Shown here: positions 1-64,000 of the stretch, piece after piece
Position numbering within the stretch: position 1 is the stretch's first letter
Layout of the letters: each line of letters starts with the position of its first letter
Assembly: GCF_029633965.1 (NCBI RefSeq)
Contig: NZ_CP091277.1
Coordinates: forward strand, 1,609,940 to 1,673,939
Source: Methanogenium sp. S4BF
GTDB taxonomy: Archaea; Halobacteriota; Methanomicrobia; Methanomicrobiales; Methanomicrobiaceae
Direction of reading: 5' to 3'
DNA: 64,000 nt
The notes under the pieces: generated by a model
The model's input: the letters and a program-made list of their open reading frames with translations, nothing else
Database searches by the model: none
Told to the model about the DNA's origin: nothing
Program-made: the position numbers and the translations under genes

Positions 1-240
1 GATATGCTCGTTGTCCAGCAGGTAAAAGACCTGTGTCTTGTCGATATACCGTGAAAAGGCCCGCGAGTGAATAATCCGGTCGATGTCGCGGAAAAAGGGA
101 GGCCGGATGACCCGGTCCTCCGGCAGCCCCCCGTCCCTCCGTATGGCCGCATCGTCACGGCAGGCATGGGAAGAGAGAAGCGCTGCCTTCTCCTTTAGCC
201 TCCGGGTAATCGCATCGAGCTGTGCACCCGCTATCTCCAT
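1..240 (-). CDS. HD-domain dGTPase-like phosphohydrolase, N-terminal part
   Basis: The first 80 codons of a minus-strand gene that runs off the left edge, starting at an ATG at 240. Residues 46-59 (RPPFFRDIDRIIHS) followed by SRAFSRYIDKTQVF resemble the N-terminus of the HD-superfamily dNTP triphosphohydrolases, which cleave dNTPs to nucleoside and triphosphate. The HD motif itself lies outside the window. The gene follows the MATE exporter on the same strand after 27 bases, so the two may share a transcript. I see no clear Shine-Dalgarno sequence. The family call rests on sequence recall; substrate is unknown. Confidence 0.72.
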   Translation of the reverse strand, partial: MEIAGAQLDAITRRLKEKAALLSSHACRDDAAIRRDGGLPEDRVIRPPFFRDIDRIIHSRAFSRYIDKTQVFYLLDNEHI

Positions 241-267
241 GGTATGAGGATTGCCTGCCACACCACA

Positions 268-1653
268 TTAAACCGATTCTTCCGACCGGTCCCTCTCACG
301 GATCAGCTTCTGTGTAGAGAAACGTGCCCAGGCAAATCCAACGCCCGCACCGATGGTGTTCCCGATGACAAGGCCCCACCAGACCCCCGCAAGACCCCAC
401 CCGAGGGTGACTGCAAGAAGATAACAGGAGACGATGGTCAGGAAGATGGTGCGTATCAACGTCACGGTAAGAGCGTCCATGCCCCGCCCGAATCCCTGGA
501 GAAGAGACGCAGAGAACATGCCGAAGCCGATGGCAGGGAAGAAGAAGCAGACCGTCTGCAAAAAGATGACGAGGCCGGGATAGAGGTGGGCGGCATCATC
601 ACTATAGGTGAAGGCATGGGCAATATATGGGGCAAAGAGATAGACGGCGGCTGTTGCCGCAAGACTGATGCCGAGCCCCAGACGGATGGCATAAAGATGC
701 CCCTCCTCCGCCTTCCGGATGATGCCTGCCCCGTAGGCCGCCCCGCATACCGATACAACCGCCGTTGAGATGCCGAGAAGCGGGGTGACACCGATGGTGA
801 TCACCCGCCAGCCGGTGGTATAGATGGCGATACCATCTGTTGTTGCCACCATGAGAATGATGAGGTTGAGAGCGAAGGTCGTCGCAGCCATTGAAATATG
901 CTGCACAGATGCAGGAATGCCAACCTTCAGGATCTCCCGGGTGATCGGCCGGGAAAAGGAGAAACCGGCAAAGGATATCTGGACATGTGTATCCCGTTTC
1001 ACAAAGATCCACCAGAATATCGGAATGCAGGCAGTGATGAACGCAATAACCGTCGCCCACGCTGCTCCCTCCACCCCCATCCCCAGCCCGTATATGAAGA
1101 CCGGGTCAAGGATGATATTCACAAGAGAGCTCACAAGCATCACATACATCGTCCGTTTTGCATCCCCCTCACCGCGGAGCACTGCACTGCCGATGGCAAG
1201 AAAGAGAATGAAAAATGTGCCAAGGAAGATAATGTCCGCATACCCCGCGGCCATCACGGTGACCGGCGTGTCCCCGAGTATCAGGCCGAAGTAATCTGTT
1301 ACGATGAGTCCCGTGATGGTAATAATGACAGAGAACACGACCACCAGAACAGCTGTGTGGGTGGCGACACTGTTTGTGCCTTCCCGGTCACGCATGCCGA
1401 TATGGCGGGATACCGCAGCGCCCGCACCGACCCCCATGCCGTTTGCAAAGCCGAATACGGCAAAGAAGAACGGGAAGAAGAACCCGACCGCCGCAAGTGC
1501 GTCGGCACTGATGCCTGCCACCCAGAATGCATCGGTCAGGTTATAGATCGTCTGGAGGACCATGCCGACCATGACGGGCCAGGCAAGGCTGCGTATGGCC
1601 GGTTTCGGGTCGCCGAGAAGGGTTTCGACACCTGCTTTCATCTGACCCCTCAT
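268..1653 (-). CDS. MATE family multidrug/Na+ exporter
   Basis: 461-residue polytopic membrane protein of MATE (NorM/DinF) type, an antiporter that exports drugs or metabolites using Na+ or H+ gradients. The N-terminal stretch around residues 12-45 (GDPKPAIRSLAWPVMVGM, then IYNLTDAFWVAG) is the usual MATE start, and about twelve hydrophobic segments form two similar halves. Length is normal for the family. The ATG at 1653 is chosen because GGAGG lies about 8 bases upstream. An HD-domain gene follows closely downstream. The substrate cannot be predicted. Confidence 0.9.
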   Translation of the reverse strand: MRGQMKAGVETLLGDPKPAIRSLAWPVMVGMVLQTIYNLTDAFWVAGISADALAAVGFFFPFFFAVFGFANGMGVGAGAAVSRHIGMRDREGTNSVATHTAVLVVVFSVIITITGLIVTDYFGLILGDTPVTVMAAGYADIIFLGTFFILFLAIGSAVLRGEGDAKRTMYVMLVSSLVNIILDPVFIYGLGMGVEGAAWATVIAFITACIPIFWWIFVKRDTHVQISFAGFSFSRPITREILKVGIPASVQHISMAATTFALNLIILMVATTDGIAIYTTGWRVITIGVTPLLGISTAVVSVCGAAYGAGIIRKAEEGHLYAIRLGLGISLAATAAVYLFAPYIAHAFTYSDDAAHLYPGLVIFLQTVCFFFPAIGFGMFSASLLQGFGRGMDALTVTLIRTIFLTIVSCYLLAVTLGWGLAGVWWGLVIGNTIGAGVGFAWARFSTQKLIRERDRSEESV

Positions 1654-1847
1654 GTATTCTCCTCCGGCACGCAGAGGGACAGATCACAACCATTGCGGAT
1701 ACACCTGATGTCATACCAGATACAAACCACGGGCCAAAGACAGGTCCGAACTCCCTGAATACCATTCATCTGCCTTTTACTTAAACCGCGGAAATGATAA
1801 CCCTGCCCCGGAGAGGATGAGTCCTGCGAAAAAATGATGTAAAAAAG

Positions 1848-3191
1848 TTACCGGAGGGAGATCTCTTCTATGAGATACACCCGCATCGCTTCAGCAAGGG
1901 CACGGATCTTCTGCGGGTCATGGGCATCAGCGCAGGAAGGAATGGAGACTGTCATCTCCCCGCGGTAGGTGGAGACATAGCCACCGATACCTGGCGGGTA
2001 TACCTCCCGGGAGGTGAGGTACGCCTTCGTGACCTGCAGGGGGGTGCCATTCTCTCCATGCTGAAATGCTGCCGCCGGTGAAGGGATGGCGCCCACATTG
2101 CTCAGGAAGGGATTCTTCTCCCCGGTGAGGCGACATTCCTTTCCGAGACCGGCCATAAAGGCCTTCACCGCACCAACACCACCCGCATAGAGACGCTCAT
2201 ACAACACCATTGACCCCAGGCCGAAGTTCCCGTCCTTCATCTCCCGCATTGCCCGGGATACCGCAGGCAGGGCCGTACGCATCCCCTGACAGCAGGAGGG
2301 GGAAAGGGAAAGGCCATAGGCGACCGAGAGGTTGCTGATGCTGCGGGATGGCGGAGCAGGGAGATACCGGCGCAGGTCCATGGCACCGAAAATGTCCAGG
2401 CGGGGCGCTGCTGCATACCTGTCCCCGCAGACCTGCACAAGCGCACAGAACCAGGCCGCCATAATCCGGTCATTGAGGGTCACCCCGGCAGCCTTCCCGG
2501 CAACCCGGAGGGCGGTGACCTCGTCTGCTCCGGTCATACATGAATCCCAGACAAGCGGGCCGCACGGACCATCACGGCAGGGAAATGACCAGTTGTCCAC
2601 AAACGCAGATTCACGTTCATAAACAGCATCAAGTTCTTCTGCCGTGAACTGCGCACTGATGGCATCCGTGCCGCGGGGCTCCCAGGACGGCCCCTGAAAG
2701 ACAGGAGGTTTTCCTGCACATACCCGCCGGTAGGCATCCGCACACAGGGCCGCTGCCTGAAAGAGACCGTTTGCATCCATCGCCCCGTGGTGTGCGGAGA
2801 TGATGAGAACATCCCCGCGCCCTTCCCCTGCTTCAGCGCTCCGGCAGAGGCGCACATCCATCTGGGGACCGGCAAACGGATCGATTGAGACAAGCGGGAG
2901 GTGATTCGGATCAATCCCCGGGGAGATGTCGTGCACTGAGAAGGCGGGTTTTTCACCCATGCTGCACTGCCAGTAGCCCCGGTCATCTGCCTCACCGTAG
3001 TGCGACGAAAGGATGGGTGCCATCGTGCCGGCCGCCTCCACCGCTTTCTCCATGGCAGACAAATCAAAGGCGCCATCCGCCTGCATCACAAGGTGGAGCG
3101 TCGGATCACAGATCGCTGAAAAATGGATATTTGCGACATCAAACGCCGAAGCCGGGTGCATTCCGGCATGGCGGACCCGGGAGCTTTTCAT
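1848..3191 (-). CDS. condensation-domain-like acyltransferase
   Basis: Cytoplasmic protein of 447 residues. The motif HHGAMDANG at about residues 134-142 matches the HHxxxDG active site of the CoA-dependent acyltransferase/condensation superfamily (alcohol acetyltransferases, PapA-like enzymes, NRPS condensation domains). The second His is the expected catalytic base. The sequence DIFGAMDLRRYLP further on fits the second half of the fold. No peptide synthetase modules are nearby, so a free-standing acyl transfer to an alcohol or amine is more likely. A GTG lies two codons upstream at 3197, but GGTGA spaced six bases from the ATG at 3191 favours the latter. Substrate unknown. Confidence 0.75.
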   Translation of the reverse strand: MKSSRVRHAGMHPASAFDVANIHFSAICDPTLHLVMQADGAFDLSAMEKAVEAAGTMAPILSSHYGEADDRGYWQCSMGEKPAFSVHDISPGIDPNHLPLVSIDPFAGPQMDVRLCRSAEAGEGRGDVLIISAHHGAMDANGLFQAAALCADAYRRVCAGKPPVFQGPSWEPRGTDAISAQFTAEELDAVYERESAFVDNWSFPCRDGPCGPLVWDSCMTGADEVTALRVAGKAAGVTLNDRIMAAWFCALVQVCGDRYAAAPRLDIFGAMDLRRYLPAPPSRSISNLSVAYGLSLSPSCCQGMRTALPAVSRAMREMKDGNFGLGSMVLYERLYAGGVGAVKAFMAGLGKECRLTGEKNPFLSNVGAIPSPAAAFQHGENGTPLQVTKAYLTSREVYPPGIGGYVSTYRGEMTVSIPSCADAHDPQKIRALAEAMRVYLIEEISLR

Positions 3192-3263
3192 ATTCACTCA
3201 CCGAATCCGGGCTACAGGATGATATGCCTTTGTATCGACCCTGATAAAAAAGGATGAACTGCC

Positions 3264-3812
3264 TCAGGCAAGGAGAAGACAGAGGAGGCAGATCACCGGA
3301 GGTATCACCAGGTTATCTTCAATAGGTGAGACCAGTTCTGCGATGCCTGCCACAACTGCCGCTGCTGCCGCAGTGAGCGGAGAGAGAAGAAATACAAGAG
3401 GAATGAACGCTGCAACGATACCGCCTGCCGTGCCTTCCCACGATTTCCCGTTGAAGATACGATGCCGCCCGAAATGCAGCCCCGCAATCGTGCTGACCGA
3501 ATCAAGGACGGCAAGGGTGAGCACTCCTGCCACCACATAGTCTACCGGGAAGAAGATCAAACAGAACAACGCTGAGAGCACAAAACATACCGCTCCATAA
3601 CCGGGCATCCTTCCGGTGCGTTCAAGATTCTCCACCATCGCTGATGCAATCGGGACACGATATCCACGGTCAACAAGGTCAATGAGCACAAACCCGCCAA
3701 AGAGCCCAAGGGCAAGCACCATGATGGCATACTCCCTGCCAAGGAAGGCAATCGCAAGAGCGATAACGACACCAAACCCCAGATGCACCAGCTGACGGCA
3801 GTCTTCATTCAT
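3264..3812 (-). CDS. CTP-dependent polyprenol/dolichol kinase-like membrane protein
   Basis: 182-residue membrane protein with about six hydrophobic segments. It opens with RQLVHLGFG and carries the conserved block DSVSTIAG...GRHRIFNGKSWEGTAGG at about residues 104-130, followed by EDNLVIPP near residue 167. These belong to the dolichol kinase/phytol kinase/CdsA-like family, which phosphorylates isoprenoid alcohols using CTP and shares the fold of CDP-lipid synthesis enzymes. A role in archaeal polyprenyl-phosphate or lipid supply is inferred. It diverges from the K+ channel gene across a 150-base spacer. The exact substrate is unknown. Confidence 0.8.
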   Translation of the reverse strand: MNEDCRQLVHLGFGVVIALAIAFLGREYAIMVLALGLFGGFVLIDLVDRGYRVPIASAMVENLERTGRMPGYGAVCFVLSALFCLIFFPVDYVVAGVLTLAVLDSVSTIAGLHFGRHRIFNGKSWEGTAGGIVAAFIPLVFLLSPLTAAAAAVVAGIAELVSPIEDNLVIPPVICLLCLLLA

Positions 3813-3963
3813 TACCCGTTATTTGTGATACCCGTGGATAAATGCGCCGGAATCACCCCGCGAACAGTGACAGAACAGGAATACCGGAGAAGAGCAGGGG
3901 AAATGACCAGACCAAAACCCTGAATAAACCGGATAAAAAATACTAACACAGGAAGACAGAAGG

Positions 3964-4818
3964 ATGGGTCGGATTAAAAAGCGCGTATTTGAGATTGTAT
4001 CCTCGGCCAAAGAGGGTGACCGGACCAGTTTATTGTTTGACATGGTCATCATCTGCCTCATCATGCTCAGCGTGGCGGAACTGGTTCTCGCAAGCGTTCC
4101 CGGTATGCTGGACCACTATTTCTGGCTGTTTGTCATCGTTGAGATCGTCACCGCAGTCGTATTCTCCATTGAATATATCCTCAGGATGTGGTCATGCACC
4201 GCTGATGAACGCTACAAAAAACCCCTTGCCGGGCGAATCCGCTATGCCCTTACGCCGCTCGTCCTCATTGACCTGATCTCCATCCTCCCGTATTATCTCA
4301 CCCTCCTGATACCTGGTGTCAATGTCACATTCCTGCGGACACTCAGGGTATTTCGCTTCTTTAAACTGGGCAGATATTCGCGCTCTTTCCAGATCATGAT
4401 CCGCGTACTGAAGCGGAACAGTGAAGCCCTGCTGGGCACGGTCTTCATCATCATGGTTGTCCTCATCATCGCCGCCTCCCTGATGTACCAGATTGAATAT
4501 ACGGCCCAGCCGGAGGTCTTCTCCAGCATTCCTGAAGCGATGTGGTGGGGAATCGTCACCATCGCAACCATCGGATACGGCGATATGGTGCCAATAACAC
4601 CCGAGGGAAAAGTACTGGGCTTTGTCATCTCCCTGGTGGGCATCGGCCTCTTTGCCCTTCCCGCCGGTATTCTCGCATCAGGATTCTCCGAGGTCATCAA
4701 AGAAGATGAGGAGAAAAAGAAGAGAAAAAAAGCGGAAAATTACTGTATAGTTACACCGGAATTTGAAATATGCCCCCACTGCGGACGTGAAATCCGCCCG
4801 GAAGACAAAAAAGACTGA
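3964..4818 (+). CDS. voltage-gated potassium channel (six-TM, KvAP-like)
   Basis: 284-residue ion channel. Helices S1-S6 can be read. S4 has basic residues at three-residue spacing (R125, R128, R131, K134), the voltage-sensor pattern. The pore carries the K+ selectivity filter TIGYGD at 202-207. After S6 comes a charged tail ending in ICPHCGREI (one CxxC pair near residues 269-272), which could bind metal between subunits; only half of a normal zinc ribbon is present. A TATA-like stretch (GATAAAAAATAC, about 3931-3942) lies just upstream, giving a short leader. Function in K+ conductance follows from the filter; gating is inferred. Confidence 0.93.
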   Translation: MGRIKKRVFEIVSSAKEGDRTSLLFDMVIICLIMLSVAELVLASVPGMLDHYFWLFVIVEIVTAVVFSIEYILRMWSCTADERYKKPLAGRIRYALTPLVLIDLISILPYYLTLLIPGVNVTFLRTLRVFRFFKLGRYSRSFQIMIRVLKRNSEALLGTVFIIMVVLIIAASLMYQIEYTAQPEVFSSIPEAMWWGIVTIATIGYGDMVPITPEGKVLGFVISLVGIGLFALPAGILASGFSEVIKEDEEKKKRKKAENYCIVTPEFEICPHCGREIRPEDKKD

Positions 4819-4827
4819 AACGGTGTT

Positions 4828-5946
4828 TCAGCACCCTTTTTTCCCTGCATTCACCACAGACTCAATAAGCCAGAGGACACCCTCTGTCCCGATGAGCGGG
4901 CGGTGGCAGAGCATGGAATGTTTGCGAATGGGAATCGTCATCTGCACAAAGGGTACATCCGGTGCAAGGGTCGCTTCGTACCGGGACCCGATGATCAGAT
5001 CCGGTTCACCTGCTGCTATCATCCGCTTCACGGTTCCCAGGTCCGGGGCCCAGGTGCATACCGAATCCTCCTGTGGTTGATTGCGGGCTCCTGCACTGCA
5101 GATCTCCGCGTCGAGACAGGTGGTGAGCAGGTCTGCTGCCATGTCAAGGTAGCCTGCGATGCCGAAGAGGGCGACCCGCGGCGGATCGTTCGCACGGAGA
5201 TAACGGTCACATGCCTTCACCACCAGTTCTTCCGTCTCCTCACAGCAGTCCATGACCGGAGCACAGTCCGCATCCGGCATCGCATCCTGGAGGACAGAAA
5301 AGGTCGTCTCAATGGCATCCAGACCGAGAAGTGACCCTGCCGGCCGCCCGATGCCGGAGGCCACATCCGGGAGGGCTGTCACCGTCATCTCTGCCGGCCT
5401 GAGGGCTGAGGCCAGAGTATCGCTGCAGTACCGGGCCGCAACCGGGATGCCCGCACGGGCGAGCAGACGCTCTGCCTCCATACGGTTGCCCACGGCAAAG
5501 GGATCCGGCGAGAGCAGTCCGTCGATGTTCACCCCGCCCCGTGTCGGGTCGGTCTCTGCCGGGAGGGCTGCCAGCGCCAGCCGGTAGCCATCCATCATGT
5601 CACCACAGTAGCCGGGGGCATCGATGATGATGGGGTCACAACCGGCGCAGTATGTCCTGAGGTCCTCACCGATGGTTGCAGGAACACAGGAGTTGATGAC
5701 CACAATCCTCTCGCTGAAGGGCAGAAGACCTTCTGTTACCTCCTGCAGACGGTCACCGGTGCCGAAGATAATTTCGTCCTCCACCAGATAGGTGCAGTTC
5801 ACCGGGTCGGGAATGACCGAGTCTGCGTAGAAGTAGCACGCCGACGCCCCGTGGATGATAACACCGGCTCCGTCCAGTCCGGCCATTGCGGCAGCGGCGC
5901 CGATCATCGCACAGGGCCAGATCGGATTGATGCATGGCTTAGCCAT
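4828..5946 (-). CDS. nitrogenase-like component 1 subunit (NifD/NifK family), subunit B
   Basis: 372-residue member of the NifD/NifK/CfbD/BchN/BchB superfamily, the catalytic component that accepts electrons from a NifH-type ATPase. Cys12 (IWPCAMIGA), Cys37 (IHGASAC) and Cys87 (INSCVPATIGED) sit where the three P-cluster ligands of NifD or NifK lie; Cys5 is extra. The C-terminal block IGSRYEATLAP...CHRPLIGTEGV is the usual third Rossmann domain. At 372 residues it is far shorter than nitrogenase subunits (about 450-520) and close to CfbD-like minimal forms. It overlaps the preceding subunit gene by 8 bases, so the two are translationally coupled and probably form a heteromer. Substrate unknown. 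Confidence 0.82.
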   Translation of the reverse strand: MAKPCINPIWPCAMIGAAAAMAGLDGAGVIIHGASACYFYADSVIPDPVNCTYLVEDEIIFGTGDRLQEVTEGLLPFSERIVVINSCVPATIGEDLRTYCAGCDPIIIDAPGYCGDMMDGYRLALAALPAETDPTRGGVNIDGLLSPDPFAVGNRMEAERLLARAGIPVAARYCSDTLASALRPAEMTVTALPDVASGIGRPAGSLLGLDAIETTFSVLQDAMPDADCAPVMDCCEETEELVVKACDRYLRANDPPRVALFGIAGYLDMAADLLTTCLDAEICSAGARNQPQEDSVCTWAPDLGTVKRMIAAGEPDLIIGSRYEATLAPDVPFVQMTIPIRKHSMLCHRPLIGTEGVLWLIESVVNAGKKGC

Positions 5947-6991
5947 CGATAAACCTCCGCCACTGCCGGAGCATCCGCCGCAGGCCGAGTGTTCCTACCG
6001 GCATACAGAAGGGAATGGGAATGACCGTTCCCTCCTCAGCGACCCTGATGCCCACGGCCTCTGCCACCTCGGCAAACATATCCATCTCTGCCGACTGGAA
6101 CCCGAATGAATCAAAGGTCACATACTCACCTGCGAGGTCTGAAAATTCATCCGCGAGTGCGGCCTGCCGCTCCTCTTCGGCATGGACGGCTTCAGTGCTG
6201 TCACGGCCGGTGAGACGGGCCGCATCACGGATGAACTGCAGGGTTGCCGTGAGACCGACCGGAAACTCCGGAAGAGAGGGGATGCCGGTGCAGGCATTAA
6301 AATGGCGCCCGAGAATGCCGCTGGTGTCCTCCCGGAAGAGAGTCAGCCCCGCATCCCCGAACCTTTCGATATCCGCCACCGTGATGTCACGCACATAGCG
6401 GATGTTCACCTCAAGTCCCAGCATGCCGAGGATACGGGAGACCTCCTGGAAATTATCCTCGGCCTCAAACTCGAGGTTTTTCTCACCGATGATATTTACC
6501 GTGCCCCGGTTCCGGCCCGCGGGTGAGGGAGACGGAATAAAAGAAGAGAGGGCAGTAAGCGTACTGGTATACCCATCCGTGAAGGTGCCGCCAAGAAAGC
6601 CGGAGCTGGGCACATAGATGACCGGGCAGTCCCACGGCTGGCTGCAGATGCCTGCCACATCATCCCCGATGGTCTCGGAGACACAGGTGCTTGCAACGAC
6701 CACCGCGGCCGGGTCCTCACCGCATACAGCCGTCAGGGCATCGTGGAGCGCATCCTCGCCGCCGAATATGATCTCATCCTCGCCAAGACCGGTTGAGACT
6801 ATTTCCGGGATGCGGAAGATATCATGTTCGGCAAGGGTGGTGTGCAGGAGGGAGGTATTGATATGGGTGCACCCGTCCGGGCCGTGGATCAGGGTCACTG
6901 CATCTGTCAGAAAGGCACTGACCGAGAGGACGCCCATGACCGTACATCCCTCAAACCGTGAGGTGCGACCGTGCAAGTTCTTCGAGTTCAT
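5939..6991 (-). CDS. nitrogenase-like component 1 subunit (NifD/NifK family), subunit A
   Basis: About 350 residues if started at the ATG at 6991, inside the end of the NifH-like gene. That start keeps Cys16 (RFEGCTVMG), the first of three P-cluster-type cysteines; the others are Cys41 (IHGPDGC) and Cys103 ([12 protein letters not shown]). The next in-frame ATG (6937) would lose Cys16, and the frame is open upstream to 7093, where conservation is lost. No strong Shine-Dalgarno is seen, consistent with coupling to the upstream gene. The body shows the three-domain component-1 pattern ([37 protein letters not shown]). It is clearly different from subunit B, so this is a two-subunit component 1. 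Confidence 0.8.
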
Positions 6992-7769
6992 GCATCTCGA
7001 GGGGGGTGGGGATGGTAAACGTGGTATTTTCCATAATCGTTCGGGCCAGCTGCCGGTACACCTCTGCCTGTTCTGACTCCGGCGCATACTCAATCACCGT
7101 ACGCTGGTTCACTTCAGCAATCTGGACAATATTGGCACGGGGAATATAGGCGACCATCCGTGAATTGACCCGTTCGGCAAATTCACGCACCAGTGCCTCC
7201 TCGCCGGGAATATTCTTCGCGTTGCAGATGACACCTGCCAGAGAGCAGACACTGCGTGTGCGCCGGGAAAGGCGTGCTATCGCCTTGCAGATGTTATTGG
7301 CCGCATAAAGCGACATGAACTCACCGGAGGTGACGAGGTATATCTCCTGTGCATATCCGTCACGCATCGGCATCGCAAACCCGCCGCAGACCACATCACC
7401 AAGGACATCATAGACGATGACATCACCGTAAAGGGCCTCCAGCCGCTGGAGCAGCTGAAATGTGGCGATGATCCCGCGGCCCGCACACCCGATGCCCGGT
7501 TCCGGTCCGCCTGCCTCAACACACCGGATACCCCCATACCCGGTGAACACCGCATCAGAGACCGCAATATTGGCATCACCGTGTTCACGGACAAGATCAA
7601 GGACGGTCGGAATCCATTCCCCCCACATCAGCATCCGGGTGCTGTCATGTTTCGGGTCACACCCGATCTGCATGACATCCAGCCCGCAGTCCGAGAGGGC
7701 TGCCGAGAGATTTGCCGAAGTGGTGGATTTGCCGATACCACCCTTCCCGTAGAGGGCGATCTGTTTCAT
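6951..7769 (-). CDS. NifH-like Fe-protein ATPase of a nitrogenase-like system
   Basis: 272-residue P-loop ATPase of the NifH/BchL/CfbC family, a homodimeric 4Fe-4S protein that passes electrons to a component-1 partner upon ATP hydrolysis. P-loop GKGGIGKST at 8-16, CDPKHDST at 37-44, and the two cluster ligands Cys95 (GIGCAGRG) and Cys128 ([10 protein letters not shown]) are all present. It is the first gene of a three-gene minus-strand operon with two component-1 subunits, so it presumably serves them. The ATG at 7769 is the only in-frame start (a TAG lies two codons upstream). CfbC of coenzyme F430 synthesis is the main alternative identity, but that enzyme works with a single CfbD partner. 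Confidence 0.88.
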
Positions 7770-7791
7770 TGACTAAAGTTTTGTTGCGCAT

Positions 7792-7799
7792 GATATTTA
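7792..7799 (-). promoter_or_regulatory. TATA box for the nitrogenase-like operon
   Basis: TAAATATC on the minus strand, preceded by a purine-rich GGAGGAG that could act as BRE. It is centred about 27 bases before the ATG at 7769, which predicts a leaderless or nearly leaderless transcript. The same purine stretch looks like a Shine-Dalgarno for an out-of-frame ATG at 7791, which I take as a decoy. Confidence 0.5.
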
Positions 7800-7820
7800 C
7801 TCCTCCGCAAGAAAAGCGGA

Positions 7821-8330
7821 TCATTCATTCTGCCGGAGCAGCATCAGGCTGAGCGAGAGCAGAAGAATGGCTCCCGGCAGAATGAGACTTTCAGGGGTCA
7901 GGTTGGCATACCCCGTCTTTGTCGCTGTCTCGAGGAAATGCACAAAGAGGATAAAAACAATGACTTCACCCAGGATCATCTTCAGCTGAAAGATACTTGT
8001 TATCCTCAGCCATCCGGGAAAGGCGGCCTGTTCTTTTTTGTCATCCTCAACGAGAAAGAGATACAGGATGCCATAGGCAAAGATCATCATTACCAGCGCA
8101 AAGAGAAAGACATCGATGGCCTGTGCCAGCGAGACCGTTGCCAGATCACCCGGCGTAAGATATTCCGGGAGCGCTTCCCCGGTAAAAAACGGACGCTCAA
8201 AGAAATAGTAATAGAATGCTGATATTGTTTTTCCGACGCCGATAAAAAACATCAGCGCCGAGCCGAAAAGGGAGGCGACCGCCGCAATCAATACCAGATA
8301 GCGGACCCGTGTAAAATACTGCCAGACCAT
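7821..8330 (-). CDS. UPF0114 (YqhA-family) membrane protein
   Basis: 169-residue membrane protein with four predicted transmembrane helices. The opening (MVWQYFTRVRYLVLIAAVASL), the loop with DLATVSLAQAIDVFLFALVM and the C-terminal half (ITSIFQLKMILGEVIVFILFVHFLETA) match the YqhA/UPF0114 family, whose biochemical role is not established. A GTG three codons upstream (8339) is possible, but GGTG placed seven bases before the ATG at 8330 favours that start. It lies between the nitrogenase-like operon and trkH, on the same strand as both, without overlap. Confidence 0.78.
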   Translation of the reverse strand: MVWQYFTRVRYLVLIAAVASLFGSALMFFIGVGKTISAFYYYFFERPFFTGEALPEYLTPGDLATVSLAQAIDVFLFALVMMIFAYGILYLFLVEDDKKEQAAFPGWLRITSIFQLKMILGEVIVFILFVHFLETATKTGYANLTPESLILPGAILLLSLSLMLLRQNE

Positions 8331-8413
8331 TCGCCCCACCCCCCTTTGCTTTATCAGGACGAGGCATCTGTCTGCTCCCGTCCGTATTAATGATTGTCCA
8401 TCCGGTCCTCACA

Positions 8414-9889
8414 TCACCAGTCAAACCCACGGATAAGGCCGATGAAGAAGACCATCACCGCCATCACCTCCAGCCGTCCCAGCCACATCTGGATGATGAG
8501 CACCAGTTTTGACCAGACCGTCAGGTCAGGTGTTACAAAGCCTGTGGAGATGCCGTTGTTGCAGGTTGCAGAGACCACATCGAAGATGACAAGGGTCGTA
8601 TCGATATCGGGCTGTTCAAAGTGCATGATGATGACAAGGGCGAAGAGAATCGGAATCAGGAAGAGAATAAAGGTGAGCATGTTGCGTGAAACAAGAAACT
8701 CTGCGTCTGCCCGCTGAAAGGTTTTGCCGTTGTATCGCAGGGGAATCATGGCCTTCGGACTGACAAACGACCGCCGGAACCAATACTTGATGCCTTTGAG
8801 CCCGATCATGACGCGGGAAAGTTTCACTCCTCCCGCTGTACTGCCGGACGACCCGCCGATGAAGACCAGCATGGTGAGAAAGAGCACAGATACCGGTTCC
8901 CATACCACCAGATCCACGGTCTGGAATCCGGTGGATGTGACCGCCGCAGATGCCATAAACAGACCGTTGATGACGGCAGACCATTGTTCCAGACCATTAA
9001 AAACGATCAGATCGCCCGTAATGATGACAAATCCCAGAAGAATCAGCAAAAAGAGCAGGATTGCCTGTTCATCATGAAACAGGCGGAATTCCCGTTTGCG
9101 GTACATCAGATAATATATCTTGAAGGGGAGCGCTCCCGCAATCATCACCGGAATAATCAGCAGTTCAAGGAGCCGGTTGTCATAGGATGGGATGCCCCCG
9201 CTGTGGATGGAAAATCCTCCGGTCGATATGGCGGTCATCGCAATATTCACGGCATCCCAGAGCGGCACACCGGAGCAGAGAATGAGGAGCACCCCTGCAA
9301 GGGTAAGGAAGAGATATATCAGCCACATCTGTGCTCCCTGCTCCACCACACTCGGCATGAAGGCATCACTGCGCCCCTCCATGCGTTCGGAACTGTAGAG
9401 GCGGAGACGGGAGACGGACGAGCGGTTCAGGAGGGCAACGGTGAATGCCACAATCCCGATGCCCCCGAACCATTCCATCAGGGTTCGCCAGAAAATAAGG
9501 GTCTCGGGCAGGGCATCCACATCACGGGCCATCGTCATCCCGGTATCCGTCCACCCGGACATTGCCTCAAAAAATCCGTCAATGTAGGGCATTCCTGCAC
9601 CAAAGACAAAGGGAAGCGCCCCCACAAGAGCACAGATCAGCCAGATGGCGGCCACGGAGAAGAGCGACATGGAGAGACGGGGCTCCCGCTCCGTTGCCGG
9701 AAGACGGATAAGAACCGTCCCGATACAGAAAAGGACCACCGGTACGGATGCCATCGGGAGGAGCATATCAAACTCCCTGAATATGAGGGCAACTGCAAGC
9801 GGAATACAGGTACCGGCGCTGATATACCGGAGAATAGTGCCGATATCCGTTGTCAGCGTCAGGTACTGATGAAGGCGGTCCATACGCAT
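8414..9889 (-). CDS. trkH: TrkH-type potassium uptake channel
   Basis: About 491-residue membrane protein of the TrkH/KtrB superfamily, the pore subunit of K+ uptake systems. Four pore-loop segments can be seen: SGWTDTGMTMARDVDALP, TAISTGGFSIHSGG, SAAVTSTGFQTVDL and SATCNNGISTGFVTPD, each with the glycine-containing filter typical of the family. Between them lies EWFGGIGIVAFTVALL, another family hallmark. The partner TrkA is not adjacent; a TrkA-N domain occurs in the DHH protein at 35.5-36.9 kb but that is a different architecture. Start uncertain among GTG 9895, ATG 9889 and ATG 9883; no convincing Shine-Dalgarno. Confidence 0.9.
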   Translation of the reverse strand: MRMDRLHQYLTLTTDIGTILRYISAGTCIPLAVALIFREFDMLLPMASVPVVLFCIGTVLIRLPATEREPRLSMSLFSVAAIWLICALVGALPFVFGAGMPYIDGFFEAMSGWTDTGMTMARDVDALPETLIFWRTLMEWFGGIGIVAFTVALLNRSSVSRLRLYSSERMEGRSDAFMPSVVEQGAQMWLIYLFLTLAGVLLILCSGVPLWDAVNIAMTAISTGGFSIHSGGIPSYDNRLLELLIIPVMIAGALPFKIYYLMYRKREFRLFHDEQAILLFLLILLGFVIITGDLIVFNGLEQWSAVINGLFMASAAVTSTGFQTVDLVVWEPVSVLFLTMLVFIGGSSGSTAGGVKLSRVMIGLKGIKYWFRRSFVSPKAMIPLRYNGKTFQRADAEFLVSRNMLTFILFLIPILFALVIIMHFEQPDIDTTLVIFDVVSATCNNGISTGFVTPDLTVWSKLVLIIQMWLGRLEVMAVMVFFIGLIRGFDW

Positions 9890-10007
9890 GTACACATTGC
9901 AGGAGGGCAGGTATTATCCTTTTGTTACGGGACGGAGAGCACAATACTGCCGTTATCGCAGAATACAGGCCAAAATACGGGATAAAATTGGGTGAATGAG
10001 GTCAGAT

Positions 10008-10409
10008 TCAGCGGTTGACCCAGAGGTTATGGACATTGCAGCACTCAAACGCCTTCACATCCGTATCCGGGCATGGGAAGAAGGCTTCCGGTGCATCACC
10101 GGGTTTCAGGTAATGGACCATGAAATCATCACCGGCCTGTACACCAATCCACATGATGTAATGCTCTTCTGCCATCGGGTGGGGTGTTGAACCGACCGTG
10201 ACTTTGATACCTCCTTCCACCTTCTCAACCATGGGCACATGCTTCTCTTTGGCAAAGTCTGCCGTCTGTTCAGAGAGCATTGTCATCTCATTTCCCGAAC
10301 AGCTAACCGAGAGTGCATCTGCCGATGGTGCCTTGCACATGCCGGGATCCATTATCATGACCGTGCCGCTGCATCCGGGGCACTTAAAAAAAACAGGGTT
10401 TTTCTCCAT
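10008..10409 (-). CDS. superoxide reductase (desulfoferrodoxin-like)
   Basis: 133-residue cytoplasmic enzyme that reduces superoxide to peroxide. The Fe(His)4Cys centre is visible: His57 (EKHVPMVE), His77 (TPHPM), His83 (EEHYIMW), Cys124 and His127 (CNVHNLW). An N-terminal desulforedoxin-like segment has Cys10 and Cys13, but the usual second CC pair is Ser36-Cys37, so the FeS4 site lacks one normal ligand (Cys25 could substitute). The ATG at 10409 follows GAGGTGA at good spacing, better than the TTG one codon before. It lies 16 bases after fprA, in one operon with rubredoxin, the likely electron donor. Confidence 0.88.
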   Translation of the reverse strand: MEKNPVFFKCPGCSGTVMIMDPGMCKAPSADALSVSCSGNEMTMLSEQTADFAKEKHVPMVEKVEGGIKVTVGSTPHPMAEEHYIMWIGVQAGDDFMVHYLKPGDAPEAFFPCPDTDVKAFECCNVHNLWVNR

Positions 10410-10425
10410 CAAAATTCACCTCTTT

Positions 10426-11610
10426 TCAGACGAGGTGATTATCCTGATGGTGTTTATAGATTTCGTCTGCAAGATTTATCACCGCGACGAGCTCCTGCTC
10501 ACCGGGTTTTCCTTTGATATATACCGGTTCAAGCATCTCAGCGGTGAGTTTCGGCATCATGTCACCCAGAGACTGCACCGTCTTTCCTCCCCAGCCAAAT
10601 GAACCGATGACTCCCAGATACCGTGCCTTCGGTTTGAGAATATTGGCGAGGAACGCAATATGTGCCGCCTTGGGGTGTGGCCCGAAATGGACCGTCGGTG
10701 AGCCGATGACAATGGTCGTGGCGTCGATGAGGTCCATTGCAATGGTGCCCGGTGAGGCGGTGCCAAGGTCATAGGGGCGCACCTCAATGCCCCGCTGCAT
10801 CAGTGCATCCACCAGCCGTTCCACCATCCACCGTGTGCTGGCGTGCATGGATACGAAGGGGATGACGACGAGATTCTTTCCTTCCTCTGATGACCAGTCG
10901 CGGTACAGGGAGAGAATCCAGGAAGGATTGTTGTGCACCGGCCCGTGGCTTGGTGCGATGATGGCCGGGGAGAGTGACTCCACAGCATCGATATATTCAC
11001 GGATCTTTGACCGGAAGGGCTGCATGATAATGGCATAGTAGCGCATTGCAGCCTCATGCAGCCGGCATGAGTTATCCGAGAAGAGTGGTGATGCGGCAAG
11101 GTGGGCGCCAAAGAGGTCACAGGAGAAGAGGATGCGGTCTTCCGGCACCCAGGTCACCATCGTCTCCGGCCAGTGCACCCAGGGCATCGGGTAGAAGACA
11201 AGGGTCTTGTCCCCAAGAGAGATTGAGTCTCTGTCTTCTACGACCAGAATGCGTTCCTCATCGATTAACACCATCGAACAGAGCAGCTCTTTTCCCTTCT
11301 CCGTCGTGACGACTTTTGCCATGGGAAAGAGTTCAAGCAGTAGGGGGAGTGAACCGGAGTGGTCCTGTTCTGCATGATTTGCCACGATGTAGTCCACGGC
11401 ATCGACCTTCGCCCGGATGAGATTTGTGACATACTCCTCATCAAACTCTGCTTCCACGGTGTCGATGAGGGCTGTCTTCTCGCTCCCCCGGACGACATAG
11501 GCGTTGTATGTCGTCCCGTCCGGGAGGTCCATCAAGTCATCGAATGCCACCCGGTGCCAGTCAATCACACCCACTGCCTCGATGCCGGGAAGAATTTCAC
11601 GCACGACCAT
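10426..11610 (-). CDS. fprA: F420H2 oxidase, flavodiiron protein FprA
   Basis: 394-residue flavodiiron protein. In methanogens this family reduces O2 to water using F420H2. The N-terminal metallo-beta-lactamase domain carries the diiron ligands His79, Glu81, Asp83 and His84 (NHAEQDHSGS), with further ligands in SCDLFGAH and PSHGPVH. The C-terminal flavodoxin domain starts near residue 250 (NLVVIPFVSMHASTR) for FMN. The ATG at 11610 lies three bases after the rubredoxin stop, and GAGGTGA within the end of that gene serves as ribosome site, so the two are coupled. Role in oxygen detoxification follows from family and operon. Confidence 0.93.
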   Translation of the reverse strand: MVVREILPGIEAVGVIDWHRVAFDDLMDLPDGTTYNAYVVRGSEKTALIDTVEAEFDEEYVTNLIRAKVDAVDYIVANHAEQDHSGSLPLLLELFPMAKVVTTEKGKELLCSMVLIDEERILVVEDRDSISLGDKTLVFYPMPWVHWPETMVTWVPEDRILFSCDLFGAHLAASPLFSDNSCRLHEAAMRYYAIIMQPFRSKIREYIDAVESLSPAIIAPSHGPVHNNPSWILSLYRDWSSEEGKNLVVIPFVSMHASTRWMVERLVDALMQRGIEVRPYDLGTASPGTIAMDLIDATTIVIGSPTVHFGPHPKAAHIAFLANILKPKARYLGVIGSFGWGGKTVQSLGDMMPKLTAEMLEPVYIKGKPGEQELVAVINLADEIYKHHQDNHLV

Positions 11611-11613
11611 CGC

Positions 11614-11778
11614 TCACTTCACCTCAGTGAACTGTTTCTTCGCTGCGCCGCATACCGGGCAGCACCAGTCGTCAGGGAGAGCAACGAATGCTGTTCCGAC
11701 AGGTATGTCCTGCTCCCCTTTCTTCGGGTCGTAGATATGTCCGCAGATCAAACATTTCATCCGGGTTTCTGTGTCCAT
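11614..11778 (-). CDS. rubredoxin
   Basis: 54-residue protein, first gene of the rubredoxin-fprA-superoxide reductase operon. CLIC at residues 9-12 and CPVCG at 40-44 give the four cysteine ligands of an Fe(SCys)4 site, with the family aromatic/loop pattern [18 protein letters not shown] and LPDDWCCP between them; Cys39 is an additional cysteine next to Cys40. Rubredoxins pass single electrons to flavodiiron proteins and superoxide reductases, which matches both downstream genes. The ATG at 11778 follows GGAGATATATAA. A TTTAAA element within the dyad CCATTctttaAATGG (11853-11867) could be the promoter. Confidence 0.93.
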
Positions 11779-11987
11779 TTATATATCTCCTGTTCCGGAA
11801 TGCGCCATTGCAAACGGCGGGTCTGGCCGGAACCTTCTGCTGAAATGTACAGCACCATTCTTTAAATGGATTATTATCCCAACAGTCATCCATCATCAGG
11901 CCTGTTGTTCACCCCTCTCATGCACACTAAAAATAACATTTGCGGACCAAAAACGAAGGAATTGTCAGGAGCACAATCGCTTTTCTG

Positions 11988-12431
11988 TCACAACGTCCCG
12001 ATATCCTCATTCCAGATATCAGCATGGGTTTCAATATACTCCGCCATCATCTTCGTCACCCCGGGCAGACCGAGGTTCACCACCTCTACCCCTTTCTCCC
12101 GTAACAAATCCTCTGCACCGGCAAAGTTCACAGACTCCCCCACCACCACCTTCGGAATGCCGAACTGGACGACCGCCCCGGCACAGAGATAGCAGGGCAT
12201 GAGGGTGGAGTAGAGTACCGTATCACCATACCGCCCGATTCGTCCGGCATTCCTGAGGCAGTCAATCTCTGCATGCATCAGGGGGTCATCGTCCTGAATT
12301 CTCCGGTTATGCCCCCGCGAGATGATAACCCCGTCCCGCACCAGCACTGCCCCGATGGGAATCCCGCCCTCGCTCTGACCCTGTTTTGCTTCGTCAATCG
12401 CCGCCTGCATAAATGTGAGATCATCGTTCAT
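11988..12431 (-). CDS. cytosine deaminase-like zinc hydrolase
   Basis: 147-residue member of the cytidine/deoxycytidylate deaminase fold. HAEID holds the Zn-binding His and catalytic Glu; PCYLCAGA holds the two Cys ligands. The C-terminus (MMAEYIETHADIWNEDIG) resembles yeast-type cytosine deaminase (ending in WxEDIG) more than tRNA adenosine deaminase or guanine deaminase. Deamination of cytosine to uracil for pyrimidine salvage is therefore the best guess. The ATG at 12431 is preferred over GTG 12440 because GGAG lies eight bases upstream of the ATG. It stands alone, with about 145 bases to the helicase gene upstream. Confidence 0.8.
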   Translation of the reverse strand: MNDDLTFMQAAIDEAKQGQSEGGIPIGAVLVRDGVIISRGHNRRIQDDDPLMHAEIDCLRNAGRIGRYGDTVLYSTLMPCYLCAGAVVQFGIPKVVVGESVNFAGAEDLLREKGVEVVNLGLPGVTKMMAEYIETHADIWNEDIGTL

Positions 12432-12585
12432 GGAAAACACTCCAATTACGTCAGTGTAGAGGGCACAGGCGGATAAAGACTACGCTTCCTGCGGGATGCT
12501 TTGGACGGACGGACTTCCGCTGCACAGGCAGGCAGCCAAAAAAAGAGATGATGCAAACCGCATCAGGACGGGACATACACCCGCC

Positions 12586-14601
12586 TCACGCATCCTGGTC
12601 CTCGACACAGTCGAGTTCAGCGACAATCGCAAGGGGGTCTGCGGTCTTTCGGACCATCTTCAGGATCCGTGACAGACGCTCAATACCGATGAAATGCTCG
12701 GCCATCACCTGCCCCAGAGGGGAGAGGACAATCTTTCCGTTCCGTTCACGGATGTAACCCTCCTGTTTCAGGAGGGGCCACACATCCTCCAGCTCCCCGA
12801 CCATCGTGCTGCATATCTCAATGAGGCATCCCCGGTCCCCGCCGCAGACCACCGCATTGGCGACATACTCCTCGGATGAACCTTCAATATCATAGACCGG
12901 GGCGACCTCCTCCATCTCCCCTTTGAGGAGGCGTATCGCCACCTCCTCTTCCGTGCCGCCGCCGGACTCACGTGAATAGACCCCGCCCGGTTCGGCGAGG
13001 ATGACCACTTTGCCCAGGTCGTGGAAATCCGGCCGGCCCGCACGGCCCATCATCTGGGAGAACTCCTGCACCTTCAGCCACGAGATGCCCATCGCAAGGG
13101 CGTCAAAGATGACCTGGGATGCGGGGAAGTCCACGCCTGCCGCAAGAGCCGCGGTCGTGACAACCGCAGCTATTTCCCCCTTCTCAAACATCCTCTCCAC
13201 ATCACGGCGCTCCTTTGCGGAAAGCCCGGCATGATAGGGCATCGCCTTTTTACCGATGGCATCTGCCACCGTATGGCACCGGGCCCGTGAATTCGTGAAG
13301 ACAATCGTCTGACCCCGGAATCCCTTGGACGAGGTCTTGCGGAACTCCTCGAACACCAGCTTTTTGATGAGATCAATCTTCTCCTTGCGTTCGGTGAAGA
13401 TGAGATGGCGTTCAAGGCCCACCGGGCGTTCATCGTAGCGTACCAGTTCACTCTGCAGTTTCTTCGCCAGAAGGGAAGGGGATCCGATGGTCGCACTTAA
13501 AAAGAGGAACTGGGCATGCGGGGCCACATGGCGCAGGCGGGCAATCAGACCATCGAGCCGGTGCCCCCGGTCCGCGTCCTCCAGCATCTGCACCTCATCG
13601 ATGACGACCGTTCCCACCTTTGCAAGGCGGCGGCCCATCCGCAGGTGGTGGTCCACCCCCTCATAAGTTCCGACGATGATATCAGACTTCATGCTCCGGC
13701 GGGCATTCACCCTGGTCTCCGGGATGTGAATACGGGAAACACCGGTTAAAAGGGAAACATTCAGGAAATCACCATACCGTTCCGTAAAACGGCGATATTT
13801 CTGGTTTGCAAGAGCAACGAGGGGGACCAGAAAGAGCATTCCCCCCCGGCCTTCACTGTGGTTTTTCACTCCGGCCATCTCACCGATGAAGGTCTTGCCG
13901 CTTGCAGTGGCAGCCACCACCAGCTGATCCCTGCCCTTTAAAAGCCCTGCATCAACACAGAGCTGCTGGACCGGCATCAGGTTTTTCACCCCGGATGCCT
14001 GTATAAATTTTTTCGGAAGCGGAAGAGCCGTAATGGGCTGTGTTTCCCGTATTGCATGGGGTTCAAGCCGGTCAAAGAGCGTCTGTGCGGGTTTGGAGGC
14101 CTCCGGCTGCAGCATCCCGAGGACACGGTCGAGGTCCTGGTACATCTCCAGCATATTCTCCAGATGACCGATGGACTTCATGCCCATTCCCCCCATATAG
14201 CCTGCCTCACGGCGAAGTTCATTTTTGGCGCAGTGCATGCAGATCTCCTCACGCCCGTACTTCACCGCATTCTTCTGCTTCAGGGGAGTGATCCGATCGA
14301 CAAGAAGACAGGTCCGGCAGACCCGGATCACCGTCACCGGGACCTGCAGGTCACTGCACATGGACCGGAACGGCTCATCCTCCCCGGTGAGGTAGACCCT
14401 CTCCCGCCGGAATTCCCGTAACAGATCCTTTGTCGGCACATGCCGCGGGTGACTCCTGCCCGCCTCACGGTACCGAAACTCTTTCGGACGGCACCCCTTG
14501 CCGGTCTTTGACAGCTCCAGGTCACCGCTGCCCGTAACCCGCCGGCCGTCATAAAAATAGAGGCGGTATGGTCCCCGCCGTGGATTAACAATAATGCTCA
14601 T
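12586..14601 (-). CDS. DEAD/DEAH-family helicase with N-terminal Cys-rich domain
   Basis: 671-residue superfamily 2 helicase. Residues about 1-170 form an archaeal N-terminal region with a four-Cys zinc-binding candidate (CRTC ... CMHC). The helicase core follows: Q-motif region (LMPVQQLCVDAGLL), Walker A AATASGKTF, Walker B DEVQ, motif III SATIG, motif V TAALAAGVDFPA and motif VI QMMGRAGRPD. The pattern is Ski2/Hel308-like but with a different N-terminus, matching an uncharacterised archaeal family. The C-terminal part has a winged-helix-like region. RNA or DNA target unknown. The gene overlaps the winged-helix gene upstream by four bases (ATGA), so they are coupled. Confidence 0.85.
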   Translation of the reverse strand: MSIIVNPRRGPYRLYFYDGRRVTGSGDLELSKTGKGCRPKEFRYREAGRSHPRHVPTKDLLREFRRERVYLTGEDEPFRSMCSDLQVPVTVIRVCRTCLLVDRITPLKQKNAVKYGREEICMHCAKNELRREAGYMGGMGMKSIGHLENMLEMYQDLDRVLGMLQPEASKPAQTLFDRLEPHAIRETQPITALPLPKKFIQASGVKNLMPVQQLCVDAGLLKGRDQLVVAATASGKTFIGEMAGVKNHSEGRGGMLFLVPLVALANQKYRRFTERYGDFLNVSLLTGVSRIHIPETRVNARRSMKSDIIVGTYEGVDHHLRMGRRLAKVGTVVIDEVQMLEDADRGHRLDGLIARLRHVAPHAQFLFLSATIGSPSLLAKKLQSELVRYDERPVGLERHLIFTERKEKIDLIKKLVFEEFRKTSSKGFRGQTIVFTNSRARCHTVADAIGKKAMPYHAGLSAKERRDVERMFEKGEIAAVVTTAALAAGVDFPASQVIFDALAMGISWLKVQEFSQMMGRAGRPDFHDLGKVVILAEPGGVYSRESGGGTEEEVAIRLLKGEMEEVAPVYDIEGSSEEYVANAVVCGGDRGCLIEICSTMVGELEDVWPLLKQEGYIRERNGKIVLSPLGQVMAEHFIGIERLSRILKMVRKTADPLAIVAELDCVEDQDA

Positions 14602-15407
14602 GAGATGCTCAAATCGCAGATCTCATACGAGAGACCAGCGCTCTCAAGCCGTTTCAGAAACCCGGTGAACTCCTCGTCAACGATGACCATCGCACAGTTG
14701 ATCCCATGGAACGAGGCCTCCACAACCCCTTCCCGGGCACCGAAGAAGGCATCCTCACTGACACCGACGCTCTTCAGGAGCACCTTCGCTTCAAGGCCCA
14801 CCGCACCGATATAGTCCATACCTTCCAATGCATCGAGGATGCGATCCGGAGACACACTGCGTGACCCGCCCCGCTGAATACGGGGCACCTTGCAGACACG
14901 GATGGTCCCCTCTTCGAGTGCGATTATTCCGGAGAGCTTTGCCACCCCGACATCTTCTCCGGGTTTTGCGCCGCACGTCACCTCACCCATGGCAGCCTGC
15001 CCGGTTTTGGATGCATACAACAGACCGCCCTGCATGAAGACACCTACCATGTCCCCCTTTGCAAGCGGCTCTTTTGCGATGGCAGTCCATACAGAAACCT
15101 CCTGGATGACATCGGTTGTCACGTATTTCAGATATGTTTCAAGTGTTTCAGCAGTGTTTGTTACCCACTCCACACCCTTCTTTGTGACATTGTACCGGCC
15201 TCTGCCGTTTGAGTTCACAAATCCGTCATCCACCATCTCACGAATGTATTCGCTGACGGCCTGCGGAGTAACGCCCATCTTTGCGGCAATCTCCTGCTGT
15301 CTGACAGACGGCTGGTGAGCGGCAATCTCCACTAGGATCTGAAAGCGTGTTGCTTCACGTTTGCTCTTGAGCACAGTGTGATACGGGTCATCACTGTGAC
15401 TCGTCAA
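14598..15407 (-). CDS. archaeal winged-helix transcription regulator with C-terminal sensor domain
   Basis: 269-residue protein. Residues about 18-85 form a MarR/ArsR-like winged helix (RFQILVEIAAHQPSVRQQ, KMGVTPQAVSEYIREMVDDG, then the wing GRGRYNVTKKG). The remaining 180 residues form a mixed alpha/beta domain of a family conserved in methanogens without known ligand. The gene overlaps the helicase downstream by four bases and the DUF/HTH gene upstream by 17 bases, so three genes form one transcription unit. A role in DNA-related gene control is only inferred from the context. Confidence 0.75.
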   Translation of the reverse strand: MTSHSDDPYHTVLKSKREATRFQILVEIAAHQPSVRQQEIAAKMGVTPQAVSEYIREMVDDGFVNSNGRGRYNVTKKGVEWVTNTAETLETYLKYVTTDVIQEVSVWTAIAKEPLAKGDMVGVFMQGGLLYASKTGQAAMGEVTCGAKPGEDVGVAKLSGIIALEEGTIRVCKVPRIQRGGSRSVSPDRILDALEGMDYIGAVGLEAKVLLKSVGVSEDAFFGAREGVVEASFHGINCAMVIVDEEFTGFLKRLESAGLSYEICDLSIS

Positions 15408-15903
15408 GCAGCACCAGCCCCTGGCCCTTCACATCAAGATTCGGCATCCGTTTGGCAAGCCCCTTGATGTAGACCGGGCTCACCTTGTATTTGCGCGCGA
15501 GGTCATTGTACGATGTCACTCCGCCACGGACGTCCTGCTCAAGATTATCAACCATGGCACGGAGCTCTTCGTCTGTCGATGTTGAAATGTAAAGGAGATC
15601 ACCAAGGTCCTCCATGGAACACTGGAACCCTGCCCTGAATCTGCTGTATGTTGTTTTATATTCTTTAGAGGGCCGCTCCCCCGGTTGCGGCATCCGCCAC
15701 TGCTCCTCAATCAGGTTGCCTTTCTTCAGAAGTCCGAGGCATTCTGCCACGCATTCCGTGCCGATTTCAGCACAAATTTCTTCTTCAGTCATCCATTGTT
15801 TTGAGAGGAGGTCATAGGCTTTTTTGAATTTTGAGTTGTTAAAAGTAACAATGAGCGGAACGATTTCGAGGGGATCATTTACGATCCGATTATGCCCTGT
15901 CAA
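15391..15903 (-). CDS. archaeal ArsR-like regulatory protein
   Basis: About 170 residues, with helix-turn-helix signatures: residues near WMTEEEICAEIGTECVAECLGLLKKGNLIEE form a winged helix, and a second helical block (TSYNDLARKYKVSPVYIKGLAKRMP) looks like another DNA-binding motif at the C-terminus. The frame is open to 15960 but has no ATG; TTG 15903 lies about 30 bases after a TATA-like element and would fit a leaderless message, so I use it with low certainty. Divergent from hypF and first in a three-gene operon with the 269-residue regulator and the helicase. Target genes unknown. Confidence 0.65.
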   Translation of the reverse strand: MTGHNRIVNDPLEIVPLIVTFNNSKFKKAYDLLSKQWMTEEEICAEIGTECVAECLGLLKKGNLIEEQWRMPQPGERPSKEYKTTYSRFRAGFQCSMEDLGDLLYISTSTDEELRAMVDNLEQDVRGGVTSYNDLARKYKVSPVYIKGLAKRMPNLDVKGQGLVLLDESQ

Positions 15904-15929
15904 AGTAAAAACCCATGTAATATTAAACG

Positions 15930-15937
15930 TATAAAAC
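15930..15937. promoter_or_regulatory. shared TATA element for divergent hypF and regulator genes
   Basis: TATAAAAC on the plus strand within GTATAAAAC, whose complement GTTTTATAC can also be read as a TATA box. Its centre is about 27-30 bases from the hypF ATG (15963) on one side and from TTG 15903 on the other, so both transcripts would be almost leaderless and would compete for the same site. Confidence 0.45.
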
Positions 15938-15962
15938 AATAAAGATTCTCCAGACACCAAAT

Positions 15963-18179
15963 ATGCAGGTCAAAGGGCAGATATCAATAAAAGGCATTGT
16001 CCAGGGAGTCGGATTTCGCCCCTTTGTCTATAAAACCGCACAGGAGCTCGGAATGCATGGCACCGTCCGCAACCTTGGCAGTGAGGTGCTGGTGCTCGCT
16101 GAAGGAACCAATTTTGACGAATTTGTGCGCCGCCTCTCCCGCGGCACCCCCCTCTCACGTATTGACAGCGTAACCGTAACCGATTCGGATGATCCGGCAC
16201 CGGAAGGATTTGTGATCCTCGAAAGTGCAGCAGGCACCCTTTCCGGCTTCATCCCGGCAGATGTTGCTACCTGTGACGAGTGCATCCGGGATATCTTCAC
16301 CCCCGGCGGCAGGTATGAAGGCTACTGGGCCACCTCCTGTGTGAACTGCGGCCCCCGCTACAGCATCATCTGCAGCCTGCCCTACGACCGGGAACGGACA
16401 CAAATGGACATATTTCCCATGTGCGGGGCATGCGAAGGAGAATATACCGACCCCGCATCCCGCCGCCACCATGCACAGACGATTGCCTGCGCTGCCTGCG
16501 GGCCAGAACTCTCCCTTCTGAGGACGGACGGCACTGCTGTGCCTGGCGACCCCCTGCAGACCGCAGCAGCACTCCTGGATGAGGGTGCCGTCGTCGCCAT
16601 CCGCGGCCTGGGCGGATTCCATATCGCATGCACTGCGGAGGCGGCAGGACGCCTGAAAGGCACCCTCGGCCGGCCTGAACAGCCCCTCGCCGTGATGGCC
16701 ACCGCAGAGGAGATCGCTCGAATAGCCACCGTGTCAGCGGCAGAATGGAAGTGCCTCAGCGGCCCCGCCCATCCCATCGTCGTTCTGACAAAAAAGGACC
16801 CGGAGGCCCTCAGAGAGATATCCAAACTGCACACCATCGGCTGCATGCTCCCCTATACCGCCCTCCACCACCTGCTCTTCGCCTCTCTCACGCACCCGAT
16901 GCTCGTGATGACAAGCGCCAACTCACCGGGATACCCGATGATCACCGATACCCGTGAGGCATGCAAAAGACTCACCGGGCACGTGGACTGCATCCTCACC
17001 CACAACCGCGTCATCCAGAACCGGTGCGATGACTCCGTGGTGCGTGACGGTAAAATACTCCGCCTCTCCCGCGGGCTTGCCCCGAAACGGCTGAGGAGGG
17101 ACCTGGGAAATGCCTGCATCCTCGGCACCGGCCCGGAACTCAATGCAAACATCTCCATCTACCGGGACGGCTACTGCATCACCTCACCCCACGTGGGCAA
17201 CGTGCGCAATCCGGCGACACTTGCATATCTGAAGGAGACGGTGGAACGGACGGCACACTTCCTGGGCGCCGGGTTCGATGTCATCGCCCATGACCTGCAC
17301 CCGCAGTTCCTCTCCACCCGTTATGCCCGTGAACTCGCAGAGGAGACAGGCGCCACCCTCATGCCGGTCCAGCACCATAAGGCGCATATCGCTGCGGCCA
17401 CCACCGACCCGTGCATCGGCATCGCAATCGACGGGGTCGGCTATGGCGAGGACGGGACCGTCTGGGGAGGGGAGATCTTTGCCGGAGCAGTCCCTGACCT
17501 GACCCGTGTCGGCCACCTGGAACCCGTGATGATGCCGGGAGGTGACCTCGCCACCCGGTACCCTGAGCGGATGCTCTACGGCATCATCCCCGAAGAGGAG
17601 ACCGCGGCGCTGCTCACAGCCCGGGGATGGGATGCGACCACCCTTGGCGTACTGGAGAAACAGGTAGAGCGGCGGTTCAATGTCACCACCACCTCCAGCA
17701 CCGGCCGTGTCCTCGATGCCGCAGCAGCACTCCTTGGCGTCTGCCGGGAACGCACCTTTGACGGAGAACCGGCACAGGTGCTGGAAACCACCGCAGTCCC
17801 GGGCACTGCCACCCTCTGGGACCGCGAATTCACCAGTGAAAACGGACGGACCATCCTCTCCACCTCTGCCCTCCTCAGGGAGGCATTTTACCGCATGCAT
17901 ACAGAGCAGACCGCAGATATCGCCGCATCCTTCCAGCTGACACTTGCAACCGGTATCGCAGAGATCGCAGTCACGGCAGCTGAAGAGAAAGGGTATAAAA
18001 AGATTGCCCTGAGCGGCGGAGTGGCATACAATCAGGCGATAGAATCAGCCATCCGCAAAACCATTATCTCATCCAGACATGAGTACATCCTCAATACAGA
18101 CTACCCTCTCGGAGACGGATGCATCTCATACGGGCAATGTGTCTGGGCAGGCACTGCCCTGAAACAGAACAAAAAATGA
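15963..18179 (+). CDS. hypF: carbamoyltransferase HypF (NiFe-hydrogenase maturation)
   Basis: 738-residue enzyme that converts carbamoyl phosphate to a carbamoyl group on HypE, the source of the CN ligands of NiFe-hydrogenase. Domains in order: acylphosphatase (VQGVGFRPFVY near residue 15), two zinc fingers (CDEC...CVNCG and CGAC...CAACG, about 104-182), YrdC-like nucleotide-binding domain (GGFHIACTAEA, about 200-390), and a Kae1-like C-terminal domain with HHKAHIAA and DGVGYGEDGTVWGGE. Length is normal. HypB is 40 kb away; other hyp genes are not in the window. The message is probably near-leaderless. Confidence 0.95.
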   Translation: MQVKGQISIKGIVQGVGFRPFVYKTAQELGMHGTVRNLGSEVLVLAEGTNFDEFVRRLSRGTPLSRIDSVTVTDSDDPAPEGFVILESAAGTLSGFIPADVATCDECIRDIFTPGGRYEGYWATSCVNCGPRYSIICSLPYDRERTQMDIFPMCGACEGEYTDPASRRHHAQTIACAACGPELSLLRTDGTAVPGDPLQTAAALLDEGAVVAIRGLGGFHIACTAEAAGRLKGTLGRPEQPLAVMATAEEIARIATVSAAEWKCLSGPAHPIVVLTKKDPEALREISKLHTIGCMLPYTALHHLLFASLTHPMLVMTSANSPGYPMITDTREACKRLTGHVDCILTHNRVIQNRCDDSVVRDGKILRLSRGLAPKRLRRDLGNACILGTGPELNANISIYRDGYCITSPHVGNVRNPATLAYLKETVERTAHFLGAGFDVIAHDLHPQFLSTRYARELAEETGATLMPVQHHKAHIAAATTDPCIGIAIDGVGYGEDGTVWGGEIFAGAVPDLTRVGHLEPVMMPGGDLATRYPERMLYGIIPEEETAALLTARGWDATTLGVLEKQVERRFNVTTTSSTGRVLDAAAALLGVCRERTFDGEPAQVLETTAVPGTATLWDREFTSENGRTILSTSALLREAFYRMHTEQTADIAASFQLTLATGIAEIAVTAAEEKGYKKIALSGGVAYNQAIESAIRKTIISSRHEYILNTDYPLGDGCISYGQCVWAGTALKQNKK

Positions 18180-18208
18180 GGGAACGGAGCCCGGGAGATA
18201 ATTTAGGA

Positions 18209-18592
18209 TTAAAGTACAGATTCGAGGACCTCTCGGAGATTGGCCGAGCGATACGGTTTTTTCAGCACGCCCGAAAATCCCTGTTCATATAAATCATCGT
18301 AATTCATCTCTGAGACAAATCCACTGGTGACGATGGCACAGACATCCGGATCAATTGCTTTCAGTTTCTTGATAGCTTCCGTTGCACCCATCCCGTCAGG
18401 GACGGTAATATCCATAATCACTGCATCATACGGACTACCTGCATAGAATGCCCTGCGATATTCCTCGACAGCAGTTTCGCCGTCCGGAGTTGCCATCGGG
18501 TTGTATCCCATCTTTTCAAGAAGAATACAGGTAATTGTACGGATATTATCCTCATCATCCATGATGAGAATCTTCCCGGGTTTTTCTGTCAT
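18209..18592 (-). CDS. stand-alone CheY-like response regulator receiver
   Basis: 127-residue single receiver domain without an output domain. The acidic pair is in MDDEDNIR, the phosphoacceptor Asp in AVIMDITVPDGMG, the switch Thr/Ser in IVTSGF, and the conserved Lys in LKKPYRSANL, so it should be phosphorylatable. It probably acts as an intermediate in a phosphorelay, since methanogens have many kinases without DNA-binding partners. The ATG at 18592 is chosen over an upstream GTG-type start; a GGGGAG run lies 8-13 bases before. The region upstream carries two perfect direct repeats. It converges with hypF. Confidence 0.88.
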   Translation of the reverse strand: MTEKPGKILIMDDEDNIRTITCILLEKMGYNPMATPDGETAVEEYRRAFYAGSPYDAVIMDITVPDGMGATEAIKKLKAIDPDVCAIVTSGFVSEMNYDDLYEQGFSGVLKKPYRSANLREVLESVL

Positions 18593-18677
18593 GCTCCTGT
18601 CTCCCCCCACTGTAATGGCCGGCCCTTTTTCCGTGAATCGGTATACCGCACCTCACTGGTGATTCGACATGCCATAT

Positions 18678-18714
18678 TGCATATCAAATTCGTTCACAAA
18701 ATATGCATATCAAA
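18678..18714. repeat. two perfect 11-bp direct repeats upstream of the receiver gene
   Basis: TGCATATCAAA occurs at 18678-18688 and again at 18704-18714, 26 bases apart (about 2.5 helical turns), in the AT-rich spacer before the receiver gene that starts at 18592. The arrangement suggests paired binding sites for a regulator, or TBP/TFB-related promoter elements. Nothing else is seen in the 18611-18843 spacer. Confidence 0.5.
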
Positions 18715-18843
18715 CAGATAAATGTTTCCTTAATTGGCCGCCCGGACGGACCTGACCTGACAGACAAAACCCGACCCACCCAACAGAAAATCACCGGAAA
18801 TCAGCCAAAAAACAAACGTAAGATGATACAGACACCCTGCAAA

Positions 18844-20040
18844 CTAAGCAAAAAGCCAGAGAACAACCGCTGCACCAAGAAGGATCAACACGCAGCCGCC
18901 AGCCCGCCGGAGAAGCTGCCGGTATTCCACCCGTATTTCAGCCATCTTTTCCGGTGGAAATCCTGCGGCGGCAGCGGCAATAATCACAAGGAGCGGCAAA
19001 ACAAACATCAGATTATACAGCGCTAAAAGCCCTGCTGCCGCCCACATCTCCGAACCGGAGAGCATGGCGAGGATTGCGAGATACACACCCCCGGTGCAGG
19101 GCAGTTCAATAAGCGCAACCACAATTCCGACAAGGAGCGCAGATATGACACCCCCACGCGCTGCCATCCGACGGACGAAATCAATACCGGAGCCGGAAAT
19201 CCGTAAATGCACCCCCCCCTCCTGCCGGAACGAATCCACCACCATCACCACCCCGAGGAGAATGGCAATAACCCCTGCGACACAGGAGAAATACCACGAA
19301 AGCCCGGCCACACGGACCGCAGTGAGAAGGCCGAACCCGGAGATGAAGTAGGTCAGATAAATCCCCCCCACATAGGCAGCCCCAAAACGGAGCATCCGCA
19401 CCCTCCCCCCCGCACCCGCCAGAGTGAGAATGAGAAAGATGAGAACCGCCATCGCACAGGGATTGATGCCGTCGATGAGACCTGCCGCAACGACCAGGCC
19501 CAGCGGAGGGAGGGGGTGGGGAGCAGACGACACAGAGACATTTACCGTAGGAATCGGGACCGGACCTACCAAATCTGCGGGAACCACATCTGCATCCACC
19601 GCAGGCTCAACAGGCGCACCCTTCAGCGACACAAGGTGAAGAGGCAGCCCTTCCGAGATGGCACCATACCCCTCAAAGTACGAACCATCACTCAGAAAAA
19701 CAGTCGGATACCGCGGATAGGGATTGCCATATATCTCACCATATGAGAAGAACAGCGATTCATTCTCCGTGCTGTTCGTGACTGCATACCGCACAAACGT
19801 GACCGACGGATACTCCGCTGCAAGAACATCGATGATCGGGAGCGCCTTTGTGCAGGCGATACAGTGCTCACTGTAAAAGAACGCGGCAGTCAGATTTTCT
19901 GCACCGAAAGGGTCAGAACCGACACCATCAGGACCGAGAGGCCCGGAAGAGGCATTGACGCCCACGGGAAGAGCACTGCAGGCACCCGGAAGAAGAACTG
20001 CAGAGAGAAGACAGAACAGAAGAACAGGGAGAAACAGCAT
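18844..20040 (-). CDS. thioredoxin-like/CcdA-type thiol-disulfide membrane protein
   Basis: 398-residue fusion. A signal peptide (about 1-25) is followed by an extracytoplasmic thioredoxin-like domain with the CxxC pair CIAC (SEHCIACTKALP), then a linker and a six-helix CcdA/DsbD transmembrane domain with its two conserved cysteines in DGINPCAMAV and ELPCTGGVYLAIL. CcdA moves electrons from cytoplasmic thioredoxin across the membrane; the fused domain could be the external acceptor. The ATG at 20040 is chosen because GGTGGA precedes it and the signal peptide begins there; the longer frame to 20115 lacks such support. Substrate proteins are unknown. Confidence 0.82.
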   Translation of the reverse strand: MLFLPVLLFCLLSAVLLPGACSALPVGVNASSGPLGPDGVGSDPFGAENLTAAFFYSEHCIACTKALPIIDVLAAEYPSVTFVRYAVTNSTENESLFFSYGEIYGNPYPRYPTVFLSDGSYFEGYGAISEGLPLHLVSLKGAPVEPAVDADVVPADLVGPVPIPTVNVSVSSAPHPLPPLGLVVAAGLIDGINPCAMAVLIFLILTLAGAGGRVRMLRFGAAYVGGIYLTYFISGFGLLTAVRVAGLSWYFSCVAGVIAILLGVVMVVDSFRQEGGVHLRISGSGIDFVRRMAARGGVISALLVGIVVALIELPCTGGVYLAILAMLSGSEMWAAAGLLALYNLMFVLPLLVIIAAAAAGFPPEKMAEIRVEYRQLLRRAGGCVLILLGAAVVLWLFA

Positions 20041-20141
20041 GGGATATCCACCCCGCCCGGAAAAATACCTGCCCTGTTCCATAGTATGCGGTTGTGCCAT
20101 ACAGGAGATAAGCATGACGATGGAGCCCGCATGAGGCCGAT

Positions 20142-20513
20142 TCAGGCCACCCGCTCATCATCCGATTCAGTCCACATCGGATCAACGATTGCCAGAAACG
20201 TGAGGCGCCCGTCACCGGTATTTGCAATATACTGGACCGCCCCAGCCGGAATATAGACCACCTGCCCCGCACGGACCTCCTCAGCCTCATCCCCGATATG
20301 CATCGTGCCAGTGCCCCCCAGAATGTAATACACCTCATGAGATCCTGTGAGACGATGCGGATAGGAAGTCTCCCCAGGTTCAAGAGATGCATGGGCGAGA
20401 CTGAACCGGCAGCCCACCGCACCGGAAAAATGAGAGGGATGCAAAAGCTCACAGAGATGAGTGCCATCCCGGGCATCAAAGACAGGGCATGCCGCCAGAT
20501 CCCTGATGATCAC
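20142..20513 (-). CDS. cupin-domain protein
   Basis: 123-residue single cupin barrel. The first cupin motif is recognisable around PHRLTGSHEVYYILGGTGTMHIG (His and Glu ligands) and the second around GQVVYIPAGAVQYIANTG, where the usual His is replaced by Gln/Tyr, so metal binding may be weaker. Proteins of this size include mannose-6-phosphate isomerase-like cupins and dioxygenase-like folds; function cannot be assigned. It overlaps the DUF6159 gene upstream by four bases, so they form an operon. Confidence 0.8.
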   Translation of the reverse strand: MIIRDLAACPVFDARDGTHLCELLHPSHFSGAVGCRFSLAHASLEPGETSYPHRLTGSHEVYYILGGTGTMHIGDEAEEVRAGQVVYIPAGAVQYIANTGDGRLTFLAIVDPMWTESDDERVA

Positions 20514-21349
20514 CGGAGAGACCCCTTCGGGACAAAGGCACCTTCAACAAGGGAGCGATCAATTGCATCCGGCACCTCGCCCGTGGTCGCATACAGGTAC
20601 ATGATAGCGACAAAGATGCCCTGGAGTGCCCCATAGAGAACCGCCGAGACGACCCAGAGGAGCAGAGCCACTGCAATAATCACGAGACCCGCTTCAAACG
20701 AACCCACCACCATGGCGAGCACCCCGACGAGCAGCAGGAGGACGGCAGGGATAAAAACCAGCCCCAGAGAGACCGAGCCGATAACCGTCTCCCCCCAGGT
20801 CGATTTAAAGAGCTTCCACGACCGTTCAATCGCCGCAAAACCACCCAGATCATCCACCACAATCACCGGAATCACAAAGAATGTGGCAAGCGACCAGGCC
20901 GCACCCAGAAGAGCTGAGGCAAGTGATGCAAGGAGGTTGTCCCCGTCACCGCGGATCAGCCGCAGAATAAGACCTACCGTAGCAGCGATAAGCGTCCACG
21001 AAAGAATCTTCCCGATACGTCCGGAGGCTGCATGGATACCATCCATGAACGTCGGATCCCTGCCATCCAGGCGGATCAGGGCACAGCTGACAAGGGCCGT
21101 ATTGAAGTAAATAACAATGAAGTAGCTCACGAGGTAGAATGCAAACAGCAGGACATATGCGAGGGGCGAACTGCCTGATGTGCCCACACCGGAGAGAACT
21201 CCTGAGAAAAAGAGCGGCAGGACAAACGTCGCAACCACCACCAGGGCGACCACCCCGGAGAGCACCGGAAAGAGCAGCAGCTCCCGGTCTTTTTTGAGAA
21301 TGCCAAAGGTCTCTTTGAACAACTGAAACCCACGGCTGAAACGTGACAT
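20510..21349 (-). CDS. DUF6159-like integral membrane protein
   Basis: 279-residue membrane protein with six predicted helices. The N-terminus (FQLFKETFGILKKDRELLLFPVLSG) and the central block (WSLATFFVIPVIVVDDLGGF, IERSWKLFKSTWGE) match the DUF6159 family of unknown function, found in archaea and bacteria. The repeated pattern of a KxDRELLLFP start and a GExxIG segment suggests an internal duplication of three helices. It is the first gene of a two-gene unit with the cupin protein and is preceded by about 120 bases shared with the rpl12 3' side. Confidence 0.72.
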   Translation of the reverse strand: MSRFSRGFQLFKETFGILKKDRELLLFPVLSGVVALVVVATFVLPLFFSGVLSGVGTSGSSPLAYVLLFAFYLVSYFIVIYFNTALVSCALIRLDGRDPTFMDGIHAASGRIGKILSWTLIAATVGLILRLIRGDGDNLLASLASALLGAAWSLATFFVIPVIVVDDLGGFAAIERSWKLFKSTWGETVIGSVSLGLVFIPAVLLLLVGVLAMVVGSFEAGLVIIAVALLLWVVSAVLYGALQGIFVAIMYLYATTGEVPDAIDRSLVEGAFVPKGSLR

Positions 21350-21472
21350 AAGTATCCATCAGATGTGAATGAATAAATGGATCACGATTTGTACAGAGCT
21401 ATGCCAAAGAACAGAACCTTACGGGAAGAAACAGAGTTGAAACGGATGATACCGAAAAGAAAGAAAAAAGGT

Positions 21473-21775
21473 TTAGCCGAAGAGAGCGCCGAGACCGGCC
21501 ATGCCGCCCTCTTCGTCCTCTTCTTCCTCTTCCTCAACTTCTTCCTCTACAGGTGCTGCCTCAGCTGCTGCAGGTGCTGCTGCAACTGCCACTGGTGCTG
21601 CTGCTGCCTTTGCGACAGCCTCCTCAATGTCGACACCCTCAAGTGCTGCGATGAGTGCCTTTACACGGGAGTCCTCAACTTCGATACCTGCTGCTGCCAG
21701 AACTGCGCTGACTGCTTCCTCAGTTACGTCTTTTCCTGCGTTGTGCAGAACAAGTGCTGCGTAGATGTATTCCAT
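21473..21775 (-). CDS. rpl12: ribosomal protein L12 (archaeal P1)
   Basis: 100-residue acidic stalk protein. The helical N-terminal dimerisation domain ([19 protein letters not shown]) is followed by an Ala-rich hinge, a long Glu run and the conserved tail [11 protein letters not shown] that recruits translational GTPases. Last gene of the L11-L1-L10-L12 run on the minus strand, 24 bases after rpl10. Length is normal. The Ala-rich codons produce a cysteine-rich open frame on the opposite strand, which is not a gene. Confidence 0.97.
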
Positions 21776-21799
21776 TTCTTATTTACCTCAAATATGTTA

Positions 21800-22648
21800 T
21801 TATTCAGTCATCCCTTTCAGGGCTTTTGCCTGAAGTGATGCACGTCCGATAATCAGTTCAACAATGTCTTTCGTGTATATTGCGGCCTCAACACCAAGAC
21901 TGCGGGCCTCGGCTGCAGCCTTTGCAATGATTGGCTCAATCGTCTGTGCAGTCGGATAGGCTGCGAATACAGCAAGATTGAATGCCTGCTGGGCTGCCAG
22001 AACCACATTGTTGTAATATTCAGTCTCATCGATTGCCAGCGTGGACGGCTCATAGAATGCGCCATCGTAGAAGGCTACCTGAAGGCTCAGACCGACGTCA
22101 ATCGGGCGGATATCAAGCTTGGACAGGACATCAGCCTGCTTTGCATTGATTACATCGCCTGCTTTGACGAAGACCTTCCTCTCGCGGATGACAACCTTTC
22201 CACCTTCAATAGCGGCAGGAAGACCTGCCTGCTGGAATGTTCCGACGATGGGGCCCGGCTTAAAGCCAGTGGGGCCTTTCTCGACAACAATGTCCTCAGG
22301 GGCAACGTCGCCGGGGCGGGCCACCATCTTGGTCATCGTCTGCTGGAGCTTCCTGTAGAGCTGGAAGGGATTGTCGTTCGTGTATATCAGTGCACTGTGC
22401 CCGTCAATGTATGAGTTGATGCCGTCAATCGGCGCACCCATTTCTGTAAAGGCGTGCTCGATAAGAGTATTTCGTGACATACGCAGGACAGCCTTGCCCT
22501 GAAGGTCACGGCGCATCTCCTGCATCTGCTTTGCGGGGATCCCATGCAGGTCTACAAGACCAGTAAGGGAGTATTCCCCGGCAAGCGAAATAATCTGATC
22601 AACCTCATCCTGTTTCCACTGTGGCAGGTGCGTCGTATATAATGCCAT
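21800..22648 (-). CDS. rpl10: ribosomal protein L10 (archaeal P0), without acidic tail
   Basis: 282-residue stalk base protein (P0). The RNA-binding domain opens with HLPQWKQDEVDQIISLA and carries FKPGPIVGTFQQAGLPAAIEGGKVVI typical of archaeal L10. It ends in GRASLQAKALKGMTE, so the C-terminal spine helix is present but the Ala/Glu-rich hinge and the LGALFG tail of most archaeal P0 proteins (usually about 330-350 residues) are missing. Start overlaps the rpl1 stop by one base (22648), showing coupling. The stalk here depends on L12 for GTPase recruitment. Confidence 0.95.
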   Translation of the reverse strand: MALYTTHLPQWKQDEVDQIISLAGEYSLTGLVDLHGIPAKQMQEMRRDLQGKAVLRMSRNTLIEHAFTEMGAPIDGINSYIDGHSALIYTNDNPFQLYRKLQQTMTKMVARPGDVAPEDIVVEKGPTGFKPGPIVGTFQQAGLPAAIEGGKVVIRERKVFVKAGDVINAKQADVLSKLDIRPIDVGLSLQVAFYDGAFYEPSTLAIDETEYYNNVVLAAQQAFNLAVFAAYPTAQTIEPIIAKAAAEARSLGVEAAIYTKDIVELIIGRASLQAKALKGMTE

Positions 22649-23292
22649 TATATAATCCTCACTGCCGGACCCATGGATGTCTTTACATACACTGACCGGA
22701 TGTTCATTGCACCGCTTTCCAGCGATCCCTCAACCCTGCGCAGTACCGCATCGATGTTCTCTGCAAGCGCATCTGCGTCCATATCAGCACTGCCAACCTT
22801 CACGTGGAAGGTGGTCTTGTCCTTTGAACGGAACTTAACAGATTTGCGCAGACGTTCGACCATAGGGCCGACATCCATCGTTGGCGGAACAGGGGTGGGC
22901 ATCTTACCGCGGGGACCGAGGCGCGTACCGAGCCAGCGGCCAACAAGTGGCATGACAGCGGTTTCTGCAAGGAAGAACCTGTACTCGTCCGCAAATATGC
23001 GGGCTTCACGGGGTTCCCCTCCCAGACGCTCGATCTCTTCAGGTCCGATGATGAGGTCTACACCTGCAGCTTTCGCCTGAGTGGTGATATCTCCTTTTCC
23101 AAGCACACAGATCTTTTGGGGCTGACCTGTGCCATTTGGCAGAATCATCGTCTCATCAATACGGTTTTTTGGCTGCGCCATGTCGATATTCCGGAGATTC
23201 ACTGAAATTTCAATGCTCTCCTGGAACTTACGTTCAGGCGCGGCCTCCATTGCCGCTTTCACGGCATCCAGAATCTGGACCCTATCAACCAT
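22648..23292 (-). CDS. rpl1: ribosomal protein L1
   Basis: 214-residue protein of the L1 stalk of the large subunit. The two-domain L1 fold can be followed: KFQESIEISVNLRNIDMAQPKNRID at the N-terminus, GPRGKMPTPVPP and TFHVKVGSADM in the second half. L1 often represses its own operon by binding a mimic of its rRNA site in the mRNA; a hairpin just upstream in the L11-L1 spacer is a candidate. Second of the L11-L1-L10-L12 run; its stop overlaps the rpl10 start. Confidence 0.96.
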   Translation of the reverse strand: MVDRVQILDAVKAAMEAAPERKFQESIEISVNLRNIDMAQPKNRIDETMILPNGTGQPQKICVLGKGDITTQAKAAGVDLIIGPEEIERLGGEPREARIFADEYRFFLAETAVMPLVGRWLGTRLGPRGKMPTPVPPTMDVGPMVERLRKSVKFRSKDKTTFHVKVGSADMDADALAENIDAVLRRVEGSLESGAMNIRSVYVKTSMGPAVRII

Positions 23293-23313
23293 TCATTTTC
23301 TCCATAGTTCAAC

Positions 23314-23330
23314 GACCCGGAATCCGGATC
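23314..23330 (-). promoter_or_regulatory. hairpin in the L11-L1 spacer, possible L1 autoregulation site
   Basis: On the minus-strand mRNA GATCCGG-ATT-CCGGGTC forms a seven-pair stem (one T-G wobble) with a three-base loop, 22 bases before the rpl1 start. Translational feedback by L1 on its own message is known in archaea, but the known sites have a characteristic internal loop that I do not see clearly here, so this is a weak candidate. Confidence 0.3.
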
Positions 23331-23349
23331 TTCTATAGGTTTTCATAGT

Positions 23350-23826
23350 CTATTCCGTGAGAATGCTGTCGTATTCGCCTGCATTGATCTTTGGGAATAT
23401 CTCCTTTGGATCCATTCCCTCGACCGTGACACCGACACTCACGCACGTCCCGATAACCTCTTTCACGCGGTTTTTCAGGTCGTATGAGATCATGTCATCA
23501 GCCTTCATACGGGCAATGCGGACAGCAGCCTCGAGCGGAAGGTCTCCTACCTTCTGGAGATTGGGTTCACCGGAACCCTTTGCCAGACCGACCTCTTTCA
23601 TGATGAGGGCAGTGGTTGGAGGGATACCTACGGTAACCGTGAAGTTCTTCTTGTCGTCGACAGCAACGGTTACAGGAACCTGCATACCGTTAAACTCAGA
23701 CGTCTTGGCGTTGATCTCATCAACAACCGCCTTCACATTGATTCCGAGAGGTCCCAGAGCAGGTCCTAATGGAGGGCCTGCTGTTGCCTTTCCGCCGGGT
23801 ACCAATACCTCGACTACTTCTCCCAT
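23350..23826 (-). CDS. rpl11: ribosomal protein L11
   Basis: 158-residue protein of the GTPase-associated centre. The N-terminus GEVVEVLVPGGKATAGPPLG followed by PALGPLGINVKAVVDEINAK is the archaeal L11 signature, and the C-terminal RNA-binding domain (YDLKNRVKEVIGTCVSVGVTVEGM) is complete. The frame is open to 23904, but the ATG at 23826 matches the conserved start and has GGTGAT seven bases upstream. About 57 bases separate it from rpl1. Confidence 0.97.
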   Translation of the reverse strand: MGEVVEVLVPGGKATAGPPLGPALGPLGINVKAVVDEINAKTSEFNGMQVPVTVAVDDKKNFTVTVGIPPTTALIMKEVGLAKGSGEPNLQKVGDLPLEAAVRIARMKADDMISYDLKNRVKEVIGTCVSVGVTVEGMDPKEIFPKINAGEYDSILTE

Positions 23827-23942
23827 TGTAATATCACCAGGCCTCGATGCACCTGTAGACAGGTAACACTCAGCGTGGGTCAGTACAGGTCTGCATACAA
23901 CCACTTAAAACTACGGGCAAACCGGGAAAAAATGAGAAGGAC

Positions 23943-24422
23943 CTAATCTTCAGGTGCCTTCTCGATGACGCGGACATTATCCCCGCGTACAGTAATAGGA
24001 ATGGGCACCATCGATTCATACAGTTCAAGAGTAACTTCCTCTTTTCCTGAGTCTACACGCCTTACAACGGCTTTTTCGCCTTTGAAAGGACCTGCAATAA
24101 GCTCGACGATTGTGCCCTCTTCAATACCGCTTACTGCGGGCTTCGGCTCAAGGAAATGCTCAACTTCACTGAACTCGGTCTCACCCTTTACCACGGCACG
24201 CGCATTAGGAATGAGGCGGACCAGCTGCTCCATCCGGGCATACTCATCCGGTGTTTCAATGAAGACATAGCCACGCACCTCATCCGGGGCCATAATTGCG
24301 GTGATGACAAACTCATCATGCTCCTCAAGGACCTTGACGATGTCATCCACTACTTTCCGCTCTTTGTTGGCCGTCGTCTTGAGCGCGTAAATCTTGTTTC
24401 CGAACTCACTGCTCATTGTCAT
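23943..24422 (-). CDS. spt5: transcription elongation factor Spt5 (NusG family)
   Basis: About 159 residues with an NGN domain (KIYALKTTANKERKVVDDIV, GYVFIETPDEY) and a C-terminal KOW domain (GTIVELIAGPFKGEKAVVRR). Spt5 binds the RNA polymerase clamp together with Spt4 and couples transcription to translation. Start is either ATG 24422, which overlaps the secE stop, or ATG 24416 (MSSEFGNKI); the former is used. The order secE-spt5-L11-L1-L10-L12 is the classical archaeal arrangement. Confidence 0.96.
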   Translation of the reverse strand: MTMSSEFGNKIYALKTTANKERKVVDDIVKVLEEHDEFVITAIMAPDEVRGYVFIETPDEYARMEQLVRLIPNARAVVKGETEFSEVEHFLEPKPAVSGIEEGTIVELIAGPFKGEKAVVRRVDSGKEEVTLELYESMVPIPITVRGDNVRVIEKAPED

Positions 24423-24604
24423 CACAGGGTAGCAAATGCCATCAGTTCGTATACAATAAACCCGATCATACCGATGATCAGGATACCCATTGCGGCAACG
24501 ATTGCGATTTTATTAAATTCGTCACGGGTGGGTGTCCGGGCAAGTTTCAGGACACGCCAGTATTTCTTGAATATTTCTTCGTTTACTGTTTTTAAATCAG
24601 CCAT
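24422..24604 (-). CDS. secE: protein translocase subunit SecE
   Basis: 60-residue single-span membrane protein. An amphipathic N-terminal helix (EEIFKKYWRVLKLARTPTRDEFNK) leads to one transmembrane helix (AAMGILIIGMIGFIVYELMA), the SecE/Sec61-gamma layout. It clamps SecY in the translocon. It lies six bases after ftsZ and overlaps spt5 at its stop, in one transcription unit. Confidence 0.95.
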   Translation of the reverse strand: MADLKTVNEEIFKKYWRVLKLARTPTRDEFNKIAIVAAMGILIIGMIGFIVYELMAFATL

Positions 24605-24610
24605 TCATTG

Positions 24611-25717
24611 TCACCTGAGGAAATCAATATCAAATTCCGTAGTGGATCTCTTTGACGAGAACATCTCATTGCGTCCATATATCTGGGGGGAGTTCACGCC
24701 TGTTACGACAAGCATCGTGCGCATCCGGCCCTGCATATTGGGATCAATCTGCGCACCCCATATAATCCGGGCCTCCGGATCGATGCGCTCGTAGACTTCC
24801 TGGACCACGCCTTCTGCCTCTGCCATCGTCATATCAGGGCCGCCGACCACATTCACGAGGGCAGCGGATGCACCTGAGATGTCAACATCGAGCAGAGGTG
24901 AACGCAGGGCCTTTTTGACGGAGTCTGCAGCCTTGTCTTCACTGTCACTCTCGCCCATGCCAATCATCGCCACACCGCCGCGTTCCATAACGGTTCGGAC
25001 ATCGGCAAAGTCGAGGTTCACCAGACCGGGCTGTGTGATCAGTTCGGTGATGCCTTTTACTGCACGCATTAAGACTTCGTCAGAGACCTTAAAGGCTGCG
25101 TGCAGAGGGAGGCGCGGGACGACCTCAAGGAGGCGGTCATTCGGCACAACAATAACCGTGTCAGCAACGTCACGGAGACGTTCAAGGCCCGCTTCAGCGT
25201 TTTCCATCCGGATGGCCCCTTCTGCGGTGAAGGGAAGCGTCACGACAGCAATCGTCAGTGCACCCGTCTCCCGGGCAGTTTTTGCAATCACGGGTGCAGA
25301 GCCGGTGCCGGTGCCGCCGCCAAGCCCTGCGGTGATGAAGACCATATCGCAGTCACCCAAAGACTTGTTGATCTCCTCAATAGTCTCGAGGGCGGCCTCT
25401 TCTCCGACCTGCGGGACAGAACCGGCACCAAGACCACGGGTGCGCTTACGGCCAATGAGGATTCTCGTGTCAGCCTTTGTTCGGATCAGGTGCTGGGCAT
25501 CAGTATTCAGCGCAATAAGATTTGCACCGTGGATACCCTCTTCGGTCATCCGTGTCATCGTGTTCGAACCGCCGCCGCCACACCCGATGACCGCGATCCG
25601 TGTCTGAAGCTCTTTGAGGATCTCCTCAAGCTCCAGGTCACGTTCGTTGGACGCGTCAACGATATATCCGGACTCCTCATTTGTCCGTTTAATTGCCTCT
25701 TCTACGATTGATCTCAT
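24611..25717 (-). CDS. ftsZ: cell division GTPase FtsZ
   Basis: 368-residue tubulin-like GTPase that forms the division ring. The N-terminal GTP-binding loop is [10 protein letters not shown], the tubulin signature is [13 protein letters not shown], and the T7 synergy region ([14 protein letters not shown]) is present, so it is a canonical FtsZ and not a CetZ. The ATG at 25717 follows GGAG at suitable distance and overlaps the dtdA stop by four bases (ATGA); the open frame extends to 25864 but that part overlaps dtdA and is unlike FtsZ. It heads the secE-spt5 part of the cluster. Confidence 0.96.
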
Positions 25718-27045
25718 AGGTAGTTCTCCAATCCCGGGACGTGGATCACCCGTTCGGTCACGAGAGAGACCATCTCCGGCGTAATTATTGTGCCGGCAAT
25801 CTCGATCTCCTGTCCTGCCGCCAGCCTGCCGAAAAGCGGTCCTTTCGGAACCCCCAGAGTGCATGCTTTTTCCGGGTTGAAACTCACCTTTCGAATGATA
25901 ATTACATCATCACCGGCGTGGGCAGATCCATCGCTGGTTAAGATTTTGACGCAGGATGATATTAAAAGATGCAGTATTTGTAATTCGTACTCCCCAAAGG
26001 TGAGGAAAAACGGCAGGAGTGCGCCCCCTGACGATACCGCCACGGCGACAGGCATTTTTTCTACAGCACGCCGGAATTCCTGTTCATCCTGCTTCAGTGT
26101 TTCCTGGAATAGCTGGTCGGGAATACGGACGATTACAGGCTCACCCTCCCCGGAAAGGTCCATCAGCCTGAGCGATACACCCGGCGCTTCTGCATGCGCC
26201 ATCTCCCGCATCCGTAGATAGAGCGGGAGAGAGAGGGACCCCATCATCCTCAGTTCACTCTCGGATACACGTGGAATGCCGCATTCACGAATTATGCCGG
26301 ATATTTGCGCCACAACATCTCCCGAGAGGGCTTTTCGATCGATATAGGCCGCATCAGCACCGGTCTGCACCGCCATCTGCCTGACCATCGCGGCGTCCAT
26401 GCCCGCCACCTCCCGCGTATGCGCAATATGACCCCATGCCGCCCGGCCCGCCAGCGCAATATCCGTTTCACGCGCTGCATAGTGGTTGCCCCCGAATCCG
26501 ATGAGAGGGATGACAGAACCCGGCCCCTCCGTGAGGACATGGACAAGGGCATCTGCAACCGCAGCTCCGCAGGCAGGGTCAGTCCACTCGGCCTCAGTGC
26601 TCCCGATTTCAATAAAAAACGACGGGGTAAGAAGTCCGGTCGGACCGTGGTGCGTCACCTCATAGGAGACACGAAATCCCTCAGGGGCACGGGGGGCAAG
26701 GGCACATAATGCCGCATGCATCCATGCAGGGGCGGCGCGGGAGAGCGTCCGGCCCTCTCCCCCAAGCGCCGCATCACCGTAATTGCCGGTGACATGGACA
26801 GTCAGGGCCGGGACAGGGTTTTGCGAGGTGTGGCGGGAGAGAAAGATGATGAGATCTGCTTTCGCCCGCTCGTCCAGGTGCTCTTCATAGATGAGACGGC
26901 CCGGCGCGGTCATAAACCGGAGGGTGTGCCCCGCCCAGCGGCACTCCTCACCGTCACGCCCTTCTGCACCGACACGGGGGGCGAGATGCGCTGCGATATT
27001 GCACCCCGCCGGATCCAGTGCTGAGTGGATAAGGGCTATTTTCAT
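25714..27045 (-). CDS. dtdA: D-aminoacyl-tRNA deacylase DtdA
   Basis: 443-residue archaeal/plant-type (GEK1) deacylase that removes D-amino acids from tRNAs. Recognisable blocks are [62 protein letters not shown] and [16 protein letters not shown], with His residues that bind zinc. The ATG at 27045 follows GGAGGGTGCCG; a GTG two codons upstream is the alternative. The gene overlaps ftsZ downstream and the TIGR00725-type gene upstream by four bases each, so all three are coupled. The C-terminal 150 residues diverge more. Confidence 0.92.
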
Positions 27046-27527
27046 CGGCACCCTCCGCTGTCTGCACCGTTCCTTTCCGCACCGAGAGCCCGGGAAACCG
27101 CCTCCGCTGCACTCATGCAGGGCACCACACCGGCAATCTCCCAGCTATGAATGCCATAGACCGCCCGGTTCAGTTTCAGCGCCATTGCAATCTCCGAGAG
27201 CGTGCCGTATCCACCGCCCACCGCAATGACAGCTCCCGCGGCTGACACCACCACGGCATTCCGGGCGATTCCCAGACCGGTGGGGATGGTGACCGTACAA
27301 AACGGATTTGCCTCAGCAGCATCCCCCGGAAGAATACCCACTGCTACACCCCCGGCACCCGCGGCGCCCCGGCACGCAGCCTCCATCACACCGCCGCGGC
27401 CTCCGCAGATAAGGACAGCGCCCGCTGTGGCGATCAGCCTGCCTGCATCTTCTGCCACACATTCTTCCTTCGCATCGCAGGATGCAGCACCGATGACCGC
27501 AATCTGAAGGGGGTGCATCTTATCCAT
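27042..27527 (-). CDS. TIGR00725/LOG-like Rossmann protein
   Basis: 161 residues, a short Rossmann-fold protein of the LOG/TIGR00725 family. The signature GGRGGVMEAACRGA is close to the PGGxGTxxE/GGRGGVMEA nucleotide-binding motifs, and GGGYGTLSEIAMAL is the second family block. LOG enzymes release a nucleobase from nucleoside monophosphates; TIGR00725 members are not characterised. It heads the dtdA-ftsZ-secE-spt5 unit and diverges from ileS, whose promoter lies just upstream. Function is unproven. Confidence 0.82.
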   Translation of the reverse strand: MDKMHPLQIAVIGAASCDAKEECVAEDAGRLIATAGAVLICGGRGGVMEAACRGAAGAGGVAVGILPGDAAEANPFCTVTIPTGLGIARNAVVVSAAGAVIAVGGGYGTLSEIAMALKLNRAVYGIHSWEIAGVVPCMSAAEAVSRALGAERNGADSGGCR

Positions 27528-27627
27528 CTCTCACATCACCTGAATGTTTCGTACACATGTACTCCCACACAAATACCTATCTTTCTGCAGATACAAAATC
27601 TCTGGACATATAATCAGAGGAATTATT

Positions 27628-30600
27628 GTGAGAGAGGTCACGAGCAGTTTTAACGCAGAGGAGGTGGAGGCCGCAGTCCGCTCCTTCTGGGATACAGACA
27701 ATATTTACGCACAGGTCAAGGCACAGCACGCGGGCAGTCCCCCCTGGTTTTTTGTGGACGGCCCCCCTTACACCACCGGCCACATCCATCTCGGCACTGC
27801 ATGGAATAAAATACTCAAGGATTCGATACTGCGGTTCCGCCGCATGCAGGGCTACGATGTCATCGACCGGGCAGGCTATGACATGCACGGCCTCCCCATC
27901 GAGGTGAGAGTGGAACACGAACTCGGCTTCTCTTCCAAAAAGGACATCGAGACATATGGCATCGACCTCTTCATCGAGAAATGTAAGGACTTTGCCATCA
28001 CCCACAAGGAAATAATGTCGGATCAGTTCCGCAGCCTGGGTGTCTGGATGGACTTCACGAACCCCTACCAGACGATCACCCCCGACTATGTGGAGGCGGC
28101 ATGGTGGACCCTGAAGCGTGCGGAGGAGAAGGGCCTTCTTGAACGCGGATACCGGGTCGTCAACCTCTGTCCCCGCTGTGAGACCGCCATTGCCGACTCT
28201 GAAGTGGAATACTGGGACGAGGAGGACCCGTCCATCTTTGTGAAGTTCCCGGTAAAGGACCGTGAGAACGAATACCTCGTCATCTGGACCACCACCCCGT
28301 GGACCCTGCCTGCCAACGTGGCTGTCGCCGTCCGCGACGACTTTACCTATGCCCGTGTCCGTGCAGTCAAAGACGGAAGCGAAGAGGTCCTCTGGATCGG
28401 CGAACCGCTGGTGGATGATGTGCTCCGGAAAGGCCGGTATCAGGACTTCACCGTCCTTGAGACGGTCACCGGTGATGCACTTATCGGCATGCACTACCGC
28501 TCACCCCTGGAGGAGCAGGTGCCCGTCCAGAAGGACGTCGAGCACCGGGTTGTCTATGCCGACTTTGTCACGATGGAGAACACCGGCCTTGTGCACATGG
28601 CGCCGGGCCACGGGTGGGACGACTCCATCGTTGGCCAGAAGGAAGGGCTTGCCTCCCTCTGCCCGGTCGACAACGCGGGCATCTACACCGCTGATGCCGG
28701 TATCTTTGCCGGTAAATTTGTGAAGGATGCCGACCAGGACGTGATGGACGCCCTCGGGGACCATCTCCTTGCAAAGAGGAAGATTGTCCACCGCTACGGA
28801 CACTGCTGGCGGTGCAAGACCCCCATCATCATGATCTCAACCGAGCAGTGGTTCCTTGCGGTTCCGAAAATAAAAGACAAGATGCTCTCCGAGATTGCCC
28901 GGGTGAAATGGCAGCCGGACTGGGCAGGCTCAGCGCGGTTCCATGACTTTGTCGCGGACGCCCGCGACTGGTGCATCTCACGCCAGCGCTACTGGGGCAT
29001 CCCGATTCCTGTCTGGCAGTGTGATGCCTGCGATGCCCGGAAGGTATTCGGGACGGTTGCAGAACTCAATGAAGCCGCAGGGACGAACCTGACCGACCCC
29101 CACCGCCCGTATGTGGACGAGATAACCATCCCCTGCACCTGCGGCAAAACGATGCGGCGGGTCGAAGATATCTTTGATGTCTGGTTCGACTCGGCGATGG
29201 CCTCATGGGCCACCCTCGGGTTCCCCCGGAAGACAGAAGAGTTCGAGCGCCTCTGGCCGGCGGCGTTCATCACCGAAGGGCAGGACCAGACACGCGGCTG
29301 GTTCTACTCCCAGCTGGGCGCCTCGGTCATCGCCTTTGACCAGGCACCCTACGAGAAGGTCCTCATGCACGGTTTTGCGCTGGACGCAGAAGGCCGCAAG
29401 ATGAGCAAATCCTTCGGCAATGTGGTCGCGCCCGAGGAAGTGGTGGCAAAGGTCGGCGTGGACGTGCTCCGGCTCTATGTGCTCTCTGCAAGCGCCCCGT
29501 GGGACGACCTGAAGTTCAACTGGGAAGGAGTCAGGACCACCAACCGTACGATCAATATCCTCTGGAATGTCTACCGCTTCCCGCTGCCGTATATGATCCT
29601 CGATGCATTTGCACCGGAGACCGCCGCAGACGGCACATGGGACGGAGAATATATCCGGGCACACCTCGCGGAGATGCCGGAAGAGGACCGCTGGATCATC
29701 TCACGCGTCAACAGCCTTGCCGCCCAGGTCGGCGTGGACGTGGAGAACGGCATGCTCCACAAGGCTACCCGCGCCTGCCTCACCTGCATCCTGGAAGACG
29801 TCTCCCGCTGGTATGTGCAGCTGGTCCGGCCGCGGATGTGGCTGGAAGAGGATGCACGCGAAAAGCGTGAGGCATACGAGACGATGTACTACGTCATGCG
29901 GCGGATCTGTTCGGCCCTGGCACCGTTTGCACCGCATATCACCGAGAATATCTATACGAACCTCCGGACTGGCGCTGACCCGGTGAGCATTCACATGCTG
30001 CCGTGGTTTGCAGGCGATGAGTCACTCATCGATGCAACCCTCGAAGCTGAGATGGATGTTATCCGCTCCTTTGACGAGGCTGTGGCCACCGCCCGTCAGG
30101 ACGGCAGCCGCAAACTCCGCTGGCCGATCAGCGATACGTATGTGATCACGGACAGTGATGCTGTGGAAACCGCCATCACGCAGATGAATGACCTTGCCTG
30201 CCAGCGCGCCAACAGCAGGGCCGTCACCGTTGTCCGCGGTGCATGGGACCGGATGGGCTGGTCTGCAGAACCGGTGATGCGGGGCATCGGGCCTGACTTC
30301 GGCAAAGACGGGCCGAAGGTGAAGGCGGCAATCGAAGCGGCCGATGCTGCAGCCATGAAGGCGGCCATCGAACGAGACGGCGAAGTGACCGTGGACGGGT
30401 TCACGATCACGGAGAAGCACATCGCCTTCTCAGAGAAGATGCCGGAGAACATCTTTGCAGCAGAGATGGCAGGAGCCACCGTCTGCGTGGACGTCACTCT
30501 CACACCGGCGCTGGAAGGGGAAGGATTTGCCCGTGAAGTGGTGCGGAGAATTCAGGATATGCGGCGCCAGCTTGACCTGAAGGTGGAAGACTTCATCATT

Positions 30601-30798
30601 GCAGACGTGGCCATCACCGATATGCGTGTGCAGGCCCTTCTTGCAGGCACCCACGAAGAAGAGATCGCCGGAGAAGTCAGGGCCACCTCGCTTACCATCA
30701 CCCCCGCAGCGGAGGAGACGAACGGCGAGGGCCTGACCACAGACTGGGATGTTGAGGGAGTTTCGATGACCATCCACATCCAAAAAGCACAGGCGTGA
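27628..30798 (+). CDS. ileS: isoleucyl-tRNA synthetase
   Basis: 1056-residue class I synthetase that charges tRNA-Ile. The HIGH motif is GHIHLG at about 51-56, the KMSKS motif is KMSKS at 591-595, and the CP1 editing domain lies between them (WTTTPWTLPANVAV, YVDEITIPCTCGKTM). The anticodon-binding region follows, and the C-terminal 280 residues are archaeal-type. GTG 27628 is chosen because it lies seven bases after AGAGG and the protein then begins REVTSSFNAEEVEAAV as in relatives; the frame extends back to 27544 without conservation. It converges with thg1. Confidence 0.96.
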   Translation: MREVTSSFNAEEVEAAVRSFWDTDNIYAQVKAQHAGSPPWFFVDGPPYTTGHIHLGTAWNKILKDSILRFRRMQGYDVIDRAGYDMHGLPIEVRVEHELGFSSKKDIETYGIDLFIEKCKDFAITHKEIMSDQFRSLGVWMDFTNPYQTITPDYVEAAWWTLKRAEEKGLLERGYRVVNLCPRCETAIADSEVEYWDEEDPSIFVKFPVKDRENEYLVIWTTTPWTLPANVAVAVRDDFTYARVRAVKDGSEEVLWIGEPLVDDVLRKGRYQDFTVLETVTGDALIGMHYRSPLEEQVPVQKDVEHRVVYADFVTMENTGLVHMAPGHGWDDSIVGQKEGLASLCPVDNAGIYTADAGIFAGKFVKDADQDVMDALGDHLLAKRKIVHRYGHCWRCKTPIIMISTEQWFLAVPKIKDKMLSEIARVKWQPDWAGSARFHDFVADARDWCISRQRYWGIPIPVWQCDACDARKVFGTVAELNEAAGTNLTDPHRPYVDEITIPCTCGKTMRRVEDIFDVWFDSAMASWATLGFPRKTEEFERLWPAAFITEGQDQTRGWFYSQLGASVIAFDQAPYEKVLMHGFALDAEGRKMSKSFGNVVAPEEVVAKVGVDVLRLYVLSASAPWDDLKFNWEGVRTTNRTINILWNVYRFPLPYMILDAFAPETAADGTWDGEYIRAHLAEMPEEDRWIISRVNSLAAQVGVDVENGMLHKATRACLTCILEDVSRWYVQLVRPRMWLEEDAREKREAYETMYYVMRRICSALAPFAPHITENIYTNLRTGADPVSIHMLPWFAGDESLIDATLEAEMDVIRSFDEAVATARQDGSRKLRWPISDTYVITDSDAVETAITQMNDLACQRANSRAVTVVRGAWDRMGWSAEPVMRGIGPDFGKDGPKVKAAIEAADAAAMKAAIERDGEVTVDGFTITEKHIAFSEKMPENIFAAEMAGATVCVDVTLTPALEGEGFAREVVRRIQDMRRQLDLKVEDFIIADVAITDMRVQALLAGTHEEEIAGEVRATSLTITPAAEETNGEGLTTDWDVEGVSMTIHIQKAQA

Positions 30799-30849
30799 AA
30801 CAAAGGTTTCAGGTCCGGCGCAGATGGGTAATCACCCCGTGATTCCCAT

Positions 30850-30881
30850 CATAATTACCAATAAATTACGAATAAATCACT
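30850..30881. repeat. short AT-rich tandem repeat between ileS and thg1
   Basis: Three imperfect 10-11 base copies, CATAATTACC, AATAAATTACG and AATAAATCACT, lie in the 107-base spacer between the convergent ileS and thg1 genes. The complement is T-rich and may help stop transcription of thg1. Confidence 0.35.
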
Positions 30882-30905
30882 AAAAAATGGATTTCCGTTC
30901 TCATC

Positions 30906-31631
30906 TCAGCCGAGATGGGAACGCAGCCAGACCTCACCGTCCGGTTCACTGAAGAGCGGGAGGTCGTCATCCGGTACGACCACCCGGCGCGTCGCAGTGA
31001 CCTTCTCGTCGGTGATCGGATTATACCCCTCTTTTGTCACTTCCGTCAGGTAACAGGCGATGCCGCGCCGCTCCCAGGCAGGAGTCTTTGCCAGATTGAT
31101 GCCCCGCTCAAACATCATCTCATGCATTGCAGGCCCCTTCATCCCCCGGAGGGCACGCGCCGCCTGTGTCGCCGTCATTCCCTCCGTGATGAGTGCCTGC
31201 TGGCAGTAGCCGTTGATGTGGTTGCGCCAGGCTTCCCGCTGGCGCATGACCATGTAGGCAACGGCTGCCGGGACATCTGCTGCAATGACGCGCGAGTCAA
31301 ACGCCACCGGCTCCGTCAGGTGAAGGGCAAGGGTAAGGGCGCTTGCCGCATATGAGGCACAGACCGAGTCTATCTTCTCCACCCGCCCGTTGAAGGGGGC
31401 AAGGGGAAAGAAGAGAGATATTTCGTCTGAGAATGTGTAGGCAAACGACGGTTCAAGGCCGGATGAGGAGAGCAGCTGCTCTGACACCGCCGCCATGGCA
31501 TCCGAAAACCTCCGGTCATAGGGTTTTTCAAACCCCATATCCCGGGTAAACCGGTGAAATGCCCGCCCGTCAAGCCGAACGATGAAGGGCGGAAAAATGG
31601 AGAGATTTCTGAATATTTCCCGTTCCTGCAT
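30906..31631 (-). CDS. thg1: tRNA-His guanylyltransferase Thg1
   Basis: 241-residue member of the Thg1 family, which adds G to the 5' end of tRNA-His in a reverse (3'-5') polymerisation. The palm-domain signature FIVRLDGRAFHRFTRDMGFE near the N-terminus and YTFSDEISLFF (metal-binding D and E) are present, as is the HINGYCQQALI region. The ATG at 31631 is nine bases after GGAG; the ATG at 31640 lies too close. The tRNA-His gene of this window does not encode G-1, which gives this protein an obvious substrate. It converges with ileS. Confidence 0.94.
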   Translation of the reverse strand: MQEREIFRNLSIFPPFIVRLDGRAFHRFTRDMGFEKPYDRRFSDAMAAVSEQLLSSSGLEPSFAYTFSDEISLFFPLAPFNGRVEKIDSVCASYAASALTLALHLTEPVAFDSRVIAADVPAAVAYMVMRQREAWRNHINGYCQQALITEGMTATQAARALRGMKGPAMHEMMFERGINLAKTPAWERRGIACYLTEVTKEGYNPITDEKVTATRRVVVPDDDLPLFSEPDGEVWLRSHLG

Positions 31632-31707
31632 ACTGATCATCTCCGGGGATGTCGGGACCGAAGGAGTCGCAGGGCCATCAGGGACCAGACCCGCCCGCCC
31701 GGAAGCA

Positions 31708-31971
31708 TCAGTCCTCTATGATCTCTGACCGGGACATCCCTGCAAGGTGACGGATAATGACGATGTCACCAACAGCCCGGATAATGCGGTATGGAATCTT
31801 TACCCCCTTGAAATTGGTGAGTTCAAGCACTTCCCGGTTCACGTTCCCCAACGCAAGTGACTCCAACTTTTTTGTATCAACATTGATGATAACGTCGTCC
31901 ACGTCACCCACATAGACAGCGTTTTCGGTATAGACCTTCATCCCGAACAACTCGGTTATTGCGCTCTTCAT
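31708..31971 (-). CDS. PRC-barrel domain protein
   Basis: 87-residue single PRC-barrel, a small beta-barrel that binds proteins or RNA. The usual pattern is visible: ELFGMKVYTENAVYVGDVDD at the N-terminus, LGNVNREVLELTNFKGVKIP in the middle, and IRAVGDIVIIRH near the C-terminus. Stand-alone PRC proteins of this type are common in methanogens; the function is not known. It diverges from the M50 protease gene. Start ATG 31971 chosen; a second ATG nine bases upstream is possible. Confidence 0.85.
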   Translation of the reverse strand: MKSAITELFGMKVYTENAVYVGDVDDVIINVDTKKLESLALGNVNREVLELTNFKGVKIPYRIIRAVGDIVIIRHLAGMSRSEIIED

Positions 31972-32023
31972 CGTAATCATTGGAAGGTATAATCATTAAA
32001 TATTAAAAATATAATCCATTCCT

Positions 32024-33202
32024 ATGGACGGTTCCTTTGAGATCGGAAAATTAGCAGGCATTCCGATTAAGATTCACTATACCTTCTTTTTGATCATTCC
32101 GATCTTTGCCATCATCATCGGGACCCAGATAGAACTGACGGTAAGTCTCGTTGAACAGGTATTCGGCCTCCCCGGACCGATCGACGCATCCCTCATCACC
32201 GAGGGGTTCATGCCGTATATCCTGGGCGTGCTGGTCTCATTCCTCCTCTTTGTGGGGGTATTTCTGCACGAAATGGCCCATTCGGTGGTTGCGTTGCATA
32301 AAGGTATGAAAGTCGGCTCCATCACGCTCTTCATCCTCGGGGGCGCTTCGGAAATAGAAGACGAGGTCTCACCCCGACCACGCGATGAACTGCCGATGGC
32401 CATTGCGGGCCCCCTGATGAGCCTTTTTATCGGACTCGTCTCTGAGGGAATCGCCTACGCAAGCCTCATCTCCATCTCTGACCCCGCAGTCGCAGGACTC
32501 TTCTTCTACATCTTCGGCTACCTCGGCCTGCTTAACATCATCCTCTTCGCCTTCAACCTCCTGCCCGCATTCCCCATGGACGGCGGGCGGGTGCTCCGCG
32601 CCCTCCTTGCAATCTGGCTTCCGATTGAGAAGGCGACACGCATCGCAGCCGAAATCGGGAGAGTGGTTGCCATTATCTTCGGCATTGTGGGTCTGATCTC
32701 CTTCAATGTCATCCTCATCCTGATCGCCGTCTTCATCTATCTTGGCGCAGGGCAGGAGGTGACCATGATCCGCTACACCCAGCTGCTTGCAGGGGTAACG
32801 GTCCGCGATGCGATGTCAGCACCGGTGACCACCGTGACCCCGGAGATGCCGGTCACCGAGGCAATGGACCTGATGTACTCGACCCGCCACCTCGGGTTTC
32901 CCGTGATGGATCGCGGGAGCCTTGCAGGGATGGTCACCCTGCATGACATCCAGAGTGCCTCTGGGATCGACAGGGATGCCCTTCAGGTGCGTGATATCAT
33001 GACACGTGAGGTAATTACCATAACACCGGACCGCGACCTCTACGATGCCCTTAAAATCCTTGCACCCAACACCATCGGCCGCATACCGGTCGTTGAGAAC
33101 GGGGAGGTGACAGGCATTGTCACCAGAACAGATATTCTCAAGCTGATGGAGATCCGGGAGGTGGGCGGCACCAAAACCGTCCACAGTGCGCCCAGACCAT
33201 AG
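32024..33202 (+). CDS. site-2 protease-like M50 metallopeptidase with two CBS domains
   Basis: 392-residue intramembrane zinc protease. The HExxH motif is HEMAH at 82-86 within a hydrophobic helix, and the third ligand Asp lies in NLLPAFPMDGGRVL. A pair of CBS domains fills the C-terminal 130 residues (VTTVTPEMPVTEAMDLMYST; MTREVITITPDRDLYDALKI), which could sense adenine nucleotides. Such proteases cut membrane-bound regulators. The gene starts 43 bases from the divergent PRC-barrel gene, with AT-rich promoter sequence between. Substrate unknown. Confidence 0.93.
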   Translation: MDGSFEIGKLAGIPIKIHYTFFLIIPIFAIIIGTQIELTVSLVEQVFGLPGPIDASLITEGFMPYILGVLVSFLLFVGVFLHEMAHSVVALHKGMKVGSITLFILGGASEIEDEVSPRPRDELPMAIAGPLMSLFIGLVSEGIAYASLISISDPAVAGLFFYIFGYLGLLNIILFAFNLLPAFPMDGGRVLRALLAIWLPIEKATRIAAEIGRVVAIIFGIVGLISFNVILILIAVFIYLGAGQEVTMIRYTQLLAGVTVRDAMSAPVTTVTPEMPVTEAMDLMYSTRHLGFPVMDRGSLAGMVTLHDIQSASGIDRDALQVRDIMTREVITITPDRDLYDALKILAPNTIGRIPVVENGEVTGIVTRTDILKLMEIREVGGTKTVHSAPRP

Positions 33203-33204
33203 GC

Positions 33205-34860
33205 TCAGAGGATCAGATACGGGTCCAGCGCAGTCTCGCCTGCAATCTCCCGGAATGCGTCAAGAGACGCGAAGGGCCGTTTTGCGATGATGGAGACCGC
33301 CCGTTTCTTCCCGATGCCCGGAATATACCGGAGGGCCGCTGCCGGAAGGGTATTGACCCTGACCGGAACCGGGAGGGCCGTCACCGATCGCCGCCCGTGA
33401 TCACAGATGACGGCATCAAGCACTGTCCCTTCTGTGATCTCAAGGGGCATGCCTGTCAGAATGGGATATGATCCCATCTGCCGTCCGAATGAGACCCTGC
33501 CGCACTCCTCCACATAGATATCGCGCAGCAGCGTGCCCGCCGGAAAGACCTTTTGCAGCATCGGGACATCAAACGTCTCCCGCACATGCTCACGGAAGGC
33601 GCGGAACCGGGCGTCATGCTCGCCCAGGGTATTCTCATCCCATGCCTTCGTGCCTTCAAAGGGCATCAGCTGGCGGATATTGACCCGGCGCACCAGAAGG
33701 CCGGATGCAAGCAGACCGTTCAGGAATGCCTCGTTTTTGTCATACGTCTCATCGGTTTCACCGGCAAGGCCGCAGACAAAGTTCAGGCCCGGCAGGAGAT
33801 GCGGGACACCCCGGTCCCGGACACCGCCCACTTCGTTTACGATGCGGACCGCATCCATCACCATCGCGGCATCGGCCTTGAGATTATTTGCAGCGACCAC
33901 CGCCGGATCCGCGGTCTCCATGCCAAAGGCGGCAACGTCACCTGCGGTATGATAGCGGACGATGACAGCAAGCGCCTCACGGGCCGCGTCCGGGTTGCGG
34001 GCAATGGTGCCGGGGTTGACATTGTCGATGTGCAGGGTTTTGAGATGGGGCGCCGCCTCACGGATACCGGCGAAGAGCTCTTCAAGCGCCCCTGCATCAG
34101 GGGCAGGATACTCTCCGTTTCCCTTCGTCCCGTAGGCAAGAATGTCAGGCTGGCGGCCGAGGCGGAAGTGCACCGCCCCGTGGCCGGCAAGGGCGGCAAT
34201 CTCAGCATGAACGTCTGCTGCCGAACGGTACTGCGGCAGGCCGTAGAACGGTTCAGTGCAGAACGAACAGCCGCCGGTCACCGCACGGGCACAGCCGCGG
34301 GCCGTCTCAATCTCACAGATGAGCCACGGAAACCGGGGATGTTCGGTGATGATGCCGCTCCCGGCAATGAGCCGGCGTGAAAATTCAGGGTATGAGAGGG
34401 TGCCTTCCGGGCGGCCTCCCGCAAGCAGGCTGGCGAGTGCGGCCGGAACATCACCCTCGAGCCGGTGGTCAAACCCGGAGATAGCCTGCCGGACTGCGGC
34501 CTCGCCTCCACCCGGGCTGTAGCCAAAGGTGACCGGCCCCCCAAGGACCGTCATGGGGCCGCGGAGCGTGGCGGCCACCTGCCGGATCTCGGTCAGGGTG
34601 GCAGGAGTGCCGGCAAAATAGGTCCCCGGCACCGTGACACCTGCCACCATCACCACAAGGGCCGACCGGTCCAGCGGGCCGAAGAGGGACGAATCCGCCC
34701 TCAGCTGATCAATGGTCAGATAGCGGACACGGTAGCCCGCCTCCGTGCAGACACCTGCCACCGCCCGGATATTCGGGGAGATGTAGGGGGAAACCCCCAG
34801 ACAGGCCGGTTCATCGACATAGCCATCAACAACCCAGGCTTCGGGTGCATCAGAGTTCAT
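33205..34860 (-). CDS. archaeal radical SAM protein with C-terminal helix-hairpin-helix
   Basis: 551-residue protein. An N-terminal B12-binding-like Rossmann region (about 1-170) is followed by a radical SAM core whose cluster motif reads C-x7-C-x2-C (ARGCARAVTGGCSFC), an uncommon spacing. Later blocks are GMETADPAVVAANNLK, GLNFVCGLAGETDETYDKNE and RRVNIRQLMPFEGTKAW. The C-terminal 50 residues hold a helix-hairpin-helix (RYIPGIGKKRAVSIIAKRPF), suggesting nucleic acid binding. It overlaps mptE by 11 bases, the last gene of a three-gene operon. Reaction unknown; RNA modification is a possibility from the HhH tail. Confidence 0.82.
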   Translation of the reverse strand: MNSDAPEAWVVDGYVDEPACLGVSPYISPNIRAVAGVCTEAGYRVRYLTIDQLRADSSLFGPLDRSALVVMVAGVTVPGTYFAGTPATLTEIRQVAATLRGPMTVLGGPVTFGYSPGGGEAAVRQAISGFDHRLEGDVPAALASLLAGGRPEGTLSYPEFSRRLIAGSGIITEHPRFPWLICEIETARGCARAVTGGCSFCTEPFYGLPQYRSAADVHAEIAALAGHGAVHFRLGRQPDILAYGTKGNGEYPAPDAGALEELFAGIREAAPHLKTLHIDNVNPGTIARNPDAAREALAVIVRYHTAGDVAAFGMETADPAVVAANNLKADAAMVMDAVRIVNEVGGVRDRGVPHLLPGLNFVCGLAGETDETYDKNEAFLNGLLASGLLVRRVNIRQLMPFEGTKAWDENTLGEHDARFRAFREHVRETFDVPMLQKVFPAGTLLRDIYVEECGRVSFGRQMGSYPILTGMPLEITEGTVLDAVICDHGRRSVTALPVPVRVNTLPAAALRYIPGIGKKRAVSIIAKRPFASLDAFREIAGETALDPYLIL

Positions 34861-35470
34861 AACCGATAAGCGCAAGCAGATCCCGTGCCCAGAGAAGTTT
34901 TCCCTGCTTCATCGGCGGCACTGACCGGTCGTCAAGGTCAAATCCAACAAACCGCACCACAGCGGCGCCAAGGGCATCTGCCGCAAAGGCGGCACGGTCA
35001 CCGTCAGTGAACCCCCCCCAGTTATGGAGATGCCCGAAGGGCCGGGTCTGGCAGGTAAGAACAAGCGGCCCCTCAAAACGCGGCACCCAGTGACGGAGAA
35101 GCGCCATATTATCCCCATGGCCGTGGACCACCATCACACATCCCTGCCGGTTCATATCAAAAAAGGAGTCTTCAGCCCCGTCAAGATCGGTAAAAACTGC
35201 ATCCGGCAGAATGCCTGCATTAAAGAGCACATCTGCTGCCGCATCGGCCGCGAGGACCGTGCCCTCAATGGCATCGATTTCATTCGGGAGCGAGGGGGCG
35301 TTGCCGCATATCGTGACGGCCGCCCCTCCGATGCGCTGTGCAAGCAGCACGGAGTCATCTGCATTTGACAGGGTGGCAAGCAGGCGTGCTGCTTCCTCAT
35401 CCCCGGCACGATCAAAGCCAAATGTCTCGCAGATAGCGGTGTAGTGAGGTTCCCAGTCCTCAAACCTCAT
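34850..35470 (-). CDS. mptE: 6-hydroxymethyl-7,8-dihydropterin pyrophosphokinase MptE
   Basis: 206-residue enzyme that transfers pyrophosphate to 6-hydroxymethyl-7,8-dihydropterin on the way to methanopterin, the C1 carrier of methanogens. The family block ADAAADVLFNAGILPDAVFTDLDG and MVVHGHGDNMALL (metal-binding D and H) are clear. The ATG at 35470 has GAGG ten bases upstream and overlaps the DHH gene by 11 bases; the same 11-base overlap occurs with the radical SAM gene on its other side. The upstream frame to 35635 is a shadow of the DHH gene. Confidence 0.92.
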   Translation of the reverse strand: MRFEDWEPHYTAICETFGFDRAGDEEAARLLATLSNADDSVLLAQRIGGAAVTICGNAPSLPNEIDAIEGTVLAADAAADVLFNAGILPDAVFTDLDGAEDSFFDMNRQGCVMVVHGHGDNMALLRHWVPRFEGPLVLTCQTRPFGHLHNWGGFTDGDRAAFAADALGAAVVRFVGFDLDDRSVPPMKQGKLLWARDLLALIGYEL

Positions 35471-36929
35471 TGGATTCCTCTTCCTCAACACCGACGATCT
35501 CCATGAACCGGTGAAGAATGGGATCGATGATGAGATCCAGCAGGTCATCCTTGTTGCGCGCCATCGAAAAGACGTCCAGCGGAATGTTTGCGGCACCCAT
35601 GGCAGAATGGCCGCCTGCCTCGCCGATCTCACCAAAGGCCTCCTCCATCGCCTGACCGATATTGAGGCGCAAATCCTTGTTGCGGGCAGAAAACGAGATC
35701 AGCTGATCGGTGATGCCGTAGACCACCGCAGTGTTGACCCCTTCCAGCTGAATGAGCATGTCCGCTGCCTGCGGAATGGCATCACGGTTGCGCACATAGC
35801 CGACACTGGAAAAGAGATACCCGGAGACGATTTTCCGGTTCCGGATGGCCGCACCCATCACCTCAAGCGTCTCCTGAGATACCGTCTGGGAGGTGATCTT
35901 CCCGAGGAGCTCATTATCCGTAAGAGGCAGAAGGAAGGCAGAAAGAGTGAGGTCAAGAGGAGAGGTATTGCGTCTGAAGCCGCGTGTATCGGCCATTATA
36001 CCGTAAAAAAGAGCAGTTGCAATGTTTTTATCCACCGGAATGTCCAGTTCCTGCAGATACTGGGTCATCAGGCTTGCTGTCGCCCCCATATCCGGACGAC
36101 GGTCGAGGAAATCATACCCGTTTTTGCCATCATGGTTCGGATGATGGTCGATGACAATATTGACCCGGTCATCTTTTGCAAGTGCATTGTTGACTCCCGG
36201 ACCCGGAGAATCAACAATCGCAAGATAATTGCATTCTGCACGCGCTTCCGGGGTGATACGGTCCATCTGGATATCCAGCAGATTCACAAAGGCGCGGTTC
36301 TCCTGATGGCCAACCTTCCCGTCGTAGAGAATCTGACAGGTGAGATTCCCTTTGGACGCAGCCTTTCCGAGAGCACAGAGCGCCATGGCGCTGGAGATGG
36401 TGTCAGGGTCCGGGTTTGTGTGCGTCACGATGCCCAGCGTCCCCCGCCATGAGGAGAGCAGTTCAAAGAGTTTGTGCGCCTGACGGGAGGACTGCAGTTT
36501 GCGTGCATGGTGCACGGCTTTTTTGGCAAAAACCTCCTGCGGGTGAAGCACCACATCAGCGCCAACCGCGTGGTAGATATCCTTTCCGCCGGCATCCACT
36601 GCACGTGCAATGACGTAGGCAGCAGGATTTGACTCTTTTATCGTCCGCACCGCGGAGAGATTTGCCCGCTGTTCACTGGAGAGAACAAATGCTACTTTCG
36701 GAACCGGAATGTCTTTCAGCATATCCTTATCGCTGATATCCCTGCAGAACGCCTCATATTTCTGGTCACGGAGGTCCTGCACCTTCTTCTCGTCCTGGTC
36801 GATGATGATGATATCATCAGTCTCCTTGAGAAGTTCGTACAGCACATTGTACCCAATACTGCCACACCCGAGTATGAGGTAATCCACCGATGACGCCAAC
36901 TGAGATCCGTTAGGAATATTCTCCGGCAT
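35460..36929 (-). CDS. TrkA-N/DHH-DHHA1 phosphoesterase
   Basis: 489-residue cytoplasmic protein. Residues about 15-140 form a TrkA-N Rossmann domain (YLILGCGSIGYNVLYELL) that normally binds NAD(H) or a nucleotide. The DHH domain follows (THTNPDPDTISSAMAL, IVDSPGPG, IDHHPNHD), then a DHHA1 domain with GEAGGHSAMGA. This fits exopolyphosphatase/NrnA/c-di-AMP phosphodiesterase-type enzymes with an added sensor domain. First gene of an operon with mptE and a radical SAM protein. Start ATG 36929. A role in cyclic-dinucleotide or nanoRNA turnover is inferred. Confidence 0.88.
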   Translation of the reverse strand: MPENIPNGSQLASSVDYLILGCGSIGYNVLYELLKETDDIIIIDQDEKKVQDLRDQKYEAFCRDISDKDMLKDIPVPKVAFVLSSEQRANLSAVRTIKESNPAAYVIARAVDAGGKDIYHAVGADVVLHPQEVFAKKAVHHARKLQSSRQAHKLFELLSSWRGTLGIVTHTNPDPDTISSAMALCALGKAASKGNLTCQILYDGKVGHQENRAFVNLLDIQMDRITPEARAECNYLAIVDSPGPGVNNALAKDDRVNIVIDHHPNHDGKNGYDFLDRRPDMGATASLMTQYLQELDIPVDKNIATALFYGIMADTRGFRRNTSPLDLTLSAFLLPLTDNELLGKITSQTVSQETLEVMGAAIRNRKIVSGYLFSSVGYVRNRDAIPQAADMLIQLEGVNTAVVYGITDQLISFSARNKDLRLNIGQAMEEAFGEIGEAGGHSAMGAANIPLDVFSMARNKDDLLDLIIDPILHRFMEIVGVEEEESNEV

Positions 36930-37020
36930 GATACCACAAGTTTCTGTATTTCTGAGAATATTAAGGGCATCCGAAAAGTATATTACGATTCAATGACAAC
37001 ATTAGTTGTTCACTTTACAG

Positions 37021-37094
37021 GGGCCTGTAGCTTAGTCAGGAAGAGCGCCGGACTCTTAATCCGGCGGCCAGGGGTTCAAATCCCTTCAGGCCCG
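37021..37094 (+). tRNA. tRNA-Lys (CUU)
   Basis: Seven-pair acceptor stem GGGCCTG/CAGGCCC, D arm GCTT...GAGC, anticodon stem CCGGA/TCCGG with loop CTCTTAA (anticodon CTT), and T loop TTCAAAT. The discriminator is G37094. CCA is not encoded (GCT follows). No intron is seen. Confidence 0.96.
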
Positions 37095-37101
37095 CTAACT
37101 G

Positions 37102-37109
37102 TTTTTTTT
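37102..37109 (+). terminator. oligo-T terminator after tRNA-Lys
   Basis: A run of eight T starts eight bases after the tRNA end, the usual signal for archaeal RNA polymerase release. Confidence 0.65.
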
Positions 37110-37149
37110 GAGATTTCAACCGACCATTGAAGATTTTCAATATTTGTTC

Positions 37150-37183
37150 ATTCTGAGTTGCTTTTGATTTTATTCTGCGTTGC
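37150..37183. repeat. 12-bp imperfect direct repeat, 22-bp period
   Basis: ATTCTGAGTTGC at 37150-37161 and ATTCTGCGTTGC at 37172-37183 differ by one base. They lie between tRNA-Lys and the 3' end of the ABC ATPase gene. Purpose unknown. Confidence 0.4.
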
Positions 37184-37216
37184 ATAACCGCACAGCAAAA
37201 GGGACGGCACGCACTT

Positions 37217-38140
37217 TCACTTGCCGATCATGAGAAGCATCTCCTCAAGACTGGGGTAGCGCGACTCGATGCCCCGTACAGCACCCCCGGCGGCAGCGAC
37301 TGCCGCAGTCACTGCATTGAGAGCATCCATGCTCTCGACAACAGCTACATACTCCCCGCTTTCCTCTTCAAAACTGATCGAAGCAGGAAGTGCGCCGGTA
37401 TCATCCGTAACAAACCGGATATGATAAGAAAGGGACCCAAACTGCCCTCTGAGCTCCTCCATCGTTCCGAAAGCGGCGACCTTCCCCTGCCGCAGAATGA
37501 GCACCCGATCACAGATCTCCTCCACCTGATAGAGGTTATGCGCGGAGAGGAGGATGGTCTTCTGCCATGTGTCACGCAGGTGTGCGAGATAGCCGATGAT
37601 GTAGCGCGAGGTCATCGGGTCCAGGCCGGACGTCGGCTCATCATAAATAAGGAGGGACGGTTCATGCAGCAGGGAACGGGCGATTGCTACCTTGCGCCTC
37701 ATCCCTTTGGAGAGTTCACCGATGCGTTTCCCCTGCGGATCAAGTTTGAGTGAGGCGAGCAGTTTCTCACTCCGGATGCGGCACTCATCTGCGGGAATAC
37801 CATATATTTCCCCGAAGAATCTGAGATAACTCTCCACGGTCATCGTCTCGTACAGGCGGGACTCCTCCGGGAGGTACCCCAGCATCTCCTTCACACGAGC
37901 GGGTTCGCGCCTGACATCGATGCCTTCGATGATGAGCTCGCCTGCCGTCGGCTGAATGAGCCCTGCCATGCATTTCAGAAGCGTGGTCTTTCCTGCACCA
38001 TTGTGACCGATGATCCCGAAGATGCCGGGGTCCTCAAAGGAGAAACTCACCTCATCCAGTGCCCGGAAGGTGCCGTAATCCTTTACCAGTTTCCGTGCCT
38101 CAATCATAAGCTCACCGTTAAGGTAGTGCTTGTCAGTCAT
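37217..38140 (-). CDS. ABC transporter ATP-binding protein
   Basis: 307-residue ATPase. Walker A is GHNGAGKTT, the signature motif is LSKGMRRKVA, Walker B is LLIYDEPTSGLD, and the H-loop follows in LLSAHNL. The C-terminal 80 residues are a regulatory extension like those of ABC-2 exporters of the NatA/CcmA type. It is divergent from two permease genes (38293-41160), with 152 bases between, so the three likely form one transporter. A second possible start at MIEARKL (residue 12) exists. Substrate unknown; the neighbours suggest an envelope function. Confidence 0.93.
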   Translation of the reverse strand: MTDKHYLNGELMIEARKLVKDYGTFRALDEVSFSFEDPGIFGIIGHNGAGKTTLLKCMAGLIQPTAGELIIEGIDVRREPARVKEMLGYLPEESRLYETMTVESYLRFFGEIYGIPADECRIRSEKLLASLKLDPQGKRIGELSKGMRRKVAIARSLLHEPSLLIYDEPTSGLDPMTSRYIIGYLAHLRDTWQKTILLSAHNLYQVEEICDRVLILRQGKVAAFGTMEELRGQFGSLSYHIRFVTDDTGALPASISFEEESGEYVAVVESMDALNAVTAAVAAAGGAVRGIESRYPSLEEMLLMIGK

Positions 38141-38292
38141 ATGATTTAATCCCCCGGGTCAGGGTATCCTGCCATGGGCCACGCTTTCCCGTAAGACCGC
38201 CCCCAGAACCATCAATCGGGAATCAGACGGCATTTGTGCCCATGACAGGTGCCAGTACTTAAAATAGGATAGACTGCCATCTCAGGATAGGA

Positions 38293-40080
38293 ATGCTCTC
38301 AGCACTGCGCCAGGTACTGACCATCAGCAGATGGGAGGTACGCCGGTCTGCAACCACCATGCCGCGTGAGGTCCTCCCGGTAGCGGTGGCGCTCTTCATC
38401 CTGCTCATCGTGGTGACCGGCTATACGCAGGAGAGCGGGATTCACCTGCAGGACCGGATGTATACAGCAGGGGTGGACTCATCAGATACCGGCGCCATCA
38501 TCCTTGGCGACCCCCGGTTCACCGTATACCTGGGAACGACAGGGGGGACCGACCTGACAATCGCCCCGCCGGACGTCCGGGCGGCGGATACCGACCGGGG
38601 GGGTGCGGCACTGAAGGCCTTCCAGACAGACTATACCCGCTATCGGACGGTGCAATATAACCGCGAAGATGACCTCTTTGCCGCATACCCTCTCTGGATA
38701 GACCTGCAGTATGTCCGGAGTGAACTGGATTTCACGGCCACCGAGGCGGGCACCGGCGTCTCAGGCGCCCCCAACCCCTTCAGAAACCCGGTCCCTGACC
38801 GGCCGGTGCGAACCGTTCCCGAACCGTCTGCGGATATCGGGTATACCAGGGAAGAGCTCAGGGCCGAGCTGGTCGGATCAGAAGGCGAAGATCGCACGGT
38901 TGCCCGCTATACAGACGTGGTCGCAGGCGAGGGGGCACTGGGTGATTTCAAGACCCCGTCCCAGCTCACCCCCCCTCTTCCTTTTGATGCCATCGTGCTG
39001 GTCTTTGTCTTCATCTTCCCCCTCTACTTCACGTCCCAGTTTTACATGATGTCGGTGATGAACGAACGCATCGAGCGCAGGGGGGAGATACTCCTCTCAA
39101 GCCCCCTCCGGCCCTCAGCCATCATCATCGGAAAGATGCTGCCCTATCTGGTCGTGATGATCGCGGTAACCGCAGTCCTCTCCCTCACCACCGGGGAGAC
39201 GTCAGTCGTCCTAGCGGCGGTCTTCCCGGTCATTCTCTTCTTCCTTGCTGCAGCTCTTCTTATCGGGATGGCCGCACGGAGCTTTAAGGAACTCTCCTTT
39301 ATCTCCATCTTCTTCTCGACCATCGCGACATCCTACCTCTTCTTCCCGAGCATCTTTGCAAATATCCATGTCATATCCCTCATCTCCCCCCTGACCCTGA
39401 TCATCTATGCCATTGAAGGCACTCCCTTCACCCTCGCCGATTACTTCTACTCCACCTTCCTCTTCTGGGTGACAGCAGGGATTCTCTTCGCCATATGCAT
39501 CGTCAACTTCAACGAAGAGCGCCTCTTCACCCTTCACCCGCTGCGGGCCAAGGTGCGGGAGTATATCGGGAGTGCAATCTCAGAGAAGCACCCGTTTGCC
39601 TCACTCTTCGGAATAACCCTCTTTTCCATCCCCTTTGTTCTGATGGCACAGCTGATGCTCCTTGTCCTGCTCTTCAACCTCCCGATGCCCCTCTCCCTTC
39701 TGGTCCTGATCTTTGCGGCGGCGTTCATTGAAGAGTGGGCGAAGTCAGTCGGCATCTATGCAATTGCCGTGGAGCGGCCCGCATTTCTCACATGGAAAAA
39801 TGTCATCCTCGCCTCACTTGCGGTGATGGCCGGTTTCTTCCTTGGCGAAAAACTTCTCCTCTTTGCCACCCTCGCCCAGATCTCCGAGTCTGTCTTCGGC
39901 GCTGCCCTCTTCACCAGCCTGCAGGTGCTCTGGCTGCCCCTTTCCCTGCATTTCACCGGCGCATTCATTACCATATCCCTGATCAAAATCTTCGGGAAGA
40001 GGTCCTATCCCCTTGCCCTTGTCGTCGCATCGCTCGTCCACGGGGCGTATAATCTCTTCTTTATCATGGGAGGTTTCTGA
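38293..40080 (+). CDS. ABC-2 permease fused to PrsW-like intramembrane protease domain
   Basis: 595-residue fusion. Residues about 1-420 follow ABC-2 permease design: one N-terminal helix, a long extracytoplasmic loop of about 190 residues, then helices with SQFYMMSVMNERIERRGEIL. The C-terminal part (about 440-595) has the motifs of PrsW-type membrane proteases: EEWAK at 480-484, Glu519 in GFFLGEK, His553 in LHFTG, and His583 in HGAYN, spaced over separate helices. PrsW cleaves membrane-anchored regulators; CPBP proteases are the nearest alternative. The gene is four bases upstream of the second permease, so they are cotranscribed. Start ATG 38293 follows AGGATAGGA. Confidence 0.82.
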   Translation: MLSALRQVLTISRWEVRRSATTMPREVLPVAVALFILLIVVTGYTQESGIHLQDRMYTAGVDSSDTGAIILGDPRFTVYLGTTGGTDLTIAPPDVRAADTDRGGAALKAFQTDYTRYRTVQYNREDDLFAAYPLWIDLQYVRSELDFTATEAGTGVSGAPNPFRNPVPDRPVRTVPEPSADIGYTREELRAELVGSEGEDRTVARYTDVVAGEGALGDFKTPSQLTPPLPFDAIVLVFVFIFPLYFTSQFYMMSVMNERIERRGEILLSSPLRPSAIIIGKMLPYLVVMIAVTAVLSLTTGETSVVLAAVFPVILFFLAAALLIGMAARSFKELSFISIFFSTIATSYLFFPSIFANIHVISLISPLTLIIYAIEGTPFTLADYFYSTFLFWVTAGILFAICIVNFNEERLFTLHPLRAKVREYIGSAISEKHPFASLFGITLFSIPFVLMAQLMLLVLLFNLPMPLSLLVLIFAAAFIEEWAKSVGIYAIAVERPAFLTWKNVILASLAVMAGFFLGEKLLLFATLAQISESVFGAALFTSLQVLWLPLSLHFTGAFITISLIKIFGKRSYPLALVVASLVHGAYNLFFIMGGF

Positions 40081-40083
40081 CAC

Positions 40084-41160
40084 ATGGACTTCAGGCATGT
40101 ATACATCATCACGAAAAAGGAGTTGGGGGCAATCAATGCCGAGAAAACGATTATTCTCGCCATTCTCCTGCAGCTGTTTATCGCGATGTTCTCATCGTTT
40201 CTTATCGTCGGCCTCGCGGCGATGTATGACCCGGACGCCCTCTCTGATTACTCACGGCAGAAGTATCCCATAGCCTATACCGGGTCTCCCTCGCCGCTGG
40301 AGGAGCTGCTGCGGGAGAGTGGCGACTTTGTTGTCTACGAGATGGATCTTGGAACTGCGGTCACCGCACTTGAGGAGCGAAAGCTCAGCGGGGTAGTCTG
40401 GGTGCCGGATACGCCTCCGGACGCGGATGAGCCGGTCAAAATAACACTGTATACCATCAAAAACGATATCCAGTCATCTGTAGTGAACAGCAAGCTCAGA
40501 GATGTCTTTGTCACATACGAAGAGAGCCTGCGTGCGATACGGGGAGACCGTATCTCATCTGTTCCCATCGTGGTGGATCTGCCGCCGGAGGTGCCGGGCA
40601 CCAACTTCTATGAGTTTGTGTACGGGCTCCTCATCCCGCTTCTCATCTTTATGCCTGCCATCATCTCCGCCGCTTTGATCATCGATATGATCACTGAGGA
40701 GTTCCAGCATGACACCATCGAGACCCTCATCTCCACACCGGTCACCTTCAGCGAGATGATATGGGGCAAAGTATCTGCCTGTTTTGTGATTGTGCCGGTG
40801 CAGGCAGCCGTCTGGATTGCCCTGATGGTGGTAAACGGCATCTCTGTGGCAGGCATTGTTCCAATTCTTCTGCACGTGAGTGTGGCATCGCTCCTCATGA
40901 TCCTGCTCTCCGCCTTTGTGGCCCTCCACTACCGGGAACGGACGAGTGCCCAGTTCATCTTTTCAACAGCCCTCGTGGTAGTGCTGATAGGCGTCCTCTC
41001 CCTTCCGGCAAATCCGGCAAACCTCATTGTCCTTCTCTCCATCGGAGCTGCCGGAAGTGAACACTGGCTGGTCCTTGCAGTGATGGCCGGCACCCTTGCA
41101 CTTGGCATGGCTGCACTCAACCGGTATACGCATCTGGTGGAGAAGACCGCCCTGCAGTGA
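40084..41160 (+). CDS. ABC-2 type transporter permease
   Basis: 358-residue permease. An N-terminal helix (residues about 18-45) precedes a large external loop, followed by five helices from about residue 180, with ITEEFQHDTIETLISTPVTFSEMIWGK as the family coupling region. This is the usual ABC-2 exporter topology. It follows the permease/protease fusion by three bases and probably pairs with it and with the divergent ATPase. Its loop sequence gives no clue to substrate. Confidence 0.9.
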   Translation: MDFRHVYIITKKELGAINAEKTIILAILLQLFIAMFSSFLIVGLAAMYDPDALSDYSRQKYPIAYTGSPSPLEELLRESGDFVVYEMDLGTAVTALEERKLSGVVWVPDTPPDADEPVKITLYTIKNDIQSSVVNSKLRDVFVTYEESLRAIRGDRISSVPIVVDLPPEVPGTNFYEFVYGLLIPLLIFMPAIISAALIIDMITEEFQHDTIETLISTPVTFSEMIWGKVSACFVIVPVQAAVWIALMVVNGISVAGIVPILLHVSVASLLMILLSAFVALHYRERTSAQFIFSTALVVVLIGVLSLPANPANLIVLLSIGAAGSEHWLVLAVMAGTLALGMAALNRYTHLVEKTALQ

Positions 41161-41176
41161 ACAGCACTGCCATAGA

Positions 41177-41184
41177 TATAAATA
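41177..41184 (+). promoter_or_regulatory. TATA box before first PEGA protein
   Basis: TATAAATA, 17 bases after the stop of the upstream permease gene. The predicted start of transcription is near 41207, giving a leader of about 9 bases, so the PEGA gene has its own promoter. Confidence 0.55.
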
Positions 41185-41215
41185 CCATATTCTGAATAGG
41201 GGGTGTCTGATACAG

Positions 41216-42520
41216 ATGAAATGGTTCACCCTTCTTCTCATCGCCTGCATGCTTGCTGCAGGTGCGGTCATCCCGGCAGGGGCACAGACACCGGTGCAGC
41301 CGATTGCAGGCACTGCCCACTATGATATCTATACCAATGTGGATGTGGCTGAGATCTACTTTAACGGCATATACATGGGCAGGACATCGTCAGGGTATCT
41401 TCAGGTGACGGTCAACACACCTGCACCATACACTCAGGCGATAGCCACCCGTGCAGGATACAGCAATGCCTATGCGAATCTGCCGACGGCCTCAGCGGGC
41501 GGCATCTACTCCGTCAGCCTCACCCTGACGTCCATCGCACCGTCCTACGGCACTCTCTCAGTCAGCTCATCTCCTACCGGTGCATCGGTCTATGTGGATA
41601 ATGTCTACCGCGGACTCACGCCGCAGCAGGTCAGCCTCACAGGCAACCAGTATACACTCCGGCTGGAGCGCAGCGGATATAACAGCTACACCCAGCAGGT
41701 CTGGGTCTACGGTGGCCAGACGACCCGGGTGAGTGCGTCCCTCGTCCCGTCCACGTCATACGGCACCCTCTCTGTTTCCAGCTCACCATCCAAGGCCAAC
41801 ATCTATCTGAACGGGAATTTCCGCGGCACAACCACCCAGACCATCGGCGGCCTCACCGCAGGGTCTTACTTTGTCGAACTCACCATGCCCGGATACCAGG
41901 ACTGGACCGGGTCGGTGCGGGTATATGCGGGCCAGGTCTCCTCCATATCCCCGACACTGGTGCCCGTGCAGTCACCGACAACAGGCGCCCTCTCAGTCAC
42001 ATCGAACCCTGCCTATGCTGCTGTCTATCTGGACGGAACCTACGAAGGACAGACGTCACCCGGCATACCGTTTGTGATCAGTGAAGTCATGGCAGGCAGC
42101 CATACCGTCATGGTCCGCCTCTCCGGCTACGATGACTCCGTATCGACAGTGACCGTCAACTCCGGTCAGACAACCACCGTACGTGCAGAGCTCTCCCCTG
42201 CAGAGGGCGGGTACGGGTCACTCTCCGTCACCTCATCCCCCACCGGTGCAGAGGTATATGTCAATAATGTGAAGGCAGGCATCACCCCTGTCACCTCAGA
42301 CACCATGGCACCGGGTTCCTATACCGTGACCATACGGCTTTCCGGTTACACGGAGTGGACATCGGTGAGCGAGGTGAAACCGGGTTCAACCACATATGTT
42401 TCGGCAAGCCTCTCTCCGACACCCACACAGTCACCCCCGTCCCCCCTCCTGCTCATTGGCGTTCTGATGGTTCTGGGTGGGGCCTTCCTCGGGAAACAGA
42501 AGAACCGGAGAAAACAATAA
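41216..42520 (+). CDS. secreted PEGA-repeat surface protein 1
   Basis: 434 residues. A signal peptide (KWFTLLLIACMLAAGAVIPAGA) leads to one divergent N-terminal module (YDIYTNVDVAEIYFNGIYMG) and four canonical PEGA domains of about 70 residues, each starting like YGTLSVSSSPTGASVYVDN and ending like GQTTRVSASLVP. A Pro/Thr/Ser linker and one C-terminal helix followed by GKQKNRRKQ anchor it. PEGA domains are surface beta-sandwich modules of unknown ligand. The ATG at 41216 is where the signal peptide begins; the longer frame runs back into the permease gene. Paralog of the next gene. Confidence 0.88.
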   Translation: MKWFTLLLIACMLAAGAVIPAGAQTPVQPIAGTAHYDIYTNVDVAEIYFNGIYMGRTSSGYLQVTVNTPAPYTQAIATRAGYSNAYANLPTASAGGIYSVSLTLTSIAPSYGTLSVSSSPTGASVYVDNVYRGLTPQQVSLTGNQYTLRLERSGYNSYTQQVWVYGGQTTRVSASLVPSTSYGTLSVSSSPSKANIYLNGNFRGTTTQTIGGLTAGSYFVELTMPGYQDWTGSVRVYAGQVSSISPTLVPVQSPTTGALSVTSNPAYAAVYLDGTYEGQTSPGIPFVISEVMAGSHTVMVRLSGYDDSVSTVTVNSGQTTTVRAELSPAEGGYGSLSVTSSPTGAEVYVNNVKAGITPVTSDTMAPGSYTVTIRLSGYTEWTSVSEVKPGSTTYVSASLSPTPTQSPPSPLLLIGVLMVLGGAFLGKQKNRRKQ

Positions 42521-42619
42521 AGTAAATTGCATTCAGGGGATTAATTTCCCTGAAACCTGCATTTTTATGATATAAATGACAGGATTTCCGTTTTCACCCC
42601 CGCTGAAAACAGCAGATTA

Positions 42620-42627
42620 TTTATATC
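42620..42627 (+). promoter_or_regulatory. TATA box before second PEGA protein
   Basis: TTTATATC centred about 27 bases before the likely transcription start near 42650, just ahead of the ATG at 42656. Short leader. Confidence 0.5.
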
Positions 42628-42655
42628 CAACAAAATAACCGTTCCATTGATCATC

Positions 42656-43972
42656 ATGGTACGAAAATTCTACTTGCTTATAATAAGCATGTTCATAATC
42701 GCCGCTGCAGCCCCTGCTGCAATGGCTGAGCTCCCCCTGGGTCCCGGCATTGGCGGTGACCAGGGATGGTATGACATCTATACCAATGTGGATGGCTGTT
42801 CCATCTACTTTGACGGAGAATACAAGGGAACAACAACAGGCGGACTTCTGAGTGTCGCGGTGTATTCCACCGCAACACCATATAGCACCGTGACCGCATC
42901 AAAGTCCGGGTTCACGTCTGCATCCCAGTCCCTGCCTGCAACACCCTCTGCCGGAGAGCACCAGTCCGTCTACCTGACCGTAAACCCGGTGACACCCACC
43001 ACCGGCAACCTGCAGGTCAGCTCTTCACCGTCCGGTGCAGCGGTCTATGTGAACAATGTCTACTATGGAACAACTCCGCATACGGTTTCAAACCTCCCTG
43101 CAGGAAACAATGATTTGAAACTCACCTATTCCGGGTATAATGACTACCGGGACACAGTCAAGATCATTGCCGGCCAGACAACGAGCACCTATGCTTCCCT
43201 GCAGGCACAAGCGACCTATGGCACACTTTCGGTCTCCAGCAGTCCGTCCAATGCAAACATCTACCTGGACGGCTCATACAAGGGCACTACACCCCGGACC
43301 ATCGGCGGTCTCTCCCAGGGTGCACACACCCTTGAAATAACCATGCCTGGATACCAGGAATGGACAAACACAGTCCAGATCCATTCAAACCAGGTGAGTT
43401 ACGTAACGGCAACCCTCGCCGCAGACCCACAGACCACCACCGGATCGATCTCTGTGACGTCAAACCCGTCATATGCCTCGGTCTACATTGACGGCGTTTA
43501 TTATGGCACCACCAATCCTGGTCAGGCCCTCATGGCAAACAGTATTGCAGCAGGCAGCCACGTCGTGAAAGTCACCCTCTCAGGGTATGACGACTCAGTC
43601 TCAACAGTGACCGTCAACTCCGGACAGACCACAACCGTGAGCGCAAATCTTGCGGGTGGTTCATCAGGCAATGGAGCAATCGACATCACTTCATCACCGA
43701 CCGGTGCCACGGTCTACCTGAACAATGTCAACAAGGGCATCACCCCGGTGACCCTCAGTGACCTTATCCCCGGCAGCTACACCGTCACCCTCCAGCTCTC
43801 CGGGTACTCCACCTGGTCTGAAGTGGCACAGGTGAACAGCGGCGCGACATCCTATGTCTCAGCAAGCCTTGCCCCGACACCCACTGCCACCCAGAGCCCG
43901 GCACCCATGGCTGCGGTTATAGGTGCACTGGGCGCCTGTGCGGTCATTCTTGCCGCACGCAGACAGGAATAA
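42656..43972 (+). CDS. secreted PEGA-repeat surface protein 2
   Basis: 438 residues, a paralog of the preceding gene with the same layout: signal peptide (LIISMFIIAAAAPAAMA), divergent first module (YDIYTNVDGCSIYFDGEYKG), four PEGA domains and a Thr/Pro linker. It ends in APMAAVIGALGACAVILAARRQE-like sequence, that is a hydrophobic helix plus basic tail; this resembles archaeosortase CTERM signals, but I do not see a known tripeptide such as PGF. The stretch SGYDDSVSTVTVNSGQTTTV is identical in both paralogs, pointing to recent duplication or gene conversion. Start ATG 42656. Oligo-T follows. Confidence 0.87.
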   Translation: MVRKFYLLIISMFIIAAAAPAAMAELPLGPGIGGDQGWYDIYTNVDGCSIYFDGEYKGTTTGGLLSVAVYSTATPYSTVTASKSGFTSASQSLPATPSAGEHQSVYLTVNPVTPTTGNLQVSSSPSGAAVYVNNVYYGTTPHTVSNLPAGNNDLKLTYSGYNDYRDTVKIIAGQTTSTYASLQAQATYGTLSVSSSPSNANIYLDGSYKGTTPRTIGGLSQGAHTLEITMPGYQEWTNTVQIHSNQVSYVTATLAADPQTTTGSISVTSNPSYASVYIDGVYYGTTNPGQALMANSIAAGSHVVKVTLSGYDDSVSTVTVNSGQTTTVSANLAGGSSGNGAIDITSSPTGATVYLNNVNKGITPVTLSDLIPGSYTVTLQLSGYSTWSEVAQVNSGATSYVSASLAPTPTATQSPAPMAAVIGALGACAVILAARRQE

Positions 43973-43979
43973 TCCCATC

Positions 43980-43986
43980 TTTTTTT
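43980..43986 (+). terminator. oligo-T terminator after PEGA pair
   Basis: Seven T, eight bases after the stop of the second PEGA gene and before the AT-rich promoter region of the radical SAM gene. Confidence 0.5.
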
Positions 43987-44040
43987 ACCCGGTACGAAAA
44001 TCTGTATCGTTAATATCATTCAGAGAACAAGAGTAGTGTA

Positions 44041-45342
44041 ATGAAGGTCTTCGTCATCTCCCCGGGAATGTACACGTATGGTGCAATGGTCATTGCAGGC
44101 ATCGTCCGTGATGCAGGCCATGAAGTGACACTCACGCGTACACTGGAGGCTCCTCCAGGAGAAACAGTGTTTTTGAGCCTGTATTCCACGCAGAACCTGA
44201 TGGACGATGCACTCAAATCATTTATTTCCGCGTACCGGCATGCCGGTGGCCGGGTATATGTCGGCGGACCCGTCTCGGCGGTGCCGAGGATGGTGCTCGG
44301 TGAACTGGGCCCCGACGCTGTCATCTGCGGTGAGGGAGAGGCAGGGGCGCTTGCACTGCTCCGGGACGGGATTTCCCCCGATGTACCGGGGATCGCATAC
44401 ACGGGCCCGGATGGGGCAGTCTTCTCCGGCCCGGCACCGCCCTGCCCCGTTTCCCGTCCGCTGCCGTTCATCCCGAAAGAGATCGGCATGCAGGATGTCC
44501 GGGGTGCATCGGCATATATCGAGACGCACCGGGGCTGTATCGGTGCCTGCACCTTCTGCCAGGTGCCGCGATTCTTCGGGCGTGAGATGCGTTCCCGCCC
44601 CTTAGACGAGATTCTCGCAGAAGTGCAGGCGTTTAAGGATGCCGGTGCACGGCGGCTCTCGGTCTCCGGCGGAACCGGTTCGCTCTACGGCTACACCGAC
44701 GGGAACCTCAATGACGAGGCCTTTGCGGACCTGCTCCGGGGGATGGCTGAGATCATGGGACCAAAGAACGTCTCGTCCCCCGATATCCGGGTGGACTGCA
44801 TCTCTGACACCGTCCTGGACGCCATCCGTGACTATACCATCGGCTGGGTCTTCTTCGGTCTGGAGTCAGGCAGCGACCGGGTGCTGCGCCTGATGGGCAA
44901 GGGGGCAACAGCTGCGCAGGCGGGTGAGGCCATTGATGCCTGCCGTGCCCACGGCCTGCATGTCGCAGGGAGTTTTATTGTCGGATACCCCACCGAGACG
45001 GCTGCTGAATATGAGGAGACCAAGGACTTTATCGCAGAATATGCCCTTGATGATGTCTTCATCTCGATTGCGGAACCGATTCCCGGCACACCGCTTGCAG
45101 ATCTGTCCCTGCGGACGCCTGATACAGAGAATCCTGCCTTTGCCCCGCATACAGGGGAATACAAATCCCTGCACCTTACCGAGGCCGAGGCACGGTCGTT
45201 TGACCTCAGGATGCATGCCGATCTGTTTAAACCGGGCCTGCATGTGGTGACAGACCAGATCTTCAACGCCTACCTCGCAGAGGTCAGAAAGGATGGGGAG
45301 ATGGTCAGAAAGGTAACGGATCTGCTCCGTCAGTATGCCTGA
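44041..45342 (+). CDS. B12-binding radical SAM protein
   Basis: 433 residues. An N-terminal Rossmann domain (ISPGMYTYGAMVIAGIVRDA, then VGGPVSAVPRMVLGELGPDA) is of the B12-binding type; the radical SAM core has HRGCIGACTFCQ (Cx3Cx2C) and the TIM-barrel blocks GLESGSDRVLRLMGKGAT and SFIVGYPTETAAEYEE. The text QVPRFFGREMRSRP after the cluster motif is like the MJ0865-type family, one of whose members in Methanoculleus is MgmA, the methyltransferase for glutamine in methyl-CoM reductase. I regard that as a possible identity only; no mcr genes are nearby. Monocistronic. Confidence 0.8.
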   Translation: MKVFVISPGMYTYGAMVIAGIVRDAGHEVTLTRTLEAPPGETVFLSLYSTQNLMDDALKSFISAYRHAGGRVYVGGPVSAVPRMVLGELGPDAVICGEGEAGALALLRDGISPDVPGIAYTGPDGAVFSGPAPPCPVSRPLPFIPKEIGMQDVRGASAYIETHRGCIGACTFCQVPRFFGREMRSRPLDEILAEVQAFKDAGARRLSVSGGTGSLYGYTDGNLNDEAFADLLRGMAEIMGPKNVSSPDIRVDCISDTVLDAIRDYTIGWVFFGLESGSDRVLRLMGKGATAAQAGEAIDACRAHGLHVAGSFIVGYPTETAAEYEETKDFIAEYALDDVFISIAEPIPGTPLADLSLRTPDTENPAFAPHTGEYKSLHLTEAEARSFDLRMHADLFKPGLHVVTDQIFNAYLAEVRKDGEMVRKVTDLLRQYA

Positions 45343-45477
45343 AAGAACACAGTCCTAAAAGGAATCCCCCTGTCTTTTTTTATTTCACGGCATGAAATCT
45401 CCCGGGCATCCGGGTCAGGTGCAGGCACTCCCTTTCCCGCGGCACATATTTACCCGATCATGCCATACTACGCCCAT

Positions 45478-46320
45478 ATGGCAGGTAGATATTTCATCGT
45501 GGATGCATATACCTCCCGGCCCTTTGCCGGAAACCCGGCGGGAGTCTGCATCCCGGACCATCCGGTGACAGAAGCGTGGATGCAGGATGTCGCCCGGGAG
45601 ATGAACCTCTCAGAGACGGCGTTTCTTTCCCGGCAGAAAGAGGGGTGGGATATCCGGTGGTTCACGCCACTGGTGGAAGTCACCCTCTGCGGACATGCCA
45701 CCTGTGCCGCTGCCCACGTGCTGGTGCAGGAAAGGGAGGAGGAGGCGGGCGCAGAGATCCGGTTTTACTCCCACGGCAGACTGCTCACAGCCACTGCAGA
45801 GCCGGGATCATCAGGAGAAGGCAGAGGCAGTCCTGCAGGCACGGTCACCCTGGTGTTTCCGGCACTCCCGGCATCACCAGCACCCGTCCCGGACGATCTG
45901 GAGAAAGCCCTCGGCGTCCCGGTGGAGGACTTCTGCGTCTCACCCCTCGACTGGCTGGTGCGAACCGGCGGTGCAATGATGGTGGAGGCCGCCGTGCCGG
46001 ATATGGCTGCGATTGCCGCCATGCCGCCACGGGGCATCATCCTCACCGGTGCTGCCGACGGCGGACGCTACGACATCATCTCCCGGTTCTTTGCACCGAA
46101 GATCGGCATCCCCGAGGACCCGGTGACAGGGTCCGCCCACTGTGTGCTCGGCCCGTACTGGCAGCGGCTCACCGGCCGAAACCGGTTCCATGCCTTTCAG
46201 GCATCCCGCCGGGGCGGTGACCTGGTGGTTGAGGTCACAGAAGACAATGAAGATGGCACCGGAAGGCAGGTGCTCCTCACCGGAGAGGCAGTAACCGTGA
46301 TGAAAGGGACTATCGCATGA
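45478..46320 (+). CDS. PhzF-family isomerase/epimerase
   Basis: About 280 residues, two-domain PhzF/diaminopimelate epimerase fold. The start (RYFIVDAYTSRPFAGNPAGVC), NLSETAFL (with the conserved catalytic Glu) and GIPEDPVTGSAHCVLGPYW are the family hallmarks. PhzF enzymes isomerise small metabolites; in archaea the substrate is not known. The start is uncertain: ATG 45478 or ATG 45460, six codons apart. A TATA-like CATATTTA lies at about 45446. Single gene; a DUF4377 gene follows at 117 bases. Confidence 0.88.
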   Translation: MAGRYFIVDAYTSRPFAGNPAGVCIPDHPVTEAWMQDVAREMNLSETAFLSRQKEGWDIRWFTPLVEVTLCGHATCAAAHVLVQEREEEAGAEIRFYSHGRLLTATAEPGSSGEGRGSPAGTVTLVFPALPASPAPVPDDLEKALGVPVEDFCVSPLDWLVRTGGAMMVEAAVPDMAAIAAMPPRGIILTGAADGGRYDIISRFFAPKIGIPEDPVTGSAHCVLGPYWQRLTGRNRFHAFQASRRGGDLVVEVTEDNEDGTGRQVLLTGEAVTVMKGTIA

Positions 46321-46437
46321 ATCCGGTATGCCACCAACGGGAAGCTGATATACTGTGAAATGATGATATCTACTCATTGCAGCCGGCGGATTACCCGGTG
46401 ACCACCGGCCACTGCAGAGACGAGGGAGGGAAGAAAT

Positions 46438-46863
46438 ATGAGGTGTAAATTCTGGCAGAAACGCGGCTGGCCATATATCATTGGCGGAATGGTCGGAGTA
46501 ATGCTCGTCATAGGCGGTACCATGATGCTGGACACGGTAACCGAAAATCCATACCAGAGTTACCAGAATACGACCGGAGAGAATCCTGCAGGAGAGGAAA
46601 CCACCATCACCATTCAGGTAGCACCGACCCTGGAGGAACGCACAGGCATCGGGTCCCGCCAGTGCATGCTCATCCGCGAGATGCCGCCTGCAGCAGACGG
46701 AGGCTGGGGACTTTTCTATGATCAGATAGAGGGGTTCGCATACGAGGAGGGATATCTGTGGACCCTGCGTGTGAAGATCACAGGGAGCGAAAACCCACCA
46801 GCCGATGCATCAACCTTGCGCTACGAGCTTGTTGAAGTGGTGGAGAAAAAGCCGGTGGCATAA
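46438..46863 (+). CDS. membrane-anchored DUF4377 protein
   Basis: 141 residues. One N-terminal transmembrane helix (PYIIGGMVGVMLVIGGTMML) is followed by a linker and a domain of about 80 residues with RQCMLIREM, GLFYDQIEGFAYEEGYLW and the closing YELVEVVEKK, the pattern of DUF4377. In bacteria that domain often accompanies META/HslJ-type heat-shock lipoproteins. Function unknown. A purine-rich GGGAGGGAAG precedes the ATG. The domain is mostly bacterial in my recollection, so lateral origin is possible. Confidence 0.75.
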   Translation: MRCKFWQKRGWPYIIGGMVGVMLVIGGTMMLDTVTENPYQSYQNTTGENPAGEETTITIQVAPTLEERTGIGSRQCMLIREMPPAADGGWGLFYDQIEGFAYEEGYLWTLRVKITGSENPPADASTLRYELVEVVEKKPVA

Positions 46864-46982
46864 GGGAAAAGGAAAAAGTCCGGAATATGTGGATTATCCA
46901 CCCCATTTCCCATAGCAATATCTTTTGGCACCACCCACCAACACCCATAAATGCTCCACCGCCCTAAACCCGATCATACTCC

Positions 46983-47222
46983 ATGGCGACATCAGGGCCC
47001 CCGTCTTTCTTTCTGCGCCTCAGCCTCACTGCAGCCATCGCCATCTGCCTGATCCTCTTCTGCAGCATCTCCGGGTGCACCTCCTTTCCCTCCGGAACAG
47101 ACGAAGGAGGATATCAGCCCCCCACCTTTGAACCGACCGTCCGGCCGACCCAAATCCCCGTGCCGTCTCCGACGATCGTCTGTGAACCGACGGATAACCG
47201 TACAAGGGCAGTGTCCGATTAA
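46983..47222 (+). CDS. small lipoprotein
   Basis: 79 residues. Signal peptide (residues about 10-33) ends in a lipobox SISGC, with Cys34 expected to be lipid-modified. The mature part is Pro/Thr-rich (TFEPTVRPTQIPVPSP) without domain. No Shine-Dalgarno is evident, so it is less certain than its neighbours. It lies between the DUF4377 gene and the convergent acs. Confidence 0.6.
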   Translation: MATSGPPSFFLRLSLTAAIAICLILFCSISGCTSFPSGTDEGGYQPPTFEPTVRPTQIPVPSPTIVCEPTDNRTRAVSD

Positions 47223-47419
47223 GGTTCGCCGCGGCGTCTCTCCGGCTTGTTCATAGCCTCTGCCGTATCCGGTGATGAAATCCCGGTATGACAGAAAAAG
47301 GAGCCCCCCTCACTCTGCCCCGTGCCGCATCCATGCCGGTGACCTGGACCACCGGGTGATACGCTCCGCCCGGCTGTTTGCCATCCCGATCATATACACC
47401 TATAGAAAGGAAGGAGGGG

Positions 47420-49309
47420 TTACTCCTCCAGTGTCGAGATATCTCCCGGGTCAATCCCGAGTTCCTGTGCCTTTAATACCCGGCGCATGATCTTGCCGCT
47501 GCGGGTCTTCGGGAGTGAATCCACGAAGTCGATGGCAGACGGCATCGCAATCGGGCCGATGCTCATCCGCACATGGTAGATGAGATCTGACTTCAGCTTC
47601 TCTGTCGGTGTGTGCCCGTCCACGAGGATGACAAACGCCTTCACCGTCTGACCTTTCACCGGGTCAGGGATGCCTATTACAGCGGCCTCCGCCACCGCCT
47701 CATGGGAAACAAGCGCACTCTCCACCTCCGCCGTGCCCAGATTATGGCCGGAGACGATGATGATATCATCCGACCTCCCGAGGACCATGATGTATCCGTC
47801 TTCGTCCCTGACCGCAAGGTCGCCTGCCGTGTAGAAGCCGTTTATCGTCTCCCAGTAGGCCCGGTAGCGGGCGTCGTCATTGTTGACGGCCCGCATCTGT
47901 GCCGGCCACGGTTCTTTGATCACCAGGAGGCCACCGGTGCCCGGCTCGACCGGGTTGCCCTTTGCATCAACCACATCCACGACCACCCCGGGGATGGCTC
48001 TGCCGGCAAATCCCGGTTTCATCGGTTCGCCGACCGTGGTCGTGATCATATGCATCCCGGTTTCCGTCTGCCACCAGGTGTCAAGGAGTGGACAGCGCCC
48101 CTTCCCGATGACCCGGTAGTACCACTCAAACGCCTCAGGGTTGAGGGGTTCGCCCACCGAACCGATGAGCCGCAGGGAATCGAGATTATATCTGTTCGGC
48201 CACTCCTCGCCGACCCGCATGAACATCCGTATGGCCGTCGGGGCGGTGTAGAAGATGGTCACCCCGAAGTCCTCGACGATGCGCCAGAAGATGCCGGGGT
48301 CGGGATAGTCCGGGACCGTCTCGGTGATGAGTACCGTCGCACCCACGGAGAGCGGCCCGTAGACGATGTAGCTGTGGCCGGTGATCCACCCGGGGTCTGC
48401 CGTGCACCAGTGGACGTCGTTCTCCTTCATGTCAAAGACGTATTTTGTCGTGTAGTAGACACCGACCATGTACCCCCCGCAGGTGTGGACAATGCCCTTT
48501 GGCTGACCGGTCGTCCCGCTGGTATAGAGGATAAAAAGCGGATCTTCTGCATCCATCACGGCCGCCTCACAGGTGGCATCACCGCTTTCGAGCACCTCGT
48601 AGAAGTCCACCTCCATCTCACTGAAGAGTTCCGGGCCGGGATCAGACCGGCGGAGGACGATGATTTTCTCCACAGTAGGCGCATTGACAACTGCTTCATC
48701 GACGATGGCCTTCAGTGCGACGCGCTTGCCGCGGCGGTATCCGACGTCTGAAGTGATCACAAGTTTTGCCCCGGAGTCACGGATACGGGCGTTCAGTGCC
48801 GAGGCCCCGAACCCGCCATAGACGATGTTGTGGACAGCGCCGATTCGTGCACAGGCAAGGAGGGCGATGATGTGCTCAGGTACAAGCGGCATATAGAGGC
48901 AGACGGTGTCCCCCTTTGTGATGCCCATCTTTGTCAGGGCACTGCCAAACCGCATAACCTGACGGTAGAGCTGCCGGTAGGTGAGCACGCGCTCCTCCCC
49001 CTTCTCCCCACGCCAGATGAGCGCCACCTTGTTGCGCCGCTCGCCGGTCGCATGCCGGTCAAGGCAGTTGTGGGTAATATTGAGCTGTGCGTTTGTGAAC
49101 CACTCCGCGTACGGGGGGTTCCACTTCTTTACGTGGTCCCATCTCCTGAACCATTCGAGTTCGTCTGCGACTCCCTCCCAGAACCCGTCCGGGTCACGGA
49201 GGAAGCGCTGATACTCGGTGTCATAGTCGCCGATCAACGACTCTTCACGGACCGACGGGTCAGGAAGGTACACCGTATCTTCGAGTTTCACATCAAATGA
49301 ACCTGACAT
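47420..49309 (-). CDS. acs: acetyl-CoA synthetase (AMP-forming)
   Basis: 629-residue enzyme that activates acetate to acetyl-CoA with ATP. The P-loop YTSGTTGQPKGIVHTCGGY, the A-motif WWQTETGMHM, and the C-terminal SGKIMRRVL with the lysine needed for adenylation (and regulated by acetylation in relatives) are present. Most Methanomicrobiales need acetate as carbon source, so assimilation is the likely role. The ATG at 49309 follows GGTGGGAC. Upstream is an 18-base perfect palindrome between TATA and start; divergent from the HTH-PAS gene. Confidence 0.95.
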   Translation of the reverse strand: MSGSFDVKLEDTVYLPDPSVREESLIGDYDTEYQRFLRDPDGFWEGVADELEWFRRWDHVKKWNPPYAEWFTNAQLNITHNCLDRHATGERRNKVALIWRGEKGEERVLTYRQLYRQVMRFGSALTKMGITKGDTVCLYMPLVPEHIIALLACARIGAVHNIVYGGFGASALNARIRDSGAKLVITSDVGYRRGKRVALKAIVDEAVVNAPTVEKIIVLRRSDPGPELFSEMEVDFYEVLESGDATCEAAVMDAEDPLFILYTSGTTGQPKGIVHTCGGYMVGVYYTTKYVFDMKENDVHWCTADPGWITGHSYIVYGPLSVGATVLITETVPDYPDPGIFWRIVEDFGVTIFYTAPTAIRMFMRVGEEWPNRYNLDSLRLIGSVGEPLNPEAFEWYYRVIGKGRCPLLDTWWQTETGMHMITTTVGEPMKPGFAGRAIPGVVVDVVDAKGNPVEPGTGGLLVIKEPWPAQMRAVNNDDARYRAYWETINGFYTAGDLAVRDEDGYIMVLGRSDDIIIVSGHNLGTAEVESALVSHEAVAEAAVIGIPDPVKGQTVKAFVILVDGHTPTEKLKSDLIYHVRMSIGPIAMPSAIDFVDSLPKTRSGKIMRRVLKAQELGIDPGDISTLEE

Positions 49310-49320
49310 TGCGTCCCACC

Positions 49321-49338
49321 TACATGATTAATCATGTA
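49321..49338. promoter_or_regulatory. 18-bp perfect palindrome in the acs promoter
   Basis: TACATGATTAATCATGTA, perfect dyad. On the acs strand a TATA-like AAATATAC (49336-49343) overlaps its upstream edge, and the acs ATG is 12 bases beyond its other edge, so a protein bound here would block TBP or polymerase. Likely repressor operator. Confidence 0.6.
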
Positions 49339-49402
49339 TATTTCTTTGCGCGCCGACCCCTTCCCACACGGTATAGATACCAAAAAGAAGAGGCCCGCCT
49401 GC

Positions 49403-49417
49403 CAATGCAATGCATTG
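49403..49417. promoter_or_regulatory. operator-like dyad 1 (CAATGCA-A-TGCATTG)
   Basis: Odd-centred 15-base perfect dyad in the acs/HTH-PAS spacer, upstream of the TATA box of the HTH-PAS gene. It shares ATGCA-N-TGCAT with the dyad at 49468-49482, 65 bases away. A separate perfect dyad, CCAATATTGG, lies at 49423-49432. Confidence 0.55.
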
Positions 49418-49442
49418 CCACTCCAATATTGGCACACACACA

Positions 49443-49450
49443 TATAAATA
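49443..49450 (+). promoter_or_regulatory. TATA box of the HTH-PAS regulator gene
   Basis: TATAAATA. The expected transcription start is at about 49472, inside the second dyad, leaving a leader of roughly 45 bases before the ATG at 49516 with GGGAGAGGGAGAG as ribosome site. Confidence 0.6.
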
Positions 49451-49467
49451 TTCTTTAGGCACAACAG

Positions 49468-49482
49468 TTATGCACTGCATAA
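49468..49482. promoter_or_regulatory. operator-like dyad 2 (TTATGCA-C-TGCATAA)
   Basis: Odd-centred 15-base perfect dyad over the predicted transcription start of the HTH-PAS gene, sharing ATGCA-N-TGCAT with dyad 1. Position and similarity suggest an operator for autoregulation. Confidence 0.58.
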
Positions 49483-49515
49483 GGAATCGACACAAGAGCA
49501 GGGAGAGGGAGAGAA

Positions 49516-50910
49516 ATGACAACCGAATGGAAAGAAAAAGAGCAGATCCGGGAGTTGCTTGAGAAATCACCCACAGGGATGACAATCACCGAGATCTCCG
49601 CCACCCTCGGTATGCACCGCAACACCACGGCGAAGTACCTGGACATGCTGGTCGCTACCGGAGAGATCGACCGGAAACGGATGGGACCGGCAAAGGCATA
49701 TTTTCCTGCACGGCGGATGCCGGCGGGTGCCCTCCCCCTCACCACCCCACCCACACGCCTCTGTCTGACGTCCCGCCTGGAGGTGACCGGGGCCACGCAG
49801 GAAGCCATGAGCCTCTTCCACATCCCGGAAGGGGCCGAATTCACACCCAATATTGATATCCCATCCCCTCTCTTCCGGGATGAATCCTTCCTTACCAAAT
49901 GCCGGGATGCAGTAGCAGGCATGCCGGGAGAATACCGCACCACCATCACCCGAAACCGGCAGCAGACCGACCTGGAAATCCACCTCATCCCCATCGTATT
50001 TGCGAGCGGTGCCGCAGGCTGTGCCGCCACATTCACCGACATCACCGAAAGCGCCACCGCAGAAGAGCAGAATACCTGGAAAGAACGCTACACCGCACTC
50101 AGCGAAGACCTCACCGAATGGATCGTCCACATCTCCCCTTCAATGACCATTGACTTCGCAAACGCCGCATTCTGCCGTCATGCAGGACGCACAGCCGAAC
50201 GTATCGCAGGCATCAGGTTTCTGCCGGCATTCAGGGCAGATGAACGCCGCCACCTCGACTCCCTCATCGGCACCCTTCTGCCCGGAGGCAGCCCGGTGAC
50301 AGCAGAAATCCGCGCCATCCGCCGGGACGGATCTCCCGGCTGGGAAACATGGACCATCCGGGCACTCGGCGGAATTGGCGGCCCAATCACCGGCTATCAT
50401 GCCACAGGACATGATATCACGGCACTCAAGCACTGCGAGGAGCAGATCCTGCAGTATCACCAGAACCTCGAAGAAAATATCCAGAAGAGGACCGCAGAGA
50501 TGCAGCAGGCAAACCAGGCACTTATGGCCGTCCTTGCGGAGAAAGAAGATCTGGAACGTGAACTGCTTTTTACCCGCCAGGCCTTTGATCAGGCCTCAGA
50601 CTCCATCCTCCTCTTCAGCCGTGACGGCAGCATCTGCCAGACAAACCGGACCGCAGAGGAGCTTTTAGGCTACCGGAGAGAAGAACTCGCAGACTGCACC
50701 GTCTTTGACGTCAACCCATCCCTCACCCGCGAGGCATGGGACAGGATGTGGAGCGAACCGGAACCCGGCAGAAAAGAGCGGACAATATCCGTTCACCGCA
50801 GGCGTGACGGGACCATCTTTGATGTCGACCTCTCCCGGACCTTTGTGAAGGCAGACAATGAGATGTACTTCTGCTCAATTGCACGGGAAATCGAGAGAGA
50901 CCCAAAATAA
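49516..50910 (+). CDS. HTH-PAS one-component regulator
   Basis: 464 residues. The first 60 form a winged helix (MTITEISATLGMHRNTTAKY LDMLVATGEI), followed by PAS-like modules at about 75-180, 190-310 and 345-460, and a coiled coil (about 312-345, EEQILQYHQNLEENIQKRTAEM). No kinase domain is present, so ligand sensing by PAS probably acts directly on DNA binding. It diverges from acs across a spacer with repeated dyads, one at its own start site. Control of itself and perhaps acs is inferred. Such HTH-PAS proteins are common in Methanomicrobiales. The next gene, a sensor kinase, converges with it. Confidence 0.82.
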   Translation: MTTEWKEKEQIRELLEKSPTGMTITEISATLGMHRNTTAKYLDMLVATGEIDRKRMGPAKAYFPARRMPAGALPLTTPPTRLCLTSRLEVTGATQEAMSLFHIPEGAEFTPNIDIPSPLFRDESFLTKCRDAVAGMPGEYRTTITRNRQQTDLEIHLIPIVFASGAAGCAATFTDITESATAEEQNTWKERYTALSEDLTEWIVHISPSMTIDFANAAFCRHAGRTAERIAGIRFLPAFRADERRHLDSLIGTLLPGGSPVTAEIRAIRRDGSPGWETWTIRALGGIGGPITGYHATGHDITALKHCEEQILQYHQNLEENIQKRTAEMQQANQALMAVLAEKEDLERELLFTRQAFDQASDSILLFSRDGSICQTNRTAEELLGYRREELADCTVFDVNPSLTREAWDRMWSEPEPGRKERTISVHRRRDGTIFDVDLSRTFVKADNEMYFCSIAREIERDPK

Positions 50911-50939
50911 GCATGACAGGAGCGGCCGGATAATCCCCT

Positions 50940-53114
50940 TCACTCAGTGGAGAGAGACCTGAATTTACCTTCCGGAACCAGTATCTCAAAGCAGGCCCCA
51001 CTGCCCGGCACACCACATTCCCGTATCAGCATCCCTGTCAGATCAAGAATTTCCCGCGACAGGAAAAGCCCGAATCCGGTATTTTTCCCCACACCCTTTA
51101 AGAATATTCTCTCCTTCATATCCCCGGGGACGCCCACGCCATCATCGGCAACGATAATGCACCCCCCATTCCCGCGCCCCTCAAATGAGACCGTGACCCC
51201 ATGCACCGTGCCCCCGTGCATCACGGAATTTCCGATAAGATTGGCAAAGACCTTCCCCAGCATGCGGTCGGCATAGACGGCAAGATCCCGCACCCCATTA
51301 TTGACCGTGATCACACCGGCAAACGATTCTGCTTCACGGCTGATGACAGCACCGATGTCCTGCCATTCAGGTTCATTCACCCCGAGATCCTCATAATCAC
51401 GGGTAAAGGTGATGATCCGCTCCAGATTGGCCATAATCCCCTCCGCCGCTTCAAAAAATTCCCGCAGTTTTTCAGAATCAGCAGCATCACCCTCAATCAG
51501 CTCCAGATACAGATTCATTGAAGTAATCTGATTCAGAATGTCATGGCGCGTAATGCTGGAGAGAATATTCAGTTTCTTGTTTGCCTTCTTCAGGGCAGCA
51601 TCCATCATTTTGAGATCAGTGATATCAAGGAACACCCCCTGGATACCCACCACCACACCGTTTTCCCGGAGGGGCCTGCTGGATTCCAGCACCCACCGGA
51701 CAGACCCGGCATCTGTCAACAGCCGGAACGTCGACTTTTTTGTAATCCCGGAGAGGCGCTCATGGAAATGCCCCTCCAGCCGGTGCCGGTCTTCAGGATG
51801 GATGAATTCTATGAAATTTCTGCCGATCAACTCAGAGGGGCAATAGCCCGCCCCCCCGACCAGCCTGTTAATTGCCGGGCTGACATAGGTAAAATTACCA
51901 TTCAGATCCAGCCGGAAAATAACCTCATTGATATTTTCAACAAGATCCCGATATTCCTGTTCACGCACCCGGAGAGCCCGCTCCGCCCCTTTACGCTCTG
52001 TGATATCCCGGACAATTGAGAGGGCGACAGGCACCCCATTCATCTGAAAGACATTCACCGACACCTCAACGGGCAGAATCTCCCCTTCCTTCGTTACGTG
52101 CCGCCATTCAAAGATAAAACGGCCCTTCCCGCCAATTTCAGAGAGGAGAGAACCAAGATGCACATCCATATCCGGATCATTGAGATCAGAAACCATCATC
52201 CCCAGGAGTTCTTCCCGCGAATAGCCCATCCTCCGGGACGCAGCATCATTGGCCTCCAGAATCTGCCCGGGAATCCCCCCCGGCATCACCAGGGTATGCA
52301 GATAGATCATATCATTGGCCGACTGAAACAGCAGATTGTATTTCTCCCTCTCCTGCCGGACGGCCTCCTGTGATGCCTTTACCACAGAGATATCCGTACC
52401 CCTCTCAACAAACCCGCATATCCCACCCCGGTCGTCAGTAACAGGAGAGGTCGTGACCAGATATGACCCCCCGTCCGGATGAGTGACTTCAGCAGACACA
52501 GCCCTGCCGGATGCGATGACCTTCGGGATTCGGCACCGGGTGCAGGGCGCATCCCTTCCCCAGAGCACCTCATAGCAGTGCCTGCCGACAGCATGATGTT
52601 CATCCACGCCGTGAGCAATGTAAAAAGACCGGTTCGCCCAGACAATGACACGATCCAGCCCGGTGAAGACCGTCGGATCATCCGATGAGTCCAGAACCAT
52701 CCGCAGCTCAGACTGGAGCGGCACCGGAGGACAGCAGGCCATTTTCTTCGCCACCAGCCTGCGGACAGCCCCCGCAAGTGCCCCCATCTGCGCCTCAGGA
52801 TCATCCCCTTTCCTGAAGTACTGATCCGCTCCCGCATTCAGGGCCTCAATGACAGTCGCCTCTCCGCCGGCAGCAGTGAGAACAATGAAGGGAGTGCAGT
52901 CACCTGCCAGACGGATGGCCCTTAAAACATCCATTCCGTCTTTGGCAGGAGGTGCAAGTTCCGAGATGATGGCATCATATCCGGCATCATGCAGTTTCAG
53001 GAGCGCATCAGCAGACGACAATGTGAAATCGACAGAAAATCCCCCTGAGTCAGAGAGGCATCGTTCAGCCGCATGGAGGAACTGTTCATCATCGTCAATA
53101 TAGAGGATACGCAT
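50940..53114 (-). CDS. hybrid sensor histidine kinase with atypical receiver
   Basis: 724 residues. An N-terminal receiver domain (1-120) has the acidic residues (IDDDEQ), Thr80 (IVLTA) and Lys102 but carries Glu52 (AIISELAPPAKDG) where the phosphoacceptor Asp should be. Then PAS domains at about 145-260, 270-385 and 395-505 (one with a Cys-rich insert, RDAPCTRCR), a histidine box (SITRHDILNQITSMNLYLEL) and a HATPase domain (IGNSVMHGG, DDGVGVPGDM, GFGLFLSREI). No transmembrane segment, so cytoplasmic. The start is ATG 53114 or one of the ATGs at 53120/53123. Signal unknown. Converges with the HTH-PAS gene. Confidence 0.88.
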   Translation of the reverse strand: MRILYIDDDEQFLHAAERCLSDSGGFSVDFTLSSADALLKLHDAGYDAIISELAPPAKDGMDVLRAIRLAGDCTPFIVLTAAGGEATVIEALNAGADQYFRKGDDPEAQMGALAGAVRRLVAKKMACCPPVPLQSELRMVLDSSDDPTVFTGLDRVIVWANRSFYIAHGVDEHHAVGRHCYEVLWGRDAPCTRCRIPKVIASGRAVSAEVTHPDGGSYLVTTSPVTDDRGGICGFVERGTDISVVKASQEAVRQEREKYNLLFQSANDMIYLHTLVMPGGIPGQILEANDAASRRMGYSREELLGMMVSDLNDPDMDVHLGSLLSEIGGKGRFIFEWRHVTKEGEILPVEVSVNVFQMNGVPVALSIVRDITERKGAERALRVREQEYRDLVENINEVIFRLDLNGNFTYVSPAINRLVGGAGYCPSELIGRNFIEFIHPEDRHRLEGHFHERLSGITKKSTFRLLTDAGSVRWVLESSRPLRENGVVVGIQGVFLDITDLKMMDAALKKANKKLNILSSITRHDILNQITSMNLYLELIEGDAADSEKLREFFEAAEGIMANLERIITFTRDYEDLGVNEPEWQDIGAVISREAESFAGVITVNNGVRDLAVYADRMLGKVFANLIGNSVMHGGTVHGVTVSFEGRGNGGCIIVADDGVGVPGDMKERIFLKGVGKNTGFGLFLSREILDLTGMLIRECGVPGSGACFEILVPEGKFRSLSTE

Positions 53115-53308
53115 GTACATCATCCGGAATGGAAAACCATGTAACACCTAAAATTTGCAATCTCCGACTTTTACCCTTTCGCATTTCGGCACATACCGCA
53201 GCCGGGAACGGAAAGGGCAGCACGATCACCCCACGGAGGATGGAGGACACCCGCCTTTCGCCAAAACGGCCCTGCACCAAAAGAGACGCCCCCTCCAGGG
53301 AGGGATAT

Positions 53309-53812
53309 TTATCCGGAAATACAGCAGGAAAGCGCAGCAGCAAGCTCATCCGCCCGCTGTGACCCGATGAGAAAAGACGTGCCGTCTGAAAGAGAGACAC
53401 AGACCCCACGGTTCCCGGAGACCATATACGCAGCCCCTCTCTTTCCCCACCGGATGCCCCAGCCGCCATAATCCCGCAGCGGCCGGTATGACACAGATTC
53501 AGCAGCTGCAATCCCGAGGCAGTTAACATCCCGGAACTGCAGATGCACCGGGTACACGCGGTAAGAGAGGCGGCCACCCCCGACCCTCACCTCAAGCCGG
53601 AGGAGAAGAAAGAATACCGGCATACCGATGCCAAAGGCCGCAAGGAGCACCCACATCAGCCAGTCCGGGCCGGGATTGCCCCCGAAAGGGATGCCTGCAA
53701 CAATCTGGAGGTAAAACCCGTACCAGACGAGCAGCGCGGCAGCCCAGACCACCATCACGAGCATGGCGGTCCGAAACCACTGCACTTCTGAAAAAATATC
53801 GCCCTCACGCAT
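53309..53812 (-). CDS. DUF6141-like two-helix membrane protein
   Basis: 167 residues if started at ATG 53812 (REGDIFSEVQWFR); ATG 53827 is the alternative. Two transmembrane helices (MLVMVVWAAALLVWYGFYLQ; WLMWVLLAAFGIGMPVFFLL) are followed by a soluble beta-rich domain with YRVYPVHLQFRDV and GWGIRWGKRGAAYMVSG, resembling DUF6141/PH-like membrane proteins. Function unknown. It lies between the sensor kinase and tRNA-His. Confidence 0.7.
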   Translation of the reverse strand: MREGDIFSEVQWFRTAMLVMVVWAAALLVWYGFYLQIVAGIPFGGNPGPDWLMWVLLAAFGIGMPVFFLLLRLEVRVGGGRLSYRVYPVHLQFRDVNCLGIAAAESVSYRPLRDYGGWGIRWGKRGAAYMVSGNRGVCVSLSDGTSFLIGSQRADELAAALSCCISG

Positions 53813-53946
53813 ATCATCTACCTTCATCGCCCGACAAATACAGGATGCCACCCCATCCCATATAGACCCGCCGAAAAAATGAATAAAGACCAGAGACGGC
53901 GTTTAACCGGTAGAATACGCCAGAAACGAACGAAAAAAAACAAAGA

Positions 53947-54018
53947 GGCCGGGGCCGAGACTTGAACCCGAGTCCAGGGAGCCACAATCCCTGAGGATAA
54001 CCACTACCCTACCCCGGC
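53947..54018 (-). tRNA. tRNA-His (GUG)
   Basis: Acceptor stem GCCGGGG/CCCCGGC, anticodon loop TTGTGGC (anticodon GTG), T arm GGGTTCAAGTC. Discriminator C73 is at 53947. The base before the 5' end (54019) is T on the tRNA strand, so the obligatory G-1 is not encoded; CCA is not encoded either. Confidence 0.96.
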
Positions 54019-54420
54019 AAATGCCTCACTAAGATGCCTTTCTTATTTTGACAGCAGCGGTAATTAATCTATCTTATCTGTTCTGCCAAAGCGAGGGAGA
54101 AAACCACAGACCACCAGAAGAACCGGGAGTCACCGGACACCCGACACCAGACCGGAAAGACAGACGCACCTCCTGCAGGACCAGCGCCATCGCTGACCCC
54201 GAACAGACACAGATCAGCACGCCCCCTGAGAACAGCCGAGCGCTGCAACACAAAATGAAAGAAACATCACCCACCAGACAGACAACGGCACGGACACCAT
54301 TAATACGTCAGGTGAACTATTTATATGAAAACGCTGCAAACCGGTGCATACTCAGGAGAGCGGCGGAAGAATTGACAATTTTTTTTAAAATACCAATACC
54401 AGAGACAGAGGGCGCAAGGC
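54019..54420. other. 402-base spacer between tRNA-His and infB
   Basis: No gene that I can support. It holds the tRNA-His promoter side and two TATA-like elements for infB, TTTATATG near 54319 and TTTTAAAATA near 54377; the second is at the right distance from the ATG at 54421 for a short leader. An open frame starting at 54048 crosses into infB in another frame and looks accidental. Confidence 0.5.
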
Positions 54421-56223
54421 ATGGCAAAAAAGAAGAAGACAGGATCAGAGGCCCCATCATCCATTCGTACACCAGTGGTTTGTGTACTGGGGCATGTGGA
54501 CCATGGAAAGACATCACTGCTGGACCGCATCAGGGGCTCCTCAGTGGTGGACCGTGAGGCAGGAGCCATCACCCAGCATATCGGGGCAACGATTGTGCCG
54601 CTGGATGCAATCCGCAAGATGAGCGGCACCAGCGATGCAGTGGAGTTTGACGTACCCGGACTACTGTTTATCGACACGCCGGGCCACCACGCCTTCACCA
54701 CGCTGCGCTCCCGGGGCGGGGCACTGGCAGACATGGCCATCCTCGTAGTGGACATCAACGACGGGTTCCAGCCGCAGACCAAAGAGGCGCTCCAGATCCT
54801 CAGGAACTACCGGACCCCCTTTGTGATCGCCGCCACAAAGATCGACCGGATCCACGGCTGGCGGGTGCAGGAGAATGCACCGTTCATGAAGACCTATGCG
54901 GCCCAGAACGAACGGGTCCAGGGGATGATAGAGACAAAGACCTACGAACTGGTCGGTGAACTATCGGAGATGGGGTTCAACTGCGACCGCTTTGACCGCG
55001 TGAGGGACTTTGCCCGCAATATCGCAATTGTTCCGGTCTCAGGCATCACCGGCGAAGGCCTCCCCGACCTCCTGATGGTGATGGTCGGCCTCGCACAGCG
55101 GTACCTGACGGAAAACCTCACCCTCTCCACCACGGGGCCCGGATACGGTACGGTTCTGGAGGTGAAAGAGGAGCGCGGCCTCGGGACCACCCTTGATGTC
55201 ATCCTCATTGACGGGCAGCTGAACGTAGGCGACGAGATCGTCGTAGGCGGAGAACGGGGCGTTATCGAGACCAAGATCCGGTCCCTGTTAAAACCCCGCC
55301 CCATGCAGGAGATTCTCACAGAAGACCGCTTTGAGCGGGTAAAGCAGGTGACCGCCGCATCCGGTATCAAGGTATCCGCTCCGAAACTGGAGGGAGCCAT
55401 CGCCGGTTCACCGCTCCGCGTGGTGCAGGGCAACCGTGATGAAATCATCGATGCCGTCACCCACGAGATGGAGGACATACAGGTGACCCTCTCTGAGGAG
55501 GGAGTATTCATCAAGGCAGACACCATCGGCGCCCTGGAGGCACTCTCCAAGGAGCTGGAGGAGAACGAGATCCCCATCATGCATGCAGAGGTCGGCCCGG
55601 TATCCCGGCACGACATCGTGGAGGTCTCGACCATCAGAGACCCCCTGTACTCCGTAATCCTCGCCTTCAATACCACCATCCTCCCGGATGCCATTGACAC
55701 TCTCGCCGAGCACGCCATGGGCCATGTGCACCTCTTTGAGTCAGACGTCATCTACCACCTCATCGACGACTACATGGACTGGGAAAAGGAGACACGACGC
55801 CTCATGCATAAGGAGAGTTTTGAGAAACTCATCCTCCCGGCAAAGATCACCCTCCTCCCCGACTGTGTCTTCCGGCAGTCCAATCCTGCAGTGGTGGGAG
55901 TGCGTGTCGTGGCCGGAAAACTGCAGGCAGGTGTCAACCTTGTCCTCCCGTCAGGGAAGAGAATCGGACGGATTAAACAGATGAAGATGGGGCAGGAGAA
56001 TATCAGCGAGGCAAACCAGGGTGCGGAAGTGGCAATCTCCATTGAAGGTCCGACGGTCGGCCGCCAGATTGACGTGGGGGATGACCTCTATGTCGAGATA
56101 CCCGAACACCATGTCAAGGTCCTCGAGGGCGAGATGACCACCCACCTCACCGGCGGCATGATCGACATTCTTGAGGAGTATACGCGAATCCGACGAAAGG
56201 AACGGCCTTTCTGGGGCAAGTAA
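54421..56223 (+). CDS. infB: translation initiation factor aIF5B
   Basis: 600-residue GTPase that joins ribosomal subunits and positions initiator tRNA. The G1 motif is GHVDHGKTSLLD near residue 21, G3 is DTPGHHAF, G4 is ATKIDR. Domain II follows (GTVLEVKEERGLGTTLDVIL), then domain III and the C-terminal IF2-like barrel (LPDCVFRQSNPAVVGVRVVAGKLQAG). Length is normal for archaea and no intein is present. It is followed by rps6e at 90 bases, a common archaeal neighbourhood. Confidence 0.97.
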   Translation: MAKKKKTGSEAPSSIRTPVVCVLGHVDHGKTSLLDRIRGSSVVDREAGAITQHIGATIVPLDAIRKMSGTSDAVEFDVPGLLFIDTPGHHAFTTLRSRGGALADMAILVVDINDGFQPQTKEALQILRNYRTPFVIAATKIDRIHGWRVQENAPFMKTYAAQNERVQGMIETKTYELVGELSEMGFNCDRFDRVRDFARNIAIVPVSGITGEGLPDLLMVMVGLAQRYLTENLTLSTTGPGYGTVLEVKEERGLGTTLDVILIDGQLNVGDEIVVGGERGVIETKIRSLLKPRPMQEILTEDRFERVKQVTAASGIKVSAPKLEGAIAGSPLRVVQGNRDEIIDAVTHEMEDIQVTLSEEGVFIKADTIGALEALSKELEENEIPIMHAEVGPVSRHDIVEVSTIRDPLYSVILAFNTTILPDAIDTLAEHAMGHVHLFESDVIYHLIDDYMDWEKETRRLMHKESFEKLILPAKITLLPDCVFRQSNPAVVGVRVVAGKLQAGVNLVLPSGKRIGRIKQMKMGQENISEANQGAEVAISIEGPTVGRQIDVGDDLYVEIPEHHVKVLEGEMTTHLTGGMIDILEEYTRIRRKERPFWGK

Positions 56224-56313
56224 CACGCCGGGAGCAGCAGGCGGCCACACCCCACAATTTTTAATAACTTCTAAACAAACATAATAGACACTTTCAGAAA
56301 GGAGCATTACAAT

Positions 56314-56715
56314 ATGGCAGACTTCAAAGTAGTTCTCTCAGATCCACAGGAGGGCATTTCATACAAGGTTGAGGCAACCGCCGGCATGGCAGGTGCACTC
56401 ATTGGCAAGAGCGTTGGCGACATCATCCCGGGCGATGCACTCGGATTTGCAGGATACCAGATCGCAATCACCGGGGCAACCGACAAGACCGGCATCCCTG
56501 CACGCCGTGACCTCCCCGGACTTACCCGGAGAAGACTCCTCCTCGCAAACGGTGTCGGCTTCCACCCAACCTACCCAGGTCAGCGCAGAAGAATGAGCAT
56601 CCGTGGCGCAGAGATCAACGGAGACTTTGTCCAGATCAATGCAAAGGTTGTTGAGTACGGCGAAAAGAGCCTGAAGGACTACTTTGCACCCGCTGCTGAA
56701 GAGCAGGCAGAGTAA
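56314..56715 (+). CDS. rps6e: ribosomal protein S6e
   Basis: 133-residue small-subunit protein. FKVVLSDPQEGISYKVEATA and GLTRRRLLLANGVGFHPTYP with RRMSIRGAEI are S6e signatures. A GAAAGGAG ribosome site precedes the ATG. Probably cotranscribed with infB or from its own promoter (TTTTTAATAACTTC, about 56260). Convergent with the DUF2240 gene. Confidence 0.96.
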   Translation: MADFKVVLSDPQEGISYKVEATAGMAGALIGKSVGDIIPGDALGFAGYQIAITGATDKTGIPARRDLPGLTRRRLLLANGVGFHPTYPGQRRRMSIRGAEINGDFVQINAKVVEYGEKSLKDYFAPAAEEQAE

Positions 56716-56737
56716 ATCTGAACAATTAAAAAAATAC

Positions 56738-56753
56738 TTTTTTGCTGATTTTT
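56738..56753 (+). terminator. oligo-T terminator after rps6e
   Basis: Two T runs (56738-56743 and 56749-56753) in the 41-base gap between convergent rps6e and the DUF2240 gene. Confidence 0.45.
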
Positions 56754-56756
56754 AAC

Positions 56757-57227
56757 TCAGCAGCCCGGACCGCTGAGTGAATCACGCAGTTTTTCAACGA
56801 GGTCCTCAAATGGCACCCCGTATTTCCGGGCAAGGATTACCACACCCGCCTCCGGGAGGAGACGTCCGTCAAACCCGTCGCTGATGAGGGCATGCATCTC
56901 TGCTGCCACATTCTGCTGCGAGATCCCCCGCGTCTCAGCGATGCGGACCATCAGAGTCTCACAATAATTCTCACTCTGCTGAAAGATATCTTCTGAAGGC
57001 CGGAATCCCAGCGGAATCTCCACCTCTGCAGGGTTAAAGGAAGGGACCAGCACCCCTCCCTCCTCACGCAGAAGGCCTTCACGAAGGGCAATGGCGATAA
57101 GTGACCCCGCCTGGTCTCGACTCATCCAGCGCCGGTCGATGGCGAGGAAGTAAATAAATTCAGGGCGGCGCAGCCGATCCCGGTGCATATGCCGGAATGG
57201 CGCCGCGACAGCCGTCCGCAGAGCCAC
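56757..57227 (-). CDS. DUF2240-like archaeal protein
   Basis: 156 residues, predicted soluble, mostly helical. RLRRPEFIYFLAIDRRWMSR and LIAIALREGLLREEGGVLVPSFNP near the N-terminus and VVILARKYGVPFEDLVEKLR near the end match the DUF2240 family of euryarchaea, with a winged-helix-like first half. The start is GTG 57227, directly after the stop of the upstream gene, so the two are coupled. Function unknown; a nucleic-acid role is possible. Confidence 0.78.
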   Translation of the reverse strand: MALRTAVAAPFRHMHRDRLRRPEFIYFLAIDRRWMSRDQAGSLIAIALREGLLREEGGVLVPSFNPAEVEIPLGFRPSEDIFQQSENYCETLMVRIAETRGISQQNVAAEMHALISDGFDGRLLPEAGVVILARKYGVPFEDLVEKLRDSLSGPGC

Positions 57228-57650
57228 CTATACCGCACCCTCAAGCAGATTCTTCAGGTCCAGTGCATCCAGACCGGTCATCGTACTGGTCTTCACCACC
57301 ATACACTCACAGGCCATCCCCACCTCCTCGAGACGAAGAAGAAAGACATTCTTGGAACGGGGAATACGCCTGTCCGACATGAGTGTCGTCTCTTTGAGTT
57401 CTATCTGAAAATCAACCGCCTCCGTTATCGTATAAAGCAGTTCAGGAATGCGGTCCACCGGTACAAAAGTGATCTTCTTCTCTGCCACCGCTGCACTAAA
57501 ATCAATCCGTACCATCTCCCCCCCGGGAGTCCGCCCAGTCTCATGCGTCCCATGCAGGGCACATACTGTGGACACCACGTCAATGAACGGGCGCTGTATT
57601 GTAAAAACCAGATCGTTTCTCATCGGGAAACGATGGTATATTCTGCGCAT
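57228..57650 (-). CDS. conserved archaeal protein of unknown function
   Basis: 140 residues, no domain that I recognise. It has mixed alpha/beta character with blocks NDLVFTIQRPFIDVVSTVCA, VRIDFSAAVAEKKITFVPVD and IELKETTLMSDRRIPRSKNV. ATG 57650 would fit a near-leaderless message from the TATA region at about 57678; ATG 57623 is an alternative. It abuts the DUF2240 gene, so the pair may act together. A dyad TATGCAT-aataa-ATGCATA (57670-57688) covers its promoter. Confidence 0.65.
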   Translation of the reverse strand: MRRIYHRFPMRNDLVFTIQRPFIDVVSTVCALHGTHETGRTPGGEMVRIDFSAAVAEKKITFVPVDRIPELLYTITEAVDFQIELKETTLMSDRRIPRSKNVFLLRLEEVGMACECMVVKTSTMTGLDALDLKNLLEGAV

Positions 57651-57669
57651 TACACCAGTCTTTAGATGA

Positions 57670-57688
57670 TATGCATAATAAATGCATA
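57670..57688. promoter_or_regulatory. dyad over promoter of the 57228-57650 gene
   Basis: TATGCAT and ATGCATA arms separated by five bases; the middle reads as TATA-like TTTATTATG on the minus strand, about 28 bases before the ATG at 57650. Could be an operator or simply an AT-rich promoter. Confidence 0.4.
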
Positions 57689-57726
57689 CGCTTAGATGCT
57701 GACAAACGATAGGGAAAAAAGGATTA

Positions 57727-58101
57727 TTAGATGAGCACAGCGTTGATAACGCCGTCCTGACCAGGTCTGCTTACGATACGTGCCTCACCGATTTCGGTTT
57801 TGATAATGGCACCCTTCGTGAGAAGGTTTCGCCGCACGTAGTTTGGATTAGCAGCATTCTTGTCAACAGTCTCAATCGCCACACGGCGGGTTTCACCGTT
57901 CTTTGGGTTGGCCACATTTGCGTACTGTGCACGCAGCACCCGGATCTTCTGGTTTGCTCCCAGTGTGCGGACAATTTTCCTGCGGTCCTCGCCAATATGC
58001 GAATCAGCAGGTGCGCTGCCGATCTCGCTTCTCCTCTTACTCCGTGCGTACCGGATTCTGCCACCGGTTTCTTTCCGAACTGATCTGCCATGCCACTGCA
58101 T
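57727..58101 (-). CDS. rps8e: ribosomal protein S8e
   Basis: 124-residue small-subunit protein. The start MQWHGRSVRKETGGRIRYAR followed by KRRSEIG and the later NPKNGETRRVAIETVDKNAA and NPNYVRRNLLTKGAII are S8e signatures. The length is normal for archaea. It lies 95 bases after hypB on the same strand, with its own AT-rich promoter region (GTATTCAGAAGGG side to about 58165). Confidence 0.96.
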   Translation of the reverse strand: MQWHGRSVRKETGGRIRYARSKRRSEIGSAPADSHIGEDRRKIVRTLGANQKIRVLRAQYANVANPKNGETRRVAIETVDKNAANPNYVRRNLLTKGAIIKTEIGEARIVSRPGQDGVINAVLI

Positions 58102-58196
58102 TTAAACACCTGAATTGTATGAAATGTATTCAGAAGGGAGTAGGCCCTTCCCTGAAGTCTATAAATATTGCCCCTGTATCTATTTAATTCCACTGA

Positions 58197-58844
58197 TCAG
58201 CGGAGTATCTCATCGAGAAGGGCTTCCATCCCGTCACCCGTCTTCATATTAGTCCGGAATACCGGCATCTCAGGGTTGTACCGGTGAATATCAGACTCCA
58301 GCCTGTCCACGTTACATCCAACATATTCTGCCAGATCCACCTTGTTGATGACAGCCATGGAACTCTCACGGAACATCATCGGGTGCTTGTTTGCGACATC
58401 GTCACCCTCAGTGGTGGAGACCACTACAATGCGCTTCTCTGCACCAAGGGCAAAGTCAGTCGGGCAGACCATGTTCCCTACATTTTCAATAAAGAGTATG
58501 TCAATCTCATCCAGCGGGAGATGGTCAATGGCATGGTGCACAAGGTGGGCATCCAGATGGCATTCCTTGCCGGTATTTGCATTCACTGCCGGCGCGCCGG
58601 TTGCAACGATCCGCTGGAAGTCGTCATCCCCATAGACATCGCCTGCGATGGCCCCTACATTCAGCCCCCGTTTTTTCAGCAGAGGCACCAGCTGTTCCAC
58701 AAGAGAGGTCTTCCCGGACCCGATGGCACCGAGAAGGTCAAACGCACGAATGCCTGCTGCAGCAAGTATGTCATGATTCTTTGCAGCAAGGCGGTTGTTT
58801 GCGTCAAAGATGTCCTTTTCGATACTGACGTCGATGTGGTGCAT
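58197..58844 (-). CDS. hypB: hydrogenase nickel incorporation GTPase HypB
   Basis: 215-residue SIMIBI-class GTPase that inserts nickel into NiFe-hydrogenase together with HypA. P-loop GAIGSGKTSLVEQL near residue 40, the metal-site region CHLDAHLVHHAI, IENVGNMVCPTDF and INKVDLAEYVG (G4) are present. The N-terminal His-rich nickel store of some bacterial HypBs is absent, as is usual in archaea. HypA is not adjacent and HypF is 40 kb away. Divergent from srp19 across 54 bases. Confidence 0.96.
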   Translation of the reverse strand: MHHIDVSIEKDIFDANNRLAAKNHDILAAAGIRAFDLLGAIGSGKTSLVEQLVPLLKKRGLNVGAIAGDVYGDDDFQRIVATGAPAVNANTGKECHLDAHLVHHAIDHLPLDEIDILFIENVGNMVCPTDFALGAEKRIVVVSTTEGDDVANKHPMMFRESSMAVINKVDLAEYVGCNVDRLESDIHRYNPEMPVFRTNMKTGDGMEALLDEILR

Positions 58845-58867
58845 ACGTAAATGTATGACAAAGTATC

Positions 58868-58875
58868 GTTTATAC
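58868..58875 (+). promoter_or_regulatory. TATA box of srp19
   Basis: GTTTATAC, centred about 27 bases before the srp19 ATG at 58899, predicting a leaderless message. It lies in the short divergent spacer with hypB. Confidence 0.5.
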
Positions 58876-58898
58876 CTTCACAAAGACATATTAAATAT

Positions 58899-59162
58899 AT
58901 GAATCCTGAGCGGACACTCTACCCGTGTTACTTCGATAGTGCCCTCACCCGCAGACAGGGCCGCCGCGTACCCCGGGAGATGGCACGGGAAGCCCCCCAG
59001 ATCAGGGCAATCCACAAGGCCGCAAAGAGGGCCGGCCTCTCGGCACGGATTGACGAGGGAACCGCCCACCCTGCACACTGGCAAAAAAAGGATGGCAGGG
59101 TCATCGTCGAATGGAAGGGAAGCAAGGAAGAGCTGATGAAAAAAATCGCAACGAAGTTCTGA
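58899..59162 (+). CDS. srp19: signal recognition particle subunit SRP19
   Basis: 87-residue RNA-binding protein that pre-organises SRP RNA for SRP54. NPERTLYPCYFDSALTRRQG followed by RRVPREMA is the classic archaeal SRP19 start, so ATG 58899 is used although the frame is open from 58851. The end GSKEELMKKIATKF is normal. The PHP-domain gene starts 15 bases later and may be cotranscribed. Confidence 0.95.
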   Translation: MNPERTLYPCYFDSALTRRQGRRVPREMAREAPQIRAIHKAAKRAGLSARIDEGTAHPAHWQKKDGRVIVEWKGSKEELMKKIATKF

Positions 59163-59177
59163 ACGGGAAAGAGCACC

Positions 59178-59816
59178 ATGTATGATCTCCACACCCATAC
59201 GATCTTCTCTGACGGGGAACTGCTTCCGGCCGAGCTTATCCGCCGGGCGGCAGTGCTGGGATACCAGACGATCGGCATCACTGATCATGCCGACCGCTCA
59301 AACATCACCTCGCTTGTGCACGCCCTCGACCCGATGCGCGAGACGGCCCGGACATACGGGATCCGCCTCCTTGTCGGCGTAGAAATAACCCATGTGCCCC
59401 CGGGGGAAATATCCGTCCTTGCGCGTGAAGCACGCGATAAAGGAGCAGACATCATCATCGTACACGGAGAGACAACCATGGAGCCCGTTGCGCCGGGAAC
59501 CAATGCCGCAGCCTGTGCCTGTGCAGATGTTGATGTACTGGCCCATCCCGGCCTCATATCACCCGCAGATGCCCGCTTAGCCCGTGAAAATCAGGTAGCA
59601 CTGGAGATCACGGCAAGGGGCGGACATAACCGGACCAACGGTCACGTGGTCTGTGTGGCACGGGAAGAGCAATGCCTGCTTGCAGTTAATTCAGATACCC
59701 ACGCACCCTCTGACCTGATGAGGATGGCGGAGCGGATGCAGGTTGCACGGGGCGCGGGCCTCACCGAAGTCGAGAGCGTTGCAATTCTCTCCGGGAAGAA
59801 CCTTCCCTTCCTTTAG
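59178..59816 (+). CDS. PHP-domain histidinol-phosphatase-like protein
   Basis: 212 residues. Metal-binding motifs of the PHP fold are in order: HTHTIFSDGE, GITDHAD, GVEITH, VHGET, LAHPGLI and NSDTHAP. These bind a multi-metal centre for phosphoester hydrolysis. Family members include HisK-type histidinol phosphatase and the PHP domains of RNA/DNA enzymes; in archaea this stand-alone protein next to srp19 is conserved but its substrate is not known to me. No Shine-Dalgarno problem: GGGAAAGAG precedes the ATG. Confidence 0.88.
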   Translation: MYDLHTHTIFSDGELLPAELIRRAAVLGYQTIGITDHADRSNITSLVHALDPMRETARTYGIRLLVGVEITHVPPGEISVLAREARDKGADIIIVHGETTMEPVAPGTNAAACACADVDVLAHPGLISPADARLARENQVALEITARGGHNRTNGHVVCVAREEQCLLAVNSDTHAPSDLMRMAERMQVARGAGLTEVESVAILSGKNLPFL

Positions 59817-59980
59817 AGATGCCGCGCATACGGAATTCCTGCCCGGGGGCAGGAGTACCCGCATCGACCACAAGAGGCATATACCGGGCATTTGCATGCG
59901 ATAGGGCATGCATTACCACCACAAAAATGCATACAATATATAAGAATTATGTCAATATTTAAATACCTTTAAATTCAACA

Positions 59981-59988
59981 TATAATAG
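59981..59988 (+). promoter_or_regulatory. TATA-like element of the gar1-tfb operon
   Basis: TATAATAG, giving a leader of about 22 bases to the gar1 ATG at 60032. A second candidate, TTTAAATA, lies at about 59958-59965. The 215-base spacer before gar1 is AT-rich and otherwise empty. Confidence 0.45.
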
Positions 59989-60031
59989 TTACGAACCCAC
60001 AGGGCTCCAGATTTTTGGAAGGTTTTATTAC

Positions 60032-60256
60032 ATGAAGGTTGTTGGTCAAATCAGAAATATTTCAGGCAAAAACTGTGCTGTCGTCGCTATTGACGCAGGA
60101 CAGCTGCCACGCCTCCACAGTGAGGTTGTTGACCGGCAAAGCAAACCTGTCGGAAAACTGGTAGAAGTGTTTGGCAATATCAAAACACCGTATGCCCTTG
60201 TTGTCTGCAAAGGCCAGTGCAAATGCAGTGTGGGTGACCAGCTGTATACCGAATAA
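60032..60256 (+). CDS. gar1: H/ACA RNA-protein component Gar1
   Basis: 74-residue small beta-barrel protein of the H/ACA pseudouridylation complex (with Cbf5, Nop10, L7Ae). The pattern GQIRNISGKNCAVVAIDAGQ, then GKLVEVFGNIKTPYALVVCK and GDQLYTE is typical. It sits 12 bases before tfb; the gar1-tfb pair is widely conserved in euryarchaea, which supports the identity of both. Confidence 0.94.
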   Translation: MKVVGQIRNISGKNCAVVAIDAGQLPRLHSEVVDRQSKPVGKLVEVFGNIKTPYALVVCKGQCKCSVGDQLYTE

Positions 60257-60268
60257 GGATGATGAATT

Positions 60269-61279
60269 ATGCAGGAAATTGAAAAACTAAAACAACTCCA
60301 GTCCCAGCGGGAGACACTCAGAAAAAGAACCACAGAAGCACAGGAGGCAGTTGCATCACGGACAGAAGAGACAACAAAGACTGTCTGTCCGGAGTGCGGC
60401 AGCCGCCAGCTTGTCCAGGACAACGAACGTGCCGAACTGGTATGCCAGAACTGTGGTCTGGTTCTCGATGACGAAGTCATTGACCGCGGCCCCGAATGGC
60501 GTGCTTTCGATCATGACCAGCGGATGAAGCGGTCACGTGTCGGTGCACCGATGACCTTTACCATTCACGACAAAGGTCTCTCCACGATGATTGACTGGCG
60601 GAACCGTGACTCATACGGCCGTGCGATCTCATCAAAGAATCGTGCCCAGCTCTACCGCCTGCGGAAGTGGCAGCGCCGTATCCGTGTCTCAAACGCAACC
60701 GAGAGAAACCTTGCATTTGCACTCTCAGAGCTGGACCGGATGGCTTCAGCACTTGGTCTGCCGCGAAACGTCCGTGAGACCGCAGCAGTCGTCTACCGTG
60801 ATGCAGTCGACAAGAACCTCATCCGTGGCCGGTCCATTGAAGGAGTGGCAGCAGCTGCACTCTACGCAGCATGCCGCCAGTGCAATGTCCCGCGTACCCT
60901 TGATGAGATTGCAGAAGTGTCCCGTGTCTCCCGTAAGGAGATCGGCAGGACCTACCGGTTCATCTCCCGTGAACTCGGGTTAAAACTGCTTCCCACCTCA
61001 CCGATTGACTATGTCCCGCGGTTCTGCTCCGGCCTGAACCTGAAAGGAGAGGTCCAGTCGCGTGCGGTTGAAATTCTCCGGCAGGCAGGCGAGCGTGAAC
61101 TGACCAGCGGACGGGGCCCGACCGGTGTCGCCGCAGCAGCCATTTACATCTCCTCCATCCTGGGCGGCGAACGACGGACCCAGCGTGAGGTGGCAGAGGT
61201 GGCGGGCGTCACTGAGGTGACTATCCGGAACCGCTACAAGGAACTTGCAGAGAAGCTCGATATCGAGATCATCCTGTAA
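60269..61279 (+). CDS. tfb: transcription initiation factor B (TFB)
   Basis: 336-residue basal factor that links TBP-bound promoters to RNA polymerase. The N-terminal zinc ribbon CPECGSRQL...CQNCGLVL (about 34-58), the B-finger/reader stretch ([20 protein letters not shown]), and two cyclin repeats ([40 protein letters not shown]) are all present. The C-terminal helix-turn-helix ([20 protein letters not shown]) binds BRE. About 30 residues of charged coiled sequence precede the ribbon. Full-length and canonical. Confidence 0.97.
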
Positions 61280-61325
61280 GATTGATAATCCCCCCCACCA
61301 ATACTATTTTGGAGTATATTCCAAC

Positions 61326-61397
61326 GGGCCTGTAGATCAGGGGTAGATCGCTACGTTCGCAACGTAGAGGCCGCGGGTTCAAATCCCGCCAGGTCCA
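61326..61397 (+). tRNA. tRNA-Ala (CGC)
   Basis: Acceptor stem GGGCCTG/CAGGTCC, including the G3-U70 wobble that marks alanine tRNAs. D stem GATC/GATC, anticodon stem CTACG/CGTAG with loop TTCGCAA (anticodon CGC), T arm GCGGGTTCAAATCCCGC. Discriminator A61397. CCA not encoded. Confidence 0.96.
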
Positions 61398-61515
61398 TGC
61401 TTTTGCCCGCCACCTCTCCGGAGAGGGACTTTTTGTAAAATCGGGAACATCCGGTGAAGACAGGGATTACGAACAGCTGCTAAAAATGAATATCTGATTT
61501 TTCCGTTCTTTTTTC

Positions 61516-62985
61516 TTACACCATCATTCCGGCCTCTTCACCGGCACATTCTGCCGCGTTTGGCGGTTCCGGGGTGAAAACGGCAAGGATGAGCACCGCC
61601 ACCGCCACAATCGCACCCACAAAGAATGCAAGGTCAAAGGCAGACGCCATGATAGAGCCCGCAAGCTGCGGCTGGCTGGCCAGCGCTCCTTCGGTCAGCC
61701 CTTCCCGGCTGCTGAGGGTGATGAGCGACTGGATGAAGGCCAGTTCAAAGACCACGATGCCCACCGTAGCCCCTGCATTGCGCTCTGCGGTGGCAAGACT
61801 GGAGACCATGCCCTGCTTTTCCCGTGGGGCGAGGCACATGATTTCACTGGTGTTCGGTGAGTAATAGAGGCCAAGGCCGAATCCCAGCAGGGCAAGGGCA
61901 GTTATAATGACAACAGCCGATGTCTCCACCGCAAACGTGGAGAGCAGGAGAAACGAGAGAAGGTAGATGCCTGCCGCCCCGATGCAGAGTTTACGCGGCC
62001 CAAAACGACCATACAGGGCACCGGATGCATACCCGGCAGCCATCAGGGTCACCGAGGGGACGGTCAGGTAGAGGCCGGCGACCGATGTCGGCATTCCCTG
62101 CACATACTCGAGGAAGAAGGGCAGCAGGAAGTTTGACCCGCAATAGGCAAACATCATCAAAAGCGCCCCGATGTTTGCAAAGAGGAAATCCCGGTGCCGG
62201 TAGAGCTGCAGGTCGAGCAGGGGATCAGGCGCTGAGCGTTCCTGACGGACAAAGAGAACAGCGCCTGCGGCACAGATGACACCCGCCGTGAGAATCGGGG
62301 CCGAGGTGAACCCGAGGGAGATGCCCATGTTCAGGGCATAGATGAGGGCGGCAAGCGTGATGAAGAGGTACAGGGCACCCCGGCGGTCGAACGACGCGGT
62401 CTTTTCACGGGCGGGCAGAGAGGGGATGACGGCCGCACCGAGGATACAGGCGAGAATGCCCACCGGGACGTTGATTAAAAAGATCCAGTGCCACGAGAGC
62501 ATCCCGGTGAGAATCCCGCCCAGAAAGGGTCCTGCGGCGACACCGAGGGAGGCCATCGTCACCACAAACCCGATCGCCTTTGCCCGTGACTCAGGCGGCA
62601 GAAAGACCGTCACCATCGCGGTGCTGATGGCGCCGAGCATCGCCCCGCCCACCGCCTGGATGGCACGGGAGCCGACCAGCATGAGAAATGACGGAGAGAG
62701 GGCACAGAAGAGCGACCCGGCGGCAAAGACAAGAAACCCGGCAAGAAAGATCCGGCGAAAGCCGATTCGGTCCGAGAGCTTCCCGAAGATCATCAGGCAG
62801 CTCGTAAGAACGAGCAGGTACATCGTCGAAACCCAGGAGACGAGTCCCGTTGAAACATCAAAGGATGTCGAGATGGTCGGCAGGGCAATATTGACGATGG
62901 AACTGTCCAGTGCGCTCATGAATGCGGCGACGGATATCGCAAAAAGCAGGAGTTTCTGGTTTGTTAGTGCCGGGGGTGTTTCCAT
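61516..62985 (-). CDS. MFS exporter, DHA2 (EmrB/QacA) family
   Basis: 489-residue drug/H+ antiporter with 14 predicted helices. The DHA2 motif D1 is ALDSSIVNIALPTIS, followed by LMIFGKLSDRIGFRR (motif A), and the motif C region GPFLGGILTGMLSWHWIFLI. No partner membrane-fusion protein is expected in archaea. It converges with tRNA-Ala and lies alone. Substrate unknown; a TetR/MarR regulator is not adjacent. Confidence 0.93.
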   Translation of the reverse strand: METPPALTNQKLLLFAISVAAFMSALDSSIVNIALPTISTSFDVSTGLVSWVSTMYLLVLTSCLMIFGKLSDRIGFRRIFLAGFLVFAAGSLFCALSPSFLMLVGSRAIQAVGGAMLGAISTAMVTVFLPPESRAKAIGFVVTMASLGVAAGPFLGGILTGMLSWHWIFLINVPVGILACILGAAVIPSLPAREKTASFDRRGALYLFITLAALIYALNMGISLGFTSAPILTAGVICAAGAVLFVRQERSAPDPLLDLQLYRHRDFLFANIGALLMMFAYCGSNFLLPFFLEYVQGMPTSVAGLYLTVPSVTLMAAGYASGALYGRFGPRKLCIGAAGIYLLSFLLLSTFAVETSAVVIITALALLGFGLGLYYSPNTSEIMCLAPREKQGMVSSLATAERNAGATVGIVVFELAFIQSLITLSSREGLTEGALASQPQLAGSIMASAFDLAFFVGAIVAVAVLILAVFTPEPPNAAECAGEEAGMMV

Positions 62986-63211
62986 GGAGGGCTCCTGATG
63001 TAAGTATCAAACGGTTAAACAGGAGGATATTTGAGGGTTGCTTTTGGGATTGACCGGAAATTTTTCAGGCGCAGTAAGGAAAAATGAGCGATCACAGTCA
63101 ACTTCTAATGGTGATGCCCATATGTCAGAACCAAACCCTGATCAGCAAAGGTCGCTGCAGTACCCTCTCATACCCTTAAAAAATTAGAATCTGCCGGAAG
63201 AATAGGAGTGG

Positions 63212-63238
63212 CAGGTGCATGAAATGGCAATGCACCTG
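63212..63238. terminator. 9-bp hairpin in the spacer 5' of the MFS gene
   Basis: CAGGTGCAT at 63212-63220 and ATGCACCTG at 63230-63238 form a perfect nine-pair stem with a nine-base loop, 17 bases after the stop of the minus-strand gene ending at 63256. It could be its transcript end. The 270-base spacer is otherwise empty. Confidence 0.4.
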
Positions 63239-63255
63239 TCTGTCCACTGTTTCCA

Positions 63256-64000
63256 TCAGATAAAGACCGAATCAAATGAGAGAGAGACGTGGTAATCCCC
63301 GGCCAGGCAGGAATGAATATCGGGAACCGGCTGGTTCAGGATGAGCGGCTCAATGGTGAGACCACCGGAATCGTCTTCCCAGATGGGAAATGTGAGTACG
63401 ACTTCCGAACAATTCAGGTTTTGATACTCAAAGGCGTCCCCACCCTTCACCTGAAGCGGAAGAGAAAGCGTATAGCCGTCTGAAGCAAGGAAGCCAGGCA
63501 GAAGTTCATTCGTATCACACACCGTAATCTCAACCGCCGTCACATCCGGATCATTGGTCTCAATATCAAAGGTGACGGATTCCTCATTGGGACCCTCTTC
63601 CAAGGTGCCAAAGGAAATATCACCCACGATATTGCAGACGTACCAATACTCTTCGCTTCCACCCCCATCATCTGAAGATGGCTCCACGGTTTCGTTTTCC
63701 ACGACAGGAACATCAACGCTCCTGTTAACATAGACAAAACCAGAGATACCCTCAATGTCCATTACAGTGCCATTTTCATCATCCATTTGGTGAATGGTGA
63801 CTATTATGGGAGACACACCCGGAGTAATACCCCTTACATGCATTGATGCCAGCAGGGTCGTGTCCACGCTCTCATTCACCATCTGAGAATCACCCGTCAC
63901 CTGCAGATTCACCGAAGAATTGGGGAAGGTAATATTTTCGAAGGGGGTCACCCACGAGGGGAATTCTACACCAACCCATTCTGCCACGGACGCATTTTCA
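63256..64000 (-). CDS. secreted/surface protein, C-terminal part
   Basis: The last 247 codons of a protein that continues past the right edge; the frame is open to base 64000. No membrane anchor is seen at the C-terminus. Many N-glycosylation sequons (NITF, NSSV, NESV, NGTV, NRSV, NETV, NCSE) and acidic, Ser/Gly-rich linkers (EPSSDDGGGSEEY) mark it as extracellular. Two or three beta-sandwich-like repeats can be guessed (VNLQVTGDSQMVNESVDTTL; VTFDIETNDPDVTAVEITV), but I recognise no named domain. Function unknown. Confidence 0.7.
   Translation of the reverse strand, partial: ENASVAEWVGVEFPSWVTPFENITFPNSSVNLQVTGDSQMVNESVDTTLLASMHVRGITPGVSPIIVTIHQMDDENGTVMDIEGISGFVYVNRSVDVPVVENETVEPSSDDGGGSEEYWYVCNIVGDISFGTLEEGPNEESVTFDIETNDPDVTAVEITVCDTNELLPGFLASDGYTLSLPLQVKGGDAFEYQNLNCSEVVLTFPIWEDDSGGLTIEPLILNQPVPDIHSCLAGDYHVSLSFDSVFI

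Follow-up and report, generated by a model that had tools for sequence, protein, structure and literature searches.

What does a nitrogenase-like gene trio do in the methanogen Methanogenium sp. S4BF, and does it own the electron donor that it encodes? The window considered here is a stretch of 64,000 nucleotides from the S4BF genome, which consists of one contig of 2,513,916 bases. Within it, inspection of the open reading frames shows three overlapping genes on the minus strand, which we call H, D and K. The closest named relatives of K, at 81-87% identity, include Methanogenium strains.

Gene organization and conservation

H (6951-7769, minus strand) encodes a CfbC/NifH-type ATP-dependent reductase of 272 residues, with a Walker motif and two cysteines, Cys95 and Cys128, that are expected to hold the bridging [4Fe-4S] cluster. 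D (5939-6991, minus strand) encodes a component-1 subunit of the NifD/NifE side with Cys16, Cys41 and Cys103; it has 350 residues when read from its ATG, and the reading frame list also offers an alternative upstream TTG. K (4828-5946, minus strand) encodes a component-1 subunit of the NifK/NifN side, with 372 residues and Cys12, Cys37 and Cys87. The Pfam assignments are far beyond chance for all three proteins, namely Fer4_NifH for H (355 bits) and PF00148 (Oxidored_nitro) for D (194 bits) and K (110 bits). A preliminary description had already recognized a NifH-type ATPase with Cys95 and Cys128, and both the reading frame check and the Fer4_NifH score bear this out.

The reading frames of H and D overlap by 41 bp (6951-6991, minus strand) and those of D and K by 8 bp (5939-5946, minus strand), which confirms the coupling by overlaps noted earlier. 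Most orthologous loci keep the H-D overlap, at 35 or 20 bp in some, and the D-K overlap is kept in most loci outside one family. In family f4 (Methanoculleus-like; loci L058, L059 and L060) K lies 2-15 kb from D on the opposite strand, and yet it is retained. Compared with near relatives, the H, D and K genes have omega values of about 0.03-0.17, i.e. they are under purifying selection. Given overlaps that recur in most loci and these omega values, H, D and K are functional genes and are probably translationally coupled.

Probable assignment of H to F430 synthesis

The preliminary description regarded the trio as complete in itself and equipped with a private Fe protein, a view that finds no support here. 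With 420.6 bits, H exceeds the cut-off of 402 bits of the NCBIfam model NF033200 (F430_CfbC) and does not reach that of nifH. The CfbC model may include Methanomicrobiales sequences in its building, so that passing it is not independent proof. The genes cfbA-cfbE-cfbD-cfbB are clustered near 0.84 Mb, 775 kb from H/D/K, and each is confirmed above its NCBIfam cut-off, but that cluster contains no cfbC. H is the sole CfbC candidate of the genome, since the only other NifH-class protein above 200 bits is the NifH of the nif operon. Hence, when cfbC and cfbD were sought elsewhere in the genome, as had been proposed, cfbD was found and a second cfbC was not. The complete nif set lies at 1.811-1.819 Mb, 195 kb from H/D/K, and nifB is also present in the genome; the earlier remark that nifB, nifE and nifN are missing nearby thus holds for the locus but not for the genome as a whole.

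The same pattern extends through the order. A gene above the CfbC cut-off occurs in 53 of 56 genomes, and that gene is H. Of the sampled genomes that carry D/K, 26 encode CfbD, D and K but no NifH-type protein above 200 bits other than H. In two further genomes, G047 and G171, H is the sole NifH-type protein and CfbD the sole PF00148 protein, and therefore F430 must be made with H there. By elimination, H is thus the predicted functional CfbC.

Its ancestry is a different matter. In the tree, H and its orthologs from genomes lacking D/K form one clade (100/99), and H and the CfbC proteins encoded beside CfbD (Methanosarcinales-type and other orders) fall into separate 100% clades on an unresolved backbone. 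Forcing H and the CfbC of Methanosarcinales-type genomes into a single clade costs 10.2 lnL and comes close to rejection (AU p 0.064). H may therefore be either an old CfbC or a former D/K reductase that took over as CfbC and displaced the original one.

D and K as a separate pair

D and K are mutually paralogous (hhalign E 4.5e-24). In the tree D, K and CfbD each form a 100/100 clade; a weak root branch separates D, together with NifD/NifE, from K, together with NifK/NifN. None of the NCBIfam equivalog models is passed by either protein. The closest NCBIfam sequence match of D is NifE (98.6 bits). The DPOR/COR equivalogs (BchNB, BchYZ) give at most 78 bits against a cut-off of 490, and the D and K clades stand apart from BchN and BchB, which form long branches. 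Together these results uphold the earlier proposal of a separate heteromeric pair, as D and K are distinct from CfbD, NifDK/EN and BchNB in the tree. They fit the general Nfl plan, in which a NifH-type donor and two paralogous PF00148 subunits are encoded in one operon.

That D and K are simply a diverged CfbD is ruled out by the separate CfbD clade and by profile comparison. Against the CfbD model TIGR03282 (cut-off 268.4 bits) D and K reach 42.6 and 27.5 bits, and hhalign aligns either of them with CfbD over the first 119-125 columns, roughly the N-terminal third. The suspicion that the locus might be CfbC together with CfbD is consequently half right: H is taken to be CfbC, but neither D nor K is CfbD, which is encoded elsewhere.

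Several genera encode an additional PF00148 protein that occurs singly, belongs to the NifK side and has about 390 residues (L076:3930-5117, L078:3858-5129; also L077, L079, L080, L081 and L085). The tree keeps it apart from D and K, and in genomes G004 and G019 it lies 2-3 kb from cfbD. Genome G017 carries three further nitrogenase-like D/K-type pairs and a NifH-type gene within 20 kb (L070:815-19362).

Conserved cysteines and predicted structure

The cysteines placed at P-cluster positions in the preliminary description are confirmed there. D Cys16, Cys41 and Cys103 align with those of NifD and are invariant in 30 orthologues, and K Cys12, Cys37 and Cys87 align with those of NifK and are invariant in 28. 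Two additional invariant cysteines had been overlooked, namely D Cys116, which is common to NifE, and K Cys5.

The ligands of FeMo-co are Cys275 and His442 in NifD numbering, and that of the L-cluster is Cys250 in NifE numbering. In the alignment with NifD and NifE, D has a gap at the Cys275/Cys250 column and lacks some 90 residues of domain III, the His442 region among them. The short length of the subunits, noticed from the start, is real, and for D it has a specific cause, since most of domain III has been lost together with the cofactor-ligand region. Judging from these deletions, D cannot bind FeMo-co or an L-cluster of the canonical kind through the known ligands.

The AlphaFold2 monomer models are of good quality, with pLDDT values of 87 (D) and 90 (K). 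In Foldseek searches the best match of the D model was methylthio-alkane reductase (TM 0.73), along with NifEN and DPOR, all at about 0.7; the K model matched NifK (TM 0.81-0.84), NifN and BchB, at about 0.8.

Distribution and natural deletions

A close D is found in about 178 of 199 Methanomicrobiales genomes (E up to about 1e-59). The genomes without one are mostly fragmentary or belong to genus g35, in addition to G047 and G178. Genus g35 is presumably Methanospirillum-type. Across 393 genomes of the phylum, relatives of K score at most 110 bits outside Methanomicrobiales versus at least 390 bits inside. Other phyla were covered by a contig scan, in which the 80 loci listed out of 134 are all from Methanomicrobiales or euryarchaeal MAGs. 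As far as searched, the D and K clades are confined to Methanomicrobiales, where they are found both with and without nif genes.

Methanospirillum and one relative are missing D/K and still have H in place. G047 and three g35 genomes carry H at the syntenic site, in the order FprA - TrkH or kinase - H - 140-aa protein, and a search of these loci for D/K remnants found no trace. Locus L064 has the same gene order with K and D inserted between H and the 140-aa protein. D/K is thus dispensable and H is not, and the retention of H where D/K has been lost is what would be expected if H also serves CfbD.

The conserved neighbours of H/D/K were surveyed for a substrate clue and none names a substrate; nothing recurs besides TrkH, FprA and a kinase. 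In our window, TrkH, a desulfoferrodoxin-like protein and an FprA-type flavodiiron protein are encoded at 8414-11610, and they stand beside H in many genomes, including those lacking D/K; this recurrence is probably positional. In Methanocorpusculum-type genomes (L062:3428-7642, also L063) genes for an oligopeptide/nickel-type ABC transporter and for a UbiE-like methyltransferase immediately precede H-D-K in the same orientation, which in this lineage hints at a small molecule that is metal-bound or exported.

Proposed mechanism

We propose, with a probability of about one half, that H is a CfbC with two catalytic partners, CfbD and a heteromeric D/K reductase without an active-site cluster, the latter probably acting on a tetrapyrrole-like substrate. 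H would be the ATP-dependent [4Fe-4S] reductase of F430 synthesis, partnering both the homodimeric CfbD encoded elsewhere and D/K. If they follow the pattern of their superfamily, D and K would assemble into a (DK)2 complex, in which D Cys16/41/103 and K Cys12/37/87 would hold a P-cluster-like Fe-S centre where the two subunits meet. ATP-loaded H would dock on this complex and pass electrons to the Fe-S centre, which would in turn reduce the substrate. Because D is without cofactor ligands, the substrate would be bound directly in the space that FeMo-co occupies in nitrogenase, a mode closer to that of DPOR and CfbD than to that of nitrogenase. The assembly of the complex, the kind of cluster, the passage of electrons from H to D/K and the class of substrate are all inferred. 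A cyclic tetrapyrrole, or another large conjugated molecule of methanogen cofactor metabolism, seems the most plausible class, because the donor belongs to a tetrapyrrole pathway and the site would, like those of DPOR and CfbD, be without a cofactor. Since D/K overlaps the only cfbC gene, one donor, H, probably drives two different reductions.

More tentatively, D/K may represent an unrecognized, order-wide ATP-dependent reductase that combines a full six-cysteine P-cluster-type site with no cofactor site, shares its Fe protein (CfbC) with F430 synthesis and performs an undescribed reduction in cofactor metabolism. H would then possibly be the original D/K reductase that displaced the ancestral CfbC.

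Alternative functions

Among the alternatives, an accessory role in F430 synthesis itself survives best, and we still regard it as unlikely. D/K would here aid the reduction by CfbC/CfbD, either in one electron step or in the repair of a wrongly reduced precursor, which would explain why it is encoded with cfbC. The overlap of D/K with cfbC across the order, the donor common to D/K and CfbD, and the loss of cofactor ligands in D, as in CfbD, are all consistent with such a role. Nonetheless, CfbC/CfbD of other orders work without D/K, Methanospirillum-type genomes make F430 without it, and D/K are no close relatives of CfbD, given the short stretch that hhalign aligns.

It is improbable that D/K replaces CbiJ, the cobalt-precorrin-6A reductase of the anaerobic cobalamin pathway. 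The idea arises from a real gap: CbiJ (PF02571) was found in none of 58 sampled genomes and CbiD in 57 of them, so another precorrin-6A reductase must exist in Methanomicrobiales, and the reaction concerned, a reduction of a ring double bond, resembles that of DPOR. It is weakened because genomes lacking D/K show the same pattern, with CbiD and without CbiJ, and would need another enzyme in any case. The control Methanosarcina acetivorans likewise has CbiD and no CbiJ.

Just as doubtful is the reduction of a sulfur compound or sulfonate, as is done by methylthio-alkane reductase or by the NflHDK that acts on isethionate in Rhodobacter. Sulfur metabolism is known to include nitrogenase-like enzymes (passages of PMC12552129 and PMC11423573), and the top Foldseek match of the D model is of this kind; the TM values of NifEN, DPOR and nitrogenase are similar, however. 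According to the passages of PMC12552129, the [Fe8S9C] cofactor of methylthio-alkane reductase needs a cysteine homologous to that of nitrogenase, and this position is deleted in D. Moreover, no sulfur-metabolism gene is found among the conserved neighbours.

A NifEN-like scaffold or maturase for the [8Fe-9S-C] clusters of the MCR activation complex, where such clusters occur according to passages of PMC12176620, has slightly poorer prospects still. The proximity of D to NifE in sequence, the shared Cys116 and the universal presence of nifB in the sampled genomes could be read in its favour, but the position of the NifE cluster ligand Cys250 is missing from D, and other methanogen orders as well as Methanospirillum activate MCR without D/K. 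The presence of nifB is also independent of D/K, and on this account a link between D/K and NifB or the L-cluster was rejected. A substitute for a RACo/RamA-type corrinoid activator was likewise discarded, as the presence of the activator is not complementary to D/K. Finally, a second nitrogenase is very improbable, as its one argument, membership of the superfamily, faces the absence of both FeMo-co ligand positions from D, a normal nif set elsewhere in the genome and the occurrence of D/K in many genomes without nif.

Significance and comparison with known systems

If the shared-donor reading is correct, nearly a whole methanogen order would gain an unassigned nitrogenase-like reaction, linked through overlapping genes to the donor that serves F430 synthesis, and one Fe protein is predicted to serve two unrelated reductases. 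Methanospirillum and its relative would be natural knock-outs, in which the donor is retained and the D/K pair is missing. In D/K, ligands of the P-cluster type are present where no cofactor site is left, and this also bears on the evolution of nitrogenase clusters. CfbD, Nfl and the group IV/VI clades are described in passages of PMC3464626 (a survey of nitrogenase-like proteins), PMC12552129 (methylthio-alkane reductase) and PMC12176620 (MCR activation). Those passages of text do not describe the order-wide D/K pair or its sharing of CfbC, and the pair may sit unnamed in a published tree.

Compared with NifEN and NifDK, D/K keeps the division into a NifD/E-side and a NifK/N-side subunit and all six cysteines at P-cluster positions, three per subunit, with Cys116 as a further likeness to NifE; it differs in the deleted cofactor-ligand Cys/His positions, the largely vanished domain III and the lack of nif context. 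Methylthio-alkane reductase (MarHDK) and group IV Nfl are also heteromeric Nfl systems with P-cluster ligands, and MarHDK is the top structural match for D, but the ligands of its [Fe8S9C] cofactor, as given in passages of PMC12552129, are absent from D. DPOR (BchL/BchNB) is heteromeric, has a NifH-type donor and lacks an active-site heterometal cluster, as D/K would. Unlike D/K, it has a reduced cysteine set and an Asp ligand (passages of PMC3464626); its sequence relation is remote and its tree branches are separate. CfbC/CfbD differs in that CfbD is a single gene product forming a homodimer and encoded 775 kb away, while D/K consists of two different subunits with six cysteines at P-cluster positions, of which just the N-terminal third is alignable to CfbD. 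The likeness to CfbC/CfbD lies in the donor, as H clears the CfbC cut-off and is the sole CfbC candidate of the genome, and in the build of the partners, as D and K resemble CfbD in their short length (about 350-370 residues) and share with it a plan without an active-site cluster site.

Follow-up and report, generated by a model that had tools for sequence, protein, structure and literature searches.

Paired palindromes in the acs/HTH-PAS intergenic region of Methanomicrobiales: a probable autoregulatory operator of the adjacent HTH-PAS protein

Inverted repeats that lie between two divergent genes raise the questions of which protein reads them and which of the two genes they serve. In the Methanogenium DNA analysed here (a stretch of 64 kb, hereafter the window), a spacer of 206 bp separates the start of acs (49309) from that of a gene encoding an HTH-PAS regulator (49516). 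A preliminary description, made from the sequence alone, reported two perfect 15-base dyads with a common core in this spacer, 65 bases apart and the first of them upstream of the TATA box; it counted four dyads in all and named the HTH-PAS protein as the obvious candidate to bind them. The two dyads, their separation from centre to centre and the position of dyad 1, whose centre is approximately 36 bp upstream of the TATA centre, are confirmed (Table 1), and the count is correct if dyads 1 and 2 are taken with CCAATATTGG and the acs palindrome. One placement was wrong. Dyad 2 was thought to cover the start of the HTH-PAS gene; the gene's ATG, at 49516 and preceded by in-frame stops, is 33 bp beyond the dyad, and the ATG within dyad 2 (49470) is out of the HTH-PAS frame. 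Dyad 2 is found approximately 29 bp downstream of the TATA box. Archaeal mRNA starts approximately 25 bp downstream of TATA and hence, given the position of TATAAAT, dyad 2 covers the expected start of transcription. The GCACAAC element, which shows conservation close to the level of dyad 2, may be an extra (third) half-site (TGCAC) or an initiation element.

Table 1. Features of the acs/HTH-PAS locus, in window coordinates.
Feature	Position	Strand	Sequence	Basis or remark
acs, acetate-CoA ligase (AMP-forming), divergent partner	47420-49309	-		Above TIGR02188 curated cut-off
acs palindrome	49321-49338		TACATGATTAATCATGTA	Perfect, 18 bp; directly 5' of acs ribosome-binding site; core in 10 of 28 family genomes, one copy each
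Dyad 1, candidate upstream operator	49403-49417		CAATGCA-A-TGCATTG	Perfect 15-bp dyad, arms of 7, centre 49410
Short dyad, probably chance	49423-49432		CCAATATTGG	No conservation in 16 aligned orthologs
TATA box of HTH-PAS gene	49443-49449	+	TATAAAT	Core ATAAA at fixed distance from dyad 2 in 33 gap-free aligned orthologs; conserved columns in A1, A2
GCACAAC element, between TATA and dyad 2	49459-49465	+	GCACAAC	Conserved columns tGCa.aACa in 33 orthologs
Dyad 2, candidate operator at expected HTH-PAS transcription start	49468-49482		TTATGCA-C-TGCATAA	Perfect, arms of 7, centre 49475
HTH-PAS regulator	49516-50910	+		ORF; Pfam HTH_IclR and PAS matches; AlphaFold2 model, mean pLDDT 87.7

The window contains 15 perfect dyads whose arms are 7 bases or longer, three of which (dyads 1 and 2 and the acs palindrome) fall within the spacer. 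When the spacer was shuffled 20,000 times with its dinucleotides preserved, no shuffle contained three such dyads, 0.04% contained two or more, and only two shuffles produced two odd dyads having a common 5-base arm; a chance origin of the dyads in the window is excluded. Allowing one mismatch, the window has 3 copies of the motif against 3.1 expected, and hence no enrichment.

Among 232 genomes of the class, 42 were found to contain orthologs of the regulator (E up to 1e-75), and a more divergent ortholog (G066) was recovered through its promoter match, giving 43 orthologs in four families. L031 was left out, being the C-terminal portion of a split gene to which L099 also belongs, as were the dyad-to-start distances of L029 and L032, where the start codons are uncertain. 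TGCA-type sites are present in 33 of the 43, comprising 17 in the family of the window's own genome, 8 in f3, 7 in f6, and G066. Among these 33, the core of dyad 2, ATGCANTGCAT, is exact in 31 and has one mismatch in two. The core of dyad 1 is matched at 11 of 11 positions in 4 orthologs, 10 in 14, 9 in 11, 8 in 3 and 6 in 1 (L048), that is, at 8 or more positions in 32 of 33; at control offsets that are out of register, 3.1% of positions reach 8/11. The spacing between the dyads is 65 bp in 20 orthologs, 64 bp in 12 (the alignment gives 64 bp for L025 and L026) and 63 bp in one. A gap-free alignment of the 33 promoters on dyad 2 yields the consensus ATAAAt.tt...t.tGCa.aACa.aTATGCA.TGCATa, in which dyad 2 carries 1.87 bits per column, compared to 0.18 for the bases that follow it and 0.35 for the stretch from dyad 1 to TATA; the spacer around the dyads is without conservation among orthologs. 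Two Methanogenium loci match the HTH-PAS protein of the window at 80% and 77%; outside the genus, the proteins are only about 38-54% identical, and hence the sameness of the site is not due to residual similarity. We consider the dyads a strong phylogenetic footprint. The preliminary description had asked whether the dyads are lost from HTH-PAS orthologs: followed across the 33, dyad 2 is kept in every one and dyad 1 stands at near-constant spacing in 32.

This conservation bears on two explanations that dispense with a regulator. The notion of chance palindromes could draw on the genome-wide count of exact ATGCANTGCAT, which at 11 sites in the window's genome hardly exceeds the 9 sites of a variant with a 5-base spacer, taken as background; yet it is already refuted by conservation in 33 orthologs at near-fixed spacing, and its probability is negligible. 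Alternatively, dyad 2 might be a core-promoter or initiator element, or form a hairpin in the mRNA, as its place at the expected start and its fixed distance from TATA would allow. We regard this as very improbable. The nine other genomic copies of ATGCANTGCAT all lie in ORFs, eight of them in ORFs of at least 150 codons and the ninth in an ORF of 110 codons (an ORF is not itself proof of coding), and with no other exact copy outside ORFs in that genome, dyad 2 is not a general promoter element. Furthermore, the second copy is on the upstream side of TATA, from which no initiator can work, and a single base between the arms would, judging from the sequence, leave a hairpin of only some three pairs around a five-base loop.

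The motif is linked to the HTH-PAS gene and not to acs alone. When 150 genomes of the order were searched with a sequence profile of the segment from TATA to dyad 2, the 26 strongest matches (E <=1e-7) were all situated at the promoter of this regulator, 16 of them training sequences and 10 new. The next match belongs to a decayed module in G008, a draft genome that is 59% complete; at this locus (L094, 1322-2951) acs is frameshifted, the regulator is a remnant recognisable at residues 427-458, and both dyads are mutated. TGCANTGCA is absent from approximately 2.2 kb upstream of 18 acs genes without an adjacent HTH-PAS gene, from 400 bp upstream of 12 second-type acs copies in the family, and from up to 300 bp upstream of 14 HTH-PAS paralogs with other recognition motifs. 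A distant protein in L097 is the one other protein with the recognition motif HRN, and GTGCACTGCAT occurs about 90 bp before its start. The L097 contig (G001) has dyad copies at 1379 and 2551, 1.2 kb apart, one before the distant HRN-type HTH gene, which is cut by the contig end, and the other between two closely similar response-regulator/PAS genes.

Beyond this promoter, WATGCASTGCATW occurs in 51 of the 150 genomes of the order, in 31 of them at the HTH-PAS promoter. We inspected 26 further WATGCASTGCATW sites, of which 17 are in ORFs of at least 150 codons and 9 are outside; with these 9 copies outside long ORFs, extra targets are possible. A genome-wide regulon was rejected, there being no recognisable pattern among the 26 further sites or among the nine other copies in the window's genome. 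The genome-wide motif search suggested in the preliminary description thus returned no enrichment of the exact 11-mer, as expected for a regulator with a single target, though this also takes away one independent line of testing.

The HTH-PAS protein comprises an N-terminal winged HTH, three PAS-like folds and a long helix (302-358), according to Pfam and the AlphaFold2 model, which places the recognition helix at residues 35-48 approximately, with the sequence HRN at 34-36. The winged HTH is of the IclR type (PF09339 HTH_IclR, 25.7 bits against a cut-off of 22), although Pfam finds no IclR effector-binding domain and the remainder of the protein is PAS. Nor are there Pfam matches to HTH_10, Bat or GAF, the HTH here being N-terminal, or to the REC receiver domain (Response_reg). 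Sensor and DNA-binding domain are thus joined in one chain, as in the one-component PAS-wHTH class, and an operator-like site is conserved in the protein's own promoter (in all 33 TGCA-type orthologs, and near the start in all 10 of the variant described below). These methanogens have many regulators that combine an N-terminal wHTH with PAS domains, several in each genome.

A gene for a REC-PAS-PAS-PAS histidine kinase (50940-53147) neighbours the HTH-PAS gene in convergent (tail-to-tail) orientation. The kinase was rejected as a partner of the regulator: of the six Methanogenium orthologs, counting the window, only four have a clear match downstream (at least 71% identity), and the weaker matches in L025, L026 and L092, at 30-36%, resemble general paralogs. 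In this survey, 12 of the 43 loci had too little downstream sequence.

The remaining ten orthologs, all from genus g35, a more distant clade, are without TGCA dyads and have ATGTACGACAT instead, exact in nine and one base off in the tenth, at the same position relative to a TATA-like sequence and the gene start as dyad 2. This site retains the outer ATG...CAT and the length of 11 bp, and differs in its core. A similar site in reverse orientation is located 117-152 bp upstream; it was picked as the best match over approximately 190 positions and is weaker evidence. The recognition helix changes along with the site, in this one clade: all 33 TGCA-type orthologs have HRN, and the g35 proteins have HRT (9 of 10) or HRS (1 of 10). 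In the AlphaFold2 model residue 35 is the first of the recognition helix, which puts the altered residue 36 at the N-terminus of that helix, a usual place for base contacts in HTH proteins. We consider this joint change of site and helix to be the best evidence for the HTH-PAS protein as the probable binder; being confined to one clade, it represents one evolutionary event. Asn36 would be insufficient by itself to specify TGCA, since the 14 paralogs without the motif mostly have NRN or NRD at the same place.

The choice of binder made in the preliminary description is therefore supported from three sides, by conservation among orthologs, by the absence of the motif at acs genes lacking an HTH-PAS neighbour, and by the joint change of site core and recognition helix. 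That some other regulator, encoded elsewhere, binds the dyads and controls the HTH-PAS gene is unlikely. The link between protein and site is indirect, and scattered intergenic copies of the motif elsewhere would suit such a regulator; nevertheless, each genome has one strong promoter, where a global regulator should have more sites, the motif co-occurs with HTH-PAS, and the core of the site alters together with the HTH-PAS recognition helix.

Dyads 1 and 2 are, we conclude, probably a dedicated and mainly autoregulatory operator pair of the adjacent HTH-PAS protein. From their arrangement we infer a scheme that takes in binding, repression, looping, the signal and any effect on acs. The protein would act as a dimer, probably held together through the long helix and the PAS domains, and would read ATGCA-S-TGCAT through the N-terminus of the recognition helix (His34-Arg35-Asn36). 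On dyad 2, between TATA and the message start, it would block access of RNA polymerase to its own promoter; on dyad 1, about six turns upstream and across TATA, it would increase the occupancy of dyad 2 through cooperation or looping, or else dyad 1 might serve in activation when dyad 2 is free. Cooperativity or looping is suggested by the conserved spacing of 63-65 bp (approximately 6.1 turns); this spacing is lost in g35, where the sites are farther apart, so a fixed loop length would not be general. A signal sensed by the PAS domains would switch the state and, because these domains are present and acs is the constant neighbour, that signal may relate to acetate, cell energy or redox.

An autoregulatory operator layout of this kind is already known, and in archaea a site lying between TATA and the transcription start is commonly repressive. 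Pyrococcus furiosus LrpA binds its own promoter just downstream of TATA and excludes RNA polymerase while TBP and TFB stay bound (PMC2995911), and the predicted site at dyad 2 is similarly placed. However, LrpA belongs to the Lrp proteins and has a RAM domain, whereas the HTH-PAS protein combines PAS domains with a wHTH of IclR-like profile, and its promoter has a second predicted site upstream of TATA. For TrmB, TrmBL1 and Tgr of Thermococcales, a motif downstream of BRE/TATA is associated with repression and one upstream with activation (PMC4158304); the HTH-PAS promoter has one copy of its motif on each side of TATA, although protein family and motif are different, both copies belong to a single gene, and no clear regulon is seen. 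By the position logic of LrpA and TrmB, dyad 2 would be the repression site and dyad 1 a helper or activation site. Ss-LrpB, with autoregulation by cooperative binding and DNA wrapping, is named as another close system, but is of a different family, and the HTH-PAS locus has a single predicted pair of sites 63-65 bp apart. PAS sensing is joined to an HTH in one archaeal regulator also in the halobacterial Bat type (PAS-GAF-HTH_10; PMC5847659); the HTH_10 of Bat is C-terminal, unlike the N-terminal HTH of the HTH-PAS protein, which has no HTH_10 or Bat match in Pfam. The protein, the operator motif and the specificity variant were not found in the open-licence papers searched.

The position of acs suggests a different emphasis, namely that the HTH-PAS protein mainly regulates acs, with dyad 1 as the acs site and dyad 2 as a feedback site. 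This is partly compatible with autoregulation, and we take it to be a serious possibility but rather an improbable one. In its support, acs is divergent from and adjoins the regulator in 42 of 43 orthologs, the copy at this locus being the one that accompanies the regulator within the family, and in most f3 loci only some 38 bp separate dyad 1 from the acs start codon. Across TGCA-type loci, however, anything from approximately 38 to 140 bp separates dyad 1 from the acs start while the spacing of the dyads is nearly fixed, which argues that the pair is built around the HTH-PAS promoter; furthermore, the best kept dyad is dyad 2, at the HTH-PAS start, and the motif occurs in no acs promoter without HTH-PAS. 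With a mainly autoregulatory pair, control of acs may come along. The window's genome has a second acs gene (G000:C1:923423-925279), approximately 65% identical to the copy at 47420-49309.

The other two dyads of the spacer have been considered as operators. CCAATATTGG was rejected as a third operator, being unconserved (Table 1). The acs palindrome is unsupported as a further copy of the same operator, since its sequence differs and it behaves independently. Its core, CATGATTAATCATG, is found at the acs leader in aligned orthologs, and the palindrome could fold into a hairpin of 7 bp closed by a UUAA loop; in the corresponding position, most f6 and some f3 leaders have hairpins of different sequence, whereas the others and g35 have none. 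The acs palindrome is a separate element, and may be either an mRNA structure (hairpin) or an operator of its own.

The case defines an 11-bp site precisely and supplies a promoter layout, a candidate residue for base reading and a specificity variant found in nature, and the HTH-PAS/acs locus offers an entry to the control of acetate assimilation in hydrogenotrophic methanogens. More broadly, and tentatively, for we would put it at somewhat below an even chance, the acs/HTH-PAS divergon may be a dedicated switch for acetate assimilation in Methanomicrobiales, with one target region in each genome and a specificity that has been rewritten at least once (Asn36 to Thr/Ser, with TGCASTGCA to TGTACGACA). 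If so, the two types would form a natural pair for reading how the PAS-wHTH family chooses its DNA.

Two sets of additional copies were noted. In L027, L028, L030 (129 bp from dyad 2) and L096 (at 1052), a copy of the dyad lies within the HTH coding region, over Ala-Leu-His codons; this is probably a codon coincidence, and possibly a further operator. In two species of genus g11 (L179 in G034 and L180 in G029), TATGCAGTGCATT occurs in similar surroundings, the L180 copy near the start of a membrane sensor gene, and is only suggestive of a possible second target.
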